Shown: positions 1 through 64,000 of the stretch, piece after piece
Layout of the letters: the number at the start of each line of letters is the position of its first letter
How positions within the stretch are numbered: position 1 is the first letter of the stretch
Assembly: GCF_030413175.1 (NCBI RefSeq)
Contig: NZ_CP129212.1
Location: forward strand, 6,781,001-6,845,000
Reading direction: 5' to 3'
DNA: 64,000 bases
From: Bradyrhizobium roseum
Lineage (GTDB): Bacteria > Pseudomonadota > Alphaproteobacteria > Rhizobiales > Xanthobacteraceae
Notes under the pieces: generated by a model
What the model was told of the DNA's origin: nothing
Database searches by the model: none
What the model saw: only the letters and a program-made list of their open reading frames with translations
Position numbers and translations under genes: made by a program

Positions 1-1462
1 TCACCAGTTCATCGAACTTGGGGTTGTTGATGAAGCCCCAGTTGTTCGACGTCGGCGGCGCCATCGACGACTGCAGGAAGCGCACCAGCGCGAAGAACGG
101 GTCCATCGCCGCGTAGGTAACGTTGGTGGCGTTGGCACCGTTGGCGCTCGGGTCCTTGGCGCCCCGGCGCCAGTTGGTGAACAGCGTGTTCCACTCGATG
201 ACGTCGAGCTTGACGTCGAAATAGCATTCGGCCAGCGCCTGCTGCAGATATTCGTTCATCGGCAGCGGCTGCATCTGGCCCGATCCCGACGCCGACGTCT
301 GCGTCTTCACCGCCAGCTTCTTGCTGGGACCGTAGCCGGCTTCCTGCATCAGTTTCTGCGCGGCCTTCAGATCGTACTTGATCTCGAAGGTCGGCTTGCC
401 GCGCCAGGGGTGGCCGGGCTCGAATGTTCCGGTCGCCGGCACCATCAGTCCGGCGAGCAGGCCGTCCCTGAGGCCTTCGCGGTCGATGCAGAGATTGGCC
501 GCCTTGCGGACGCGGATGTCGTTCCAGGGCGAGCCTTCGATACGCGAGAACTGCCACGGCCACACATGCGGGGATTCATTGGCCTGCAGCTGGAAGCCAC
601 GCTGCTTGATTTCCTTGACTGCATCGGGCGCCGGCGCCTCGACCCAATCGACCTGGCCGGACAACAAGGCCGCGGTACGGGCGTTGGCCTCCGGCATCGG
701 CAGCAGCACCATCTTGTCGATCTTGGGAACGCGCGCCTTGTCCCAATAGCCCTCGTTCTTCACCAGCTCGAGCCGTTCGCGCGGCGTGAACTGCGACATC
801 TTCCAGGGGCCGGTGCCCGACGCGTCCTTGGCGAACGCCGCCCACGCGGCCTGCGATTTCGCCTTTGCGTCGGCGCCCTCGGCCTTGTCGTAAAACGCCT
901 GCCACTTGGAAGGGCTGGCCATGAACAGATTGGTCAGGTTGATCGGCAGAAAACTGTCGGGCTCCTTGGTGACCAGCTCCACCGTCATGTCGTCGATCTT
1001 CTTGGCGGAAGCCAGCGTCGGCATGCGAGAGGCGGTGACGCCGACCTGGCTGGCGTCGAACTGCGGCGCGTCCTGCTTCAGCACTTTTTCGACGTTCCAG
1101 ACCACAGCATCGGCATTGAACGGCGAGCCGTCATGGAATTTGACGCCGGGACGCAGCTTGAAGGTCCATTTCTTCTTGTCGGCCTCGTCGACCTTCCATT
1201 CGGTCGCAAGCCCGGGAATCATCACGCTGGGCTTGTCGGCCGAAGACAGGTCCCACATCGTCAGCGCGTCATACATGGTGAGGCCGGTGAAGCGGTTGCC
1301 CTCAAAACCCTGATCGGGCTGGCCGAGCGTGCGCGGAATATCCGCGGCGGTCATGCCGATCCGCAGCACCGACTGGGCGCTGGCGAGTTGGGGCAGTCCG
1401 ACCACCAGCGCCGTCGCCAGCAACCATGCGGTGGCCGCCCTGTTAGATTTGGTATTACGCAT
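1..1462 (-). CDS. Peptide-type ABC transporter substrate-binding protein (C-terminus cut by window edge)
   Basis: Periplasmic family-5 (DppA/OppA, SBP_bac_5) solute-binding protein of an ABC importer; about 487 residues are visible before the window edge. Residues 1-29 form a Sec signal peptide ending ASA. The family-5 signature is plain at about residues 104-120 (RPGVKFHDGSPFNADAV). The ATG at 1462 follows a GGAA Shine-Dalgarno. It is a paralogue of the divergent gene at 1673: the two proteins align without a gap through residue 120 (both have LATEWKVD at 85-92). No permease or ATPase is in view, so they may lie beyond the left edge. A sigma-54 promoter lies at 1512-1528. Ligand unknown; di- or oligopeptides, opines or other nitrogenous compounds are possible. 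Confidence 0.93.
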   Translation of the reverse strand, partial: MRNTKSNRAATAWLLATALVVGLPQLASAQSVLRIGMTAADIPRTLGQPDQGFEGNRFTGLTMYDALTMWDLSSADKPSVMIPGLATEWKVDEADKKKWTFKLRPGVKFHDGSPFNADAVVWNVEKVLKQDAPQFDASQVGVTASRMPTLASAKKIDDMTVELVTKEPDSFLPINLTNLFMASPSKWQAFYDKAEGADAKAKSQAAWAAFAKDASGTGPWKMSQFTPRERLELVKNEGYWDKARVPKIDKMVLLPMPEANARTAALLSGQVDWVEAPAPDAVKEIKQRGFQLQANESPHVWPWQFSRIEGSPWNDIRVRKAANLCIDREGLRDGLLAGLMVPATGTFEPGHPWRGKPTFEIKYDLKAAQKLMQEAGYGPSKKLAVKTQTSASGSGQMQPLPMNEYLQQALAECYFDVKLDVIEWNTLFTNWRRGAKDPSANGANATNVTYAAMDPFFALVRFLQSSMAPPTSNNWGFINNPKFDELV

Positions 1463-1511
1463 ATGCAGCAATTCCTTCTGGACTGGGGTGACTATTTCTT
1501 ATGCACTGGTA

Positions 1512-1528
1512 TGCAACGCCTGTGCCAA
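1512..1528 (-). promoter_or_regulatory. Sigma-54 (RpoN) -24/-12 promoter for the leftward binding-protein gene
   Basis: Read on the minus strand the sequence is T-TGGCAC-AGGCG-TTGCA, which fits YTGGCAC-N5-TTGCW with no mismatch in the conserved bases. Transcription should begin near 1500, giving a leader of about 40 nt before the ATG at 1462. Such a promoter needs an enhancer-binding activator; none is encoded in view. Confidence 0.75.
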
Positions 1529-1617
1529 GGACTGGCCAGGGTCGGCGCCGGCGTGGAGACGATTAGCCGCACAACTCCCTGTGAACATGTATGCAAATGG
1601 GGGTCTTCATGCTCCAT

Positions 1618-1634
1618 CTGGCACCAAGCTTGCA
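1618..1634 (+). promoter_or_regulatory. Sigma-54 (RpoN) -24/-12 promoter for the rightward binding-protein gene
   Basis: The plus strand reads C-TGGCAC-CAAGC-TTGCA, matching YTGGCAC-N5-TTGCW. The predicted start near 1646 gives a leader of about 27 nt, with a GGAG Shine-Dalgarno at 1661-1664 and the ATG at 1673. About 90 bp separates this promoter from its divergent partner, room for shared activator sites. Confidence 0.75.
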
Positions 1635-1672
1635 TTTTTCGACTCCATACCTCGCCTTATGGAGCCTAATTC

Positions 1673-3286
1673 ATGCGCACCCGATATTCGATGCTTCTTG
1701 CTGCCGCGGCAATGGCCGTCGGATGGTTTCCCGGCCTGCCTACGATTTCAGCAAAAGCCGAAACCGTCGTGCGCTACGGGATTTCGATGGCGGACATCCC
1801 GCTGACCACCGGCCAGCCCGACCGCGGCGCCGGCGCCTACCAGTTCTCGGCCTATACGATCTACGACCCGTTGGTGGCCTGGGAGATGGACGTTTCCGAC
1901 CGGCCCGGAAAACTGGTGCCGGGCCTGGCCACCGAGTGGAAGGTGGACGACAGCGACAAGAAGAAATGGCGCTTTGCCCTACGCAAGGGTGTCAAGTTTC
2001 ACGACGGAAGCGACTTCAACGCCGACGCGGTGATCTGGAATCTGGACAAGGTGCTCAACGACAAGGCACCGCAGTTCGACAAGCGGCAAAGCGCGCAGGT
2101 AAAAACCCGCCTGCCCTCGGTGGCAAGCTACGCCAAGATCGACGACAACACGGTCGAGATCACCACCAAGACGGTAGATTCCTTCTTCCCCTACCAGATG
2201 CTCTGGTTCCTGGTCTCCAGCCCGGCACAATATGAAAAGCTCGGCAAGGACTGGGACAAGTTCGCCAGCCAGCCCTCCGGCACCGGACCGTTCAAGCTGA
2301 CCAAGCTGGTGCCGCGCGAACTCGCTGAACTCACCAAGAACGCCGACTACTGGGACAAGAAGCGTCTGCCGAAGGCCGACAAGATCGTGCTGATCCCGAT
2401 GCCGGAAGCGTTGACGCGCACCAATGCGCTGCTGGCGGGCCAGGTCGACCTGATCGAGACGCCGGCACCCGACGCCGTACCGCAGCTCAAATCCGCGGGG
2501 ATGAAGATCGTCGACAACGTCACGCCGCATGTCTGGAATTATCATTTGAGCGTGCTGCCCGGCTCGCCCTGGACCGACATCCGTCTGCGCAAGGCGCTCA
2601 ACCTTGCGATCGACCGCGAGGCCGTGGTCGGACTGATGAACGGACTGGCAAAGCCCGCCAAGGGCCAGGTCGACCCGTCGAGCCCGTGGTTCGGCAAGCC
2701 GGGCTTCGAGCTCAAATATGATGTCGCCGCGGCGAAGAAGCTGGTGCAGGAGGCCGGCTACTCCAAGGAGAAGCCGCTGAAGACCACCTTCGTCATCGCG
2801 CAAGGCGGCACCGGGCAGATGCTGTCGCTGCCGATGAACGAATTCCTGCAGCAGAGCTTCAAGGAAATCGGCATCGAGATCGACTTCAAGGTGGTCGAAC
2901 TCGAGACTCTCTATACCGCATGGCGCAAGGGTGCGGCCGACGAGATGAACGCCGGCATCACCTCCAACAACATCGCCTACGTCACCTCAGACCCGCTATA
3001 CGCCATCGTCCGCTTCTTCCACTCCGGCCAGGTCGCGCCCGTCGGCGTCAACTGGGGCGGCTACAAGAACCCGAAGGTCGACGCGCTGATCGACGAGGCC
3101 AAGCAGACCTTCGATGTCGCCAAGCAGGACGAACTGCTGGCGCAGGCCCACGCCCAGATCGTCGACGACGCCACGCTGGTCTGGGTGGTGCATGACACTA
3201 ACCCGCACGCGCTGTCGCCAAAGGTGAAGAAGTTCGTGCAGGCGCAGCACTGGTTTCAGGATCTGACGCAGATCGGGCTGGAGTAG
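1673..3286 (+). CDS. Peptide-type ABC transporter substrate-binding protein
   Basis: Full-length (537 aa) family-5 periplasmic binding protein, the usual size for DppA/OppA proteins. Residues 1-29 are a Sec signal peptide (hydrophobic 8-19, cleavage near AKA-ET). The family signature lies at about 104-120 (RKGVKFHDGSDFNADAV). GGAG 8 nt upstream supports the ATG at 1673. The gene is divergent from its paralogue at 1462 and has its own sigma-54 promoter, so both are probably induced by the same nitrogen or metabolic signal. No transporter subunit follows; the next gene is convergent. It may serve a permease encoded left of the window or act as an alternative ligand-specificity subunit. Confidence 0.93.
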   Translation: MRTRYSMLLAAAAMAVGWFPGLPTISAKAETVVRYGISMADIPLTTGQPDRGAGAYQFSAYTIYDPLVAWEMDVSDRPGKLVPGLATEWKVDDSDKKKWRFALRKGVKFHDGSDFNADAVIWNLDKVLNDKAPQFDKRQSAQVKTRLPSVASYAKIDDNTVEITTKTVDSFFPYQMLWFLVSSPAQYEKLGKDWDKFASQPSGTGPFKLTKLVPRELAELTKNADYWDKKRLPKADKIVLIPMPEALTRTNALLAGQVDLIETPAPDAVPQLKSAGMKIVDNVTPHVWNYHLSVLPGSPWTDIRLRKALNLAIDREAVVGLMNGLAKPAKGQVDPSSPWFGKPGFELKYDVAAAKKLVQEAGYSKEKPLKTTFVIAQGGTGQMLSLPMNEFLQQSFKEIGIEIDFKVVELETLYTAWRKGAADEMNAGITSNNIAYVTSDPLYAIVRFFHSGQVAPVGVNWGGYKNPKVDALIDEAKQTFDVAKQDELLAQAHAQIVDDATLVWVVHDTNPHALSPKVKKFVQAQHWFQDLTQIGLE

Positions 3287-3300
3287 CGGAAAACATCCCG

Positions 3301-3330
3301 CTGCCGTCCCGGCGAACGCCGGGACGGCAG
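3301..3330. terminator. Bidirectional hairpin terminator
   Basis: A perfect 13-bp stem (CTGCCGTCCCGGC / GCCGGGACGGCAG) with a GAAC loop, followed by AAAATTA. It sits between the convergent ends of the binding-protein gene (3286) and the cyclase gene (3339), so it can stop both. The sequence also resembles a repeat common in Bradyrhizobium intergenic regions. Confidence 0.75.
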
Positions 3331-3338
3331 AAAATTAC

Positions 3339-5567
3339 TTACTTCGTCAGCAGTGCGAACGCGCCGTTCCAGTCTTCCGGCGGCGGATTGTCAAGATAGC
3401 TGCGAATGCGGGCTTCGTAGAGATTGTAGAGCAGCTCCAGCGCGTTTGCCTCGTCGGTCTTGCGGCCGCGGGCGATGGCAGCCAGCGCGCCGTCCCAGTC
3501 GCGATTGCGGTAGCACGACAGCATCTCGATGGTCAGGTTGCGCAGGCGCTGGAAGCGGCCGGACTGCGCGACGTCGTCGCGGCCGGCAATGGCGTAGATC
3601 ACTTCCGGCTCCGTCTTGCCCTTGACCATGATGAAGTCGAGTTCGAGAATCGCGAACCTGTCCTTGACTGCCAGCGCCGTGCTGGATCCCACGATGATAG
3701 GAAAACCATACTCCTTTGACTGGCCCTCGAGGCGCGAAGCGAGATTGACGCTATCGCCCAACACCGAATAGTTGAACTTTATGTCGGATCCCATGTTGCC
3801 CACCGTGCAGGTGCCGGTGTTCAAGCCGATACCGACATTGATCGGAATGAAGGCATGACCATCATCCAGCGCCTTCTGTTTCCGACTCCGGTTCAGCTCG
3901 TCGATTCTCTCGAGCATGTCGATCGCAGCCTCGCAGGCATTGATCTGATGGTTCTTGTCGTCGAGCGGCGCATTCCAGAACGCCATGATGGCGTCGCCCA
4001 TGTACTTGTCGATATAGCCCTTGCGCGCCAGGATCGCGTTGGTCAACGGCGTCAGGAACTGATTCATCAATGCCGTGAGGCCCTGCGGATCGTGCTTGTA
4101 GGTTTCCGATATCGTGGTAAAGCCGCGAACGTCGGAGAACATGATCGTCATTTCACGATCTTCGCCGCCGAGCACCAGCTTTTCCGGTGCGTGGGCGAGC
4201 TGCTCGACCAGGGCTGGCGACATGTATTGCGCGAACGCCGACCTGATCTGCTTTCGCTGCGCCTGCTCGCGCACGAAACTTGAAAAGATCAGCGTGAGAT
4301 AGATCGCCGTGGTCGACATCAGAGGATAGGTGAAGTCGATCAGCAGCCTGTTGTAGACGTAGAAATAGGCCGAGAGCCCGATCAGCATGCTGGCGAACGC
4401 CGCGCCGAGCACGACCAGCGTGACCGGCCCGAACTGAGGCGCGAACGCGATCACCAGGAGCCCGAACAGCAGTGCGGTCGCGAATTCGACGGCTATGCCG
4501 AAGATCGGCTGCGAGATCACCGCGCCGGTGAGCGCACTCTCCAGCACCTGGGCGTGGATCTCGACCCCTGGCATCGCGCGCGACACCGGTGTGGTCTTGA
4601 TGTCGTTGAGGCCGACCGCGGAAGTCCCGATCAGCACCAGCTTGCCGGCGATCATGTCGGGCGCGACGTTTTTCTCGAGCACATTGACGGCGGGGACATA
4701 GATCGAAGCATCGTTGCGGGCGTAGTGCACCCAGAGCAGGCCGTTGCGATCAGTCGGGATCTGGATGCCCTTGATGCCGATGCTCTTGATGCCGCCCGGT
4801 TCGGCCTTGATCAGGATGGTCCCCGATCCGCTGGCGACACGGAGCATTTCGAAGGTCAGCGACGGCATGGTCTGGCCCTGCGCCTGCATGATCATCGGCA
4901 CTCGCCGCACGATGCCGTCGCGTTCGGGCTTGATCGTAAACAGGCCGCGCCCGGCAGCGGCATGTTCAAGCACCGGCACGTTACGCAACAGGCCCGGGAA
5001 ATCGACCATGAAACGTTGCGGCTCTTCGCCGAGCATCGCTATACCCGTGACCGGCAGCGTCTTGTCGAGGGCCGCGATTTCCTCCGGCAGACCGGATTCG
5101 CCGAGCACGACGCGCGAAGCCTTGATGGCGTCGGCGAAGACCTGGTCGTTGCTCGGCAGCGCCCGCAGCCGGGCGCGCGTTTCTTCGTCGAGATTGCGGA
5201 AGGTGTCGGCCACGAAGGCAGGATTGAGACGGTCGGGCTCTGAGAACACCGCGTCGAACGCGATTACGAGGGCGCCGAGCCGGGTCAGCTCGGTCACGAG
5301 TTCGGCAATCCGGGTGCGCGGCCACGGCCACTGCCCGAGCTTTTCCAGACTCTTGTCGTCGATATCGACGATCGTGACCGGCCTGATGGCCTTCTTGCGC
5401 GGGTCGATGCGCTGGAAGGTGTCGAAGGTCCTGACCCGGATTTCCTCGACGGGGGCCGGGTCGGCAGCGCGAAGCACGGCGAACCCGATCAACAGCGCAA
5501 GGCACAGCAACCGGGCATAGCCGATGCGCCGCGTGAACCATCTTGGCAGTGCTCGCAGTCGTTTCAT
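3339..5567 (-). CDS. CHASE2-domain adenylate cyclase (class III)
   Basis: Membrane cyclase of 742 aa that should make cAMP. An N-terminal membrane segment (about 17-35) is followed by a periplasmic CHASE2 sensor (about 40-350), three further membrane segments (about 357-431) and a cytoplasmic class III catalytic domain. The metal-binding aspartates are Asp479 (FSDVRGFT) and Asp525 (KYMGDA). The adenine-selecting Lys521 and Asp605 and the transition-state Asn608/Arg612 (VNLASR) are all present, so it looks active and ATP-specific. The ATG at 5567 begins MKRLRALP; a TTG 48 nt further upstream is less likely. The gene is downstream of the giant secreted protein on the same strand, 109 bp apart, so probably co-transcribed. 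Confidence 0.93.
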   Translation of the reverse strand: MKRLRALPRWFTRRIGYARLLCLALLIGFAVLRAADPAPVEEIRVRTFDTFQRIDPRKKAIRPVTIVDIDDKSLEKLGQWPWPRTRIAELVTELTRLGALVIAFDAVFSEPDRLNPAFVADTFRNLDEETRARLRALPSNDQVFADAIKASRVVLGESGLPEEIAALDKTLPVTGIAMLGEEPQRFMVDFPGLLRNVPVLEHAAAGRGLFTIKPERDGIVRRVPMIMQAQGQTMPSLTFEMLRVASGSGTILIKAEPGGIKSIGIKGIQIPTDRNGLLWVHYARNDASIYVPAVNVLEKNVAPDMIAGKLVLIGTSAVGLNDIKTTPVSRAMPGVEIHAQVLESALTGAVISQPIFGIAVEFATALLFGLLVIAFAPQFGPVTLVVLGAAFASMLIGLSAYFYVYNRLLIDFTYPLMSTTAIYLTLIFSSFVREQAQRKQIRSAFAQYMSPALVEQLAHAPEKLVLGGEDREMTIMFSDVRGFTTISETYKHDPQGLTALMNQFLTPLTNAILARKGYIDKYMGDAIMAFWNAPLDDKNHQINACEAAIDMLERIDELNRSRKQKALDDGHAFIPINVGIGLNTGTCTVGNMGSDIKFNYSVLGDSVNLASRLEGQSKEYGFPIIVGSSTALAVKDRFAILELDFIMVKGKTEPEVIYAIAGRDDVAQSGRFQRLRNLTIEMLSCYRNRDWDGALAAIARGRKTDEANALELLYNLYEARIRSYLDNPPPEDWNGAFALLTK

Positions 5568-5676
5568 GGAAACCGATTGGCCTGGCCGAGGCGCCCGTGA
5601 GAACCGAGGCTCCAACCCTAAAGCGTCTCCTCACCCTAGCGGGATGACGCCTCGAAGAGAAGGGAAGTCAACTTCG

Positions 5677-8600
5677 TCAGGTGCCGGCCTGATACGGCGT
5701 GACGATGAAGTCGCTCGCATGCAAGCTCGATAGAGCGATGTTCTTCAGCGTGAGCGCATCATTGCCGATCGTGATCATGACATCGTTCGGGTTGGTCGCA
5801 CTCTGCGCCGCATTGGTTTCGAGCCAGTGATCGATGTTCGCCGGATTGACGTCGGAGAACAGTCGCAGATCGATGTAGTCCTCGCCCGGCGTAAAATCGG
5901 TGATGATGTCGCTGCTGGATTTGGCTTGTGGAGCGAACACGAACTGATCGGCCCCCGCTCCGCCGGTCAGCACATCGTTGGCGGAAGTCGCGTGAATGAC
6001 GTCGTCGCCCGGCGTGCCGTTGATGACCACGGCTCCCTGCTCGACTTCGGCAAACACGAAGCCCGCCATGAGGTTGGACGACCCATCCGGGGGACTGTCG
6101 GCCCCGACAAGCGTGATGGTCAGCTCCTGGGCCCCGGCATTGCCGTGACCGTCGCTGACCTCTGCGACGTACTTGATCTCGAGAACGTCGCCGACATGCA
6201 GGAAGCCGAAATCTGCATCGATCGGCTGATAGGTCCAGTGCAGGTCGACCGTTGCGCCGTTGCTCGACGCAATATCGAACGTCACATTCGTGGCCTTGAG
6301 AAGCGCCGAGATGTCGATGCCGCCAGGGATCGTCGTCGATCCGTTGTATTCGAACGTGGCGTTGCCGACGACGACACCCGTCAAGGCGTCGCCGACGTCG
6401 GCATCGTGGACGCTCAGCGTGCCCGTGACCGGTCCCGAGAGCCCGATATCCTCCGGCACGTATCCGGCGGAAATATTGTCGATCTCGAACGCGTTCTCGC
6501 CGCTGGCGAGTACCACCTTGTCGAACAGCGGCAGGTGGGCAAACTGCACATATCCGTTGGACGAGAACGAGCTCGTGTTGCCGCTCGGGAACAGCGGCGA
6601 GAACTGGTCGCCGGCGTAGAAGGCGACGATGGTGTCGCCATCGTAGAACGCGATGGAGTTGTAGGAATCGAGCGATCCCCAGTAGAGACCGAAGCTGTTC
6701 TTCTCCGACGTGAACGTGATGGTTTCGCTGCTGCCGCTGCCGATGCTCAGATAGTTCGTTGTATCCTGGCCGCCGTGTGCCGGCCCGACATAGGGCGCCG
6801 CCGTAACCCCGGAGGACGACCCGTTGACGACCCCGGAATGTCCGGACGCCGAGAACGTCGCGCCGAGCGCTTCGCTGTAGAAATTCCCGTGGCCAGTGCC
6901 GTTGTTGGAGGCCGAGCCGGCCGTCACCTGGTCGAACGTCTCGGTATGCAGGCCGAGCGAATTGTCGAGCACGCCCGGGTCGAGCACATCGAGCGCGGTC
7001 GGAACAGCCACGATGACGGTTTGCGGCGCCGGATCGACTTCACCCACGATGGACGGCGCGTCGTTGGTTCCGGTGACGGTGACCACGAAGTCCCGGGACG
7101 TGACGCCGCCGTCGCCGTCGTCGATCGCGACGGTGTATTTCAGTGTGAGAACCTGACCCTGTTCGAGATAATCGAACGCACTCGATGCCGCCGAAAATGA
7201 CAACTCGACCGACCCTGACGTGGAGCCGGCGGCCTTGGTTACCTCCTCGGGCTTGATCAACGCGATCAGCGCCGCCTCGTTGAGGGCCAGGCCGTTGGTG
7301 GCGCCGGACGCCACCGCATGGGTGACGCTTGCGCTGTGGCCGACATCCGACAAATCGAGATCGGTGAAGTTCACCGCAATTGTCGAAGTCAACGCGCTGG
7401 CGCCGCTCTGCTCGGTCAGATTCTGCTGCGCGATCGCGCCGATGACAGGCGCGTCGTTGCTGCCCGTGACGGTGACGACGATGTCCTGCAAGGCGCTGCT
7501 ACCATGGTGGTCATCGACCTCGACCGTGTAGGTCAGCGTGACGGTCTCGCCGTCGGCAAGATAGTCGAAATAGCTGTCCGGCGCCGAGAACGTCCAGCTT
7601 TGCGAGCCCGGCAAGCCGTTGGTGGAGTCGCTCAGCGGTCCCAGTGACAGCCAGTTGAGCTGCACCGCGCCGTTGGCGAGGCCCGTCACCACGCCGGAGG
7701 CGCTGACGCCGGCGAGTTTGACGTTATGGGTATCGCTCAAATCGGCATCGACGAAGGTGATCGCACCGCTTGCGGTATCCGGCGTCGCCGAATGGTGGGC
7801 GTCGGCGTGTTCCGTGATCGTCGCCGTCTGCGGCTCGCCGGTGATGTCGACCGCATCGTTACTGCCGGTGACGGTGACGGTGATCGGCTTGGTGACCACG
7901 CCACCATGGCCGTCATCGACGGTCGCAGCGTAAGTCAGCGCCAGGACCTCGCCGTCGGCCAGGAAATCGAATGCGTCGTCGGGGACGCTGTAGCTCCAGC
8001 TGGCCGAGCCATTATTGGTATTGCCAGAGGTTTGCAGCACCGTCAGCGGCTCGTCCACCGCCGAGATTGCCGCTAGCTGCGCGCCCGTGAGCAGCGAGGT
8101 CACTTCGACCCCGTAGGCGTTCAGATAGCTGAACGAACTGAAGGCGGCGCTCGCCACCGGGCGATCGGTCAGGTCGACGTCGGTGAAGCTGATCGTTCCT
8201 GCCGCCACACGGATCTCGCCGGAGCCGGTCTGGCTCGCAAGCTCGGCAAAGCCGTCGCTGGTGGCATCGATGGTCGGTACGTCATTGGTGCCGATGACGA
8301 CGACATCCGCGCCCTTGATCGAGACCGTGATCGGCGTCGAGACGACGCCGCCATGACCGTCATCGACCTGGGCGACGTAGTTGAGCGTCAGCGTCTCGCC
8401 CTTGGCGATGAAGTCGAACTTGCTGTCTTCGACGCTGTAGGTCCAGGTCGCCGATCCATTGTGGGTGTTGCCGGCCGCCTGCGCCACGTTCAGCGGAACC
8501 GCGACGGCAATGATCGCCGCGATCTGCGCCGCTGTCAGCGTCGCGGTGACGTCGTTGCCCTCCGCATCGAAATAGCGGAATGGATCGGTCTGCGAGATCG

Positions 8601-10299
8601 CGGCGCTGACGACGGGGCGGTCGGTCAGGTCGACATCGGCGAAAGTAACGGTGCCGGTCACGGTATCGACGACCGAATTGCCGGTACCGATCCGCTCGGT
8701 GATTTCGCCGCCGGTCGCCGACAGCGTCGGTTTGTCGTTGGTACCGGTGATGACGATCGTGAACGGCACGAACGTCGTTTCGTTGCTTGGCTTGTAGTTG
8801 GTGTCGACCCGCGCCAGATAGGTCAGCGTCAGCGTCTCGCCGGAGGCGAGGAAGTCGAACGCGCCATCGGCAATGTTGTAGGTCCAGGTGGCGTTACCGG
8901 TGTTCTTGCCGTTCGGGTCCTGCACCACGACGAGGGGCACTTCGACCGCCTTGATCGCCGCCAATTGCTCCGCCGTCAGCGTCGCGGAGACATTGGCGCC
9001 CTGTGCGTCCTTGTAGTCGAACGAAGAGAATTGCGCACTGACGCTCGGCCGGTCTTGGGGATTGATGTCGGCATAGCTGACTATGCCGGACACGCTGCTG
9101 AGGGTCGTGTCGGCTGTAACATCAGTCCGTTCGGCAACCGCGCCGCCGGACGCGGACGCCAATGGCGGACCCGCAATACGATCTGGCCTGATCTCCGTAC
9201 CGGGCGACGGACCGCTTGCGGGCCTGTCCGGGATGTTGATGAATTGAAGCGTCACCGGCACGACATCGTTGCTGGCCAGCTTGAGGAATACCGTTTCCGG
9301 AACGATCGTATCGGTGAAGTTGGTCGTCAGCTTGGTGTTCGGGTTGTTGAGATCGCTGAACTTCAGCGAGAACACGTCGCTGATGATCTTCTGCGCGTCC
9401 GGCGAAAGTTGCACGGACGACTGGAAGCTGACCGCGCCCTGTCCGTTGATAATGGTCTGCGTGCCGGCGCGGTTGACGGTCGCGATCTGCGTCAGCGTGA
9501 CCTTGTCATACAGGATATAGGAGCCGGTGGTGCCGTCGGGTTCGACCAGCACCTGGAATTTGGCCGGCGGTGCGCCGCCCTGCACCGGCACGTCGAAGTC
9601 GATCTCGACCAGAACCGCGGTGCCGCGGATGCCCATGGTCGCGACCGGCGTGTCGACCTTCATGTCGCCTTTCTTGGCGGTCGCGCCGGCGACGAACGAG
9701 ATCGTGCCAGCCACCAGGCTGAGCAGCGATTTGTTGTCCGACCCGTTGGGGTCGTAGATCATTTCGTTCAGCACCATTCTGGCGTTCGAGGCGAGGCCGA
9801 ACACGGTGCCGTCGATGAAAGTGATGCCGAGCGTCGAGTCGGAGCCGGACTGGACGACGTCGCCCTTGTGGACGTTGTCACCCTGGCTCAGGATGATCGA
9901 GACGCCGTTGCGGATCGCGGTCGCATTGCCCGCCAACTTGGTGACATGGCCGATGACGGCAGGGGCGACGCTGGCGCTACCGTCGGCCTGGGCAAACTGG
10001 GTGTGTCCGGTCAGCGCTTTGACGAGATCACCACTGAGGTGGGCGCCGTCGGGCGACGCCAGCGCGGCGCGCTTCTCGCCCCTGAAGTAATCATGCAGCA
10101 CCAGTTCGCGGTCGCCGCCGGTTAGGACAAGGTCGACGCCAGACCGCTTGAAATCGCCGTTAAACAGCAAATCGGCATCAGGAATGATAATGGCGTCAGC
10201 CGGCGCATGCGTCGAAACGCTGTCAACGCGGACAGAACCATGGAGGTGCGAACCATGGTCGCCCGACAGCACATCGGTAAATTTGCCGGCCAAGCTCAA
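5677..10299 (-). CDS. Giant FecR/VCBS-repeat RTX protein, type I secreted (adhesin-like)
   Basis: About 1540 aa, a secreted surface protein. Domains in order: an N-terminal region (1-100) with no signal peptide; a FecR-like module (about 117-235, ending MGIRGTAVLVEIDF); a linker; five VCBS repeats (about 390-525, 530-675, 680-817, 822-951, 955-1083), each ending in a TGTND/TGSND-type motif and holding an F-D-F/Y-L core (481, 628, 777, 911, 1042); an unrelated insert (about 1105-1280); a degenerate sixth repeat (1285-1400); an RTX nonapeptide patch (about 1428-1455, GGAGADQF); and a C-terminal type I secretion region. No secretion ATPase is nearby. The start is uncertain: the frame opens with TTG at 10299, and coding character seems to reach back to 10347. 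The cyclase gene follows it; the LapG-like protease is divergent. Confidence 0.9.
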   Translation of the reverse strand: MSLAGKFTDVLSGDHGSHLHGSVRVDSVSTHAPADAIIIPDADLLFNGDFKRSGVDLVLTGGDRELVLHDYFRGEKRAALASPDGAHLSGDLVKALTGHTQFAQADGSASVAPAVIGHVTKLAGNATAIRNGVSIILSQGDNVHKGDVVQSGSDSTLGITFIDGTVFGLASNARMVLNEMIYDPNGSDNKSLLSLVAGTISFVAGATAKKGDMKVDTPVATMGIRGTAVLVEIDFDVPVQGGAPPAKFQVLVEPDGTTGSYILYDKVTLTQIATVNRAGTQTIINGQGAVSFQSSVQLSPDAQKIISDVFSLKFSDLNNPNTKLTTNFTDTIVPETVFLKLASNDVVPVTLQFINIPDRPASGPSPGTEIRPDRIAGPPLASASGGAVAERTDVTADTTLSSVSGIVSYADINPQDRPSVSAQFSSFDYKDAQGANVSATLTAEQLAAIKAVEVPLVVVQDPNGKNTGNATWTYNIADGAFDFLASGETLTLTYLARVDTNYKPSNETTFVPFTIVITGTNDKPTLSATGGEITERIGTGNSVVDTVTGTVTFADVDLTDRPVVSAAISQTDPFRYFDAEGNDVTATLTAAQIAAIIAVAVPLNVAQAAGNTHNGSATWTYSVEDSKFDFIAKGETLTLNYVAQVDDGHGGVVSTPITVSIKGADVVVIGTNDVPTIDATSDGFAELASQTGSGEIRVAAGTISFTDVDLTDRPVASAAFSSFSYLNAYGVEVTSLLTGAQLAAISAVDEPLTVLQTSGNTNNGSASWSYSVPDDAFDFLADGEVLALTYAATVDDGHGGVVTKPITVTVTGSNDAVDITGEPQTATITEHADAHHSATPDTASGAITFVDADLSDTHNVKLAGVSASGVVTGLANGAVQLNWLSLGPLSDSTNGLPGSQSWTFSAPDSYFDYLADGETVTLTYTVEVDDHHGSSALQDIVVTVTGSNDAPVIGAIAQQNLTEQSGASALTSTIAVNFTDLDLSDVGHSASVTHAVASGATNGLALNEAALIALIKPEEVTKAAGSTSGSVELSFSAASSAFDYLEQGQVLTLKYTVAIDDGDGGVTSRDFVVTVTGTNDAPSIVGEVDPAPQTVIVAVPTALDVLDPGVLDNSLGLHTETFDQVTAGSASNNGTGHGNFYSEALGATFSASGHSGVVNGSSSGVTAAPYVGPAHGGQDTTNYLSIGSGSSETITFTSEKNSFGLYWGSLDSYNSIAFYDGDTIVAFYAGDQFSPLFPSGNTSSFSSNGYVQFAHLPLFDKVVLASGENAFEIDNISAGYVPEDIGLSGPVTGTLSVHDADVGDALTGVVVGNATFEYNGSTTIPGGIDISALLKATNVTFDIASSNGATVDLHWTYQPIDADFGFLHVGDVLEIKYVAEVSDGHGNAGAQELTITLVGADSPPDGSSNLMAGFVFAEVEQGAVVINGTPGDDVIHATSANDVLTGGAGADQFVFAPQAKSSSDIITDFTPGEDYIDLRLFSDVNPANIDHWLETNAAQSATNPNDVMITIGNDALTLKNIALSSLHASDFIVTPYQAGT

Positions 10300-10906
10300 A
10301 TGGGCACCGTTGCCGCTAAGGTTAATATTTATATAAAATTCGACAGTCTAAACTTGCATATCATTGTATCGCTCGCCGCGGAACCATCTAATGCTTGTTA
10401 AAATTCCAGAAGACGCTCCCCCCAAGATTGCTTTTAGTAGGAAGCGCCGAGATGTTTCAGGTCTTTTTGGCTACCTTGGCGGCACATGGGTGCACTTCGC
10501 TGGTCTAAATCGCAAAAATTCGAGTATTCAAAGTATAAATATAAAAAACTATACTTGGCACTGCTTTCCCGTGGTTCCACGGTGCCATATAATAGGATTT
10601 TTGAAGTTCGAATTGTGAACCTGTCAACAAATCATACAATTTTCAGCACAAAAGTCACATTACCTGAAAAACAACCATAACTCGTGGTTAAGGCGATCTC
10701 CAGCCCCCGGCCCGTGAGGCATGCTTAAGCCGATCGGTAAAATTCTCGCCGGATCGGCGGAAGTTATTTTGGGCTGTTTTGCAGTTAACGGCCGACTTCC
10801 CTTCGGTTTAAGCGGATCAAAAGCCACGCCGCCCATCCTGCCCTGCAAATGATCCGGTCACGCCCAGGCGCAACACGCCTGCCGATGCCCGGACAAAGGG
10901 CGTCAC
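10300..10906. other. AT-rich divergent spacer between the giant adhesin-like gene and the LapG-like gene
   Basis: About 600 bp, clearly more AT-rich than its surroundings between about 10320 and 10680 (TATATAAA near 10330, long A/T runs near 10510-10550 and 10620-10680). It must hold both divergent promoters. A small hairpin, CCGTGG-TT-CCACGG, lies at 10569-10582. An open frame (ATG 10391 to stop 10618, about 75 codons) has no ribosome-binding site and no recognisable product. The base composition fits binding by an H-NS-like or MucR-type silencer, but no defined operator is recognised. Confidence 0.6.
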
Positions 10907-11707
10907 ATGGGGTTGTCAGTCATCTCGCGCGCATGGAGCGCGGTCATTGTTGCGTGCAGCCTGGCCTGGTTCGGAGCAGCCGACCTTCGGGCCGAGACCG
11001 CCAGACCGGCCGAGTCGGCGGAAGTGATTCAGCGATCGGCGGAGCCGTTCGGACTGGTCGCGTCTGCCCTCCCGGGCGGCGGACTTCGCGACAAATGGCT
11101 CGCCGCGCAACGCCGGCTCGACGACGAAATGGTGCAGCTTGCGCTCTGCGAAGGCGACCGTGATGGATGCGCGTCTGCGGCCGCGCTGAAATTCCTAGAC
11201 ATCGTCGACGCCGCCCGGGCGCGCGAGGGCCGCGCACGCCTCGGCGAGATCAACCGCGCCGTCAACCTGGCGATCCGGCCGATGAGCGACGTCGCCCATC
11301 ACGGCGAGATCGACGTCTGGTCGTCGCCGCTCGCCACGTTCGCCCGCGGCGGCGGCGATTGCGAGGACTATGCGATCGCGAAATTTACGGCTTTGCGACA
11401 CGCCGGCCTTTCCCCCGACGATCTCAGGATCGTGGTGCTTCACGACACCATCCATGGCGAAGACCACGCGGTAGCCGCCGCGCGGCTCGACGGACGCTGG
11501 CTGATGCTCGACAACCGCCGCATGGCGATGGTTGAAGACGCTAACGTCAGGAATTTCCGGCCGACATTCGTGATCGGCGAGCACGGCGTGATGCGATACA
11601 TCGAGGCACCGCGGCCCGTCGGCGCCGCAGGCCATGATCCTGCGGCACCGCTCGTCGTGAGTTCGTTGGCCGCCGCGACGGATCCGTCAGCCGAACGCCT
11701 CGAGTGA
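10907..11707 (+). CDS. Periplasmic transglutaminase-like cysteine protease, LapG/BTLCP family
   Basis: A 266-aa protein of the bacterial transglutaminase-like cysteine proteinase family, whose founder LapG clips RTX adhesins off the cell surface when c-di-GMP is low. Residues 1-29 are a signal peptide. The catalytic triad is visible as Cys152 (GGDCEDYA), His187 (EDHAVA) and Asp202 (LMLDNRR). The ATG at 10907 follows AAAGGG with 6-nt spacing. It is divergent from the giant VCBS/RTX gene, suggesting protease and substrate. No LapD-like c-di-GMP receptor is in the window. The family assignment is firm; the substrate is inferred from position. Confidence 0.88.
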   Translation: MGLSVISRAWSAVIVACSLAWFGAADLRAETARPAESAEVIQRSAEPFGLVASALPGGGLRDKWLAAQRRLDDEMVQLALCEGDRDGCASAAALKFLDIVDAARAREGRARLGEINRAVNLAIRPMSDVAHHGEIDVWSSPLATFARGGGDCEDYAIAKFTALRHAGLSPDDLRIVVLHDTIHGEDHAVAAARLDGRWLMLDNRRMAMVEDANVRNFRPTFVIGEHGVMRYIEAPRPVGAAGHDPAAPLVVSSLAAATDPSAERLE

Positions 11708-11928
11708 CGAAAAAGGCTGCGCAGATATTGCGCGGCAGCAGCGACCGACAATCTGTTTCAGTCAGCGCCGATGTTGCGCCGCGGCCGTTATACCAGCCTG
11801 GATCTATCCGGCCAAAATATCGCAAGACGAATTTTCTTTTTCATCCCGCGCGTCCTGCATTGATTGACGCGATCCTTCTCACCGGAATAGCATTCACCCA
11901 GATCCGCTAGAGATCGTTGGGAGGGAAC

Positions 11929-14091
11929 ATGATGACACGTTGGCCGTGCGTTGCTTCCGCTTGCCGTTTTTTTTCTGAAATGGCAGCCAGTCCGAATAGA
12001 ACAGCGCTGGCGATTGGGCTTAGTCTGACATTCTGTTACGGCGCGCAGGCGCAGAGCCCCGCCAAGGGAACCCCCGAGCACATCAAGGCCGTGACCGCGG
12101 CGGTCGACGGTGCGTCGATCAAGGCCAACACCGCGACCTCGAACGACTGGCCGACCATCGGCCTCGACTATGCCGAGACGCGCTTCTCGAAGCTCAACCA
12201 GATCAACGCCGACAACGTCAAGCAACTCGGGCTGGTATGGAGCTATCCGCTGGAATCCTCCCGCGGCGTCGAAGCCACCCCGGTCGTGGTCGACGGCATC
12301 ATGTACCAGACCGCCTCATGGAGCGTGGTGCACGCCATCGACGCCCGCACCGGCAAGCAGCTCTGGACCTACGATCCGAAAATCGATCGCGAGAAGGGCT
12401 ACAAGGGCTGCTGCGACGTGGTCAACCGCGGCGTCGCACTGTGGAAGGGCAAGGTCTATGTCGGCGCCTATGACGGGCGGCTGATCGCGCTCGACGCCGT
12501 CACCGGCAAGGTAGTCTGGGAAAAGGACACGATCGTCAGCAAAGAGCACTCGTACACGATCACCGGCGCGCCGCGCGTGTTCAACGGCAAGGTGGTGATC
12601 GGCAATGGCGGCGCCGAATATGGCGCGCGCGGTTACGTGACCGCCTATGACGCGGAAACCGGCAACCAGGCCTGGCGCTGGTTCACCGTGCCCGGCGATC
12701 CGTCAAAACCGTTCGAGGACGAGTCGATGGCAGCCGCGGCCAAGACCTGGGATCCCGCCGGCAAATACTGGATCAACGGCGGCGGCGGAACCGCATGGGA
12801 CACCATCACCTTCGATCCCGACCTGAATCTCGTCTATATCGGCACCGGTAACGGCTCGCCGTGGAACCAGAAGATTCGCAGTCCCTCCGGCGGCGACAAT
12901 CTATATCTGTCCTCGATCGTCGCGCTGAATGCGGATACCGGAAAATACGCCTGGCACTACCAGGAAACGCCCGGCGATCACTGGGATTACACCGCAACCC
13001 AGCCGATGATTTTGGCCGATATCACGATCGACGGCGCGCCGCGCAAGGTGATCCTGCACGCGCCGAAGAACGGCTTCTTCTTCGTCATCGACCGCACCAA
13101 CGGCAAGTTCATCTCGGCGAAGAACTTCGTCGACGTGAACTGGGCGACCGGCTACGACGCCAACGGCCGGCCGATCGAGGTGAAGCAAGCGCGCGAGGAT
13201 GCCGCCTATGACAGCATCCCCGGCCCGTTCGGGGCGCACAACTGGCATCCGATGTCTTTCAATCCGCAAACCGGGCTGGTGTACCTGCCGGCACAGGGCG
13301 TGCCGCTCAACCTCACGCCGGAGAAAGCGCTCACGCATAACGCGGCGACGCCCGGCAAGTTCGCGGCGGCGGCCGGCTGGAATGTCGGCTTCATGCTGAA
13401 TGCCACGCCACCCAAGAGCCCGGCGTTCGGACGGCTGCTGGCCTGGGATCCGGTCAAGCAGAAGGAAGCCTGGCGCGTCGAACACGTGGCGCCGTGGAAC
13501 GGCGGCACGCTGACCACCGCCGGCAATCTGGTGTTCCAGGGGACGGCCGACGGGCGTTTCGTCGCCTACAACGCCACCTCGGGTGAAAAACTCTGGGAGA
13601 GCCCGACCGGCACCGGCGTGGTCGCGGCGGCCTCGACCTATATGCTCGACGGCCAGCAATATGTATCGATCGCGGTCGGCTGGGGCGGCGTATTCGGGAT
13701 CTCGCAGCGCGTCACCGAATTGCAGAGCCCCGGCACCGTCTACACCTTCGCGATCGGCGGCAAGGCGCCGCTGCCGGCCTTCGTGAAGTACCAGACCGAG
13801 GGCCTGCTGAAGGGCGTGAAGTACGATCCCAAGGACGTCGAGGAAGGCACCGGCATCTATGTCGCCGCCTGCGCGCAATGCCATGGCGTGCCCGGCGTCG
13901 ACAAGGGCGGCAATGTCCGGAATCTCGGCTACGTCCCGACCGAAACCATCGCCAACCTGAAGGACTTCGTGTTCAAGGGCCCGTTCCGCGACCAGGGCAT
14001 GCCGGACTTCACCGGCAAGCTGAAGGAAGAGGATATCCCGAAGCTGCAGGCCTTCATCCAGGGCACGGCGGACGCGATCCGGCCGAAGTAA
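11929..14091 (+). CDS. PQQ-dependent alcohol dehydrogenase with C-terminal cytochrome c (quinohaemoprotein)
   Basis: Periplasmic quinohaemoprotein dehydrogenase of 720 aa. A signal peptide ends near AQAQ (about residues 37-39), followed by an eight-bladed PQQ propeller and a C-terminal cytochrome c domain with haem motif CAQCH (Cys648, Cys651, His652). The vicinal Cys-Cys pair next to PQQ is present (YKGCCDV). The catalytic Asp353 is in WDYTATQ: the residue two after it is Thr, not the Asp that marks lanthanide enzymes, so a calcium-dependent type I alcohol dehydrogenase is expected. The start is ATG 11929 or the adjacent ATG 11932, behind GGGAGG; a TTG 12 nt upstream is rejected. It stands alone, with no PQQ-synthesis gene or dedicated cytochrome nearby. 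Substrate not predictable. Confidence 0.93.
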   Translation: MMTRWPCVASACRFFSEMAASPNRTALAIGLSLTFCYGAQAQSPAKGTPEHIKAVTAAVDGASIKANTATSNDWPTIGLDYAETRFSKLNQINADNVKQLGLVWSYPLESSRGVEATPVVVDGIMYQTASWSVVHAIDARTGKQLWTYDPKIDREKGYKGCCDVVNRGVALWKGKVYVGAYDGRLIALDAVTGKVVWEKDTIVSKEHSYTITGAPRVFNGKVVIGNGGAEYGARGYVTAYDAETGNQAWRWFTVPGDPSKPFEDESMAAAAKTWDPAGKYWINGGGGTAWDTITFDPDLNLVYIGTGNGSPWNQKIRSPSGGDNLYLSSIVALNADTGKYAWHYQETPGDHWDYTATQPMILADITIDGAPRKVILHAPKNGFFFVIDRTNGKFISAKNFVDVNWATGYDANGRPIEVKQAREDAAYDSIPGPFGAHNWHPMSFNPQTGLVYLPAQGVPLNLTPEKALTHNAATPGKFAAAAGWNVGFMLNATPPKSPAFGRLLAWDPVKQKEAWRVEHVAPWNGGTLTTAGNLVFQGTADGRFVAYNATSGEKLWESPTGTGVVAAASTYMLDGQQYVSIAVGWGGVFGISQRVTELQSPGTVYTFAIGGKAPLPAFVKYQTEGLLKGVKYDPKDVEEGTGIYVAACAQCHGVPGVDKGGNVRNLGYVPTETIANLKDFVFKGPFRDQGMPDFTGKLKEEDIPKLQAFIQGTADAIRPK

Positions 14092-14110
14092 GGTACGATA
14101 GAGCAGAGAT

Positions 14111-14174
14111 CGTCATTGCGAGCAAAGCGAAGCAATCCATAGCGCCACAAGTCGCTTCGTTCCTCGCAATGACG
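14111..14174. repeat. Intergenic palindromic repeat, CGTCATTGCGAG family (copy 1)
   Basis: The element begins CGTCATTGCGAG (14111-14122) and ends with its exact complement CTCGCAATGACG (14163-14174), with GCGAAGCAATCC inside. A related copy lies at 32777-32893. Such elements are scattered between genes in Bradyrhizobium-type genomes. Confidence 0.75.
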
Positions 14175-14210
14175 GGGTTCAGTATCGACACAGAATGCTA
14201 CGGCAAAAGA

Positions 14211-14243
14211 AAAGGGCTGCGCGAGATCATCGCGCAGCCCTTT
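14211..14243. terminator. Bidirectional hairpin terminator
   Basis: A perfect 14-bp stem (AAAGGGCTGCGCGA / TCGCGCAGCCCTTT) with a 5-nt loop, flanked by A and T runs on both sides. It lies between the convergent alcohol dehydrogenase (14091) and binding-protein (14278) genes. Confidence 0.85.
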
Positions 14244-14277
14244 AACGTCGAGCCGTACCGGCTGAAGTAACGCCTGC

Positions 14278-15477
14278 TCAGAACATCAGACCTTCCTTGA
14301 CCAGCACCCAGCGGCCGTTCTTGATCTGCTGGACCTGGGTGATCGTGTTGGCGAGATGATCGGTCTTGGAGAACTTGGTCGGCGGCGAGTTGAAGATGTC
14401 GAGGAACTTCTCGCCGGACTCCAGCGAGTCCATCATCTTCTGGCCGGTCAGATCCTTGCCCGCCTTCTGCGCATAGAACGCAAAGGTCATCATGGCGTTG
14501 TAGCCGATGATCGCCTGCGTATTGGCGTCCGTGTTGAACATCTTCTTGTAGTTGGCCAGCCAATCCTTGACCTTGCCCTTCGCCGTGTCCTCGTACGGAA
14601 TTTCGAAGCCAGACGCCGCGTAGAGGCCTTCGACCGCTTCCTTGCCGAGCGCCGGGACTTCCAGCACGTTGGTCGGCGTCGCACCGAGGAAGGTGACGTC
14701 CCAGCCGAGCTTCTTGGCTTCGCCCATCGCGCCGATGGTTTCGCGAATGACGGTGCCGAGCACGACCATGTCGCAGCCGTCGGATTTCATCTTGGCGATC
14801 TGCGCGCTGAAGTCGGACGCGCCGCGCTTGTAGCTGGTCACCGACGCCGGCGTCGCCTTCATCGCGGTAAGCTGCTGGGTGAAGCCGTCGAGCACGTTCT
14901 TCCCGTACTCATCGTCCTGATGCATGATGCAGGGCTTCTTGAAGTTTTTCGCCTCCATCATGTACTTGACCGCGGCGCGCGTGCTCTCGACATAGGGCAG
15001 CAGATTGTTGAACTTCAGCCGCTCCTGCGGCTTGGCCGGATCGAACTTGAAGGTGAATTCGGCGGCGGTCAGCGGGAACAGCTGCAGCACGCCGGCGTCG
15101 AACAGGATGTCCTGCGCGGCGAGCACGGTCGGCGACCCCATCGCGCCGATCATGGCGAAGATCTTGTCGCGCTCGACCATCTTTTGCGAGGCCAGCACGG
15201 CCTTCTTCGGATCGTAGCCGTTGTCTTCCAGAATCATCTTGACCTTGCGGCCGTTGATGCCGCCGGCGGCGTTGATTTCCTCAACTGCCATCTTCATGCC
15301 GTTGGAAACCGGCACGCCCCAGACCTTGATCGGGCCCGACAAATCCTGATGGGTGCCGACGACGATCTCGTTCGCCGAGACGCCCTCATTGGTGACCTTG
15401 GTCTGAGCCGCGGCCGGCAGTTGAGTCAGCGCAAGGGCGCTCACCGCAAGGCCCAACGCCCTAAACGATTTCGACAT
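14278..15477 (-). CDS. livK: Branched-chain-type ABC transporter substrate-binding protein (LivK family)
   Basis: A 399-aa periplasmic binding protein (Peripla_BP_6). Residues 1-24 are a signal peptide ending AAA-QT. The family hallmarks follow: GTHQDLSGPIKVWG near the N-terminus, then the ligand-lobe segment NAAGGINGRKVKMILEDNGY. GGAGG upstream supports the ATG at 15477. It is the last gene of the leftward transport operon livH-livM-livG-livF-ligase-livK. Because an acyl-CoA ligase sits between it and the ABC subunits, the ligand may be a carboxylic acid (aromatic or fatty) rather than an amino acid; that is inference. Confidence 0.92.
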   Translation of the reverse strand: MSKSFRALGLAVSALALTQLPAAAQTKVTNEGVSANEIVVGTHQDLSGPIKVWGVPVSNGMKMAVEEINAAGGINGRKVKMILEDNGYDPKKAVLASQKMVERDKIFAMIGAMGSPTVLAAQDILFDAGVLQLFPLTAAEFTFKFDPAKPQERLKFNNLLPYVESTRAAVKYMMEAKNFKKPCIMHQDDEYGKNVLDGFTQQLTAMKATPASVTSYKRGASDFSAQIAKMKSDGCDMVVLGTVIRETIGAMGEAKKLGWDVTFLGATPTNVLEVPALGKEAVEGLYAASGFEIPYEDTAKGKVKDWLANYKKMFNTDANTQAIIGYNAMMTFAFYAQKAGKDLTGQKMMDSLESGEKFLDIFNSPPTKFSKTDHLANTITQVQQIKNGRWVLVKEGLMF

Positions 15478-15573
15478 TGCAATATCCTCCTTGTTGGCCC
15501 GTGACGAGCGAAGGGCGGGGCCTTCTCAATCCTTCGCCGTTTTCAATCTTTCGTTCCCGATAGGCTTGACCGC

Positions 15574-17412
15574 TTACGCCACCGCTCGTTCGCCATACAT
15601 GGCGTCGATCTCGGCGGCATAACGCTTGTTCACGAAACTGCGCTTCAGCTTCATGGTCGGTGTCAGCTCCTCGTCCTCGGGCGTGAGCTGACGTTCGATC
15701 AAATAGAACTTCTTGATGGTTTCGACGCGGGCGAAATTGGCGTTGACCGCCTCGATCTCGCGCTGGATCAGGTCCTGGATCTCGGCAGCACGGCACAGGC
15801 TTGCGTAGTTGGTAAAGGGAATGTCGTGGTCCTGCGCGTATTTTTCGACATTCTCCTGGTCGATCATCAGCAGGCAGGTCAGGTAAGGCCGCTTGTCGCC
15901 GATCACCACAGCGTCGGAAACGTAAGGCGAGAACTTCAGCTGGTTCTCGATCTCCGACGGCGTGATGTTCTTGCCGCCCGAAGTGATGATGATGTCCTTC
16001 ATCCGGTCGGTGATCTTGACGAAGCCTTCATTGTCCATCGAGCCGACATCGCCGGTGTGCAGCCATCCCTTGGCGTCGATAGCTTCCGCGGTCTTTTCCG
16101 GCTGGTTCAGATAGCCCATGAACAGGAAGTCGCCGCGGATCAGGATTTCGCCCTGCGGCGAAATCGCGACCTCGCCCCACGGCGCCGCCTTGCCGACCGA
16201 GCCCAGCTTGATGCGATCGGGCGGCATGATGGTCGCCACGCCGCAATTCTCGGTCTGGCCATAGACCTCGCGCATGTCGAGGCCGAGCGCGAGATACCAG
16301 CGGATCAGGTCGGGCGCGATCGGCGCCGCACCCGTGAATGCAAGCCGGCAGCGGTCGAGCCCGAGCATGCGGCGGATGTTGCGGAACACCAGCCAATAGG
16401 CCGCCCAGTTCGCGAGCTGCAACGACAGCGGCGGCGTATCGCCCTGCAGCTTGTATTCGGTCATCCGATTGCCGATGGCGAGCGCGTTGCGGTACATCCA
16501 GTTCTGGAACGCCGTCGCGTCCTTCAGCGCGATGGTGATCCCGGAATAGAACTTTTCCCAGATCCGCGGCACCGCGAGAAACGCGGTCGGCTGCACCTCG
16601 CGCAGGTTGTCCGGCACGGTTTCCGGGCTTTCGGCGAAATTCATCACCGAGCCCAGCGCCAGCGAAATGTAATATCCGCCGATTCGCTCCGCGACGTGGC
16701 AGAGCGGCAGGAACACCAGCCGCTCTTCATCGTCGGTGGATGGGAACAGGTCGTTGGCATGGCGCATCTGGTGCGTCACGCTGCGATTGGAATGCATCGC
16801 GCCCTTGGGCGGACCCGTGGTACCCGACGTGTAGACGAGAATGGCGAGATCGTCGGCGGTACGGCTTCCGATCATTTCGTCCCATAGCGATTCCCTGCCC
16901 TGGGCGTGATTGCGCCCGAGCGCCATGAACTCGGCCAGCGACAGCACCATCGGGTCGCTGAAGGCGCTGAGGCCTTCCATGTCGAACACGATGATCTTCT
17001 GCAAGGTTGGGCAGCGCGAGCGGCAGGACAGGATCTTGTCGAGTTGCTCCTCATCCTCGGCGAAGATCACCTTGGTCGATGAATCGTTGATCAGGTACTC
17101 GACCTGCGCGGACGAGTCGGTGGGATAGATACCGGAAGAGACGCCGCCGGCGCACAGGATGCCCATGTCGGCATAGACCCACTCAGGAACGGCATTGGCG
17201 ATGATCGAGGCGACGTCGCCGGGCCGGAAGCCGCTAGCATGCAGGCCGAAGGCGATGTCCCTGGAAATCTGCAGCCACTCGCGCCAGCTGGTCGGCTGCC
17301 AGATGCCGAATTTCTTCTCGCGGATCGCGGGGCGGTCGCCGCGAGTCTCCACGGACTTCAGAAAGCTCCTCGCGATCGTGTCGGCGACCGTCAGCACTGC
17401 CGGTCTGGCCAT
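15574..17412 (-). CDS. Long-chain fatty acid / aryl CoA ligase (AMP-forming, FAA1-like)
   Basis: A 612-aa ANL-superfamily adenylating enzyme that joins a carboxylic acid to CoA using ATP. The P-loop-like motif YTSGTTGPPKG is at 194-204; further conserved elements are YGQTENCG and GWLHTGD, and the closing lysine region PTMKLKR. Length and motif spacing match bacterial FAA1-type long-chain acyl-CoA synthetases. The ATG at 17412 has an AGGGAGGA Shine-Dalgarno. It lies inside a liv-type transport operon, so it probably activates the imported acid on entry. Substrate range cannot be read from sequence. Confidence 0.92.
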   Translation of the reverse strand: MARPAVLTVADTIARSFLKSVETRGDRPAIREKKFGIWQPTSWREWLQISRDIAFGLHASGFRPGDVASIIANAVPEWVYADMGILCAGGVSSGIYPTDSSAQVEYLINDSSTKVIFAEDEEQLDKILSCRSRCPTLQKIIVFDMEGLSAFSDPMVLSLAEFMALGRNHAQGRESLWDEMIGSRTADDLAILVYTSGTTGPPKGAMHSNRSVTHQMRHANDLFPSTDDEERLVFLPLCHVAERIGGYYISLALGSVMNFAESPETVPDNLREVQPTAFLAVPRIWEKFYSGITIALKDATAFQNWMYRNALAIGNRMTEYKLQGDTPPLSLQLANWAAYWLVFRNIRRMLGLDRCRLAFTGAAPIAPDLIRWYLALGLDMREVYGQTENCGVATIMPPDRIKLGSVGKAAPWGEVAISPQGEILIRGDFLFMGYLNQPEKTAEAIDAKGWLHTGDVGSMDNEGFVKITDRMKDIIITSGGKNITPSEIENQLKFSPYVSDAVVIGDKRPYLTCLLMIDQENVEKYAQDHDIPFTNYASLCRAAEIQDLIQREIEAVNANFARVETIKKFYLIERQLTPEDEELTPTMKLKRSFVNKRYAAEIDAMYGERAVA

Positions 17413-17585
17413 GCGCTCTTCCTCCCTCTATCGCCTGTTTCGGCCACCGGTCTTGCAAGCCGGTCTTGGTTCGAAGCAGGACTCGAATTTAGCTCAAATT
17501 CACTCGCAACGCCAATGCCTTAACTGCGTCAAATAGAGCAGGATGACGCTTCTTCGAACCGCCTCCCGCTCTATTTCTCTGATTT

Positions 17586-17633
17586 GAGCATGATCTTTTC
17601 GGAAAACCGGCATCCACTTTCCGGATCATGCTC
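17586..17633. repeat. Palindromic intergenic element (GAGCATGATC type)
   Basis: Inverted ends GAGCATGATC / GATCATGCTC enclose TTTTCGGAAAACCGG and CCACTTTCCG, which pair further. The element abuts the livF stop codon, in the livF-ligase gap. It resembles a widespread Bradyrhizobium intergenic palindrome and could attenuate or process the operon mRNA. Confidence 0.7.
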
Positions 17634-18412
17634 TAGCGCCAGGTTTTCTTCTTTTTCCAGCGCCGTTCGCCACGGGCGCCCTCTTCCTTGGCGCCGAGAT
17701 AGAATTCCTGGATGTCCTTTGAATTCATCAGCCGCTCGCAGGTATCGTTCATCACGACGCGGCCGATTTCCAGCACATAGCCGTAATGCGCCGTCTCCAG
17801 CGCTACCTTGGCGTTCTGCTCGACCAGCAGGATCGACATGCCCTGCTCCTCGTTGACGCGCTTGATGATGGTGAAAATCTCCTTCACCAGGATCGGCGAC
17901 AGCCCGAGCGACGGCTCGTCCAGCAGCAGCAATGCCGGCCGGTTCATCAGCGCCCGCCCGATCGCCAGCATCTGCTGCTCGCCGCCGGAAAGCTGTCCGG
18001 CCGGCTGGTTGACGCGCTCCTTCAGCCGCGGGAAATAACCGTAGACGCGGCCGAGATCCTCCGCGACGCCGTCGCGGTCCTTGCGCGGATAGGCGCCCAT
18101 CATCAGGTTTTCGCGCACCGACAGGAACGGGAACACCTCGCGCCCCTCCGGCACGTGACTAAGCCCCAGCCGGACGATCTTGTCGGCTTCCATGCGCTGG
18201 ATCGGCTTGCCCAGAAACTCGATCGATCCCTTCTGGGGATCGAGAATGCCGGAAATCGTCTTGAGCACCGTGGTCTTGCCGGCGCCGTTGGCGCCCAGCA
18301 GCGTCACGATGCGGCCGCGCGGCACTTCGAGGCTGATGCCCCTGATCGCCTGGATAGGTCCGTAATAGCTCTCGATATTGCTGAGCTTGAGGATGATGTC
18401 GGAAGCACTCAT
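17633..18412 (-). CDS. livF: Branched-chain-type ABC transporter ATPase LivF
   Basis: Cytoplasmic ATP-hydrolysing subunit, 259 aa. Walker A GANGAGKT at 40-47, signature LSGGEQQ at 141-147, Walker B LLLLDEPS at 161-168. The LivF subtype is indicated by GLSHVPEGREVFPFLSV after Walker A. The C-terminus has an unusual short lysine/arginine-rich tail (about 250-259). It starts 10 bp after the livG stop and pairs with LivG in the transporter. Confidence 0.94.
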   Translation of the reverse strand: MSASDIILKLSNIESYYGPIQAIRGISLEVPRGRIVTLLGANGAGKTTVLKTISGILDPQKGSIEFLGKPIQRMEADKIVRLGLSHVPEGREVFPFLSVRENLMMGAYPRKDRDGVAEDLGRVYGYFPRLKERVNQPAGQLSGGEQQMLAIGRALMNRPALLLLDEPSLGLSPILVKEIFTIIKRVNEEQGMSILLVEQNAKVALETAHYGYVLEIGRVVMNDTCERLMNSKDIQEFYLGAKEEGARGERRWKKKKTWR

Positions 18413-18422
18413 GGCATCGTCC

Positions 18423-19181
18423 TCATGCGCCGAGATAGGCCGCGACGACGTCGGGATGGCGCTGCACCTCGGAAGGCGAGCCCATCGCGATCACGCGACC
18501 ATAGTTGAGCGCGATCACGCGGTCCGACACCCGGTTCACCAGCGACATGTCGTGCTCGACCATCAGCACGGTGATGCCGAGGTCGGTCTTCAGGTCGCGG
18601 ATCCAGAACGACATGTCGCCCGTTTCCTCGACATTCAGCCCGGAGGACGGCTCGTCCAGCAGGATCAGCTTCGGCTCCGAGCACAGCGCACGCGCGAGTT
18701 CGATCACCTTGCGGACGCCGTAAGGCAGTCCCGAAATCAGCTTGTCACGATAGACTTCGAGATCGAGAAACTCGATGACCTGCTCGACACTGCGACGATG
18801 GGCTTTCTCGCGGGCGCGCACGTTCGGCAGAAACAGCAATTCCTGCCACAGCTGGGTGGTGGAGTGCCTGTGGCGGCCGACCAGGAGATTGCTCAGCATG
18901 GTCGCGTTCTCGAACAATTCGATGTTCTGGAAGGTGCGCGCGATGCCGAGGCCGGCGATTTCGTAGGCCGGCTGCTCGGTGATGTCCTGGTCCTCGAAGA
19001 AGATCTTGCCCGAAGTCGGCGGGTAGATGCGCGAGATCAGGTTGAAGATCGAGCTCTTGCCGGCGCCGTTGGGGCCGATGATCGAAAGGATCTCGCCTTT
19101 CTCCACGGCGAAGCTGACCGAATCGACCGCTTTGAGACCGCCGAAATGCAGCGAGAGGTTATCCGCACGGAAATACGTCAT
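18423..19181 (-). CDS. livG: Branched-chain-type ABC transporter ATPase LivG
   Basis: Second ATPase subunit, 252 aa. Walker A GPNGAGKS at 36-43, a signature-like LPYGVRK at 152-158 where LivG proteins usually have LPYGQQR, and Walker B LILLDEPS at 172-179. Its ATG overlaps the livM stop by the four bases ATGA, so translation is coupled. The GIARTFQNIELF segment is typical of LivG. Confidence 0.94.
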   Translation of the reverse strand: MTYFRADNLSLHFGGLKAVDSVSFAVEKGEILSIIGPNGAGKSSIFNLISRIYPPTSGKIFFEDQDITEQPAYEIAGLGIARTFQNIELFENATMLSNLLVGRHRHSTTQLWQELLFLPNVRAREKAHRRSVEQVIEFLDLEVYRDKLISGLPYGVRKVIELARALCSEPKLILLDEPSSGLNVEETGDMSFWIRDLKTDLGITVLMVEHDMSLVNRVSDRVIALNYGRVIAMGSPSEVQRHPDVVAAYLGA

Positions 19182-20329
19182 CGGTTCCGCTCCGATTTCA
19201 CGTAGATCTTCTGCCGCTTGAAGGTGGCGCGCTTGTAAAGCGGGAACAGCTGGAAGAAAAGTTTGATCTTCAGCCAGCGCCCATACAGGCCAAGCGGCTC
19301 GAACAGCACGAACAGCACGATGATCACGCCGTAGATGGCGCCCTTCAATCCGTTGGCGGAGGCAATCGCGGCGACGTTGGCGTTAACTTTCCCCGCCGTC
19401 GCGCTGTCGGCGCCGAACATCGCAGCCAGCCCCGAGATGATGCCGGGCAGGTCGTCCTTCAGATAGGTCAGGAAGGGATCAATCATGACCAGGAAGATCG
19501 CGCCGAGCACCGCGCCATGCAGGCTGAAGGTACCGCCGATCAGGATCACAATGATGAACTCAATCGAGAGCTGCAGCGTGAACATCTCTGGAGAGATGAA
19601 GGAAAGCTTGTGCGCAAACAAAACGCCGGCAAGGCCGGTGATTCCCGCGCTGATCGCAAACGACTTCACCTTGTAGAGCGAGACGTTGACGCCCATGCTG
19701 CGCGCCGCCGTTTCGCTGTCGCGGATCGCGACAAAGGCGCGGCCTGTCGGCGAGCGCAGCAGATTGAGCGTGCCGACGATGACGAGGATCAGGACGCCAA
19801 GACAAAGGAAATAAAAGGTTGGCCCGTTCTGCGGCACCGCCTGCCCGAATAGACTCAGCGTCTTGACCCGCATACCCTCATTGCCGTGGGTCACGCTTTC
19901 CCAGCGCGCCAGCACTTCCTCGACGATGAAGGCAAAAGAGATCGTTGCAATGACGAGGTAGATGCCTTGGAGCCGCAGCGCTGGGAATCCGACCAGCGCG
20001 CCGACCACGGCGGTGAGCAGGCCACCGGCCAGAAAGTAGATCGGGAACGGCACGTTGTATTGTTGCAGATAGCCCGCGGTATAGGCGCCGATGGCGAGAA
20101 ACGCGGCGTGGCCGAGCGAGGCCTGCCCGGTGAATCCGGTAAGGATCATCAGGCCCACGCCCACGGTGGCGTAGATGCACACGAACACCAGCTGGCTGAC
20201 GAGATAGCTCGACAGCACGAACGGCGCGACCAGGAGGAACGCCAGCAGGACGCCGTAGGAAACGATATAGCCGCTATGCGGAAACAACCTGATATCGTCT
20301 TCGTAATCGGTCTTGAAGAGGAACCGCAT
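19178..20329 (-). CDS. livM: Branched-chain-type ABC transporter permease LivM
   Basis: Inner-membrane permease of 383 aa with about ten hydrophobic segments. The LivM signature GFTGQASLGHAAFLAIGAYTA occurs around residues 64-84, and the cytoplasmic loop contains RAFVAIRDSETAARSMGV, the contact region for the ATPases. The start is ATG 20329, overlapping the livH stop (ATGA). An open frame continues upstream across livH but is out of frame with it and non-coding. The segment between the last membrane helices (SATAGKVNANVAAIASANG) is longer than in E. coli LivM. Confidence 0.93.
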   Translation of the reverse strand: MRFLFKTDYEDDIRLFPHSGYIVSYGVLLAFLLVAPFVLSSYLVSQLVFVCIYATVGVGLMILTGFTGQASLGHAAFLAIGAYTAGYLQQYNVPFPIYFLAGGLLTAVVGALVGFPALRLQGIYLVIATISFAFIVEEVLARWESVTHGNEGMRVKTLSLFGQAVPQNGPTFYFLCLGVLILVIVGTLNLLRSPTGRAFVAIRDSETAARSMGVNVSLYKVKSFAISAGITGLAGVLFAHKLSFISPEMFTLQLSIEFIIVILIGGTFSLHGAVLGAIFLVMIDPFLTYLKDDLPGIISGLAAMFGADSATAGKVNANVAAIASANGLKGAIYGVIIVLFVLFEPLGLYGRWLKIKLFFQLFPLYKRATFKRQKIYVKSERNR

Positions 20330-21204
20330 CAGACTTTCTTCCGCGTATGAACACCGAACAGGCCTTCCGGCTTGAGCAACAGCACCACCAGAAGCACGAG
20401 ATAGGGCGCGATGTCCTTCCAGCCCTGCGGCAGGTAGAAACCGGCCATGCTCTCGATCACGCCGATCAGCACGCCGCCCACCACCGCGCCGGGAATCGAA
20501 CCGAAGCCGCCGAGCACCGCGGCCGGAAACGCCTTCAGGCCCAGCACGAGGCCGACATTGGAGTGAATGAAGGTGATCGGCGCCAGCAGCACGCCGGCGG
20601 CGGTCGCGACCGCTGCCGAGATCGCCCACACGATCGACACCACGCGCTTGACCGGGATGCCCATGTAGTAGGCAGCCAGCATGTTCTCCGAGCTGGCGCG
20701 CATCGCGGTGCCGAGCGTGGTGCGGTTGAAGAACAGATACAGCAGCGCGCAGAGGATCACGGTCGCGGCGATCACCGAGAGCTTGTCGTAGGCCAGCACG
20801 AGGCTGCCGATTCGCAACACCCCGTCGCTGAACGGCGTCTCGATCTTGAAATCGTCGGTGCCCCAGATCATGCCGACCACGGAGCGCAGGAAATATCCGA
20901 GGCCGATCGTCGCCATGATGATGGAAAATTGCGGGTAGCCGAGGATCGGACGCACCACGACGCGTTCGGCCAGCATGCCGAACGCCGCCATGCAGATGAC
21001 CGCGCCGGCGAATCCAAGCCAGTAATTGAGGCCGAGCATGCCGATGAAGGTGAAGGCGAAGAACCCGCCCAGCATCATCAAATCGCCCTGGGCGAAATTG
21101 ACGACCTCGGTTGCCTTGTAAACAAGCACGAAACCGAGCGCGATCAAGCCGTAGACGCAGCCGAGCGCGATACCACTCACCAGCTGCTGAACGAAGTCCA
21201 GCAT
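20329..21204 (-). CDS. livH: Branched-chain-type ABC transporter permease LivH
   Basis: Inner-membrane permease of 291 aa, first gene of the leftward operon. It has the LivH N-terminal signature (GLIALGFVLVYKATEVVNFA near residues 19-38) and about eight membrane segments. The ATG at 21204 follows GGGAGG with suitable spacing; the TTG directly before it is rejected. The operon promoter should lie in 21205-21498, a spacer shared with the divergent ABC exporter; no consensus promoter was recognised there. Confidence 0.94.
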   Translation of the reverse strand: MLDFVQQLVSGIALGCVYGLIALGFVLVYKATEVVNFAQGDLMMLGGFFAFTFIGMLGLNYWLGFAGAVICMAAFGMLAERVVVRPILGYPQFSIIMATIGLGYFLRSVVGMIWGTDDFKIETPFSDGVLRIGSLVLAYDKLSVIAATVILCALLYLFFNRTTLGTAMRASSENMLAAYYMGIPVKRVVSIVWAISAAVATAAGVLLAPITFIHSNVGLVLGLKAFPAAVLGGFGSIPGAVVGGVLIGVIESMAGFYLPQGWKDIAPYLVLLVVLLLKPEGLFGVHTRKKV

Positions 21205-21498
21205 CAATTCCCTCCCCGATGCCAGGCGATTCTGTCGATCGCCTTTTCTGCATCTTGTGTCTACACGCTATCGCCTGTTCGCGATGCATGTAGCCGCATA
21301 TGTCCCGTTGCATTGAGCCTAAAGCGTCGACCGCTGTCAACAAAGCGCTGGCCGCGCCACCGTTAACAATTGCGGACAAATGCCGCAGCCCGGGAAGTTG
21401 CGGGGGTCGACACCATTTGGGCCACGCGATTCACCGGGCCTAAAGTTCTTCCGAGTCATGCTTCCCGGCGACAAACCAATCCGGACTGTACGGTCATC

Positions 21499-22247
<749 letters not shown>

Positions 22248-22251
<4 letters not shown>

Positions 22252-23771
22252 GTTCGACTGCGGCGCTTTCCTGGTTTGCCCGGCACGAGATCCGCCTGGC
22301 CTGGCGCGAATGGCTGGCGATGATGACCGGCAGCCGCGGCAAGCGAAAGCGCGCGATCATCGCCCTCGTCGTGTTCGCCGCCTTCCTGCACCTGCCGGCC
22401 TATGCGGTGGTCGGGCGCTTCGCCGACCTGCAGGCCCCCCTCGGCAAGCAGGAACTGATCGTCATCACTTCTTCGATCTTTCTCGCCTGGGCGCTGATGC
22501 TGTCACAGGCGATCGAATCGGTGACGCGGGTATTTTACGCGCGCGCCGATCTCGACCTGATCATGTCCTCGCCTTCGAATCTTGCCAACGTATTCTCGGT
22601 CCGGATTGCCGCGATCGCGCTGTCGGTCACCGGCATGGCGCTATTACTGTCGACGCCCTTCGTCGACGTGCTCGTGATCGGCGGCGGCGCAAGGTGGCTG
22701 CTGGCCTTTGGCGTCGTCGTCGCGATCGGTCTCACGGCAGCTGCGGTCGCCATTGCCATCACGGTATTTCTGTTTCGCCTGATCGGCCCGAGCCGTACCC
22801 GCCTCGTCGCGCAGATCGTCTCTGCGGTCATCGGCGCCGGCTTCGTCATCGCACTGCAGATCGCCGCCATCCTTTCCTACGGTACGCTCTCGCGCTTTAC
22901 GGTGCTGACTTCCGAGGCCGCCGCCGCCCATGCGCCCGATCTCGACAGCCCGCTATGGTGGCCGGCGCGCGCAGCGATCGGCGACGGCGAGGTGTTATCC
23001 TGGCTCATCGCCGCCGGCCTTTTGCTGCTCGGCGTCGTCATGGCGGTCTTCTCGCCGAGATTCGCCGATACCGCCGTGCGCGTCGCCGCGACCGCACGGG
23101 CGGCCCGTCACGGACCGCGCACGACCGCCTTCCGCAGCGGTTCGCGGCAACGGGCGCTGCGCACCAAGGAATTCCTGCTGCTGCGGCGCGACCCGTGGCT
23201 GCTGTCGCAGAGCCTGATGCAACTGCTCTATCTGCTGCCGCCTGCCCTGATGCTGTGGCGAAGCTTTTCCGAAACCTCGTCCGCGATCGTCCTGATTACG
23301 CCCGTGATCGTGATGGCGGCTGGCCAGCTCGCCGGTGGTCTCGCCTGGCTGACGATCTCGGGCGAAGACGCCGCCGACCTGGTCGCGACCGCGCCGCTCC
23401 CGCCCTCGAACGTCATCCGCGCCAAAGTCGAAGTAGTGCTGCTCTCGATCTGCGCCATCTTCGGGCCGCTGATCGCAGCGCTCGCCTTTGCCTCGCTGAC
23501 ACAGGCGATCGTCACCGCGCTCGGCGTCATCGTCGCCACCGTCTCGGCGGGCGCAATCCAGCTCTGGTTCCGCGTGCAGGCCAAGCGCAGCCAGTTCCGC
23601 CGCCGCCAGACCTCGTCGCGGCTCGCGACATTCGCGGAAGCCTTCTGCTCGATCGGCTGGGCCGCGACTGCGGCGCTCGCCGTCACCATTCCAATCGCCG
23701 CAGTCTTCAGCGGCGTGACGACGGCGGCAATACTTGCAGCGACGTGGAAGATCAGCCCGCAGCGAGCGTGA
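22248..23771 (+). CDS. ABC-2 type exporter permease
   Basis: Integral membrane protein of 507 aa with about ten hydrophobic segments arranged as two halves separated by a basic cytoplasmic stretch (about 280-310, HGPRTTAFRSGSRQRALRTK). Translationally coupled to the ATPase at 21499. It has no recognised specificity signature. Size and layout fit the fused ABC-2 permeases of putative exporters, with cargo such as a lipid, antibiotic or polysaccharide left open. Confidence 0.85.
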
Positions 23772-23975
23772 CACTTTGATGACAGTTTCGTGACAGCGCC
23801 GGTTAGAGGTGCTGCGCTTTGGTCACGTTGAACCGAAAATCAGATTTCCGACGACCTGAATTGAGAGTAGACGCGCCAGGCGTCATCGATTTGTTCGTGC
23901 GTGACAGCTATCTTGCCGGTCCTTCGCCGCGGCACCATGTAGCTAGCGGGAATATGTTTGAGGAGAAGAAGCGCG

Positions 23976-25034
23976 ATGAGCGAAACCATCAATGTCCCGG
24001 CGGTCATGGTGGACGCCACCGCAGTTTCGCGCATCAAGTCGGACATCGACATCTCGGACCGGTCGCGCATCGTCACCTTCGGCGATCGTGCGCAGCGTTC
24101 GGTCGTCGAGTTCGCCGACCGCATCCTCGCCCAGACCCAGAACCGGGAGCTTGGGACCACCGGAAAATTGCTGTCGGACATCCTGGCCAAGGCCCGCGGT
24201 CTGGATCCCGCCTCGCTGAAGGACAGCGGCTTCTTCGCCCGCCTGTTCTCGTCGATGGAATCGCGCTTGCGGCGATTCTCCGAACAATTCGGGGATGTGG
24301 CCTCGCAAATCGACCGTGTCTGCATCGAACTCGATCGTAACAAGGAAACGTTGCGGCGCGACATCGCCGTTCTCGACGAGTTGCACGAACAGACGAAGGC
24401 CTCGCTCGGCGACCTCGATTCGCATATCGCTGCCGGCAAGGCGTTTGCAGAAGAATTTCGCCGCGGCAAGCTGCTCGAGCTGGAACAGGCGGCGAAGGCG
24501 GCCGGCGCCGGCAGCGATGCGATGCTGGCGGCGCAGACCTATCAGGATGCCGCCCAGGCGCTCGACCGGCTCGAAAAGCGCGTCTTCTATCTGCAGCAGG
24601 CGCGTCAGATCGGTATCCAGCAATTGCCGCAGATCCGCATTGTCCAGTCCGGCGACGAGACCCTGATCGAAAACCTGCAGGCCACGACCGAACTCACCAT
24701 CCCGGTGTGGAAGCAGAAGATGATCCTGCTGCTCGGCCTGAGCCGCCAGAAATCGGCGCTCGACCTGCAGAAGACTGTTACCGACGCCACCAACGAAATG
24801 ATGAAGCAGGCGTCCGAAATGATGAAGACCCAGGCGATCGAGATCGAGAAGCAATCGCAGCGCGGTATCATCGACATCGAGACGCTGGAAAAGACCAACA
24901 GCGATTTGCTCGATACGATTTCGGGCGTCCTCAACGTCCAGCAAGAAGGCCGGAAAAAGCGCGCCGAAATCGAACAGCGGATGGCGCAGCTGACCGACCA
25001 GTTGAAGACAGCGTTGTCCAAGTCGCCCGCATGA
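23976..25034 (+). CDS. telA: TelA-family toxic anion resistance protein
   Basis: Cytoplasmic, largely helical/coiled-coil protein of 352 aa, the normal TelA length (Pfam TelA, tellurite/toxic anion resistance). Characteristic parts are the N-terminal region with LLSDILAKARGLDP, the segment RLFSSMESRLRRFSEQF, and the C-terminal WKQKMILLLGLSRQKSALDLQK (about 242-263) followed by repeated MMKQASEMMKTQA helices. AGGAGAAG precedes ATG 23976. It leads a four-gene operon and overlaps the next gene by ATGA. TelA proteins occur with XpaC and VWA proteins in Ter-type stress systems; the biochemical role is unknown. Confidence 0.9.
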   Translation: MSETINVPAVMVDATAVSRIKSDIDISDRSRIVTFGDRAQRSVVEFADRILAQTQNRELGTTGKLLSDILAKARGLDPASLKDSGFFARLFSSMESRLRRFSEQFGDVASQIDRVCIELDRNKETLRRDIAVLDELHEQTKASLGDLDSHIAAGKAFAEEFRRGKLLELEQAAKAAGAGSDAMLAAQTYQDAAQALDRLEKRVFYLQQARQIGIQQLPQIRIVQSGDETLIENLQATTELTIPVWKQKMILLLGLSRQKSALDLQKTVTDATNEMMKQASEMMKTQAIEIEKQSQRGIIDIETLEKTNSDLLDTISGVLNVQQEGRKKRAEIEQRMAQLTDQLKTALSKSPA

Positions 25035-26605
25035 ACAGAGCCGTGCTACGCGTTGCCGCCGGACTGCTGTTGGCGCTGGCGCTTGGCGCCTGCTCTGGGC
25101 CCGGCCCGCAATTCACCATCCTGTCCGGCTCGGAAAACGACATTCTCGAGCCGATGGTCCAGGAGTTCTGCCAGTTGCGCCGCGCCACCTGCACGGTGAA
25201 ATACCAGGGTTCGCTGGACATCGCGCTGGCGCTCAAGGCCGGCAACGATCCGCAGGCCGACGCGGTGTGGCCCGCGGCGTCGATCTGGATCGACATGTTC
25301 GACACCGCCCGCCGCGTCAAATCGGTCAAGTCGATTGCACAAATGCCGGTTATCCTCGGCGTCAAACGATCCAAGGCGCAAGCGCTGGGCTGGGTCGGCG
25401 CCAAGGTGACGACAAGGGATATCCTCACCGCGGTCGAGGGCGGCCGACTGAAATTCCTCATGACGTCTGCGACCCAATCGAATTCGGGCGCCTCGGCCTA
25501 TCTCGCCATGCTGGCGGCCGGGATCGGCAAGCCCGATCTCATCGAGTCCGGCGATCTTGACAAGCCCGAAGTGCTCGCCACTGTCCGCGGCCTGCTGCGC
25601 GGCGTCGAGCGCTCCTCGGGATCGAGCGGATGGCTCGCCGATCTCTATCGCGAGGGCGAGCGGACCGGCGCGCGTTATGAGGCAATGTGGAACTACGAGG
25701 CCATCATCAAGGAGACCAACGACAAACTGATCGCAGACAGGAAGGAACCGCTTTACGCGATCTATCCCGAGGACGGCGTATCCGTCGGCGACTCCCCGCT
25801 CGGCTTTGTCGACCGTGGACGCGGCAAGGAGGTCGAGAGCTTTTTTGCCGACCTGCAGGCGTTCCTGCTCAAAGGCGAAACCCAGACGCGGATCGCGGCG
25901 ACCGCGCGACGGGTCGAGCTTGGCCGCGCCGCCCCGCTCAAGGCCGACACCGCCACCAATCTCGATCCGAGCCGGGCGTTGACGGTGGTCCGGCCGCCGG
26001 AGCCCGCGGTCATTCAAAAGGCGCTGTCGCTTTATCAGGAAGCCTTGCGGCGACCCTCGCTGACCGCCTTGTGCATTGATGTCTCCGGCAGCATGAAGGG
26101 GCACGGGGAGGAGCAACTGCTCGAAGCGATGCGTTTCCTGCTGACGACGGCGCGCACCCGGGAAGTGCTGGTGCAATGGTCCAAGCTGGACCGGATCATC
26201 GTGCTGCCATTCAGCGATCGGGTGCTGTGGGCGGCGACGGGCAGCGGCGACGACGGCGATCAAGCCGCGCTGCTCGCCAAAACCCTCGAATTGCGCGCGC
26301 GCGACGGCACCGATTTCTACACCTGCGGGGCCCGCGCGCTGGCCGAGATGAAGCCGGTTCTCGATGCCGGCCAGCACTTGCCGGCCATCGTCATCATGAC
26401 CGACGGCAAGAGCCAGGGGGCCATGTCGACGTTCGAGGCCGCGTGGCGCGCCGATGGGCGTGGCGTGCCGGTGTTCGGCGTCACCTTCGGTGACGACGCC
26501 GACCGCAGCCAGCTCGACAATCTAGCCAAGCTAACCGGCGGCCGGGTGTTCGACGGCACCAAGAGTCTGACCCAGGCTTTTCGCGCGGTGCGAGGGTACA
26601 ACTGA
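25031..26605 (+). CDS. Lipoprotein fusing a periplasmic solute-binding fold to a von Willebrand A domain
   Basis: A 524-aa exported lipoprotein: signal peptide with lipobox ending LGAC (Cys21), then an extracellular solute-binding fold (about 28-320), then a VWA domain (about 345-520) with intact MIDAS motif DVSGSMKG (Asp350, Ser352, Ser354). The binding part resembles type-2 binding proteins (ILSGSENDILEPMV, SGASAYLAMLA), but no ABC permease is encoded nearby. ATG 25031 overlaps the telA stop, and the next gene starts directly after its own stop. VWA domains bind partner proteins through a metal ion, so a ligand-sensing scaffold at the membrane is plausible. Confidence 0.85.
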   Translation: MNRAVLRVAAGLLLALALGACSGPGPQFTILSGSENDILEPMVQEFCQLRRATCTVKYQGSLDIALALKAGNDPQADAVWPAASIWIDMFDTARRVKSVKSIAQMPVILGVKRSKAQALGWVGAKVTTRDILTAVEGGRLKFLMTSATQSNSGASAYLAMLAAGIGKPDLIESGDLDKPEVLATVRGLLRGVERSSGSSGWLADLYREGERTGARYEAMWNYEAIIKETNDKLIADRKEPLYAIYPEDGVSVGDSPLGFVDRGRGKEVESFFADLQAFLLKGETQTRIAATARRVELGRAAPLKADTATNLDPSRALTVVRPPEPAVIQKALSLYQEALRRPSLTALCIDVSGSMKGHGEEQLLEAMRFLLTTARTREVLVQWSKLDRIIVLPFSDRVLWAATGSGDDGDQAALLAKTLELRARDGTDFYTCGARALAEMKPVLDAGQHLPAIVIMTDGKSQGAMSTFEAAWRADGRGVPVFGVTFGDDADRSQLDNLAKLTGGRVFDGTKSLTQAFRAVRGYN

Positions 26606-27259
26606 ATGCCGTCGGCATGGTCAGGATTGAATTGGATCGTGGCCGGCGCGGCGGCTGCTATCCTGTTGCCGGTTCTGGCGATCGGCGTCGGCATGCCGTT
26701 CTGGATCTCCGGCATCATCAGCGTCGCGGCAGGCGCGGGGCTGATATTCATGCTCTCGCCGCGCCAATTGTTCGAAGGGCTGGACGCCAGCGGCGTCGCG
26801 CGTGGCAAGATCGAATTTGCGCGAGAGCTCCTGACCGGCGCCGAACCGCTCGCGATCCGTCTTGAAGTCGCCGTGAGCACGATTCGCACCCAGGCGGTCG
26901 CAGAACGCGTCCGGCACATGGCGCGGATTTCCCGCGAAATCTTCGCCGGCGTCGAGGAGGATCCGCTGCGCGTCGACCGGGTGCGGCGCTTCCTGACCTA
27001 TTATCTGCCGCGCGCGGCGGACCTTGCCGAAGCCTATGCTATACTCGAAAAGAGTGGTAACCGCGACACGACGCGGCTGGTGGCGACCAGTGATCTGATC
27101 GACCGCCTAGACACCGCTTTCAGCCACTACGCGACCAATCTGCAGGAAGCCGATCTCGGCAATCTCGACATCGAACTCAAGCTTTTGAAAAGTTCGCTCG
27201 ACGAGGATCTCGGCTCATCGCAGCTTCCTGTTTCCGATCCGGGTAAAAGGAGAGCCTGA
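26606..27259 (+). CDS. XpaC-like membrane protein
   Basis: A 217-aa protein with two adjacent N-terminal membrane helices (about 10-52) and a cytoplasmic helical domain containing IRTQAVAERVRHMARISREI, FLTYYLPRAADLAEAYA and FSHYATNLQEADLGNLDIEL. This matches the XpaC ('5-bromo-4-chloroindolyl phosphate hydrolysis') family, which is paired with TelA in Bacillus and other genera. The original phosphatase-related name does not prove a hydrolase. The start codon directly follows the preceding stop; the next gene starts on the last base of this one. Confidence 0.8.
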   Translation: MPSAWSGLNWIVAGAAAAILLPVLAIGVGMPFWISGIISVAAGAGLIFMLSPRQLFEGLDASGVARGKIEFARELLTGAEPLAIRLEVAVSTIRTQAVAERVRHMARISREIFAGVEEDPLRVDRVRRFLTYYLPRAADLAEAYAILEKSGNRDTTRLVATSDLIDRLDTAFSHYATNLQEADLGNLDIELKLLKSSLDEDLGSSQLPVSDPGKRRA

Positions 27260-28371
27260 TGGCCATTTCCCGTCGGGCTTTTGGCATTGGATTGCTTGCT
27301 GCCAGCGCCGCCGGCACCGGTGGCTACGTCTATCTGCGGCAACATCCCGAGATTGCTGGCCGGTTCGGCGAACCGAAACGGCTGTCGGGGTTCGCCGGCG
27401 GCGAGAAGGAAGGTTTTCTCGCCAATGCGCGCGTCCGCAATCTGCTCGAGCGCCGCTTCGGACTGATCCTCGACGCACGGCGCGCCGGTTCAGTCGAAAT
27501 GGTGCGCGAGCGCACGCTCCTCGATCAGAAGCCGCAATTTTTGTGGCCCTCCTCGTCCGTGCTGGTTGAGCTGGCGCGCAACTCCGGCGTCAGGATTTCG
27601 CGCGACCAGGTGATCTTCAATTCGCCGATCGTGCTCTACTCCTGGGACCGCATCGCCGATGGCTTGGTCAAAGGCGGTTTTGCCGAGCCCGCCGGCGGCC
27701 CGCGCTACACGGTCGATCTGCTCAAGGTGCTCAAGGCGATCATTGCCGGCGAAACCTGGGAGGCGATGGGCGTCGGCGGATTGTTCGGCCGCGCCCGCGT
27801 CGTCTCGACCGACCCCAACAAGTCCAATTCCGGCTTCATGTTCGCGGGGCTCACCGCGAGTCTGCTCAGCGGCGATGTGATCGCACTGGACTCGCTCGGG
27901 CGCATCGACGGCGACGTCGCGACCGTGTTCCGCAGGATGGGGTACAAACCGCCATCCTCGGGCAAGTTGTTCGATGATTACGTGGCCGGCGGCGCCGGCG
28001 CCCAGCCGCTGATTGTCGGTTACGAAAACCAGTTGATCGAGTGGGTGCTGCAGGACGCGGACCGCTGGAAGCGCGTCGAGGCGAGCGCGCCTTCCAAGCC
28101 GGTCATCCTCTATCCGCGGCCGACGGCGTTCTCGGCGCATCCCTTGATCAGCACCGACCGCGCCGCGGATGAATTGATCGATGCGCTGGTCAGCGAGAGC
28201 CTGCTCGAACTCGCCTGGGAGGAGCACGGTTTCCGCGGGCCGCTCGGCACCATCGGCAAGGCCCGCAACACGCTGCTGCAATCGCGGCTGATCGAACGGG
28301 TCGATCAGGTGCTGCCGATGCCCGACGCGCCGGTCATGATGGCCCTGCTCGACCGGCTGGCGACGGCCTGA
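27259..28371 (+). CDS. Second solute-binding-like exported protein of the TelA operon
   Basis: A 370-aa protein with a Tat-like leader (SRRAFGIGLLAAS at residues 4-16). The mature part resembles a solute-binding lobe architecture: FLWPSSSVLVELA, FNSPIVLYSWDRIADGL, VVSTDPNKSNSGFMFAGL, then VGYENQLIEWVL. It lacks the VWA domain of its operon partner and looks like a paralogue of that partner's N-terminal half. ATG 27259 overlaps the upstream gene by one base (TGATG), with GGAG in the upstream coding end. No transporter genes accompany it. Confidence 0.78.
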   Translation: MAISRRAFGIGLLAASAAGTGGYVYLRQHPEIAGRFGEPKRLSGFAGGEKEGFLANARVRNLLERRFGLILDARRAGSVEMVRERTLLDQKPQFLWPSSSVLVELARNSGVRISRDQVIFNSPIVLYSWDRIADGLVKGGFAEPAGGPRYTVDLLKVLKAIIAGETWEAMGVGGLFGRARVVSTDPNKSNSGFMFAGLTASLLSGDVIALDSLGRIDGDVATVFRRMGYKPPSSGKLFDDYVAGGAGAQPLIVGYENQLIEWVLQDADRWKRVEASAPSKPVILYPRPTAFSAHPLISTDRAADELIDALVSESLLELAWEEHGFRGPLGTIGKARNTLLQSRLIERVDQVLPMPDAPVMMALLDRLATA

Positions 28372-28449
28372 CCTGTCCGCCCTTCATTTGGGTCTCGGCC
28401 AATAATGGCTCGGCAGGATTCTCCATCCCGATTTTAACGCCACCGCCTT

Positions 28450-29487
28450 CTATCGCTTCGTTCTCGTATCGGCCAATTGCTCAAGCAGCCTATTTTGCCG
28501 GAAGAACTTGCGGCTTGGACGCGCAGGATAACCTGCCCAGCGCTCACCGGCAGGAATATCGCGAGTAACGCCACTCGCTCCGGCTATCCTTGCGCCATTT
28601 CCGATGGAGATATGTGGAGCGATGCCCGCCTGCCCGCCAATGGCTACAAAATCACCTATTGTAACGGAACCGGCGATGCCGACCTGCGCGGTAATCAAGC
28701 AATGTTTCCCAATGTTCACATTGTGAGCGATTTGCACGAGATTATCAATTTTCGTCCCGTTACCGATGATCGTGTTGCGGGACGATCCCCTGTCGATCGT
28801 CGTGTTCGCGCCAATCTCGATATCGTCCTCGATGATGACGCCACCGATCTGCATCATCTTGCTATGGCCTGTTGGCTCCGAAGCGTACCCGAAGCCGTCC
28901 TGCCCGATAGCGACACCGGGATGAACGATCACGTTTTGGCCGATCGAGGCGTGCGAAATACTTGCACCCGCGCCAATGGAGCAGTTCTTCCCAATCGTCA
29001 CGTCTGGCCCAACGATGACGTTCGAACCGATCCAGGTTTGTGCTCCGATACGAGCTCGCGGCCCTATCACAGCTCCCGGGTCAATAGTGACGCCCATGGC
29101 CACGACAGCCGTGTGATGAATCGTTGCTTTCGATGAAATGCCATCAGTCTCAAAGGTAGAAACGGGACTTGCAGCTTCGGGATAGAGCAGCCTTAGAACC
29201 CTTGAATAGATCAGATGGGGATCCAAAGAAACGATGGCGATCGTATTGGCCGGGACGACGCCGCTAAAGCGTGGCGAGACAAGGCATGCTCCAGCGTGAG
29301 TATTCTTCAAAGCGTGAAGGTATTTTGGGTGATCCATGTAACTCAGGTCACCGACACCTGCAGTCTCCAATGCGGCACCCGCCCGTATCGCAATATCTTT
29401 TGCGAAGAACTTGAGGCCAGCCATATTGGCGATTTCACTCGCAGCGATTGTTCTTTCAGGAACAAAGAATTCGCGCTGATAAGACAT
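28450..29487 (-). CDS. lpxD: LpxD-type UDP-3-O-acylglucosamine N-acyltransferase (solitary copy)
   Basis: A 345-aa left-handed beta-helix acyltransferase of lipid A synthesis. An N-terminal uridine-binding domain (1-115) precedes many hexapeptide repeats (about 120-320) and a C-terminal helix. The catalytic-type His255 is in VQIAHN, and the FGYA loop ([14 protein letters not shown]) is present. ATG 29487 has an AAGGAA Shine-Dalgarno; an upstream frame extension is rejected. It is not beside lpxA, fabZ or bamA, where the housekeeping lpxD normally lies, and its GC content looks lower than its neighbours, suggesting acquisition or a specialised paralogue. It could acylate a sugar other than the lipid A precursor. 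Confidence 0.85.
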
Positions 29488-29822
29488 GAAAGGTTCCTTT
29501 TCGGCGCCTATTTGAACTAGGATCAACTATATGACCGCTGTATGTGTCAGATAGGCGATCAATCAGCGCGATCGACGGCCTATTGCGAGGCGCAGTACAG
29601 GACGTAGCGTAAGCAGCTAGACCGTCTCGAGCAGTTGTGCAACCAGATGCGTCGCAGTGCCGACGCCGGAGGAGAACGTTACCTTGCCCGATTCTGTCCG
29701 GCGTGGGGCGATAAGCTCGGGCACCGAATTGTAGGGCGGTTCGCGTGAAGAAAACGCGTCGTTCAAGGTCGACTTTGCCGCATGGTCAGCGGCCACCGGT
29801 GTCCACTTCGCCTGAAAACACT
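29488..29822. other. Intergenic stretch between lpxD and the hydrolase pair
   Basis: About 335 bp upstream of lpxD and downstream of the hydrolase operon. It should contain the lpxD promoter and the hydrolase terminator. I see no gene, clear hairpin or consensus promoter. Confidence 0.4.
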
Positions 29823-30827
29823 TCAGTCGCGCATCAATTGCATGACGGCATCGGCAAATGCCTTCGGCGCTTCCTGCGGCACATTATGTCCGGCACCTCG
29901 TACCACCCGATGAATGCGGCGACCGGTGAATTTGGCGGCGCTCGCGCGTCCGTCGCTCGCGGGCAGCACGCCGTCCTTATCGCCATCCAGCGTGATGGAA
30001 GGCACGGGGATTGGCGGCATCGTCGCCAGCCGCCGCTGCAGTTCCGCATAGCGCGGATCGCCTGCCGCCAAGCCGAAGCGATGGCGATAGCTGTGAATGA
30101 CGACATCGACATAATCAGTGTTGTCATGCGCCGCCGCAGAGCGCTCGAAAGTGGCGTCCTCGAAATTCCACGCCGGCGACCACTGCTTCCACAACAGCCG
30201 GGCAATCTCGCGACGGTGCGCGGCGAGCCCGGCCCGGCCGCGCTCCAGCTGAAAATAATACTCGTACCAGAGCGCGACTTCGTATTTCGGGCTGATCGGC
30301 ACCCCGGCGCGCGTCAGGTCCTGTATCAGGTAGCTGTTCACGGTCACCATGCCGCGAATGCGCTCCGGCCACAGAGCTGCGGCAACGCAGGCGGCGCGGC
30401 CACCCCAATTATGCCCGCCCAGCACGGCGCGGCGGATGTTCAGCGCATCCATCAGCGCGATGACATCGGCGCCGATCGCCGCCTGCTCGCCCGAGCGCAG
30501 CGTCGCCGGATCGCGAAACCGCGTTGCACCGAAGCCGCGCAGATAGGGAACGATGACACGGCAGCCCTGCGCCGCCAGCTGCGGAGCGACATCCACATAG
30601 CTGTGAATGTCATAGGGAAAGCCGTGCAGCAGGATCGCGACCGGACCATCCGCAGGTCCCTCTTCGTAGTAGGCAATGTCGAGGACGCCGGCATCGACGT
30701 GCTTCAGCGGCTCCATCCGCCGCAACGGCGGCGAGGATGCGCCGCCCTGGGCAAAAGCCCTGGCGGCGACGCCCGACAAGGCCGCGCCGAGCAGCAGGCG
30801 GCGACCGCGGTCGACAGCATCGGACAT
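29823..30827 (-). CDS. Tat-exported alpha/beta hydrolase with Asn in place of the nucleophile Asp
   Basis: A 334-aa alpha/beta hydrolase of the epoxide hydrolase/haloalkane dehalogenase type. A Tat-like leader is at 7-26 (RGRRLLLGAALSG). The oxyanion motif HGFPYD, the nucleophile elbow GGHNWGG, the acid-region segment DGDKDGVLP and the catalytic His in GAGHNVPQ are recognisable. At the elbow residue 140 is Asn (codon complement 30408-30410) where the family and its tandem paralogue have Asp. The enzyme is either inactive, or needs deamidation, or has a changed role. It follows the paralogue at 31775 by 3 bp and was probably made by duplication. Confidence 0.88.
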   Translation of the reverse strand: MSDAVDRGRRLLLGAALSGVAARAFAQGGASSPPLRRMEPLKHVDAGVLDIAYYEEGPADGPVAILLHGFPYDIHSYVDVAPQLAAQGCRVIVPYLRGFGATRFRDPATLRSGEQAAIGADVIALMDALNIRRAVLGGHNWGGRAACVAAALWPERIRGMVTVNSYLIQDLTRAGVPISPKYEVALWYEYYFQLERGRAGLAAHRREIARLLWKQWSPAWNFEDATFERSAAAHDNTDYVDVVIHSYRHRFGLAAGDPRYAELQRRLATMPPIPVPSITLDGDKDGVLPASDGRASAAKFTGRRIHRVVRGAGHNVPQEAPKAFADAVMQLMRD

Positions 30828-30830
30828 CGG

Positions 30831-31775
30831 CTAGCCCTTGATCAACTCCATAACAGCCGCGGCAAACGCCTCGGGCGCCTCCTGCGGCAGATTGTGTCCG
30901 ACGCGCGGAACGACGCGATGAACGCGGCGGCCGCTGAATTTTGAAGCATTCTGGGTGCCATCGGTCGCCGGCGCGACGCCGTCGCCTGCGCCGTCCAACG
31001 TCACGGCCGGAACGGTGATGGGCGGCAGCGCTGCCAGCCGACGCTGGATTTCGGCATATTGCGGATCGCCCTCGGCCAGACCGAAGCGGTGCCGATAGCT
31101 GTGGATGACCACGTCGACATAGTCGGGATTGTCATGGGCCATGGCTGATCGCTCGAAACAGGCATCGTCGAACGGCCAGTTCGGCGACCATTGCGTCCAC
31201 AGTATTCTTGCGATTTCGCGCCGGTTGGCGGCCAGCCCCGCCCGGCCGCGTTCGAGTTGGAAGTAATACTGGTACCACAGCGCCACCTCGCGCTCGGGGC
31301 GCGCGGGCGCCATCGCGTTGGCGATATCCTGGATCAGATAGGAATTGACGCAGACCAGCCCGATACAGCGCTCCGGCCATAGCGCCGCACCGACGCAGGC
31401 CGCGCGGCCACCCCAGTCATAGCCGGCGAACACCGCGCGTTGGATGCCAAGCGCATCCATCAGCGCCATCATGTCGGCGCCGACCGCCGCCTGCTCGCCC
31501 GAGCGCGGCGTCGCGGGATCGCGAAACCGGGTCGGTCCGTAGCCCCGCAGATAGGGGACAATGACGCGGCAGCCCAGCGCTGCCAGTCGCGGCGCGACAT
31601 CGACGTAGGAATGAATGTCGTAGGGAAAACCATGCATGAGCATCACGGCCGGCCCGTCGGCGGGACCCGCCTCGAAATAGGCAATATTGAGAACGCCGGC
31701 ATCGACATGTTTCAACGGCTCCAGCCGCTGCGATGACGGGGCGCGCGGGGCCGAAGTGGCGGGCTTTTCAGTCAC
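30831..31775 (-). CDS. Alpha/beta hydrolase (epoxide hydrolase/dehalogenase-like)
   Basis: A 314-aa cytoplasmic hydrolase, first of a tandem pair. HGFPYD oxyanion motif, nucleophile elbow GYDWGG (Asp120), acid region DGAGDGVAP and His in RVGHNLPQ give an apparently complete catalytic set. The start is GTG 31775 with GGGAG 6 nt upstream; a TTG 27 nt further up is less likely. Unlike its neighbour it has no export leader. The two proteins are alike over most of their length, for example both contain EPLKHVDAGVL and RGRAGLAA. Physiological substrate unknown. Confidence 0.9.
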   Translation of the reverse strand: MTEKPATSAPRAPSSQRLEPLKHVDAGVLNIAYFEAGPADGPAVMLMHGFPYDIHSYVDVAPRLAALGCRVIVPYLRGYGPTRFRDPATPRSGEQAAVGADMMALMDALGIQRAVFAGYDWGGRAACVGAALWPERCIGLVCVNSYLIQDIANAMAPARPEREVALWYQYYFQLERGRAGLAANRREIARILWTQWSPNWPFDDACFERSAMAHDNPDYVDVVIHSYRHRFGLAEGDPQYAEIQRRLAALPPITVPAVTLDGAGDGVAPATDGTQNASKFSGRRVHRVVPRVGHNLPQEAPEAFAAAVMELIKG

Positions 31776-31916
31776 GGCAAACTCCCTTGTTGAATGTGAC
31801 AATACGCCATTTTGTCCACCTCGGATGGAGCAACTCCGGCGCGCTGCTGTGCGCGAATGTCATCATGACGGCCACGAAATTCGACGATAGAGTAGCCACA
31901 GCGGCCTCCGCCGCGG

Positions 31917-32753
31917 ATGGATCAAGCCATGCTGCGATCGCTTGTCGTACTTGTTGCCACCGCCTTTGCCCTGTCCGGTGCGCTGATCGCCCCCGCAGCC
32001 GCCCAGCAGCCGCTGCGCAGCGAGTGCCTGGCGATGGCGAACGCTCCCCCCCGCGTCGTGCCCGTCAGCCTTCGCCGCACCGCCGCCAAGGCCGAAGAGG
32101 TCACGATCACCTATGTCGGGCATTCCACCTACTACATCGATACCCCCGGCGGCGTGCGGATCGGGACCGATTTCAACGGCGCCTACCGCACCGGACGGCT
32201 GCCCGACGTCGTCACCATGAACCGCGCGCACTCGACGCACTACACGTTGTTCCCCGATCCAAAAATTGCACACGTCCTGCATGGCTGGGGCGAGAACGGA
32301 CAGGCGGCCAACGTCTCTACGCAGGTTGGCGACGTCTTCATCCGCAACGTCCCCACCGACATCCGCCGCTATTATGGCGACGGTAACGGCGCGATGCTCC
32401 GGGACGGCAACTCGATCTTCATCTTCGAGGTCGCCGGCCTCTGCATCGGCCATCTCGGTCATCTGCATCACAAGCTCGACGACACGCATTTCGCAGCGAT
32501 CGGCCGGCTCGATATCGTGATGGTGCCGATCGACGGCACCTATACGATGTCGCTCGACGGCGTTTCAGAGATCACCAAGCGGCTGCGCTCCGCCGTGGTC
32601 CTGCCGATGCACCGCTTCGCCACCCCGCTCGACGAATTCATGCGCCTGATCGGCCAGCAATTCGCCATCGACCAGCGAACCGAGCGGACCCTGAAGATTT
32701 CGCGGGACACGCTGCCGGGCACGCCGACGGTGATCATTCTGGATGGGGTGTGA
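31917..32753 (+). CDS. Exported metallo-beta-lactamase-fold hydrolase
   Basis: A 278-aa protein with a signal peptide (about 1-29, ending AAA-QQ). The MBL fold is indicated by VTITYVGHSTYYIDTPGGVRIGTDF, an UlaG-like N-terminal strand pair, and by GHLGHLHH later. The canonical HxHxDH metal motif is replaced by HSTHYT (about 102-107), so metal binding may differ. ATG 31917 or 31929 could start it. It is divergent from the hydrolase pair, with 141 bp between them, and followed by a palindromic repeat. Substrate unknown. Confidence 0.82.
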   Translation: MDQAMLRSLVVLVATAFALSGALIAPAAAQQPLRSECLAMANAPPRVVPVSLRRTAAKAEEVTITYVGHSTYYIDTPGGVRIGTDFNGAYRTGRLPDVVTMNRAHSTHYTLFPDPKIAHVLHGWGENGQAANVSTQVGDVFIRNVPTDIRRYYGDGNGAMLRDGNSIFIFEVAGLCIGHLGHLHHKLDDTHFAAIGRLDIVMVPIDGTYTMSLDGVSEITKRLRSAVVLPMHRFATPLDEFMRLIGQQFAIDQRTERTLKISRDTLPGTPTVIILDGV

Positions 32754-32776
32754 TTGCCGGGCGCAACTGTCAACGC

Positions 32777-32893
32777 CGTCATTGCGGGCGAAGCGACTTG
32801 TCCGCCGAAGCTCAACGAGCGCAGGCGGAGGCACTCCATGGCGCCGTGGGATTGGAGATGGATTGCTTCGTCGCTTCGCTCCTCGCAATGACG
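32777..32893. repeat. Intergenic palindromic repeat, CGTCATTGCGAG family (copy 2)
   Basis: Begins CGTCATTGCGGG and ends CTCGCAATGACG, one mismatch from a perfect inverted pair. Inside, GATTGCTTCGTCGCTTCGCTC is the inverse of the arm of copy 1 (14111-14174). It fills most of the gap between the MBL and amidohydrolase genes. Confidence 0.75.
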
Positions 32894-32936
32894 AGGAACC
32901 ATACCAACAACAATAACGCCCAGGGGAGAGAAACGC

Positions 32937-33989
32937 ATGGCCGCCAGCACCGCACCCGCCTCCAGCAGCGGGCTCTACGCTAATCCACGCGAAGACTGGC
33001 TGGCGCAGTACTCCGAGGAGATCATCGACCCTGCGCGCCCGATCGTCGATCCGCATCACCATCTCTGGGACCGCGGCGGCCTGCGCTACATGATCGAGGA
33101 GATGGCGGCCGACATCGCCTCCGGTCACAACATCGTCGCCACCGTCTATGTCGATTGCCGTTCGATGTATCGCGCGCACGGCCCCGAGGCATTCCGCCCG
33201 GTCGGTGAGGTCGAGTTCGCCAACGGCGTGGCGGCGATGGCGGCGAGCGGCGGCTACGGCAAGGCAGCGATCTGCGCCGGCATCGTCAGCCACGTCAACC
33301 TGCTGCTCGGCGACGGCGCCAAGGCGGTGCTGGAAGCCGAGATCGTCGCCGGCAATGGCCGCTTCCGCGGCATCCGGCATTCCTCGGCGTGGGATTCCGA
33401 TCCCGACGTAGCCGGCATGTATGCGACGCGGCCGAAAGGCCTGCTGCTCGACGCGACGTTTCGCAAGGGCTTTGCCTGCCTTGCGCCGCTGGGCCTGAGC
33501 TTTGACGCCTGGCTGTTCCACCCGCAGATCGGCGAACTCACCGACCTCGCCCGCGCCTTTCCCGGCACCAGGATCGTGCTCGATCATTGCGGCGGACCAA
33601 TCGGCATCGGCAGCTATACCGGGCGACGCGACGAAATCTTTCCAGTGTGGAAAGCTTCGATCCAGGAAATCGCCAGATGCGAAAACGTCGTCGTCAAGCT
33701 CGGCGGGCTCGCAATGTGCCTGCTTGGCTACGATTTCCATCTGCGGCCCAAGCCGCCGTCTTCCGAAGAAGCCGCAGCGGCGTGGCGTCCCTATATCGAA
33801 ACCTGCATCGAGGCGTTTGGACCGAACCGATGCATGTTCGAGAGCAATTTTCCGCCCGATAAAGGCCAATGCAGCTACCAGGTGATCTTCAACGCCTTCA
33901 AGCGGCTGGCCGCGCAGTACAGCGAGGCGGATAAGACCGCGCTGTTTTCGAAGACGGCGACGGAGTTTTACAAGCTGAAGTTCGAGTGA
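32937..33989 (+). CDS. TIM-barrel amidohydrolase (metal-dependent, dicarboxylate lactonase-like)
   Basis: A 350-aa cytoplasmic amidohydrolase_2-family enzyme. The first metal motif appears as VDPHHHLWD near residue 38, with later features GIRHSSAWD, LDHCGGPIG and the C-terminal FESNFPPDK. Related enzymes open lactones or decarboxylate aromatic acids. GGGGAGAG before ATG 32937 fixes the start. It is separated from the convergent gene at 34061 by a hairpin terminator. Specific substrate not known. Confidence 0.88.
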   Translation: MAASTAPASSSGLYANPREDWLAQYSEEIIDPARPIVDPHHHLWDRGGLRYMIEEMAADIASGHNIVATVYVDCRSMYRAHGPEAFRPVGEVEFANGVAAMAASGGYGKAAICAGIVSHVNLLLGDGAKAVLEAEIVAGNGRFRGIRHSSAWDSDPDVAGMYATRPKGLLLDATFRKGFACLAPLGLSFDAWLFHPQIGELTDLARAFPGTRIVLDHCGGPIGIGSYTGRRDEIFPVWKASIQEIARCENVVVKLGGLAMCLLGYDFHLRPKPPSSEEAAAAWRPYIETCIEAFGPNRCMFESNFPPDKGQCSYQVIFNAFKRLAAQYSEADKTALFSKTATEFYKLKFE

Positions 33990-34003
33990 TCGCCGATCGC
34001 GAT

Positions 34004-34033
34004 GAGGGATGCCGCGTCACCCCGGCATCCCTC
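34004..34033. terminator. Hairpin between convergent genes
   Basis: A perfect 11-bp stem GAGGGATGCCG / CGGCATCCCTC with an 8-nt loop. It stands between the amidohydrolase end (33989) and the end of the leftward 160-aa gene (34061), so it probably ends both transcripts. Confidence 0.65.
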
Positions 34034-34060
34034 TCCACGCGTCGCTATCGCCTTGGCGGA

Positions 34061-34543
34061 TCAGTTCTTGTGCTTGGCGATGTCGGTGTCGATCGCCGAG
34101 ACGTTCAGATGAACCGCCGCGTCCGATTTCGAATCCCGGTTGGCCAGCAGAAAGACGGTGATCTTGGCCTCGGCTTCGCCGGTCGCCTTGTATTTGAACT
34201 GGTGGACGAAGCTCTCTTCCGACCGGGCCGTCAGATAGGCCATCGACGACTGGTCATTGACGCTGAACATCAATTGGGCATTCGCGCCTTTCTCGGCGGC
34301 GGCAAAGCCCGATACGAAGAACGGAATCTCCTCCCCGGGCCTGGCGTCCGTCAGCGGAATGGAGAATGAGAAAACACGCGTCACGATCGGCGGCGCCGTT
34401 CTGCCGTCGATGACGGCCTCGAGCCCGCCAAATGTGGCCGTGAAGGCCTTCTTGTCCGGGCTGAGGGCAATATCGAAGCCGACTTCCGAGTTAAACGTAG
34501 GCCCGGGCCCGAACGTAGCGTCACCGGTAACGGTCTGAAGCAT
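34061..34543 (-). CDS. Hypothetical beta-rich protein, 160 aa
   Basis: Not recognised. It has no signal peptide or membrane segment and no cysteine, and it is rich in alternating hydrophobic residues suggesting a beta sandwich (FDIALSPDKKAFTATFGGLEAVIDG, then VTRVFSFSIPL). GAGGA before ATG 34543 supports the start; a TTG-type extension upstream is unlikely. It is flanked by a terminator on its 3' side and by the aminopeptidase gene on its 5' side, which is on the same strand and 172 bp away. Function unknown. Confidence 0.7.
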   Translation of the reverse strand: MLQTVTGDATFGPGPTFNSEVGFDIALSPDKKAFTATFGGLEAVIDGRTAPPIVTRVFSFSIPLTDARPGEEIPFFVSGFAAAEKGANAQLMFSVNDQSSMAYLTARSEESFVHQFKYKATGEAEAKITVFLLANRDSKSDAAVHLNVSAIDTDIAKHKN

Positions 34544-34715
34544 TTCAACCTCCTCGCGAATGAATCCGGTCAATTTGAGATTGCCCGGGAAACATATCGC
34601 GAGGCCGCGCTGCGGCGTGTGAAACAGCTCTCACACACGCACTTATTTGCCGCTTCGCCCGCGGAGGAGCCGCCGCGCGCACGTTCGCCACCGCCGATGT
34701 AGATTCGCGAGCGCC

Positions 34716-35972
34716 TTACGCCCACTCGCCTTTGCGGAACACCGGCACGCTGCTTCCGTCGGCGTGAATGCCGTCGATATCGGTCTCGCCCGATCCGATC
34801 ATCCAGTCGATGTGAATGAGGCTCTTGTTGCCGCCTTGGGCTGCGATCTGCGCCGGTGTCAGCTTGTCGCCGCCGACGAAGCATTTCGAGTAGCACTGGC
34901 CGAGCGCGATATGCGAAGCCGCGTTCTCGTCGAACAGCGTGTTGAAGAACAACAACCCGCTTTTCGAGATCGGCGAGGAATGCGGCACCAGCGCCACTTC
35001 GCCCAGCCGCGCCGCGCCCTCGTCGGTGTCGAGCACCTTCTTCAGCACCTCTTCCCCGCGCGAGGCCTTTGCCTCGACGATGCGGCCTTCTTCGAACCGC
35101 ACCTGGATGTTGTCGATCAGGGTGCCCTGATAGGACAGCGGCTTTGAGGAAACGACATGGCCGCTGACGCGCCGGCAATGCGGCGTGGTGAACACTTCCT
35201 CGGTCGGGATGTTGGCGTTGCAGGTGATGCCGTTCTTGGCGGTCGAGGCGCCGCCTTCCCATTCGTGGCCGTCGGCAAGGCCGATCGTGAGATCGGTGCC
35301 GGGCCCGGAATATTTCAGCGCCTGAAACCGCTGGCCGTTCAGCCACTGGGTGCGCTCGCGCAGAACCGCGTTGTGCTTTTCCCAGGCCGCGACGGCGCCG
35401 TCCTGATCGACGCGGGACGCCGCGAAGATCGCATCCGCCAGCTTTGCCACCGCGACATCCTCCGGGACATCGGGGAAAACCTGCTTCGCCCAGGACGGGC
35501 TCGGATAGGCGATGATGTTCCAGTTGGTGTCGAAATTGACGATCTTCTCCAGCGCCGGCTGATAGGCGATCGAATTGGCCTTGCTGGCGCGGGCTACCTT
35601 TGCGGGGTCCTCGCCCGACAGCAGCATCGGATTGTCGCCGACAATGGCGAGCCGCGCAGTGTTGGCGGAGAATGCTTTCGCCATGCCCTCGTAGAGCCAG
35701 CCGGCGGCGCGATCGAAGCTCTCACTATGGCCGTAACGATAGCGCGCCAGCGTGATTTCCTCGTCCGACAGGAACGGGGTCACGATCCCCGCACCGGCCT
35801 TGTAGGCATGTTCGGCAATCTTGCGCACCAGCGGCAGCGCGACCGATGGCGCGGTCAGGAGCAGGTCCTGCCCCGGCTGCAATTGCAAGCCGACCCGGAT
35901 TGCGACTTCGGCGAGGCGGTCGAGTTTGACGGGATCGATCGAGGCGGAAAGGCTGCGCTGATGTGCGGTCAT
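34716..35972 (-). CDS. M29-family aminopeptidase
   Basis: Metallo-aminopeptidase of 418 aa (peptidase M29, thermophilic aminopeptidase/AmpS type), the usual family length. Conserved segments include GPGTDLTIGLADGHEWEGG, NIPTEEVFTTPHCRRVSG, and the C-terminal IHIDWMIGSGETDIDGI that carries metal ligands. ATG 35972 is preferred, with AAGAGAA upstream; a GTG 57 nt upstream is possible. It removes N-terminal residues from peptides in the cytoplasm using two metal ions. Confidence 0.92.
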   Translation of the reverse strand: MTAHQRSLSASIDPVKLDRLAEVAIRVGLQLQPGQDLLLTAPSVALPLVRKIAEHAYKAGAGIVTPFLSDEEITLARYRYGHSESFDRAAGWLYEGMAKAFSANTARLAIVGDNPMLLSGEDPAKVARASKANSIAYQPALEKIVNFDTNWNIIAYPSPSWAKQVFPDVPEDVAVAKLADAIFAASRVDQDGAVAAWEKHNAVLRERTQWLNGQRFQALKYSGPGTDLTIGLADGHEWEGGASTAKNGITCNANIPTEEVFTTPHCRRVSGHVVSSKPLSYQGTLIDNIQVRFEEGRIVEAKASRGEEVLKKVLDTDEGAARLGEVALVPHSSPISKSGLLFFNTLFDENAASHIALGQCYSKCFVGGDKLTPAQIAAQGGNKSLIHIDWMIGSGETDIDGIHADGSSVPVFRKGEWA

Positions 35973-36199
35973 GATTCTCTTGGCCGGTACTGTCGGGTTC
36001 AGGGCTTCGCCGCCTTTGACCGTGATCACGCCAAAGCGAGCGAAGCACCTGACACCAGCAATAGCACAAGAATGGTCCGGCGAAACCTGACCTCGTCGAT
36101 GTTCCGGAACACGACCATGCCGCGCACGGAACCGGCTAGCCGCGCCGGACGGCCGGTGGGCAGCGCGGTGACGCCGAAACTGCGCCCCGTTACAGGAAT

Positions 36200-36463
36200 T
36201 CAGGCTTTCTGGCGCACCCGTCGGATAGCGGGATTCGGCGTGCCGCTTTCGTGGTCGCTTCGGCTGCTCTTTCCGGCTGGCCGAGATTGCGGCACTCTGC
36301 TTGCGGGACGAACCTGCGCCTGCCCGGCGATCAAATGACGATAGCGGCGCAGCAACTGTATCGTGTTCCGACGCCGCGAACGGTGAAGCGCTTCGAGCAG
36401 GCGCACAAGGAATCCCTTGCCATTCTTGTGCAACCTGGACTCACCGTCGGAAGAAATACGCAT
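36200..36463 (-). CDS. Small basic protein, 87 aa (putative)
   Basis: Candidate gene starting at ATG 36463 (MRISSDGESRLHKNGKG) with GAGG 7 nt upstream. The first 45 residues form an arginine-rich helix (LVRLLEALHRSRRRNTIQLLRRYRHLI) like short proteins frequent in Bradyrhizobium; the C-terminal half is of low complexity. The overlapping plus-strand frames show no such features. No function can be assigned. Confidence 0.45.
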   Translation of the reverse strand: MRISSDGESRLHKNGKGFLVRLLEALHRSRRRNTIQLLRRYRHLIAGQAQVRPASRVPQSRPAGKSSRSDHESGTPNPAIRRVRQKA

Positions 36464-36849
36464 TGCCATGCCTCGCGTGCCAGCGTGTGTTTCGCGCGAG
36501 CAGAATGTCAGCCTGTGCGAGCAAGCAATGCGAGATAGTTCACAGGAGCTTCTATGCGCGGGACAATTAGACGTGAGAGGCCTTGAAGATTTCTTGAGAA
36601 GCGCTTGTGTGATCCGGGCACAGATCAACTCAGGGCATGCGCGCTGCGCGCTCTCCCGCCAATCCGCGATGGTATTTCGGCGATGTCAGGCGTTCCACGG
36701 TCGCGCCGCCGACAGGCCCGTCGCGGTCAGCACGATCGCGTCCGCGCCCACTTTTTAATGATAGCGGCCGTCGCGTTCGCGTCGGGTGAATTTCAGTTGA
36801 GCGATGGCGTTGACGCTCAGGCGCCGTCCTCGCCCTCGCGATTCACTCG
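36464..36849. other. Intergenic stretch before the DEAD-box helicase end
   Basis: About 390 bp. Several short open frames overlap on both strands, none with a ribosome-binding site or recognisable domain. No clear terminator was seen. The adjoining gap 35973-36199 is likewise featureless. Confidence 0.35.
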
Positions 36850-38745
36850 CTACCCGCGAAACTTCTTCTTTTTCTTCTTTCCGAGCGCTGGCTTTGCAGA
36901 CGCGCCATTTTCTGGCCGCGGCCGTGCCGCGTGCGCCTGCTCGCCCCGATCCCGTCTTTTAGTGTCGTAATGCGCCTTCTTGTCGAACGCCGGCTTGTCG
37001 AAGGCCTTTGCGTTTTTGCCGTGCGGCTTCGGCTTCCATTCCTTCTCGCGAGCCTCCTGGCGAGGGGCATCCTGGCGCGGCGCATCCTTCATCGCCTCGA
37101 TCCGGATGTTGTCCTCCTTGTCGGGGCGGCGGATTTGCGCCGCGAAGCGGTCGGCGGCGCGGGCGGAAATCTCGAACTCGGTGACCGTATCCAGAATGCG
37201 GATGGCCCCGATGTCTTCCTTCGTGATGCTGCCGCGGCGGCATATCATCGGCAGCAGCCAGCGCGCCTCGGCATTCTTGCGGCGGCCGATCGCAGCACTG
37301 AACCAGACGGTATCCTCCGCCATGCGGTGCCGCGGCGATGATTTGGCGGGCTTCGATCCAGGCTTCGATCCCGGGCCGGCCTCGCGATCGGTCCTCTCCC
37401 GGGCGCGTTCCGCACGTGATTTCACACGATCCTCGGCGGGATCGAGGATATCCTCCGGCGACGGCAAGCGCGCACGATAGAGCCGCGCCAGCGCCGCGGC
37501 GATGTCTTCCGCCGACCGCTCGGCGAGCATCGCCTGTGCGAGCGCCTGATCCTCGGGCGTCGTTTCCGCCGCGAACAGGTCGCCGCGCAGCATCCGCTCC
37601 TGATCGAGCTTGCGGATTTCATCCGGTTGCGGCGCCAGGCCCATGGCCGCATCAATCCCGGCGAGCTTGAGCAGCATTTCGGCGCGACGACGCCGCGCCG
37701 GCGGCACCAGCAAGATGCTGACGCCCTTGCGGCCGGCGCGCCCGGTGCGCCCCGAACGGTGCTGCATGACTTCCGGATCGTTCGGCAGGTCGGCATGGAT
37801 GACGAGGTCGAGATTCGGCAGGTCGATGCCGCGCGCTGCGACGTCGGTCGCCACGCAGACGCGGGCGCGACCATCACGCAACGCCTGCAGTGCCAATGTC
37901 CGTTCGTTCTGGGTCAGTTCGCCCGACAGCGCCACCACCGAGAAGCCGCGCTCCAAGAGCGTCGCCTGCAGATGCCGGACGGCGTCGCGGGTATTGCAGA
38001 ATACCAGCGTGCCCGGTGATTCGTAATAACGCAGCAGATTGACCACGGCGTGCTCGACATCGCCGGCCGTGATCCGGATCGCGCGATATTCGATGTCGGC
38101 ATGGCCGCCCTCGTCGCCCGCGACTTCGACACGAAAGGCATGCTGTTGATATTCCTTCGCCAATGCGACGATGCCCCGCGGCAGGGTCGCCGAGAACAGC
38201 AGCGTGCGGCGATCCTCCGGCGTGGCCTTCAGGATGAATTCCATGTCCTCGCGAAAGCCGAGGTCGAGCATCTCGTCGGCTTCGTCGAGCACGATCGCCT
38301 TCAATTCAGAAACATCGAGCCGGCCGCGCCGCAGATGGTCGCAGAGCCGCCCCGGCGTGCCGACCACGATATGGGCGCCGGCGGCGAGTTCGCGCTGCTC
38401 GCGGCGCGGATCCATGCCGCCGACGCAGGAGACCACGCGGGCATCGGCATATTGATAGAGCCAGGCGAGTTCGCGATGCACCTGAAGCGCCAGTTCGCGC
38501 GTCGGCGCGACGATCAGCGCCAGCGGCGCGGCGGCGCGCTCGAACCGTTCGGCGCCGTCGAGCAGGTTGTTCGCCAGCGCCAGGCCATAGGCGACCGTCT
38601 TGCCTGAGCCGGTCTGCGCCGATACCAGCAGGTCGCGGCCGGCGGCATCGTCGGCGAGCACGGCGGTCTGGACCTGTGTCAGACGATCGAAGTTGCGTTC
38701 CGCCAAAGCTCGGGCGAGCGGCGGATGGGTGGGCAATAATGTCAC
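36850..38745 (-). CDS. DEAD-box ATP-dependent RNA helicase
   Basis: A 631-aa helicase that unwinds RNA duplexes with ATP. Motif I AQTGSGKT at 43-50, motif II DEAD at 154-157, motif III SAT at 185-187, motif VI HRSGRTGRAG at 329-338. A C-terminal RNA-binding region of DbpA/CsdA type (about 455-530) and a long charged tail ending in a lysine run follow. The GTG start at 38745 (MTLLPTHPPL) is the only good one in frame, with GAGG about 11 nt upstream. It probably acts in ribosome assembly or mRNA turnover at low temperature, as CsdA relatives do. Confidence 0.93.
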   Translation of the reverse strand: MTLLPTHPPLARALAERNFDRLTQVQTAVLADDAAGRDLLVSAQTGSGKTVAYGLALANNLLDGAERFERAAAPLALIVAPTRELALQVHRELAWLYQYADARVVSCVGGMDPRREQRELAAGAHIVVGTPGRLCDHLRRGRLDVSELKAIVLDEADEMLDLGFREDMEFILKATPEDRRTLLFSATLPRGIVALAKEYQQHAFRVEVAGDEGGHADIEYRAIRITAGDVEHAVVNLLRYYESPGTLVFCNTRDAVRHLQATLLERGFSVVALSGELTQNERTLALQALRDGRARVCVATDVAARGIDLPNLDLVIHADLPNDPEVMQHRSGRTGRAGRKGVSILLVPPARRRRAEMLLKLAGIDAAMGLAPQPDEIRKLDQERMLRGDLFAAETTPEDQALAQAMLAERSAEDIAAALARLYRARLPSPEDILDPAEDRVKSRAERARERTDREAGPGSKPGSKPAKSSPRHRMAEDTVWFSAAIGRRKNAEARWLLPMICRRGSITKEDIGAIRILDTVTEFEISARAADRFAAQIRRPDKEDNIRIEAMKDAPRQDAPRQEAREKEWKPKPHGKNAKAFDKPAFDKKAHYDTKRRDRGEQAHAARPRPENGASAKPALGKKKKKKFRG

Positions 38746-39059
38746 GAGATATCAGACCTCAGGTTGGCTCTATCAGCCGGAAATGTTGAATACCGCCTCG
38801 AACCGAAATGGCTCGAGGCTTGCGCGTTTCACAAAGCGCAGCCATGCGGCCTGACCGATTTCACTGAGGTTGCGGGTGCTTTAGGCGAAAACCAGCCCGG
38901 ACGCCATCCATTCTTTGCAGGTCAGGCGATCACTTCTGCGACGGTTAACGCTTCAGGCGGAATGGAGCGACGCTGGGAATCCGGGAATGATCGGTTACAC
39001 TGCCCATTTGAGGCGTTTTACGCCTGTTTTGACTTCAGCTGCGCCATTGATGGGGACAC
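38746..39059. other. Divergent spacer between helicase and glycosylase genes
   Basis: About 310 bp holding the promoters for both divergent genes. No consensus promoter, operator or small gene could be recognised. Confidence 0.4.
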
Positions 39060-39779
39060 GTGACCGCGTTCAAGACCATTCGCGCCCGGGCCGAAAAGCG
39101 CAAGGGCGGGCCCAAAGCGCTCGCCAAGCTACTACCGGCCAGGCCCGACCCGAAGGCGCTCGCCCGGCTCGGCGACGACCGGATTCTCGCCGAAATGACC
39201 AAGCGGGTGTTTTCGGCGGGGTTCGCCTGGAGCGTGATCGAGAACAAATGGCCGGGTTTCGAAAAGGCATTTCTCGGCTTCAAGCCGGGACCGCTTTCGC
39301 TGAAGCCGGACGAGTTCTGGGACGACCTGATGAAGGACACGCGCATCGTCCGCAACGGCGCCAAGATCATGTCGGTGCGCGCCAATGCAAGTTTTGTCCG
39401 CGACATCGCCAAAGAACACGGCAGCTTCGGAAAATTCCTCGCCGACTGGCCCTCGTCCGACGAGGCCGGGTTGCTCGAACTGCTGGCCAAGCGCGGCAGC
39501 CGGCTCGGCGGCAACACCGGTCAGATGATGCTGCGCTTCATCGGCTGGGACGGCTTTGTCACGTCACGGGACGTTGTCTTTTGTCTGCGGGATGCCGGAC
39601 TCGATATCGCGGAGACCGTCACCTCCAAGCGCGACCTCGCCAAGGTGCAGGCGCAGTTCAACGCGTGGGCCGAGGAAAGCGGCCTGCCCTACGTGCAGAT
39701 TTCGCGGATCTGCGCGCTGTCGATCGGCGAGAATTACGCGGCCGAGAAGCTGGCGAGCATGGTCGGCGCGGAGGAATAG
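39060..39779 (+). CDS. Divergent DNA-3-methyladenine glycosylase I-like protein
   Basis: A 239-aa helix-hairpin-helix protein of the TagI (AdGly) family that would excise alkylated adenine. The core FWDDLMKDTRIVRNGAKIMSV and the region around SAGFAWSVIENKWPGF align with TagI. It lacks the N-terminal cysteine and the C-terminal His/Cys zinc ligands of E. coli Tag, and the recognition glutamate before AGxxW is not conserved (RVFSAGFAW). The start is GTG 39060. It may be a different glycosylase or a non-catalytic homologue. Confidence 0.8.
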   Translation: MTAFKTIRARAEKRKGGPKALAKLLPARPDPKALARLGDDRILAEMTKRVFSAGFAWSVIENKWPGFEKAFLGFKPGPLSLKPDEFWDDLMKDTRIVRNGAKIMSVRANASFVRDIAKEHGSFGKFLADWPSSDEAGLLELLAKRGSRLGGNTGQMMLRFIGWDGFVTSRDVVFCLRDAGLDIAETVTSKRDLAKVQAQFNAWAEESGLPYVQISRICALSIGENYAAEKLASMVGAEE

Positions 39780-39781
39780 CT

Positions 39782-41014
39782 TCAGATCACGAAGAAGCCA
39801 TGCGTGCCATCGCGGCGGAGTTGTTCGACGAGGCCGTATTCCCAGTCGAGATAGGCCTGCATCGCGCTTTCCTTGACGTCGGTGCCCTCATAGGGACGGC
39901 GATAGCGGTGCGATGGATCGGGCTTTGGGATCACAAGCGGCGGACCGATCTCGAGCTTGCCGTCATAGCGGCCTTCGAGCACATAGACCTCCCATCCCAT
40001 CTGTGCGAGCCACGACGCGGTCATGTCAGCGCGTACGCGCAGATTGTCCGTGAGTATGATTCGCGCGCCGCGCACCGGGGCCGCCATGTCGATCTCCTGC
40101 ACCAGTTGCCCGCCGGGATAATGGCGGAAGCCGGCGAGATGACCGGCGGTGAATTCCTCCTCCGAACGCACGTCGAAGAGATAAAGCGTGCGGCCGGTCT
40201 GCGCCCGCAACCCCGCCATCTCGGCCGCGCCGATGTGCCGTACGCCGGCGCGATAGGCGACATCGCGCGCATTGGCTTCGCCCCCTGCGATGGCACCGAT
40301 CTCGCCGCGCTTGCTGGAGCCGTGATCGAGCGTCTGCTTGGCCAGCGTCCAGCCGATGGTGCCGTTGCGCAGCGCCCGCACCCGGTTGGTGACGCCGGCA
40401 TTGATCAGCGACTGGGTGCCGATGATCGATCGGGTGCGGCCGGCGCAGTTGACGATGATGGTGGTGCCGGGATCCGGCGCAGCGCGGCCCGCGCGCAGCA
40501 CCAGTTCCGCGCCCGGCACGCTGATCGAGCCTGGAATGTTCATGGTCGCATATTCGTCGAACCGGCGGACGTCGAGGATCTGAATGTTCGCGCCCTCGGC
40601 GATCAGCGCTCCGACTTCCTCGGCTGCCAGAGACGGCGTGTGGCGGCGGTGCTCCACCAGTTCGCCAAAGGCTTTTGCATATGAATTGACGTCCTGGAAC
40701 AGTTCATAGCCCGCCTGTTTCCAGCCCTGCAGCCCGCCGTCAAGCTGGCGGACGTTGGTGTAACCCGAGGCTTTCAAGCGATCCGCCGCCACGGCCACCA
40801 GACCTTCGCCGTCATCATAAAGAACGATCGGCGCGTCCTTGCGCGGCAGCCGCGCTTCGGCTTCCAGCCCGATCCTGTCGGCCGCCATGTTGGCGGCGAA
40901 CAGCGGATGGCCGGTGGCAAACGCGGCCTCGTGCCTGACATCGAGCAGCGCGATTTCCTCGCGCAGCAAAAGCGCCGTGCGGATTTCGGACGGGGTGACG
41001 GACGGCAAGGTCAT
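39782..41014 (-). CDS. Triple-rhodanese sulfurtransferase
   Basis: A 410-aa protein of three rhodanese folds. Domain 1 (about 1-105) has Asp67/Asp68 (LYDDGEG) and domain 3 (about 255-360) has Asp323 (LTDNLRV) at the active loop, while domain 2 (about 125-235) keeps Cys190 in NCAGRTRS. Only the middle domain can carry persulfide. It ends 3 bp from the convergent glycosylase gene and is divergent from the LysR gene with 166 bp between them, so that regulator is a candidate to control it. Role in sulfur transfer or thiosulfate use is possible but not shown. Confidence 0.9.
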   Translation of the reverse strand: MTLPSVTPSEIRTALLLREEIALLDVRHEAAFATGHPLFAANMAADRIGLEAEARLPRKDAPIVLYDDGEGLVAVAADRLKASGYTNVRQLDGGLQGWKQAGYELFQDVNSYAKAFGELVEHRRHTPSLAAEEVGALIAEGANIQILDVRRFDEYATMNIPGSISVPGAELVLRAGRAAPDPGTTIIVNCAGRTRSIIGTQSLINAGVTNRVRALRNGTIGWTLAKQTLDHGSSKRGEIGAIAGGEANARDVAYRAGVRHIGAAEMAGLRAQTGRTLYLFDVRSEEEFTAGHLAGFRHYPGGQLVQEIDMAAPVRGARIILTDNLRVRADMTASWLAQMGWEVYVLEGRYDGKLEIGPPLVIPKPDPSHRYRRPYEGTDVKESAMQAYLDWEYGLVEQLRRDGTHGFFVI

Positions 41015-41180
41015 GTATCGGGAATTCCAGGCGTGGATGGTATCTCCATGATTAGCAGCATCGGCTGCGCCCCGTCACGCCCGCCAGCGCATTAACTCTC
41101 ATGTCATGGGAGCATTGACTAATCGCGCGGGCTGGCCCGAAACCGCATATGATGCCCGCCGAATGAGTATTTAGGCCCCG

Positions 41181-42104
41181 ATGGACCTCAAACAATTGCG
41201 CACCTTCCGCGCTGTAGCCGAGCTCGGCAGCCTCAGCAAGGCGGCGGACCGGCTGCGTGCCGCCCAGCCGGCGCTGAGCCGGCACATCAAGCTGCTTGAG
41301 CACGAGTTGCGCGTCGAGCTGTTCGTGCGCAACGGCCGCGGCATGCTCCTGACCAGCGCCGGACGGATGCTGCTCGACCGTACCACCGGGTTGATCCGCC
41401 AGATCGAGCAGGTCAGCGACGACCTCAAATCGGCGAACGGCAATCCGTCGGGCCGCGTCATCCTCGGACTGGTGCCGACGGTGAGCGCGGTACTGTCCGG
41501 ACGGTTCGCCCGCCGCGTCATCAACGAACTTCCCGACGTCTCGCTGCGTATCGTCGAGAGTTATGGCGGGCATCTGGTCGAGTGGCTGCATCGCGGCGAA
41601 ATGGATCTAGCGATCATCTATGGTCCCGCGGTGGATCTGCATCTTCAGGTCCAGTCGATCGGCCGCGAGGATATCGTTGCCGTCGGGCCGCCGGGGTCGG
41701 GGCTCAGCAAGCGCAAACAGGTCGACCTGAAATGGCTGGTGAAGCAGAGGCTGATCCTGCCCAGCATCTCGCACGGCCTGCGGGCGCTGCTGGAAAAGGC
41801 GCTGGCGCGCGAGAAGCTGAAGCTCGATGCCATGATCGAGGTCGATTCCTATCGCGCGCAGATCAGCCTGATGGAGGAAGGGCTCGGCTACACGCTGCTG
41901 CCGCCGTCCGCCATCCGCACGGAAGTGGCGGCGAAACGGCTGGAGATGGCGGCCGTCAGCCCCTCCGTGTCGCGCGAACTGATCCTGGCTTCGCCGATCG
42001 CCCATCCGCCGTCGATCGCAACGACGACGATTGCGACGCTGATCGTATCCGAGATTCAGCAGCTCTCAAAGGAAGGCTTCTGGAAGATCAACATGACGGA
42101 GTAG
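41181..42104 (+). CDS. LysR-family transcriptional regulator
   Basis: A 307-aa regulator. The winged helix-turn-helix (about 1-60) contains FRAVAELGSLSKAADRLRAAQPALSRHIKLLE, and a type-2 periplasmic-binding effector domain follows (about 90-295). The ATG at 41181 opens MDLKQLRTF. LysR proteins usually control the divergent gene, here the triple rhodanese. A T-N11-A box overlapping an imperfect palindrome (CTCATGTCATGGGAG, 41098-41112) lies in the shared spacer, but it is weak. Effector unknown. Confidence 0.92.
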   Translation: MDLKQLRTFRAVAELGSLSKAADRLRAAQPALSRHIKLLEHELRVELFVRNGRGMLLTSAGRMLLDRTTGLIRQIEQVSDDLKSANGNPSGRVILGLVPTVSAVLSGRFARRVINELPDVSLRIVESYGGHLVEWLHRGEMDLAIIYGPAVDLHLQVQSIGREDIVAVGPPGSGLSKRKQVDLKWLVKQRLILPSISHGLRALLEKALAREKLKLDAMIEVDSYRAQISLMEEGLGYTLLPPSAIRTEVAAKRLEMAAVSPSVSRELILASPIAHPPSIATTTIATLIVSEIQQLSKEGFWKINMTE

Positions 42105-42181
42105 CGCTGCACTCTCTCGTCGTCATGGCCAGGCCTGTCCCGGCCACCCCACGCTTTGCTTGCGCGAGGTTCACCTTGAGA

Positions 42182-42212
42182 CGTCATGCCCGGGACAAGC
42201 CCGGGCATGACG
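42182..42212. terminator. Hairpin / repeat between convergent genes
   Basis: A perfect 13-bp stem CGTCATGCCCGGG / CCCGGGCATGACG with loop ACAAG between the LysR gene end (42104) and the TPP-enzyme gene end (42231). A related arm, CATGGCCAGGCCTGTCCCGG, starts at about 42124. This sequence is a common Bradyrhizobium intergenic repeat that can serve as a bidirectional terminator. Confidence 0.65.
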
Positions 42213-42230
42213 TCGTGCAGGTGGCACACC

Positions 42231-42833
42231 TCAATTAAACAGCGATTCGTCCCCGAGCACCGATTGCCGGAACCGCGACGTCAGGATGACGCCGTCTGCC
42301 GGCGGCATCACGAACGGGAGCGCTTCGGGATTGATCTTGATCTGGGCGAACGCCGTTCCGCGCCCCTCATGGGCGAGTTCGCGCAACTCGGTGACTTCGG
42401 CCATGGTGCGGACGATGCGCGAGGTGCGGATGCCGCAGGCGGTGGCGATCGCCGCAAGGTCGACGCCGGAAGCCGTCGGCGTCTTCTGCATGCCAGTCTC
42501 GCCGAAGCGCTCGTTGTCGAGCACGGCGATGGTGAGGTTCTTCGGCGCCTCCACCGCGATCGGTGCCAGCGAACCGACATTCATCAGCAGCTCGCCGTCG
42601 CCAGTGATGACCAGCACCTTGCGCTTCGGCTGCGCCAGCGCCAGGCCGAGCCCGATCATCGACGCGCCGCCCATCGCGCCCCATAGCGGGAAATTGTTGG
42701 CATGATCGCCGGCGGCCGAGACGTCCCAGTTCGGCGCGCCGAGGCCGGCAATGACGAGCAAGTCGGCACGGTCGCGAACCAGTTCGTTGACGACGTCGCG
42801 GCGGTTCAGCAGTGCGTTCGGGTTGGCGGTCAT
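42231..42833 (-). CDS. TPP-dependent decarboxylase, C-terminal (beta) subunit
   Basis: A 200-aa thiamine-diphosphate-binding subunit. The TPP motif begins at Gly78-Asp-Gly80 (GDGELLMN) and closes at Asn107 (VLDNERFGETG). Size and split layout match the beta subunit of sulfopyruvate/phosphonopyruvate decarboxylases (ComE type). ATG 42833 overlaps the stop of the alpha-subunit gene (ATGA), so the two are translated together and form one active site at their interface. The 2-oxo acid is not identifiable. Confidence 0.85.
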   Translation of the reverse strand: MTANPNALLNRRDVVNELVRDRADLLVIAGLGAPNWDVSAAGDHANNFPLWGAMGGASMIGLGLALAQPKRKVLVITGDGELLMNVGSLAPIAVEAPKNLTIAVLDNERFGETGMQKTPTASGVDLAAIATACGIRTSRIVRTMAEVTELRELAHEGRGTAFAQIKINPEALPFVMPPADGVILTSRFRQSVLGDESLFN

Positions 42834-43396
42834 TTGCGGGCAAGCTCCTTGAAGTTCTTGGCACCGAGGACGCGCTGTCCGAGCAGGACCGCGACCGGCT
42901 TCCAGGTGTTGAAGGCGAGGTGCGCCGCGCCCTGCACGGTGGAGGCGACCAAATCAGGATCGTCCACCTTGTTCACGATCACGCCCATGGCTTCCAGCGA
43001 GGGGCGCGTGCCCTGCCCCATCGGGATCTGCCATGGATTGAACTCGCCCCAATCGCCGCGCATGGTGACGATCATCAGCAGCGGCATGTGGCAGATCACC
43101 GGTAGCGACAGCATGTTGATGCAGTTGCCGACGCCGCTCGACTGCAGCAGCAGCACGCCGCGCTCGCCGCCGAGCCACGCGCCCGCCAGCATCGCCACCC
43201 CCTCTTCTTCCGTCGTCAGGGTAACGACGCGCGTCTCAGGGTCGGCCTCGAAGGAACGGATCAGGCGGCTGTGACCGGCGTCCGGCACCATGGCGACCTG
43301 GCGAATGCCGGCGTCCTTGAGCACGCGATAGATTTCATCCGGCCATGTCGGCAGCGGGGCCTGCGCCGCGCTCCCCGCTTTTGCTGCTTCCGCCAT
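42830..43396 (-). CDS. TPP-dependent decarboxylase, N-terminal (alpha) subunit
   Basis: A 188-aa pyrimidine-binding subunit with the activating glutamate region TTEEEGVAMLAGAWLGGERG and the substrate-side segment LLQSSGVGNCINMLSLPVICHMP. It corresponds to ComD of sulfopyruvate decarboxylase. GGAG precedes ATG 43396 (MAEAAKAGSAAQ); the frame is open 183 nt further but without a good start. It is first in a two-gene unit. Confidence 0.85.
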   Translation of the reverse strand: MAEAAKAGSAAQAPLPTWPDEIYRVLKDAGIRQVAMVPDAGHSRLIRSFEADPETRVVTLTTEEEGVAMLAGAWLGGERGVLLLQSSGVGNCINMLSLPVICHMPLLMIVTMRGDWGEFNPWQIPMGQGTRPSLEAMGVIVNKVDDPDLVASTVQGAAHLAFNTWKPVAVLLGQRVLGAKNFKELARK

Positions 43397-43717
43397 CGGG
43401 CTCCGTTTCCTCTGCGATTCCAGGTTCGATTGACGCGAACCATAGATCGCCGCAGGGGGTTGAGGAATTTGAATGTGAGCATGGCTTGTATCGCGAAATT
43501 GAAAGGCTTGGTGCACCACGCTCCTCCATTTCGTTGAGGTGCGGGCGCACGCTTGCGCCGCGTGCGTTGCCGCATTCATTGAGGACGACGCGAAGCAGTG
43601 ACAGCTGGTTGGATGGCCGACGCAACCAGAAAAGATTCTGACAACCTCAACGCGAATTGTTCTTGATTTGTTCCATTTTGTCAGGCAGGCTGAACAAGCT
43701 CATTCAGGAGTTTTTCG
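43397..43717. other. Divergent spacer before the ClpS-AAA fusion gene
   Basis: About 320 bp between divergent genes. The part before the ATPase gene (43640-43700) is more AT-rich (TTGTTCTTGATTTGTTCCATTT) and likely holds its promoter. No EcfG or sigma-54 match was found. Confidence 0.4.
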
Positions 43718-45460
43718 ATGGACCGCGTTCAACCTGGTTACGTTCAGCTCGTTCTTCATGACAACGAGGACACCCCGCAGGATTATGTCATCGGCCTGCT
43801 CCGCTCGGTATTCGGTCAATCGCCGACCGACGCCTTCGAGGTGATGGTCACCATCGAAAAGCGCGGCAAAGCAGTTTGCGGCACGTATCCGCGCGCCGTC
43901 GCTGAGGCGCTGTTGCAGGCGGCATTGGAACGAATCAGGGCATCGGGCCATCAGCTGGCGATGACCGCCCAAGCCGGCGATGACCTCGGCAATGATCGCT
44001 GCAAGCTGTGCGGCAATTTCTCCGAACATCCGCTTCGTTTGGTACGCAAGACGGCGCTGGTTTGCGACGACTGTATGCTGGCGACCGCGGAAGAACTCGG
44101 CGTCATCAAGGAAACAAGGCGATTCGACTTTGCTTGTACCGCCATTGAGTGGCATTTCGCCGGCTTCTCCCCGGATGATTTGATTTCAGCGTCGCGTCAG
44201 TTTCCCGGACACATGCGCGCCGACGTTCAGACTGCGGTCGACCAATTGTTCTCTGGTCAGCGCGGCAGGTTTTTCGGCATTCAGGAGTATCACCGCTACG
44301 ATACCCTCACCTTTGCCGCGCTGACGAGGCCCGGACACAGCGCGCATGCCATCGCGCCGGCGCAATACCATGATGTGGAGGTGGGTGACGCCGAGCCGGT
44401 CAAATGCCTCGACAATGGACTTTGGCTTTCTGACGCCGGGGACTTGCGATATGCCGTCGTGCTCTCCGCTCATCGCGAACATGGAGAGGAAGCGGGTGTT
44501 CGGATCGAGATCGCGGTGCCCTCCGGAGAGACAGGCGCAGAGTTCGTGAGACTCTGCTTCGCGGCCATCGAGGACGCGGTCAACGCCGCGAACTGCTACC
44601 GGGGCAAGGTCCTGTCATTCGATGGCGGCGCCAACTATCGTGGCAGATCGCGCGGCCTGATGGTGCACAGGCTGCCGCCCGTCGAACGCGCCAACGTGAT
44701 CCTGCCCGAGACGGCACTGAAACTGCTCGACCACAACATTCTCAACTTTGTGGAGCGCCGCGCACAGCTGCGCCTGCTCGGTCAGTCGACCCGCAAGGGA
44801 ATCCTGCTCTACGGACCGCCCGGCACCGGAAAGACACACACCATTCGCTACCTCGCCAGCAGCTTGCCCGGCCACACGACATTGATCATCACGGCTGCGC
44901 AGGTCGCCCTGCTCGGAGCCTATATCAACCTTGCTCGCTTGTTGCAGCCGGCCATGGTGGTGATCGAGGATGTCGACCTCATCGCACGGGATCGCGAGAG
45001 GATGGGACCGTGCGAAGAATCCATGCTCAACAAGCTTCTCAACGAGATGGACGGGTTGAAGGAAGATGCCGACATCCTGTTTGTCCTCACGACCAACCGG
45101 CCCGAACAACTCGAAGGCGCACTGGCTAACCGGCCCGGCCGGATCGATCAGGCGATCGAGATTCCGTTGCCCGATGATGCCGGCCGACGCAAGCTGGTTC
45201 AGCTCTACGGCAAGGGTCTGCGGCTCGACGAAGCCCTGATTGACGAAGCCGTCCGGCGAACCCGGGGCGTCAGCGCCGCCTTCATCAAGGAATTGATGCG
45301 GCGTACCGCGCAGGCCGCCATCGGCCGGGATGGCGGCACGGCCATCACGTCAGCCGATATCGGTGAAGCGCTCGATGACATGCTGTTCGCGAGCGGCAAG
45401 CTCAATGTCAAATTGCTCGGAGGGGCACTCGAAATGGCGCAGGCGGCAGCCGCGGTGTGA
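43718..45460 (+). CDS. ClpS-zinc finger-AAA ATPase fusion protein
   Basis: A 580-aa protein joining four parts. Residues 8-84 form a ClpS fold (LVLHDNEDTPQDYVIGLL, then GKAVCGTYPRAVAE), the adaptor that delivers N-degron substrates to ClpAP. Residues 95-119 form a C4 zinc finger (Cys95, Cys98, Cys116, Cys119) like the ClpX zinc-binding domain. Residues 130-330 are a domain found before some Cdc48-like ATPases. The AAA module has Walker A GPPGTGKT at 366-373, Walker B Glu417-Asp418 (VVIEDVD) and arginine fingers Arg472/Arg475 (NRPGRID). AGGAG precedes ATG 43718. No protease domain or ClpP gene accompanies it, so it is probably an unfoldase or disaggregase. Confidence 0.85.
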   Translation: MDRVQPGYVQLVLHDNEDTPQDYVIGLLRSVFGQSPTDAFEVMVTIEKRGKAVCGTYPRAVAEALLQAALERIRASGHQLAMTAQAGDDLGNDRCKLCGNFSEHPLRLVRKTALVCDDCMLATAEELGVIKETRRFDFACTAIEWHFAGFSPDDLISASRQFPGHMRADVQTAVDQLFSGQRGRFFGIQEYHRYDTLTFAALTRPGHSAHAIAPAQYHDVEVGDAEPVKCLDNGLWLSDAGDLRYAVVLSAHREHGEEAGVRIEIAVPSGETGAEFVRLCFAAIEDAVNAANCYRGKVLSFDGGANYRGRSRGLMVHRLPPVERANVILPETALKLLDHNILNFVERRAQLRLLGQSTRKGILLYGPPGTGKTHTIRYLASSLPGHTTLIITAAQVALLGAYINLARLLQPAMVVIEDVDLIARDRERMGPCEESMLNKLLNEMDGLKEDADILFVLTTNRPEQLEGALANRPGRIDQAIEIPLPDDAGRRKLVQLYGKGLRLDEALIDEAVRRTRGVSAAFIKELMRRTAQAAIGRDGGTAITSADIGEALDDMLFASGKLNVKLLGGALEMAQAAAAV

Positions 45461-45494
45461 CAGGTTCGATGCGCATTGGCGGGCCGAAAGGATA

Positions 45495-45779
45495 TTACTT
45501 CGGCTTGGAATCCGGCGGGCAGTTCGGGTCGACCTTCAGCGGCTTGCCGCCGCTCTGCACGGTCGGCGCAGCCGAGTTGGATCCGCCCGCCTCGGGCAGT
45601 ATAGCGCTCTTCTCGACGGACATTGAATTGGCGGTCTTTTCCTCGCCTCTTCCCGTTGTCGCAGCTGACGACGTGGTGCAAGCCGTCTCGGGCTTGGCGT
45701 CCGAGGCGCCGGTGGTCTGGGCGGCCGCGGCGCTCATGCCCAGCAGCCCGGCGACGATCAATACCGCGACCCGCGTCAT
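45495..45779 (-). CDS. Small exported protein, 94 aa
   Basis: Short secreted or periplasmic protein: signal peptide 1-20 (MTRVAVLIVAGLLGMSAAAA), then a low-complexity Ser/Thr/Ala-rich body with two cysteines (TACTTSS and DPNCPPD). Two adjacent ATGs (45782, 45779) follow GGAG; 45779 gives the better spacing. A perfect EcfG promoter lies 35-59 bp upstream, so it belongs to the general stress regulon. Function unknown. Confidence 0.75.
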   Translation of the reverse strand: MTRVAVLIVAGLLGMSAAAAQTTGASDAKPETACTTSSAATTGRGEEKTANSMSVEKSAILPEAGGSNSAAPTVQSGGKPLKVDPNCPPDSKPK

Positions 45780-45813
45780 CATATTCTCCGGCCTAAATGG
45801 ATTACCCGGACCA

Positions 45814-45838
45814 AACGTCCGGCCCCAGCGATGGTTCC
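45814..45838 (-). promoter_or_regulatory. EcfG (general stress sigma factor) promoter
   Basis: Minus strand reads GGAAC (45838-45834), a 16-bp spacer, CGTT (45817-45814), matching the alphaproteobacterial EcfG consensus GGAAC-N16/17-CGTT without mismatch. Transcription should begin near 45807, about 28 nt before the start codon of the small exported protein. No comparable match was found before the neighbouring small genes. Confidence 0.75.
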
Positions 45839-45907
45839 GGAACGACCATCGCGGCATTGCGACAACCCGCCGTCACGCCGTATGTTGCGGCATCCAGGGA
45901 GCCCTTG

Positions 45908-46870
45908 ATGACCATCGATCTCACCCGACGCACGCTGCTCCACCTCGCCGGCGTCTCATCGCTGACCGCGGCAGCTGTTGCCGCAGCGCGGGCCGAGGGC
46001 ACGGCGGGCGGCGGGCCGACCTTTGCCAACCGGACGCCGATGCGGGTCGGCATGGTGACGTTGCGCGTGCGCAACCTCGATCTCGTCGCCGATTACTATC
46101 GCGACGTGATCGGCCTCACCGTGATGGCACGCTCCATGATGGGCGCGCTGCTCGGCGCGGGCGGCGTGCGGCTGTTGAACCTGCAGCGGCGGGAAAGCGC
46201 GCCGCGCGAGACACGCAACGCCGCGGGGCTCTATCACACCGCGTTTCTGATGCCGACGCGAAAAGACCTCGCGCGCTGGCTGGTGCACGCCGCCGCCAAC
46301 AAGGTTCGGCTATCCGGCTTCGCCGATCACCTCGTCAGCGAATCCGTCTATCTCGACGATCCCGAAGGCAACGGGATTGAAGTCTATGCCGACCGCGCCC
46401 CCGATACCTGGAAATGGGACGGCGGCTCGGTCGCGATGGCAACCGACCAGCTCGACATCGATGGCCTGCTGGCGCTGACGGATACGCGCGCACCCAATTA
46501 TGCCAAGGCGCCCGACGATCTCAGGATCGGCCACATGCACCTGCGCGTCGGCGACCTCGAACAGGCCGAGCGCTTCTACGGCGGCGCCATCGGCCTGGAT
46601 CCAACCCGCAAGCGCAGCGGCGCTGCGTTCCTGTCTTCGGGCCGCTATCACCATCACCTCGGCATCAACGTCTGGCAAAGCGCCGGCGCCGGCCCGCGCG
46701 ACAGTACCTCCATGGGCCTGGCGTGGTTTTCGCTGGAGATCGCGGCGGAAGACATTCTGCAGGCGCAGACGCAGCGCCTGCGGCAGGCGGGCGCGCCCGT
46801 CACCGCCATCGAGAACGGCATCGAAACCTCGGACCCTTGGGGCACCCAGGTGCGTCTTGTCAGTGTCTGA
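45908..46870 (+). CDS. Tat-exported protein with two VOC (glyoxalase/dioxygenase-like) domains
   Basis: A 320-aa protein of the vicinal-oxygen-chelate superfamily. A Tat leader with TRRTLLHLAG (residues 6-15) precedes two beta-alpha-beta-beta-beta modules: residues about 45-165 (MVTLRVRNLDLVADYYRDVIGL) and about 200-315 (HMHLRVGDLEQAERFYGGAI). The arrangement resembles catechol 2,3-dioxygenase-type ring-cleaving enzymes. ATG 45908 follows AGGGAG. The start lies close to the divergent EcfG-driven gene, so a shared control region is possible. Substrate unknown. Confidence 0.85.
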   Translation: MTIDLTRRTLLHLAGVSSLTAAAVAAARAEGTAGGGPTFANRTPMRVGMVTLRVRNLDLVADYYRDVIGLTVMARSMMGALLGAGGVRLLNLQRRESAPRETRNAAGLYHTAFLMPTRKDLARWLVHAAANKVRLSGFADHLVSESVYLDDPEGNGIEVYADRAPDTWKWDGGSVAMATDQLDIDGLLALTDTRAPNYAKAPDDLRIGHMHLRVGDLEQAERFYGGAIGLDPTRKRSGAAFLSSGRYHHHLGINVWQSAGAGPRDSTSMGLAWFSLEIAAEDILQAQTQRLRQAGAPVTAIENGIETSDPWGTQVRLVSV

Positions 46871-46966
46871 CGCTTCGGACAGGCGTCGATGGGCGGCGCA
46901 GCCGGTTCGGATTGTCCCTGCCGGCAAGCCGGAAATGGGAGCTGCCTTCGCCCGAGACCTTGAACC

Positions 46967-47101
46967 TTATTTCTTCTTGCCGGTACCCAAGGTCGGCTGC
47001 CAGCCGCCGGCCTTCTGGCTCGGCGCCGCGGCAATGACCTTGATCTTCTCCTTCTTGGGCTTCTTGGTTTCCCGATTGCCTTTTTGCTCGCCTTTGGCCA
47101 T
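46967..47101 (-). CDS. Short lysine-rich protein, 44 aa
   Basis: A tiny gene: ATG 47101 with GGGAG 6 nt upstream, stop TAA at 46967-46969. The product is strongly basic (MAKGEQKGNRETKKPKKEKI, then APSQKAGGWQPTLGTGKKK) and looks disordered. Such short Lys-rich proteins recur in rhizobia and are often stress-linked. It may bind nucleic acid or ribosomes; function unproven. Confidence 0.72.
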   Translation of the reverse strand: MAKGEQKGNRETKKPKKEKIKVIAAAPSQKAGGWQPTLGTGKKK

Positions 47102-47164
47102 GTCGATCTCCCTGGATTGCTGGTGTGCCGGAACTGAATGCTACTGGTCGGTATAAGTCATCGA

Positions 47165-47404
47165 TCAAAGACGAGGCGGGTCGAGATCGTACCTGACCTT
47201 GAAAGTCGTGATCAGATCGAGCGTGCGGGTACGATAGAAATTGTCGGCCTCCGAGACCGGCCGGCTGATGCTCGCGCTCCATCCGTAAGCATCGTCGAAC
47301 ACAAACATCGTCATCCCCAAAGGCCAGGGACCATGGAGGCTCCTCGCCTGCTCGACAATCATGTCTTGGAGTTCCTCGGCGGTCTTGGCGGCTCTGATGT
47401 TCAT
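47165..47404 (-). CDS. Hypothetical protein, 79 aa
   Basis: Not recognised by family name. It starts at ATG 47404 after GGAGG. The N-terminal helix (ITAEEL-type: AAKTAEELQDMIVEQ) leads into a compact, aromatic-rich part (PWPLGMTMFVFDDAYGWSASISR) and ends DLDPPRL. It has no membrane or signal segment. It lies in a run of small leftward genes (46967, 47165, 47639), each with its own good ribosome-binding site, which suggests independent or stress-linked expression. Confidence 0.72.
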   Translation of the reverse strand: MNIRAAKTAEELQDMIVEQARSLHGPWPLGMTMFVFDDAYGWSASISRPVSEADNFYRTRTLDLITTFKVRYDLDPPRL

Positions 47405-47638
47405 GGTTTGCCTCCGCAACCTGTTGAAGGCGAGCGGCTTGCAAACCCCGTCACCAATAGACGCTGTCGAGAACGCGGTGATGACTGACCCTAGGCTCGC
47501 GTCGCGGGAATAGCGAGCGCTAAAACGCGGTGGAGACACGCGCACCGGCTGCCGCACTCGCCTTTGCTCTTCACCAACCCGCATCGCGATTGCGGAAGCA
47601 TCGCTGACGCAATCCCGTCACGACCAATGCGGCGCATC

Positions 47639-47881
47639 TCAATCGAAGCCCGATGGCAGCTCTCCCTTGCGGAAAATGACCGTCGGCTCGTCATCGTAGT
47701 CACCCATCTCCGCATCGCCGGTGGATGAAAAGGCAACGACGCCGAGCTTGCTCAAGGCCAGCCGCTCCGCGGTCCGAAGGGCGCCGGTTGCCGTCTTGCA
47801 GGCAATCGGCGCGTCGGCCTTCAGGCTTCCGCCCCGCCCGGCGTTGAATGCCTGCACGAAATAGCTTGTTTCGCGAGCCAT
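47639..47881 (-). CDS. Hypothetical protein, 80 aa
   Basis: Starts at ATG 47881 after GGGAG. The sequence MARETSYFVQAFNAGRGGSLKADAPIACKTATGALRTAERL suggests a small soluble alpha/beta protein; the C-terminus is acidic (DAEMGDYDDEP) then hydrophobic. No catalytic motif or export signal. A companion of the small genes on either side; function unknown. Confidence 0.7.
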   Translation of the reverse strand: MARETSYFVQAFNAGRGGSLKADAPIACKTATGALRTAERLALSKLGVVAFSSTGDAEMGDYDDEPTVIFRKGELPSGFD

Positions 47882-47924
47882 GGTGATCTCCCTTGAGAAT
47901 ACACGCAGCACCGCATCTCTGGAT

Positions 47925-49259
47925 TCAGGACATCGACCGCATCAATTCTGAGATCTGCATTGTCGCAAAGTTGGAGTACGTGTCCGACACGGCATAAGGC
48001 AGGATGAGCTGATCATTGTGCGCCATCGCTCCGCAGGTATAGACGACGTTGGGGACATAACCTTCGCGTTCGGAAAGCTCGGGTCGCAACAACGGCTCCT
48101 TCGAACGCGCCAGCACCCTGGATGGGTCGCGCTTGTCGAGCAGCGCCGCGCCGATCGAATATTTGCGAACCGGGCCGACACCGTGCGTCAGCATCAGCCA
48201 GCCTTCCTCGAGTTCGACCGGAGATCCGCAGTTGCCGATCTGAACGAACTCCCAGGGAAATTGCGGCTTCAGGATCGCCTGGCCCTCTTCCCATCTGTAC
48301 AGATCGTCGGAATAGAGCAGATAGAGATTTTCATTGTCCTGTCGCGCGATCATGGCGTACCTGCCGTCGATCTTGCGCGGAAACAACGCCATGCCCTTGT
48401 TGTGCGAGGCGGCGCCTTGCAACGGCGTCATCTTGAACGAGAGGAAGTCGGCGGTCTCGATCAGTTCCGAACGGATCGCAGTGCCTCGGTAGGCGGTGTA
48501 GGTCGCGTAATAGGTCGTGCGCCCTCCGTCGCTGAACTGGACGAAACGCGCATCCTCGATTCCGTTCGCCTGGGATTCCGTCACCGGAAAGATCACGCGC
48601 TCGCTGATGTCCGTCGCCGGCTCGAAGACGATTTCGACATTGTCGCCGATCGGCCCGGCGCCTCGATGCGCGATACGAGGGCTCGTGGCGAGCCGGGCCG
48701 TCGGATCGACGCTGATGCTGCCATCCGCCGCGATGACACCCGAGCGAAACGTCAGCGACGATACGTGCCCTTCCCCAACAGCGCGAAGACTCAGAATGAA
48801 ACGCAGGTTGCCTTTGGGAATATCCGACTGATCGGGGTGCGGAACGATGCTCGGATTGAACAACGCCGATGCTTCAAAGGAGTATTCGTTCAGGAAGTAG
48901 GCGCCGATCAGCTGACGCTGCACGTCGGAGAATCCGCGGTGCGCCATCAGCGCCACTTCCATTTCATCGGCCCGCCGCTCAAACGTCTCCAGCAGGTTGC
49001 GATGACGGCCCTGGAAATTCTCCAGCACATCGGCCAGTTGCCCGGCCGCGACCTGCGGATCGAGATTGAGAACCCGCTCCACAATATGGTTGGCGCGGGT
49101 CTTGTCGGTCGGGTTGAGATCGCGCGGTTCGGTCGTCGGCTTGAACGGACGTACGATCACCCGCGCGGGATCGGGCCTTAAATGGAGCGCCCGCCGATTG
49201 ACAAAAGTGGCTTGCAAAACGGTGACCTCTGTTGGCTTTTGGGTGGCTGGACGCTTCAC
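47925..49259 (-). CDS. GH130-family mannoside phosphorylase/hydrolase-like protein
   Basis: A 444-aa five-bladed beta-propeller glycosidase of GH130, whose known members phosphorolyse beta-mannosides (beta-1,4 or beta-1,2). The catalytic signature is present: Asp236 in NGIEDARF, with HNKGMALFPRKIDG and YVPNVVYTCGA later. A roughly 110-residue N-terminal extension is longer than in minimal members. The GTG at 49259 abuts the glycosyltransferase stop; a TTG 42 nt inside is an alternative start. It is last in the isomerase-glycosyltransferase-GH130 operon, which points to a mannose-containing glycan. Confidence 0.88.
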   Translation of the reverse strand: MKRPATQKPTEVTVLQATFVNRRALHLRPDPARVIVRPFKPTTEPRDLNPTDKTRANHIVERVLNLDPQVAAGQLADVLENFQGRHRNLLETFERRADEMEVALMAHRGFSDVQRQLIGAYFLNEYSFEASALFNPSIVPHPDQSDIPKGNLRFILSLRAVGEGHVSSLTFRSGVIAADGSISVDPTARLATSPRIAHRGAGPIGDNVEIVFEPATDISERVIFPVTESQANGIEDARFVQFSDGGRTTYYATYTAYRGTAIRSELIETADFLSFKMTPLQGAASHNKGMALFPRKIDGRYAMIARQDNENLYLLYSDDLYRWEEGQAILKPQFPWEFVQIGNCGSPVELEEGWLMLTHGVGPVRKYSIGAALLDKRDPSRVLARSKEPLLRPELSEREGYVPNVVYTCGAMAHNDQLILPYAVSDTYSNFATMQISELMRSMS

Positions 49260-51545
49260 TCAGGTACCGGTGGCGCGAAGCGCCACGGGATTCGTCGGGT
49301 TGATACTGGCGCGCGCAAGCTGGCGCATGTCGGCCAGTGCCAGCAGATACGACACCACCGATTCGCCGCCACGATTTTCATTGGCGCGGTCCGGATGCAA
49401 TCCATCGCGACAGCTGCCGGTCTCGGGGTCGACCAGCGGAACCGACAAGTCGTTTCCGCCGAAGAACCAGAAGAAGACCCCGGCCGCGGTGGATTTCCAT
49501 TCGACGTCGCCGTCCGCGCGCCACGCCGTCAGGCAAGCTGCAATCGTGGCGGTGGCTTCCACCGGCTGCTGATCGAATGTCCCGGGATGTTTCCGATGTT
49601 CGCCGAAGCTCGTGGTACCCACGGGACGGAAAAACCCGGTCGACGACGTCTGCAGCGTCATCAGCCAACGAAGGGTTCTCAGGCCGGCATCGACATAGAC
49701 GGGGGTTCGGGTCGCAAGGCCGGTCGCAATCAGCGCCTGCGGCAGGCGAGCATTGTCATATGCCAGGACTTCCTCGAACCAAACCCAGTCCGGCGTTTCG
49801 ACCAACGCAAGGGCAGACAGCAGCGTATCGGCGAGAAAATGCCTGACCTCACGGGCGCGCTGATCCTCTGGAACCGCGGCGCAGTAGCCGTCCAGGCCGA
49901 GCAGCGTGAAAGCGATGGCGCGAGGCGAGCGAAACGCCGCGCCGGTCGAGAGCGCCTCGGCGAACAAGGCCGCGGCCCATCGGCGACGCGACCGGCTGGC
50001 ATCCTTGCGCGCGCATTCGCCAAGGGCCCACAAGGTTCGCCCGTGACTGTCCTCGGAGCCTTCATCTTCCAGCCAGGTTCGGTTGAAGCCCATGAAGTTC
50101 CGGAACCGCCTGGCATCGGCATTCCAGGCATGCTGCACAAAGGCGGCGAAGCGCCCGGTTTGGCTTTCCGAAAGCGGCTTCTCGCCCGGCTCGTTGAGCG
50201 CGCAAGCCAGCAGCAAGGCGCGGGCATTGTCGTCCACGCAATATCCATGCGCACGATCAGGCACCGAATGTACGGCGTGCTGGAACAGCCCGGTATCGTC
50301 GCACATCGATAGGAAATGGCCCAACTGCATGTCCGGCACTTCGGGGCCGTGCGGGGCGATCGCGTCCGGGGCCGCGCGCGCAATCACCTTCAGCCGGTGG
50401 CCTTGCCGGGCATTTTCGAAGGCGGTCATGTACCGCTCGGCGGTACGCTCCCATGTCATCGACCGGCTGGTCGCGTAGGCGCGCTCGCGCATGGCTTGCC
50501 GGCGCGGTCCATCCGTCAGCAATGACGCGATTTCGTTGCCGGTCTCCGCCGGGTCGCCGAAGGCGACGAGCACGCCGCGGCCGTCTGCCAGCAGCTCGCG
50601 CGCATGCCAGTAAGGCGTCGAGACCACCGGCTTGCCCAGGCCGAAGCTGTAGGCCAGCGTGCCCGATGTCATCTGCGCCTCGTTGAGATACGGCGTGACA
50701 TAGACGTCGCACATGGAGATGAATTCGAGCAGCGTGGATTGATCCACGAACTGGTCGAGGAATACGACGTGGTCCTCGACGCCGAGCTTGCGTACACGCG
50801 CCATCAGGCTGCCGCGATAGGCTTCGCCCTGGTCGCGAACCAGATTGGGATGCGTCGCTCCGAGCACCACGTAAACCGCGTCCGGCCGTCTTTGCAGGAT
50901 CGAGGGCATGGCGTCGATCATGACCTCGATGCCCTTGCTGGGAGACAGCAGGCCGAACGTCAAGATCACCGACCGGTCGCTATATCCGAGTTTGGCCTTT
51001 GCCACGTCCGGCGCGACGAACGGAAAATCGGGAATGCCATGGGCGATGACTTCGATCTTGTCGTCCGGCACGCGATAGACATTGCGCAGCAGTTCGCGGC
51101 CCTTGCTGGCCATCACGATAACTTTCGACGACAGCTCGACAATACGTTCCATCACCGCGCGCTGCGCCGCCGTCGGCGCGGCCAGCACCGTGTGCAGGGT
51201 CGTGACGACCGGCATGGTCAGGCGGGACAGCAGTTCCAGGATATGAGCCCCGGCGTCACCGCCGAAGATGCCGAATTCGTGCTGCAGGCAAACGATGTCG
51301 AATCGGCCGGCATTGAGAAACGCCGCGGCGCCGACATATTCCTCGATGCTGTCGTCCTTGATCTGCCAGGCGACGGAATCGGGATAGTCGTAGCTCTGCC
51401 CGTGGTCGGTCATTGCCACGATGCAGGTTTGCAGGTTTGGCCGCGCATTGGCGATCGCGCGCTGCAAGTCGGTGGAGAATGTCGCGATACCGCAGCGGCG
51501 AGGCAACGAATTGCCGATGATTGCGATCTTGCGAAGCGGCGTCAT
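49260..51545 (-). CDS. GT4 glycosyltransferase fused to a C-terminal alpha/alpha-toroid (glycosidase-like) domain
   Basis: A 761-aa two-part protein. Residues 1-385 are a GT-B glycosyltransferase: NSLPRRCGIATFSTDL at the acceptor side, FGLLSPSKGIEVMIDAMP in the donor domain, and the EX7E-type segment EAQMTSGTLAYSFGLGKPVVS. Residues about 400-745 form a helical barrel with repeated hairpins (YCVDDNARALLLACAL, SEDSHGRTLWALGECA, TFDQQPVEATATIAA) like six-hairpin glycosidases. ATG 51545 overlaps the upstream isomerase stop (ATGA). Donor sugar is probably GDP-mannose given the operon, but this is inferred. Confidence 0.88.
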   Translation of the reverse strand: MTPLRKIAIIGNSLPRRCGIATFSTDLQRAIANARPNLQTCIVAMTDHGQSYDYPDSVAWQIKDDSIEEYVGAAAFLNAGRFDIVCLQHEFGIFGGDAGAHILELLSRLTMPVVTTLHTVLAAPTAAQRAVMERIVELSSKVIVMASKGRELLRNVYRVPDDKIEVIAHGIPDFPFVAPDVAKAKLGYSDRSVILTFGLLSPSKGIEVMIDAMPSILQRRPDAVYVVLGATHPNLVRDQGEAYRGSLMARVRKLGVEDHVVFLDQFVDQSTLLEFISMCDVYVTPYLNEAQMTSGTLAYSFGLGKPVVSTPYWHARELLADGRGVLVAFGDPAETGNEIASLLTDGPRRQAMRERAYATSRSMTWERTAERYMTAFENARQGHRLKVIARAAPDAIAPHGPEVPDMQLGHFLSMCDDTGLFQHAVHSVPDRAHGYCVDDNARALLLACALNEPGEKPLSESQTGRFAAFVQHAWNADARRFRNFMGFNRTWLEDEGSEDSHGRTLWALGECARKDASRSRRRWAAALFAEALSTGAAFRSPRAIAFTLLGLDGYCAAVPEDQRAREVRHFLADTLLSALALVETPDWVWFEEVLAYDNARLPQALIATGLATRTPVYVDAGLRTLRWLMTLQTSSTGFFRPVGTTSFGEHRKHPGTFDQQPVEATATIAACLTAWRADGDVEWKSTAAGVFFWFFGGNDLSVPLVDPETGSCRDGLHPDRANENRGGESVVSYLLALADMRQLARASINPTNPVALRATGT

Positions 51546-52477
51546 ATTTGTGCCTCGGCAAGGCGCGTGAGCTTCGACGGCTCGACGGCGGCGGCCTGAT
51601 CAGGTTTGATCGATTGCCCGGAGAGCTTGTGCAACAGCGAGCCAATTGGCTCGCTTGCAGGATAGGTGACGAGAGCGGTCAGCCCGCTGGCACCGACTTC
51701 GATGCTGTTGCGGCCGCCGCTGACAAAGACCGCCTCACCGATTGACATCGCGGCCAATCCGATCGCGGCATGGCCGTCGAGCGCGAGAATCCAGGTTTCC
51801 GGGTCGGCGAGCAGCGCCCAGCTAGAACCCGAGGGCAGTTCAATCAGCTCAAGCACGAAATGCTGGCTGGCCACCAGGACGGTCCGCTCAGGAGTCAGGC
51901 GGGCGGCAGGACGTGGTGTCCGAAGCGGCCAGGCGTTTGCGACCGCTACGCCATTGTCGACGTGCAGTTCACGTTCCCGGCCGTAATCGAACAGCCGAAA
52001 CGTGGTGTCGCTGCGCTGCTGAATCTCGGCGAGCACGATGCCGGCGCCGAGCGCGTGGATCGTGCCGGCCGGAATGAAGATCACGTCGCCTTTCGCCACC
52101 AGACGCCATTGAACCAGATCGACGATCGAACCGTTCGCGATCGCGGCGTACAATTCCTGTGGCGTGATACGTCGGTTCAGACCGACGCCGATCCGAGCGC
52201 CCGGCTCCGCCGAGAGGATGTACCACGCTTCGCTCTTGCCGTTCGGCATCCCCATCGCGCGCGCATAGGTGTCGTCCGGGTGGACCTGAATCGACAGCGG
52301 TGCGCTGGTGAAGAGCAACTTCACAAGCAAGGCAGGAGCCGGCGCATCGCCGTCAGCGCGGTCGAACCAGAGCTCTCCCACCGCATCTCCGGCCACATCG
52401 ATGCTGCTCCACGGCTCGAGATTGCTGACACCCCAGGGCTTCGGCATGGCCCGCACAGACGCGTGTTCGATAGACAT
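51542..52477 (-). CDS. manA: Class I mannose-6-phosphate isomerase
   Basis: A 311-aa zinc cupin enzyme converting mannose 6-phosphate and fructose 6-phosphate, supplying GDP-mannose synthesis. Zinc-site motif QVHPDD at 64-69 and KSEAWYIL at 81-88 are intact; the second half holds EIQQRSDTTFRLFDY. Short bacterial length, as in Bacillus ManA. The start is ATG 52477 with GGAG; an open frame continues 261 nt upstream without a convincing start. First gene of the operon with the fused glycosyltransferase and GH130 enzyme. Confidence 0.9.
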   Translation of the reverse strand: MSIEHASVRAMPKPWGVSNLEPWSSIDVAGDAVGELWFDRADGDAPAPALLVKLLFTSAPLSIQVHPDDTYARAMGMPNGKSEAWYILSAEPGARIGVGLNRRITPQELYAAIANGSIVDLVQWRLVAKGDVIFIPAGTIHALGAGIVLAEIQQRSDTTFRLFDYGRERELHVDNGVAVANAWPLRTPRPAARLTPERTVLVASQHFVLELIELPSGSSWALLADPETWILALDGHAAIGLAAMSIGEAVFVSGGRNSIEVGASGLTALVTYPASEPIGSLLHKLSGQSIKPDQAAAVEPSKLTRLAEAQI

Positions 52478-52664
52478 AGCGTCTCCTGACCCGTCACGCG
52501 CACGCCGAAGCGACGTGCCGCCGGTCGAAATGGTCCGCAGGATATGTGGCTTAAGCGTTGCGCCCGCCGGATCGCCTTGTGCGAAACCGAGTACGCTGTT
52601 GTTCATATGGATACTGCCGGCCCCAATAACAACCGCCATCGCGATCGGCAGGGCGCGGTTCTTC

Positions 52665-53471
52665 CTACGGAATCTCGTCGGTCCAAACCTTGAAGCCGAC
52701 CAGCGTGTTTGGCCCGAAGGTCTGCGTGATCGGCACATCGGAAGCGTCGCGGCCCTGCGCGATCAGCACGCGGCCGATCCGCGGCTCGTTGTTGCGGGGA
52801 TCGAAGGTGCGCCAGTGGCCGCCGATATAGGCTTCGAACCAGCCGGCGAAATCACCGACCGCCCAGGGTTTTGGCGTGCCGATGTCGCTCAGATAGCCCG
52901 TGCAATAGCGCGCAGGAATGTTCATGCAGCGACAGAACGCAATGGCCAGATGGGCATAGTCGCGGCAGACGCCCTTGCCTTCCTCATAAGCCTCCCACGC
53001 CGTCTTGCTGGCGCGCGCGTGCTCATATCCGAAGGCGATGTGATGGTGCACGAAATCGCAGATTGCCTGGACCCGCGCCCAGCCCGGCGGGGTTTTCTCG
53101 AACAATCGCCAGGCGATGTCCGAAAGCCGGTCGGTCTCGCAATAGCGGCTGCCGAGCAGATAGACCAGGGTATCCGCGGGAAGATCCTCGACCGCATGCT
53201 GAACCGCGGAAGCAAACACCGGATCCGGCAAACCGCTGTCGCGCACCACGCCATCGCCGGCAAGGCGGACGCGGCCGGCGGGCGCGACCATCCGGCTGCA
53301 CCAGTTGCCGAACATGTCGCGATAGGGCGTGATCTCGACGACCGGATCTGTCGTGAGGAAGTCCGGCACGATGACATCGGATGCGCGGGTGAAGTGCATG
53401 CCGAGCACCATGATCATCGGTGTCGGTTGCGGAAAATCGTAGAGCATTTCGAATCCGACGCGAAGCTTCAC
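52665..53471 (-). CDS. Transglutaminase-like protein with Cys but no catalytic His
   Basis: A 268-aa cytoplasmic transglutaminase-superfamily protein. The N-terminal beta domain (1-110) precedes the papain-like core with Cys169 (GKGVCRDYAH) and Asp224 (WRTFDPRN). The position that carries His in the usual F-H-A-W motif is Ala209 (GDFAGWFEAY), so the triad is incomplete. GTG 53471 with AAAGG upstream is the start. It lies 187 bp before the mannose isomerase operon and may belong to it. Function unknown; peptidase or cross-linking roles are doubtful. Confidence 0.82.
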   Translation of the reverse strand: MKLRVGFEMLYDFPQPTPMIMVLGMHFTRASDVIVPDFLTTDPVVEITPYRDMFGNWCSRMVAPAGRVRLAGDGVVRDSGLPDPVFASAVQHAVEDLPADTLVYLLGSRYCETDRLSDIAWRLFEKTPPGWARVQAICDFVHHHIAFGYEHARASKTAWEAYEEGKGVCRDYAHLAIAFCRCMNIPARYCTGYLSDIGTPKPWAVGDFAGWFEAYIGGHWRTFDPRNNEPRIGRVLIAQGRDASDVPITQTFGPNTLVGFKVWTDEIP

Positions 53472-53664
53472 TCGAAACGCCTTTCTAGCTGCTAAGTGCT
53501 CGAAGTGGCTATGAAAACGGCGAATACAAGCCGCGGCCCGGCTTATTCGATCAAATACGGCGCTATGCGGAGAAATCGATAGCTAATTGCCGCGAAAGCG
53601 CGCACGCTGTCACGATGTCCGAGAAACATCAGAACTTCGCGCGCCGGCTGGCCGGACTATCGGC

Positions 53665-53931
53665 ATGACGACGCGCACCCGACGGGAAACGGTTCATTTC
53701 AGACATTCATTCCAGCTCAAGGGCGTCGACCGGCAACTCCCACCGGGAGCTTATGAAGTCATCGCCGACGAGGAGATGATCGAAGGCCTCTCGTTCCCGT
53801 GCTTCCGGCGGGTCGCCACCATGATCATGGTGCCCGGTGCACCGCCGCAACGGTCGTCGACGGAGATGATCTCGATCAGTTCGACCGACCTGTCCGACGC
53901 GCAACGCCTCGATGCGAGCGCGCCGCGATGA
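53665..53931 (+). CDS. Hypothetical protein, 88 aa
   Basis: Starts at ATG 53665 and overlaps the next gene by ATGA, which argues that it is translated. It contains a small beta-rich domain (VHFRHSFQLKGVDRQLPPGAYEVIADEEMIEGLSF) and a Ser/Thr-rich tail. No signal peptide or membrane helix. First of four short rightward genes (53665-54800). Function unknown. Confidence 0.68.
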   Translation: MTTRTRRETVHFRHSFQLKGVDRQLPPGAYEVIADEEMIEGLSFPCFRRVATMIMVPGAPPQRSSTEMISISSTDLSDAQRLDASAPR

Positions 53932-54227
53932 CCGAGACGCCGATCGATCTCGACAAGCATCGCGGCATGGCGGCGCAGAAGGCCACCGATATCCGCCGCG
54001 TGATCGCAGACGTCGAGGCCAACGCGAAACTGCTGCGTGACAAACAGGGGGTCGTCGAAATCGAGATCCTTAGCGCGCCGGCCACGTCGTGGTCCGAAGC
54101 GGTGGCCAAGGCCCGTTATGTGCTCAACCTGTACGCCGCCGGCCTCGCGCCGACCGATACGCACCACCGCGACCTCGTGGCCGCCGTGCTCGCCGATCTC
54201 ACCCGGCTTTCCGTGGAGGACAGCTGA
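53928..54227 (+). CDS. Hypothetical helical protein, 99 aa
   Basis: Starts at ATG 53928, overlapping the upstream stop. Predicted mostly alpha-helical (AAQKATDIRRVIADVEANAKLLRDKQGVVEIEIL, then AVAKARYVLNLYAAGL). No cysteine, signal or membrane segment. A cytoplasmic partner of its neighbours is likely; role unknown. Confidence 0.65.
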   Translation: MTETPIDLDKHRGMAAQKATDIRRVIADVEANAKLLRDKQGVVEIEILSAPATSWSEAVAKARYVLNLYAAGLAPTDTHHRDLVAAVLADLTRLSVEDS

Positions 54228-54303
54228 ACAAGCTCGGCTTGCGAGGCACCATCCTCACCATCCAGCCTTCCCGACAGGGAACGGCGTCAACCGAAGGTAC
54301 CTG

Positions 54304-54486
54304 ATGCAAAATCTCTCGCCACGTCATGTCATGACGGAAGAATCGCTTCGTCTCGGAGTGGAGTCCGGCTGGTATTCGACCAAGGTCAGTGGAACCTTCG
54401 TGTCGGGGCCACATTCTTCCGAAGCGGATTGCCTGCGCAGGATCGCAGAGATCAATCCGCCGCCGGTGACGAAAAGAAAAAGCTGA
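54304..54486 (+). CDS. Hypothetical protein, 60 aa
   Basis: ATG 54304 with AAGG 7 nt upstream. The product carries a short amphipathic N-terminus and SGWYSTKVSGTFVSGPHSS, then a basic tail (TKRKS). It lies 76 bp after the 99-aa gene. No known motif. Too short to judge function. Confidence 0.6.
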   Translation: MQNLSPRHVMTEESLRLGVESGWYSTKVSGTFVSGPHSSEADCLRRIAEINPPPVTKRKS

Positions 54487-54521
54487 CCGGCAAGACCGCA
54501 CCGTTTCGGGAGGAAGCCCTG

Positions 54522-54800
54522 ATGACCTTCGCGCGCGGCAACGTCCGAGGCTATGACGACGACCGGATGGTCCTGCTGTTTTCCATGATGGACGACGGCC
54601 GGGAAGTGCCCTGCGCCGTCAGTGCCGCGGCGATGGATGAACTGGAGCATGTGCCGCGGACGCCGGCCAACCGGCGCGAGGAACAGTTCGCGCGGCTGCG
54701 GGACCGAATCGAGGCCTGTGCGTCACGCAAATTCGAGGCGCGGGAGTTCGAAGGCACGCCCCCCGGCATCATCGTGCGCGGCATCGATTTCCGCTCGTGA
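54522..54800 (+). CDS. DUF1488-like small protein, 92 aa
   Basis: ATG 54522 behind GGAGG. The layout (NVRGYDDDRMVLLFSMMDDGREVPCAVSAAAMDELEH) then a charged helix (REEQFARLRDRIEACASRKFEA) resembles the DUF1488 family of rhizobial small proteins. No function is established for that family. It is the last of the four short rightward genes. Confidence 0.65.
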   Translation: MTFARGNVRGYDDDRMVLLFSMMDDGREVPCAVSAAAMDELEHVPRTPANRREEQFARLRDRIEACASRKFEAREFEGTPPGIIVRGIDFRS

Positions 54801-54898
54801 ACGCCCCGGCGGGCATAAAAAAGGGCGCGAGGGCCGGTTTGCGGACCGGCGCCTGATCATGTTTTATGGTCCGAGATATTTCTCAAAGGGACCGATGC

Positions 54899-56374
54899 AT
54901 GAACTTGCCGATGAGCTGGGACGAATGGGCCGACCATGACGGCGTGGCGCTGGCCACGCGCGTCGCCAAGGGCGAACTGACGGCCGCCGAGCTGGCGGCG
55001 CAGGCCGCCGCCGGCATTGCCAGGGTCGACCCCGCGCTTTCCGGCGTCGTCGAAGTCTTCGAGGATGCGGTCGCAGACCCCGCCACCGACGGCACCAATC
55101 TGGACGGGCCGTTTGCGGGCCTGCCGTTCCTGATGAAGGACCTCGGTCCCACCATGAAGGGCCGCCTGCAGGAAATGGGCTCGCGCTATATGCGCGGCAA
55201 CCGCGCCGCCGCCGACACCTTTATGACGTCGAAGATGCGCGGGGCCGGGCTCAATTTGATCGGCCGCACCACCACGCCGGAATTCGGGGTGTGCAGCTCG
55301 GCGGACAATCCGGAAGTTTACGTCACGCGCAATCCCTGGAATACCGACTACACCACCTGCGGCTCGTCTGCCGGGAGCGCCGCGATGGTCGCGGCCGGCG
55401 CAGTGCCAATCGCGCACGCCACCGATGGCGGGGGCTCGATCCGAATCCCCGCGGGCGTCAACGGCAATATCGGACTGAAGGTCTCGCGCGGTGTGTTCTC
55501 GCTGTCGCCGCTGATGTCCGACCTTTCCGGACTGGTCTCGATCCAGGGCTGCCAGTCGCGCACGGTGCGCGATACCGCGGCCTTCGTCGATGCCTGCCGC
55601 GGTCCGGCGCCGGGCGAGTTCATGCCGTTCTGGTCGCCGCCCGAGCCCTATACGCGGATGATCACGCGCGACCCGGCGCGGCTGAAAATCGCGCTGTCGC
55701 ACCGATGGGGCGAGTACAGCGCGACACCGCATATCGCAGCCGAGCTGGAGAAGACCGGGCGCTTCCTCGAAGGCCTCGGCCATCACGTCGACTATGCCTT
55801 GCCGGAACTGGATTACCGCGAGGCCTTTGCCGCGCAGACCACCTGCTACATCAGCAATTTCGCCGTCGTGATCTCCAACATGCTGGCGGCGCGCGGACTG
55901 GACAAGCCGCCGGAAGACCTGATCGAGCCGATCAACATCCGGATCTGGGAGCATGGCCGCAACACGACGTACGCCGACCGGGCGCGGATGCAGGCCGTGT
56001 TCAACACGACGTCGCGCGGCTTCGGCAAGTTCTTCGAGGATTGGGATATCATCCTGACCCCGATCACGGCTTTGCCGACGCCGAAGGTCGGCACCACCGA
56101 GTATCTGACCATCAGCGACAACCCTGATGTGCTGGACTGGTTCGGCAACCTCTGGCGCAACTTCGCCTTCACGCCGCTCGCCAATCTCTGCGGCATCCCC
56201 GCGATCTCGCTGCCGCTCACCAGCCACGAGCATGGCCTGCCGCTCGGCATCCAGGCGATCGCAAGACAAGCCAATGACGGGCTGCTGCTGCAGTTCGCGG
56301 CGCAGATCGAACGCGCCATCGAAGGCAAGTGGAATGCAGGCGAACGCCCCGGCGTGCATGTGACGCGCGGCTGA
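54899..56374 (+). CDS. Amidase-signature hydrolase
   Basis: A 491-aa amidase-signature enzyme that hydrolyses amides such as aryl, acyl or amino-acid amides. The Ser-cis-Ser-Lys triad is present: Lys80 (FLMKDLG), Ser156 (CGSSAGSA) and nucleophile Ser180 (DGGGSIRIP). ATG 54899 follows AAAGGGA; an ATG 33 nt upstream is less likely. No transporter is adjacent. The genuine substrate is unknown. Confidence 0.92.
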   Translation: MNLPMSWDEWADHDGVALATRVAKGELTAAELAAQAAAGIARVDPALSGVVEVFEDAVADPATDGTNLDGPFAGLPFLMKDLGPTMKGRLQEMGSRYMRGNRAAADTFMTSKMRGAGLNLIGRTTTPEFGVCSSADNPEVYVTRNPWNTDYTTCGSSAGSAAMVAAGAVPIAHATDGGGSIRIPAGVNGNIGLKVSRGVFSLSPLMSDLSGLVSIQGCQSRTVRDTAAFVDACRGPAPGEFMPFWSPPEPYTRMITRDPARLKIALSHRWGEYSATPHIAAELEKTGRFLEGLGHHVDYALPELDYREAFAAQTTCYISNFAVVISNMLAARGLDKPPEDLIEPINIRIWEHGRNTTYADRARMQAVFNTTSRGFGKFFEDWDIILTPITALPTPKVGTTEYLTISDNPDVLDWFGNLWRNFAFTPLANLCGIPAISLPLTSHEHGLPLGIQAIARQANDGLLLQFAAQIERAIEGKWNAGERPGVHVTRG

Positions 56375-56383
56375 TCTAAGCCC

Positions 56384-56572
56384 TTATTGCGCTTGCAGCA
56401 AGACGACTGGCCCGGCCTCGTCGCTTGAGGTTTCGTGTTCTTCCCCGAGCAGAGCGTCGCGGGCCTGCTTGAGCCGCTTCAGGCTCGCCACGTTGATTTC
56501 ACGCTTCTCGTCGAGCCGATTGAGATAGGACAGCGCGGCCTCGACCTGGGCGAGGTTCGGGACATGGTCCAT
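56384..56572 (-). CDS. Small helical protein, 62 aa
   Basis: ATG 56572 with AAGGA 9 nt upstream. The protein is a charged helical hairpin (VEAALSYLNRLDEKREINVASLKRLKQARDALL) with an acidic tail. It converges on the amidase gene with 9 bp between them. No signal or membrane segment. Role unknown. Confidence 0.62.
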   Translation of the reverse strand: MDHVPNLAQVEAALSYLNRLDEKREINVASLKRLKQARDALLGEEHETSSDEAGPVVLLQAQ

Positions 56573-57005
56573 GCTGTTCGATCCTTGCGCTGCGGGCTGA
56601 TCGGCTTGCTCAAAGGCTGGCCTTGGGCGGGCGCCGCACTCGTACCATGCAGATGGCAGACCGATTGTGAAATCCATCACACGTGGCGCACGGCATTGTC
56701 GCTGGTGCAGCCGGCGGAGACCTTGGCGATGTCGCCCTCAAAGCCATCGCAGCCTCTCCCCGACGCGAGGCCAAAACAAAAACATCGAAAACAACCCCAT
56801 GCACAGTAGGGATGTGCATGGAATCGCTAGCATTTTCGCGGCGGCTTGCGGCCACGGAATGGGCCCGTCATCCTGCCACTTCGCCAGAACGCATAGGGTG
56901 GGCGAAGTGCAGCGTGCCCACCCTCTTGCAGCGTGCTCGGTGAAAAATGGTGGGCACGTCGCTTGCGCTCCTTTGCCCACCCTACGCCACCTGCGATCGA
57001 TCCCC
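56573..57005. other. Intergenic stretch between the 62-aa gene and the dpp operon end
   Basis: About 430 bp. The right half is the GGGTGGGC repeat (56894-56984); the left half (56573-56890) shows short open frames on both strands without a ribosome-binding site or domain. The repeat may end the leftward dipeptide operon. Confidence 0.4.
56894..56984. repeat. Intergenic inverted repeat (GGGTGGGC family)
   Basis: Outer arms TAGGGTGGGC (56894-56903) and GCCCACCCTA face each other; inner arms GTGCCCACC and GGTGGGCAC pair as well, giving two nested hairpins. This module (GGGTGGGCAAAG ... GTGCCCACC) is common in Bradyrhizobium intergenic DNA. Confidence 0.65.
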
Positions 57006-58535
57006 CTACTTCCACTTCGCCAGATAGAAGCGCGGCAGTTCGTCCGGGTACGGGGTGAAATCGAGCTGTTTGGCGTGGCCGTAGGTCGTCACGTAGGTGT
57101 GCAGCGGCGCCCAGTAGGCCTGTTCGGTGATCCGCTTGATGACACCTGAATACGCTTCCTTGCGCACTTCCGGGTTGATGCTCGATCCGCCCTGGATCAG
57201 TCCCTTGTGGATGTCGGGATCGCGCGCGTAGTCGTCGGCGCCATTGTCGAAGAAGTTGGGCAAGAATGCCGAGACGTCGTTGATCGAGAAGCTGCCCCAA
57301 CTTCCGAGATACATGCGCAACTCGCCCGCCTTGGCGCGCTGGATCAGCGCCGCGGTCTGCAGCTGGTTGAGCTTGGCGCGGATGCCGACGGCAAGCAGGT
57401 AGTTCTGGACCGCCGAGCCCCATTGCGGCAGCACGTAGCTGGCGAGCTCGACGTCGAAGCCGTCGGGGTAACCGGCCTCGGCGAGCAGCTTCTTCGCCTT
57501 CACCGGATCATAGTCGTAGGTCACCGCGGCTTCGGCGTCGCAGCCGAACTGCGACGGGAAGCATGGCGCCGCCGGCACGCGACTCCCGCCGGTGACGAGC
57601 TTGTCGGCGATCGCCTTGCGGTCGATCGCGTGCCAGATCGCCTGGCGCACCTTGTGCTTGGTCAAGGGATTGTCGGCGCCGGTGCGTCCGGCGGCATCCA
57701 GCGAGAGATAGCCGACGCGCATCGATTCCTTCCGCACCGCCTGCAGATGCGGCATCTTGTTGACGGGATCGAGCTGGTCCGGGTTCATGTTCCAGATCCA
57801 GTCGGCGCGACCGGCCAGCAGTTCGGTCATTTCGGTGGTGGCGTCGGGCACGAAGCGCACGCTCAGCTTCTTGATCGCGGGCTTGCCCTTCGGGCTGCCG
57901 GCCCAGTAATCCTCGAACCGCTCGAAATCGATGGAGACGCCCGGCTCGACCTTGGTCATCTTGTAGGGGCCGGCGCCGACCGGCGCCTTGGCGTAGCCTT
58001 CGGCGCCGACCTTCTCGCGATAGGCTTTCGGATAGATCGGGATCACCAGCGCGAAATATTCCAGCGCCGCGGGGTTCGGCCGCTTCAGCGTGACGCGGAC
58101 CGAGAGGTCGCCGGTCTTCTCGGCCTTCTCGAGCCAGTTGTAGTTCGCGGGCGTCGACAATTTGCTGGCGGGATCGGCGATCAGGTTGATGGTGTAGACG
58201 ACGTCGTCGGCCGTGAACGGGCTGCCGTCGTGGAATTTGACGCCGGGCCGCAAGGTGAACTCGATCGTGGTCGGATCCGGCTGCTTCCATTCGGTGGCGA
58301 GCAGCGGTTCGAGCTTGAACGTATCGGGGTTGCGGTAGACCAGCGCGTCCCAGCCCTGATGGTGCATCACCACGCCGGTGCGCAGATTGTTGTAATAGGG
58401 ATCGATGTTGGGCAGCGCATCGCGCATCACGATCCGCAGCATGTCGGCCGATTTCTGGGCCGCCGCGGGCATCGCGGCGGCGCCGAGCAGCGCCATCGCC
58501 AGAATGGCCGCGCCGAGCCTGTTTTGCAGTCGCAT
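57006..58535 (-). CDS. dppA: Peptide-type ABC transporter substrate-binding protein
   Basis: A 509-aa family-5 periplasmic binding protein. Signal peptide 1-26 (ending AAA-QK), family signature RPGVKFHDGSPFTADDVVY at about 95-113. GGAG before ATG 58535 fixes the start. It is the last gene of the leftward dipeptide operon (B-C-D-F-A order, not the classical A first), 50 bp after the second ATPase. Two cysteines (PCFPSQFGCD) could form a disulfide. It supplies ligand to the permease pair; di- or oligopeptides, or opines, are plausible. Confidence 0.92.
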   Translation of the reverse strand: MRLQNRLGAAILAMALLGAAAMPAAAQKSADMLRIVMRDALPNIDPYYNNLRTGVVMHHQGWDALVYRNPDTFKLEPLLATEWKQPDPTTIEFTLRPGVKFHDGSPFTADDVVYTINLIADPASKLSTPANYNWLEKAEKTGDLSVRVTLKRPNPAALEYFALVIPIYPKAYREKVGAEGYAKAPVGAGPYKMTKVEPGVSIDFERFEDYWAGSPKGKPAIKKLSVRFVPDATTEMTELLAGRADWIWNMNPDQLDPVNKMPHLQAVRKESMRVGYLSLDAAGRTGADNPLTKHKVRQAIWHAIDRKAIADKLVTGGSRVPAAPCFPSQFGCDAEAAVTYDYDPVKAKKLLAEAGYPDGFDVELASYVLPQWGSAVQNYLLAVGIRAKLNQLQTAALIQRAKAGELRMYLGSWGSFSINDVSAFLPNFFDNGADDYARDPDIHKGLIQGGSSINPEVRKEAYSGVIKRITEQAYWAPLHTYVTTYGHAKQLDFTPYPDELPRFYLAKWK

Positions 58536-58585
58536 ATCGCTCTCCATTCTCAATGTGTCGTGATGTCAGTCAAGTGAAGCACGCC

Positions 58586-59536
58586 TCATGCCAGATGACA
58601 TTCTACCATTCCCTGCGGCGGGCGGACCATGCGCGTTGGTGCCTCATGGCGGCAGCGGTCGATCGCCACGCGGCAGCGCGGGTTGAAGCGGCAGCCCGGC
58701 GGAATATTCGCCGGATCCGGCATGATGTCGCCGAGGCCGATGTCCGGCACACCCTTGCCCGGCTCCGGCGTCAGCACGCTCTGCAGCAGCGCCTTCGTAT
58801 AGGGATGGGCGGGTTCGCGAAACAGCGCGTCGGTTTCGTTGCGCTCGACGAAGCGGCCGAGATACATCACCGCCACTTCGCTCGCGACATGCTCCACGAC
58901 CGCAAGATTGTGGCTGATGAAGAGGTAGGTCAGCCCGAGGTCGCGGCGCAGATCGGCGAGCAGATTGAGGATTTGCGCCTGCACGGAGACGTCGAGCGCG
59001 CTGGTCGGCTCGTCGCAGATCACGATGCGGGGCTCCAGAATCAGCGCACGCGCGATCGCCGCGCGCTGGCGCTGCCCGCCGGAAAGCTGCGCCGGCATGC
59101 GCTCGCCCATCGCCGCCGACAGTCCGACGCGTTCGAGAATGCCGCCGACGCGGCGCTCGATCTCGGCGCGCGTAAACGTGCCTTGAGCGTCCAGCGGCAG
59201 CGCCACGATGTCCTTGATGCGGCGGCGCGGGTTCAGCGAGGCGAACGGATCCTGAAACACCGGCTGGATCAGCCGGGCGCGCGCCTTGCGGTCGAGGTCG
59301 AACAGGCGCTTGCCGTCGACCAGCACGGTGCCCGCCGTCGGCTTGAGCAGCCCGAGGATCAGGCGTGCCAGCGTGGATTTGCCGCAGCCGGATTCGCCGA
59401 CGATACCGAGCACGCTGCCGGCCGGCACGCTGAAGCTGACGTCGTCGACCGCGACCACGCGCTTTTCCGCCGACGTCAAGCCGGTGTGGACGCGGAATTC
59501 GCAGCGCAGATTCTCGACTTCGATCGCGGCGGTCAT
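58586..59536 (-). CDS. dppF: Dipeptide ABC transporter ATPase (DppF-like)
   Basis: A 316-aa ATPase with Walker A GESGCGKS at 47-54, signature LSGGQRQR and Walker B VICDEPTSALD. The C-terminal oligopeptide extension holds a cysteine cluster (PPGCRFNPRCRVAIDRCRH), typical of the family's iron-sulfur-like tail. Start ATG 59536, overlapping the previous gene's stop (ATGA). Confidence 0.93.
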   Translation of the reverse strand: MTAAIEVENLRCEFRVHTGLTSAEKRVVAVDDVSFSVPAGSVLGIVGESGCGKSTLARLILGLLKPTAGTVLVDGKRLFDLDRKARARLIQPVFQDPFASLNPRRRIKDIVALPLDAQGTFTRAEIERRVGGILERVGLSAAMGERMPAQLSGGQRQRAAIARALILEPRIVICDEPTSALDVSVQAQILNLLADLRRDLGLTYLFISHNLAVVEHVASEVAVMYLGRFVERNETDALFREPAHPYTKALLQSVLTPEPGKGVPDIGLGDIMPDPANIPPGCRFNPRCRVAIDRCRHEAPTRMVRPPQGMVECHLA

Positions 59537-60513
59537 GCGGGTTGCAGCTCCGCCCAATCCGGTTCGAGCCGGCAAAGATAATCATGTGCCTCGCCGGCCG
59601 GCCGACGCGGAATTTCGCGCGCGCATGCTTCCGTGGCGTGGGCGCAGCGCGAGCGGAAAGCGCAGCCGGCAAAGCCCGGCCCGATCGCCGGCACCACGCC
59701 CGGGATCGAGCCGAGCGGCTTGTCACGTTGCACCCGGCCCGGCACCGGCACACAGGACAGCAGGCCGCGCGTATAGGGGTGCTGCGGCGCGCGGAACAGC
59801 TCCGTGGTCGTGGCGCGTTCGACCACCTCGCCGGCATACATGACAGACACGTGGTCGGCGACGCGCGCGACGATGCCGAGGTCATGGGTGATCAGCAGGA
59901 TCGAGAGCCCGAGATCGCGCTTGAGGTTGGCGAGCAGCCGCAGGATCTGCGCCTGCACGGTGACGTCGAGCGCGGTGGTCGGCTCGTCCGCAATCAGGAG
60001 TTCGGGATCGCACATCAGCGCCATCGCGATCATCACGCGCTGGCGCAGGCCGCCGGAGAGCTGGTGCGGAAACTGACCCAGCCGCATTCCCGGCGCGGTG
60101 ATGCCGACAAGCCCCATCAGTTCGGCGGCGCGGTCGAGTGCGGCCGCGCGCGAGCCGCCCTTGTGGCGCGTCAGCACTTCCGCCATCTGCGAACCGATGG
60201 TGAAGGCCGGATTGAGGCTGGTCATCGGCTCCTGAAAGATCATCGCCATGCGGTTGCCGCGCAGCCGCGCCATCTCGCGATCGGACAGCGCGGTGAGATC
60301 GGTGCCGGCAAAACTCATCTTGTTGGCGGAACGCTGGCCGCCGCGGGCGAGCAGGCTCATCACCGCCAGCGCGGTGACGGACTTGCCGCAGCCGGACTCT
60401 CCGACCAGGCAATGGGTCTCACCCTTCTCGACCCGGAACGAGGCGCCGCGTACCGCCGCGGTACGGCCGCCGAAACTCACCTGCAGTCCGTCGACCTCGA
60501 GCAGCGCGCTCAT
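59533..60513 (-). CDS. dppD: Dipeptide ABC transporter ATPase (DppD-like)
   Basis: A 326-aa ATPase. Walker A GESGCGKS at 38-45, signature LSGGLRQR, Walker [13 protein letters not shown], and the Cys-rich C-terminal extension ([18 protein letters not shown]). Start ATG 60513, overlapping dppC by ATGA. Pairs with DppF as the two-ATPase engine of the importer. Confidence 0.93.
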
Positions 60514-61391
60514 CGCAGCCGCTCCGAGCCAAGCAGATTGCGCAACCCGTCGCCGACCAGATTGATGCCGAGCACCAGCACGGCCAGCGCGACGCCGGGG
60601 ATCATGATCACCCAGGGCGAGAAGAACATGTAGTCCTTGCCTTCGGCGATCATCAGGCCCCATGACGGCAGCGGCGGCGGCACGCCGAGGCCGAGAAACG
60701 ACAGCGCGGCTTCGAGCAGGATCGCCAGCGCCATTTCAAGCGTGGCCACCACGGCGAGATGACTCGCGATGTTCGGCAAAATCTCCTTGATCAGGATATG
60801 CGGCAGCGAGGCGCCGGCGCACCAGGCGGCGCTGACATAGTCATGGTTACGGACCTGCATCGTGGTGGAGCGCGCCACCACCGCAAAGCGATCCCATAAC
60901 AACAGCCCCAGCGTCGCCACCACGAGCCCGAGGCCCGATCCCATCAGGCCGACCACGGCGAGCGCCACCAGCACGACCGGGATCGACAGGCGCGTGGTGA
61001 TGGCGAACAGCACGATATCGTCGATCCGGCCGCCGAAGAAGCCACCGAGCACGCCGAGCGTGATGCCGATCAGGCCCGACGTGATCACCGTCATGATGCC
61101 GATCAACAATGAAATGCGCGCGCCATAGACCAGCCGCGCCAGATAATCCCGCCCGAGCTGGTCGGTGCCGAGCAGGTGTCCGGCCTGCGTGCCCTCCATC
61201 CAGAACGGCGGCTTGAGGCGGTTGCCGAGATCCTGCGTGAACGGGTCCGCCGGCACCAGCGCATTACCGATGACGGCCGCCACCACCACGAGCCCCACGA
61301 TGGCGATCCCGATCGCGAAAGCAGCGCTCCCGAGACGTGAACTGCCCGCGCTCGAAGGCGGCGCCGCCTGAATGGCAATCGGCTCGCTCAT
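60510..61391 (-). CDS. dppC: Dipeptide ABC transporter permease DppC
   Basis: Inner-membrane permease of 293 aa with an N-terminal helix and a binding-protein-dependent core of about five helices. The cytoplasmic EAA-type loop is SAAWCAGASLPHILIKEILPNI. Luminal tail of the first helix includes DPFTQDLGNRLKPP. Start ATG 61391, overlapping dppB. Confidence 0.93.
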   Translation of the reverse strand: MSEPIAIQAAPPSSAGSSRLGSAAFAIGIAIVGLVVVAAVIGNALVPADPFTQDLGNRLKPPFWMEGTQAGHLLGTDQLGRDYLARLVYGARISLLIGIMTVITSGLIGITLGVLGGFFGGRIDDIVLFAITTRLSIPVVLVALAVVGLMGSGLGLVVATLGLLLWDRFAVVARSTTMQVRNHDYVSAAWCAGASLPHILIKEILPNIASHLAVVATLEMALAILLEAALSFLGLGVPPPLPSWGLMIAEGKDYMFFSPWVIMIPGVALAVLVLGINLVGDGLRNLLGSERLR

Positions 61392-62305
61392 GCCGTGCGC
61401 AGCCTCGGATCGAGCAGCGCATTGAGGATGTCGGCGAGCAGCGTCAGCCCGATGTAGAACACGGCAAGCACCAGCACCACCGCCTGCACCACGGGGAAAT
61501 CGTTCTTGGCGATGCTTTCCCAGCCGAGATAGCCGACGCCGTGCAGCGCGAACACGGTCTCGATGACGATCGAGCCGCCGAGCATGAAGCCGAGCTGCAC
61601 AGCGGCGATCGAGACCACGGGAATGGCGGCGTTGCGCAGCGCATGCTTGAAGATGATGCGCGCCCGCGACAGACCTTTCGCGCGCGCCGTACGAATATAG
61701 TCGGACGCCATCGCCTCGATCATGCCGGAGCGCGTCAGCCGCGTCAGCGCCGGGATCGCGGTGAAGGCAAGCACGATCCCCGGCATCACGAAATGCTGCC
61801 AGGTGCCGGTGCCGGAGATCGGCAGGATGCCGAGTTGCAGGCCGAGCACGATCATCAGGATCAGCGCCAGCCAGAAGCTCGGCACCGCCTGCCCCACCAT
61901 CGTGAACAGGGTGACGCCGCGGTCGACCCAGGTGTTTTCGCGCAACGCGGCGAGGATGCCGAGCGGGATCGAGATAATCAGCGCGAGACTCAGGCCCACC
62001 AGGCCGAGCGTGACCGTGATCGGCAGGCGCTTGAGGATCAGGTTCGCTACGCTGTCCTTGAAGAAATAGCTCTGGCCGAAATCACCGATCAAAGCCCGGC
62101 CGGTCCAGGCGAAGAACTGCACATAAAGCGGGCGATCGAGGCCATAGGCCTTGCGCACGATTTCGACGTCGGCCTGCGTCGCCGATGGGCCGGCGATCGA
62201 AACCGCGAGGTCGCCGGACAGCCGCGTCAGCAGGAACGCAAGCGTCATCACGGTGAACGCGACCAGCACACCGATGGCAAGACGCCGGGCAATCAAACGC
62301 AACAT
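61388..62305 (-). CDS. dppB: Dipeptide ABC transporter permease DppB
   Basis: Inner-membrane permease of 305 aa, first gene of the operon. Typical DppB N-terminus (LRLIARRLAIGVLVAFTVMTLAF) and EAA loop (RTARAKGLSRARIIFKHALRNA). The start is ATG 62305, the third codon after two TTGs, with GGGG upstream. The operon promoter should lie in 62306-62671. Confidence 0.93.
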   Translation of the reverse strand: MLRLIARRLAIGVLVAFTVMTLAFLLTRLSGDLAVSIAGPSATQADVEIVRKAYGLDRPLYVQFFAWTGRALIGDFGQSYFFKDSVANLILKRLPITVTLGLVGLSLALIISIPLGILAALRENTWVDRGVTLFTMVGQAVPSFWLALILMIVLGLQLGILPISGTGTWQHFVMPGIVLAFTAIPALTRLTRSGMIEAMASDYIRTARAKGLSRARIIFKHALRNAAIPVVSIAAVQLGFMLGGSIVIETVFALHGVGYLGWESIAKNDFPVVQAVVLVLAVFYIGLTLLADILNALLDPRLRTA

Positions 62306-62671
62306 CAACAAAACCCCAGGACCGGCGAACGCGTCCCCACGCTCTTAGGCCGGCCAAGCAAACGCAACGGTGTCACTAAACTGTCGTCCCACGCAAGAGA
62401 GCTGACGATTGCCACGATTGCCCTTGTGACAACCCCCAAGGCGATGATTGCAATGTGCGTGCCAACACGAGATGCAGTCGCCCGGCCCCTTTTCGAGGGA
62501 GAATCTGGACTATTCCCGGACCGAATAGATCAGGGACGTCCGCCAATCAAGGCGCCGGCCGGCTTCGACGCCTTCCGGCCTGGCCTACGCAGGGCGCAAC
62601 GCCCATTTTTCGAGCGACCCGGGCACCAACAAGCGCCGGCCGACCGCAGCGTCACGACGACGCCGCGCGGG
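62306..62671. other. Intergenic stretch between dppB and the flavoprotein gene
   Basis: About 365 bp. It should carry the dpp operon promoter. No consensus promoter, operator or credible small gene was recognised; a rightward open frame at 62455-62706 lacks a ribosome-binding site and runs into the end of the oppositely oriented flavoprotein gene. Confidence 0.4.
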
Positions 62672-63919
62672 TCATGAAAGGTAGCGATCCGGCGCGAACG
62701 GCTTGACGTCATAGGGCGGCGGCGCGCCGGCGATCATGGCGGCAATGGCGGCGCCGGTCGCGGGGCCCGTCGTGAAGCCGATGTGCTGGTTGCCGAAGGC
62801 GAGCCACAGGCCGGCATGCCGGGGCGCCGGGCCGATCATCGGCAGGCTGTCGGGCAGTGTCGGCCGCGCGCCGCGCCAGGTTTCGCCGACCACGTCGCCG
62901 AATTCGACCACGCCACGCGCGAGCGGGACCACCTGGTCGAGCTGGGAGAACGAGGACGGCGCATCGCGGCCGGTCAGTTCGACGCCCGAGGTGACCCGGA
63001 TGCCCTGCTCCATCGGCGTCATCAGAAAACTGCCGTCGGCGTCATGGATCGGTCGCCGCAGCGTGCGCGCCGGGTTCGGCTTGAATTCGCGATGGTAGCC
63101 GCGCTCGAAGGCCAGCGGCACATGATAGCCGAGCGGCCGCAAAATATCCGATGACCACGGCCCCAGCGCGACCACGACGTGGCGCGCAAGAATTTCGCCA
63201 TCGGCGAGCACGACCCGCCAGCAATCGCCATCCGGCACGATCGCCTTGACGTCGGATGGCCTGACGTCGCCGCCCGCGCCCGCGAACATCCGCGCATAGG
63301 CCTTGACCACCTCGCCCGGCGAATCGACCGAGGCGGTCTGTGAGTGCAACAGGCCCACCTTGTAGACCGGCACGATATCCGGCTCGAGCGCGGACATATC
63401 CTGACGGTCGAGCAATTGGCTGGCGATGCCGAATTCGGTCAGCAGGGCCTGCTCCTGCTTCGCCGCCGCGACCGCATCGCCGCGCCACGCCTTCAGCCAG
63501 CCGGTCTCGCGGATGCGATGCCCCGCTCCCGCCTTCACGATCCATTCCCGGTGCAGTTTCAGCGAGGCGCCGATCAAGCCGTGCAGCGCGGCCGCCCGCG
63601 GCCTGAGACGCGGACCGGCCGAATTAGCCAGAAAGCGCGCGACCCATCCCGCGTTCTGAACCGCCCAGACCGGATTCCAGCGCAATGCCGGGTGACGGTT
63701 GGTGAGGTATTTCGGCAGCGCCTTCCACAGCGAGGGATTGTTGAGCGGCGAAATCGAGCCGCTGGAGATGATGCCGGCATTGCCATAGGAGGTCTCGCTG
63801 CCGGGCTCACGCCGGTCGACGAGCACGACCGACATTCCACGCTCTCGCGCAGCATAGGCCGTCGATACGCCGACGATTCCCGCGCCGAGCACGGCGACAT
63901 CAACTGTTTCTTCCAGCAT
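62672..63919 (-). CDS. D-amino-acid dehydrogenase-like FAD flavoprotein (DadA family)
   Basis: A 415-aa flavoprotein of the DAO/DadA superfamily that oxidises D-amino or N-substituted amino acids. The N-terminal dinucleotide-binding motif GAGIVG is at 12-17, followed by LVDRREPGSETSYGNAGIIS. Later features are VVALGPWSSDILRPLGY and the C-terminal FGNQHIGFTTGPATG for flavin contact. ATG 63919 is preceded by a weak GGAAA. Placed upstream of and on the same strand as the dipeptide importer, but 366 bp away, so not clearly in one operon. Confidence 0.9.
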   Translation of the reverse strand: MLEETVDVAVLGAGIVGVSTAYAARERGMSVVLVDRREPGSETSYGNAGIISSGSISPLNNPSLWKALPKYLTNRHPALRWNPVWAVQNAGWVARFLANSAGPRLRPRAAALHGLIGASLKLHREWIVKAGAGHRIRETGWLKAWRGDAVAAAKQEQALLTEFGIASQLLDRQDMSALEPDIVPVYKVGLLHSQTASVDSPGEVVKAYARMFAGAGGDVRPSDVKAIVPDGDCWRVVLADGEILARHVVVALGPWSSDILRPLGYHVPLAFERGYHREFKPNPARTLRRPIHDADGSFLMTPMEQGIRVTSGVELTGRDAPSSFSQLDQVVPLARGVVEFGDVVGETWRGARPTLPDSLPMIGPAPRHAGLWLAFGNQHIGFTTGPATGAAIAAMIAGAPPPYDVKPFAPDRYLS

Positions 63920-64000
63920 TGGCTTTCCAGATACCTGTCACGGCAGGATTTCACATCACGACCCGCCCGCCAATAGGCGGCGTTGCGCTCGGGAATCTTT

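Follow-up and report, generated by a model that had tools for sequence, protein, structure and literature searches.

The window, i.e., the whole stretch of 64,000 nucleotides of DNA from Bradyrhizobium roseum, a soil bacterium associated with legumes, contains an open reading frame for a 580-amino-acid protein in which a ClpS domain, a C4 zinc finger, a middle domain and an AAA ATPase module follow one another in a single chain. The features of the gene, with the evidence for each, are as follows.

43706..43710, + strand: AGGAG, a putative ribosome-binding site ending 7 bases 5′ of the ATG
43718..45460, + strand: open reading frame, 580 aa, ClpS, C4 zinc finger, middle domain and AAA (ORF call, Pfam, model)
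43739..43969, + strand: ClpS domain, residues 8-84 (PF02617, PDB ClpS chains, dN/dS)
43991..44095, + strand: C4 zinc finger of ClpX type, residues 92-126, Cys95/98/116/119 (alignment with sisters P0227 and P0225)
44120..44707, + strand: middle domain, residues 135-330 (models; weak fold matches only)
44708..45415, + strand: AAA ATPase module, residues 331-566
44813..44836, + strand: Walker A GPPGTGKT, residues 366-373 (identical in 296/330 rows)
44876..44968, + strand: short segment from beta2 to Walker B, residues 387-417 (31 residues in 324/330 rows)
44954..44971, + strand: Walker B MVVIED, residues 413-418, with ED as the acidic pair (family alignment)
45095..45097, + strand: Sensor 1 Asn460 (N in 321/330 rows)
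45131..45142, + strand: arginine fingers Arg472 and Arg475 (each R in 324/330 rows)

An earlier note on this DNA had described a fusion of ClpS, a C4 finger and an AAA ATPase at this place, and had proposed a domain search to check it. Profile searches, alignment and structural modeling agree that the fusion is real, and it is conserved. Both ClpS and AAA score over their Pfam cut-offs: PF02617 matches residues 9-83 with E 4.7e-14 and 52.4 bits, the cut-off being 23, and ten distinct PDB ClpS sequences match inside residues 6-85 (E 1e-8 to 1.2e-4). The first 85 residues do resemble ClpS and homologues keep this region, the two points on which the note had staked its claim. Free ClpS is known to help ClpAP, and eukaryotic N-end-rule ligases contain ClpS as one of their domains; no description of the ClpS-finger-AAA architecture was found in the literature searched, which left most subscription papers outside.

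The finger has the spacing C95-x2-C98-x17-C116-x2-C119. The Pfam finger model PF06689 gives no match in the window protein, scores 34.3 and 30.0 bits (cut-off 27) in sisters P0227 and P0225 and stays below the cut-off in sisters P0229 and P0235. Since the four cysteines line up with their counterparts in P0227 and P0225, the finger proposed in the note is retained and taken to be of ClpX type; all four cysteines are present in 187 of 208 ClpS-bearing rows. Another protein with a ClpX-type zinc finger (open frame of 249 aa) is encoded elsewhere in the same genome (G000:C1:6610666-6610776, L097).

An AlphaFold model of the whole chain has a mean pLDDT of 86.9 and a pTM of 0.74; confidence is high for ClpS, the middle domain and most of AAA, and lower for the finger (blocks of pLDDT 64-73). 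The middle domain has no Pfam match and no PDB sequence match, and model-based comparison yields only weak fold matches for it. As the note had said, no protease domain is found in the chain by Pfam or NCBIfam; the best stretch of an FtsH match, residues 406-556, falls within the AAA part. There is no clear membrane helix, the top 19-residue hydropathy being 1.67 and located inside the AAA part. An alignment of 26 sequences, one of them the window protein, shows Met1 to be invariant. Among 513 pairs with moderate dS (375 usable for ClpS and 326 for the finger), median dN/dS is 0.23 for ClpS, 0.26 for the finger, 0.16 for the middle domain and 0.12 for AAA, and no pair exceeds 1. Judged from these ratios, the fused protein is under purifying selection.

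Distribution and origin of the fusion

A survey of whether the fusion recurs, another check proposed in the earlier note, found that it does. With residues 1-340 as the query, 893 proteins were retrieved at E 0.001 or better, and PF02617 is present in 117 of the 120 listed among these matches. Scanning named genomes yielded 167 relatives; the best 80 of these 167 loci, which were kept, come mainly from Bradyrhizobium and Mesorhizobium, while a few belong to other Hyphomicrobiales and some carry odd labels. Within Bradyrhizobium, a relative with an E value of 1e-60 or lower is present in 117/242 genomes, a count that includes shortened and disrupted copies. At the order level, 12/297 genomes have a match at E 1e-30, which in five begins no later than residue 9; at the class level, the window's own genome is the only one among 337 sampled to match at E 1e-60. 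In 72,556 plasmid records, no single place spans 80% of the protein. Five Bradyrhizobium genomes (G633, G704, G836, G850 and G764) carry copies in two or three separate, mostly adjacent pieces, which are probably decaying genes. Locus L036 is labeled Frankia sp. RB7 but has flanking gene families in common with Bradyrhizobium loci, and its label looks wrong.

The same middle and AAA domains occur without ClpS in a 458-aa AAA protein of Mesorhizobium. Used as a query, this protein retrieves 5658 proteins, ClpS-bearing ones included; of those listed among these matches, 109/120 have no PF02617, short pieces included. Compared with the window protein, ClpS-less rows have a median identity of 0.32 over the middle domain (111 rows) and 0.54 over AAA (118 rows). 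A tree of 86 core sequences places the ClpS-bearing forms in one clade of 58 members, with FastTree support of 0.947 and an ultrafast bootstrap of 94, just under the usual 95. Two members of this clade have no ClpS, L009 (whose match contains a stop) and P0224; homologues without ClpS are mostly outgroup to it. By this tree, the fusion apparently arose once, on an AAA family otherwise without ClpS. Within the clade, the finger state changes five times by parsimony, with the two ClpS-less rows scored as finger-less. The N-terminus of one protein, P0200, is DUF5069-like, slightly under that model's cut-off. From the changes of finger state and the different N-terminal domain of P0200, the AAA core seems to take exchangeable N-terminal modules.

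Docking face and ligand pocket of the fused ClpS

ClpS positions were numbered as in E. coli ClpS through a gapless alignment. The fused sample comprised 208 of 209 rows, P0200 being excluded because of its DUF5069-like N-terminus. As a control, we used 30 loci of free ClpS from relatives. They were drawn from 50 matches across 26 genomes, the remainder being 12 more free ClpS of the lower-scoring type and eight matches of the fused type. Lys84 is found in 0/208 fused domains and in 30/30 free ones, and Glu or Asp at position 79 in 22/208 versus 30/30; the window ClpS has Ala at 79 and Leu at 84. According to PMC12493166, Glu79 and Lys84 are positions of ClpA contact. By residue comparison, the window ClpS has neither of these residues of a ClpA adaptor, and, going by the alignment, fused ClpS has lost the residues that dock to the ClpA N-domain. 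It is quite probable that ClpS-AAA acts independently of ClpAP.

The ligand pocket differs as well. His66 is present in 2/208 fused domains versus 30/30 free ones, and 165/208 fused domains have Glu or Asp there. Position 34, Asn in 30/30 free ClpS, is Asn in 81/208 and Asp in 110/208 fused ones. Position 33, which is Leu, Val or Ile in 30/30 free domains, is His in 183/208 fused ones; it belongs to the pocket list for Caulobacter ClpS in PMC12493166, mapped here through an offset. In the window ClpS, Asn34 and His66, which form part of the alpha-amino site of a classical N-degron reader, are replaced by Asp and Glu, and the gatekeeper Met40 by Gln. In 45 non-redundant fused domains, mean entropy is 1.57 bits in the pocket and 1.79 bits elsewhere; the position of the gatekeeper Met40 ranks 75th of 75 in variability, i.e., is the most variable in the domain, and pocket positions 62 and 66 rank 62nd and 63rd. 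The fused pocket is, on this comparison, altered and variable. Since His66 is so rare and the gatekeeper position so variable, classical N-degron binding cannot be assumed; the variable gatekeeper also argues against a single conserved specificity, as do the nif-linked copies described below, which in the rows shown have Leu or other residues at position 66 and no acid.

The fused domain resembles free ClpS in its profile and PDB sequence matches and in mostly retaining Asp35, Thr38, Val43 and Leu99, but is unlike it in being tethered to its own ATPase, in the loss of Lys84, Glu79 and His66 from nearly all members and in its variable gatekeeper. The N-domain of UBR1/UBR2 is likewise a ClpS-like domain inside a larger machine with an acid at the His66 place: in the homology model of the UBR1 N-domain given in PMC8346999, pocket residues are kept except for Asp at that place. 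UBR1, set alongside here by description only, is however a ubiquitin ligase and not an AAA ATPase.

One can ask whether such a ClpS domain reads clients at all, or whether ClpS and the finger are modules of assembly or autoregulation that, for example, keep the ring inactive or join rings. The high variability of positions 40, 62 and 66 and the five changes of finger state would fit the latter, as would the fact that the ClpX zinc finger dimerizes. Against it stand the retention of the ligand-site residues Asp35 (194/208, though the window ClpS itself has Asn), Thr38 (199/208) and Leu99 (187/208), the His newly common at position 33 in fused ClpS and absent there from the 30 free domains, and the median dN/dS of the ClpS domain. 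We therefore consider a purely structural or regulatory role unlikely, and ClpS is probably a reader of clients.

The ATPase module and its proposed mode of action

All the AAA hallmarks that were looked for (Walker A, Walker B, sensor 1 and the arginine fingers) are present in the window protein. Walker A at 366-373 and arginine fingers at 472/475, which the earlier note had picked out, lie in a module recognized by PF00004 (E 4e-20, residues 362-484) and are kept in the family. Taken at the level of residues, the ATP site is intact. The acidic pair of Walker B is ED instead of DE, an order shared with Bcs1.

By sequence and fold, the module is nearest to Cdc48/p97, Afg2 and the proteasomal ATPases, with which it also shares both arginine fingers; when folds are compared, there is a weak leaning toward YjoB/Bcs1. 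Unlike the former enzymes, the window protein has one AAA, a short pore-loop stretch and other N-terminal modules. In the AlphaFold model, the stretch corresponding to pore loop 1 is a single continuous helix, residues 393-408. Relative to aligned Cdc48 domains, the chain from Walker A to Walker B is short by 8-9 residues, the gap falling at the pore loop in two of four alignments and just before beta2 in the other two, and the shortened length is conserved in 324/330 family rows. Judging by the model, a canonical pore loop 1 appears to be missing from the domain, which may nonetheless have a shorter loop that works. The note had spoken of an unfoldase with a built-in recognition unit. The recognition unit is still the natural reading, but the unfoldase part is weakened, because the pore-loop stretch is a helix and not a hairpin in the model and the chain between the Walker motifs is short.

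These observations bear on the possibility that the protein is a threading unfoldase, with ClpS catching N-degron proteins that the ring then unfolds, either by itself or on behalf of a soluble protease. The kinship to Cdc48/p97, Afg2 and proteasomal ATPases, the conservation of Tyr402 (312/330 rows) and the ClpX-type finger, as in the unfoldase ClpX, speak for it. The missing hairpin and conserved short segment speak against it, as do the HbYX C-terminus found in 0/120 members and, for an N-degron reader, the near absence of His66 and the variable gatekeeper. With neither a protease domain nor HbYX, the window protein is set apart from AAA proteases and proteasomal ATPases. We regard a threading unfoldase as a minority possibility that deserves some weight; that ClpS-AAA has no dedicated protease partner is fairly probable.

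Our preferred reading, to which we give a probability of roughly 45%, is a soluble ClpS-AAA ATPase ring that chooses its clients itself and feeds its own motor, independently of ClpA and with no protease attached. The AAA module would form a soluble ring, and the N-terminal ClpS, together with a ClpX-type finger in most members seen, would capture specific client proteins. ClpS probably reads an exposed N-terminus, with a specificity that would be unlike Leu/Phe/Tyr/Trp and differ between lineages. Clients would be passed to the chain's own ATP-driven motor, which may remodel folded or assembling proteins without threading, as Bcs1 does, and not unfold them for degradation. Non-threading remodeling of clients is also the mode of action of YjoB. 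Going by the structural model, we slightly favor a non-threading ring.

Comparison with the relevant machines is consistent with this picture. The window protein resembles ClpX in having a C4 finger of ClpX type (as seen in sister proteins) on an AAA motor, and differs from it in its Cdc48-like AAA and the extra ClpS and middle domains. Like YjoB/Bcs1, to which it has a weak structural match, it carries a domain ahead of a single AAA, and it resembles Bcs1 in having no canonical pore loop (in the window protein, in the model; in Bcs1, according to PMC11143374). Unlike Bcs1, it has neither the Bcs1 N-terminal family by Pfam nor a clear membrane helix, and ClpS and the finger are extra. As far as can be read from sequence, the most likely function is that of a chaperone-like ATPase equipped with a client reader of its own. 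If this is true, a family with ClpS on another motor would show that the reading of protein ends can serve remodeling and not destruction. ClpS-AAA would also make a clean test system, i.e., one polypeptide with natural variants that have or lack ClpS and the finger, and with close relatives inside nitrogen-fixation gene clusters.

Gene neighborhoods and the link to nitrogen fixation

Neighbors of 92 loci were clustered into families. A conflict or defense ATPase akin to IetA, with ClpS as its sensor, would fit the patchy presence in the genus (117/242), and IetA is the top PADLOC match (E 2.2e-19, 68.1 bits, residues 320-538). However, this match lies mostly on the generic AAA part, for which the CDC48 model scores more (82.3 bits), the commonest neighbor family occurs in at most 19/92 loci, and relatives are located in nif clusters. 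We thus judge a defense role very improbable.

Two nifH genes are listed for the window's genome, and the nearer one is 414 kb away from the window copy. Finger-less ClpS-AAA paralogues were found in Bradyrhizobium nif regions after nifK, nifE and nifN (L144:7481-9211, - strand) and between nifE and nifS (L145:6395-8185, - strand), and, in a third Bradyrhizobium locus, 17.8 kb from nifH (L143:6478-8217, - strand). These three group with L010, L060, L089, L090 and L095 in a clade with a bootstrap of 100. In six of seven second-copy loci (L010, L090, L091, L092, L094 and L095; not L089), a TGT-N10-ACA element lies 90-91 bp 5′ of GG-N10-GC; the pair is 90 bp apart in L143, 88 bp in L144 and absent in L145. 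The loci bearing it are close relatives, and the chance level of single elements of such quality is 32 in 115,716 positions.

By raw counts that ignore kinship, nifH is present in 25/25 Bradyrhizobium genomes with a second-type copy versus 147/242 genus-wide. The group of 25 was set by hand (match start at residue 95-139, identity 58-66%) and excludes six genomes (G819, G666, G708, G782, G855 and G857; start 106-135, identity 68-71%), three of which lack nifH at the level seen in the rest; with the six added, the count is 28/31. Five of the 25 copies were inspected as sequence (G171, G850, G672, G788 and G035), and that of G035 falls outside the nif-linked branch. In the nine cases where a second-type copy and nifH share a contig, four are within 32 kb and five are 0.26-6 Mb apart.

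Matches occur in 642 plasmid records, and nine ClpS-less plasmid relatives were viewed. In four of the nine, nif or fix genes lie within 6 kb of the ClpS-less AAA gene on a rhizobial plasmid:

L146:11983-13350
L110:5956-7363, between nifK and nifE, running in two frames
L107:6046-7422
L112:6004-7371

At L148, fixLJ is about 9 kb away and hemN is present. No nif or fix genes were found in the 6-12 kb viewed around L108, L109, L111 and L147; hemN is near the L108 and L109 copies and not near those of L111 or L147. The link to nif is, then, strong for some relatives only. Two of the paralogues (L143 and L144) have a Rieske-domain gene about 1 kb away, and iron-sulfur proteins of nitrogen fixation could be the clients of the nif branch. 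In its most specific form, which we put forward as a speculation with the odds well against it, the family would be a bacterial N-recognin free of ClpAP and protease, whose retuned ClpS pocket brings folded clients, in the nif branch these iron-sulfur proteins, to a Bcs1/YjoB-like non-threading ring for maturation or disassembly.

In the window itself, the ClpS-AAA gene is divergent from two adjacent genes (42231-43579, - strand) that encode a thiamine-pyrophosphate enzyme in two parts, N-terminal (PF02776) and C-terminal (PF02775), and a gene at 39782-41014 (- strand) encodes a protein with three rhodanese-domain (PF00581) stretches.
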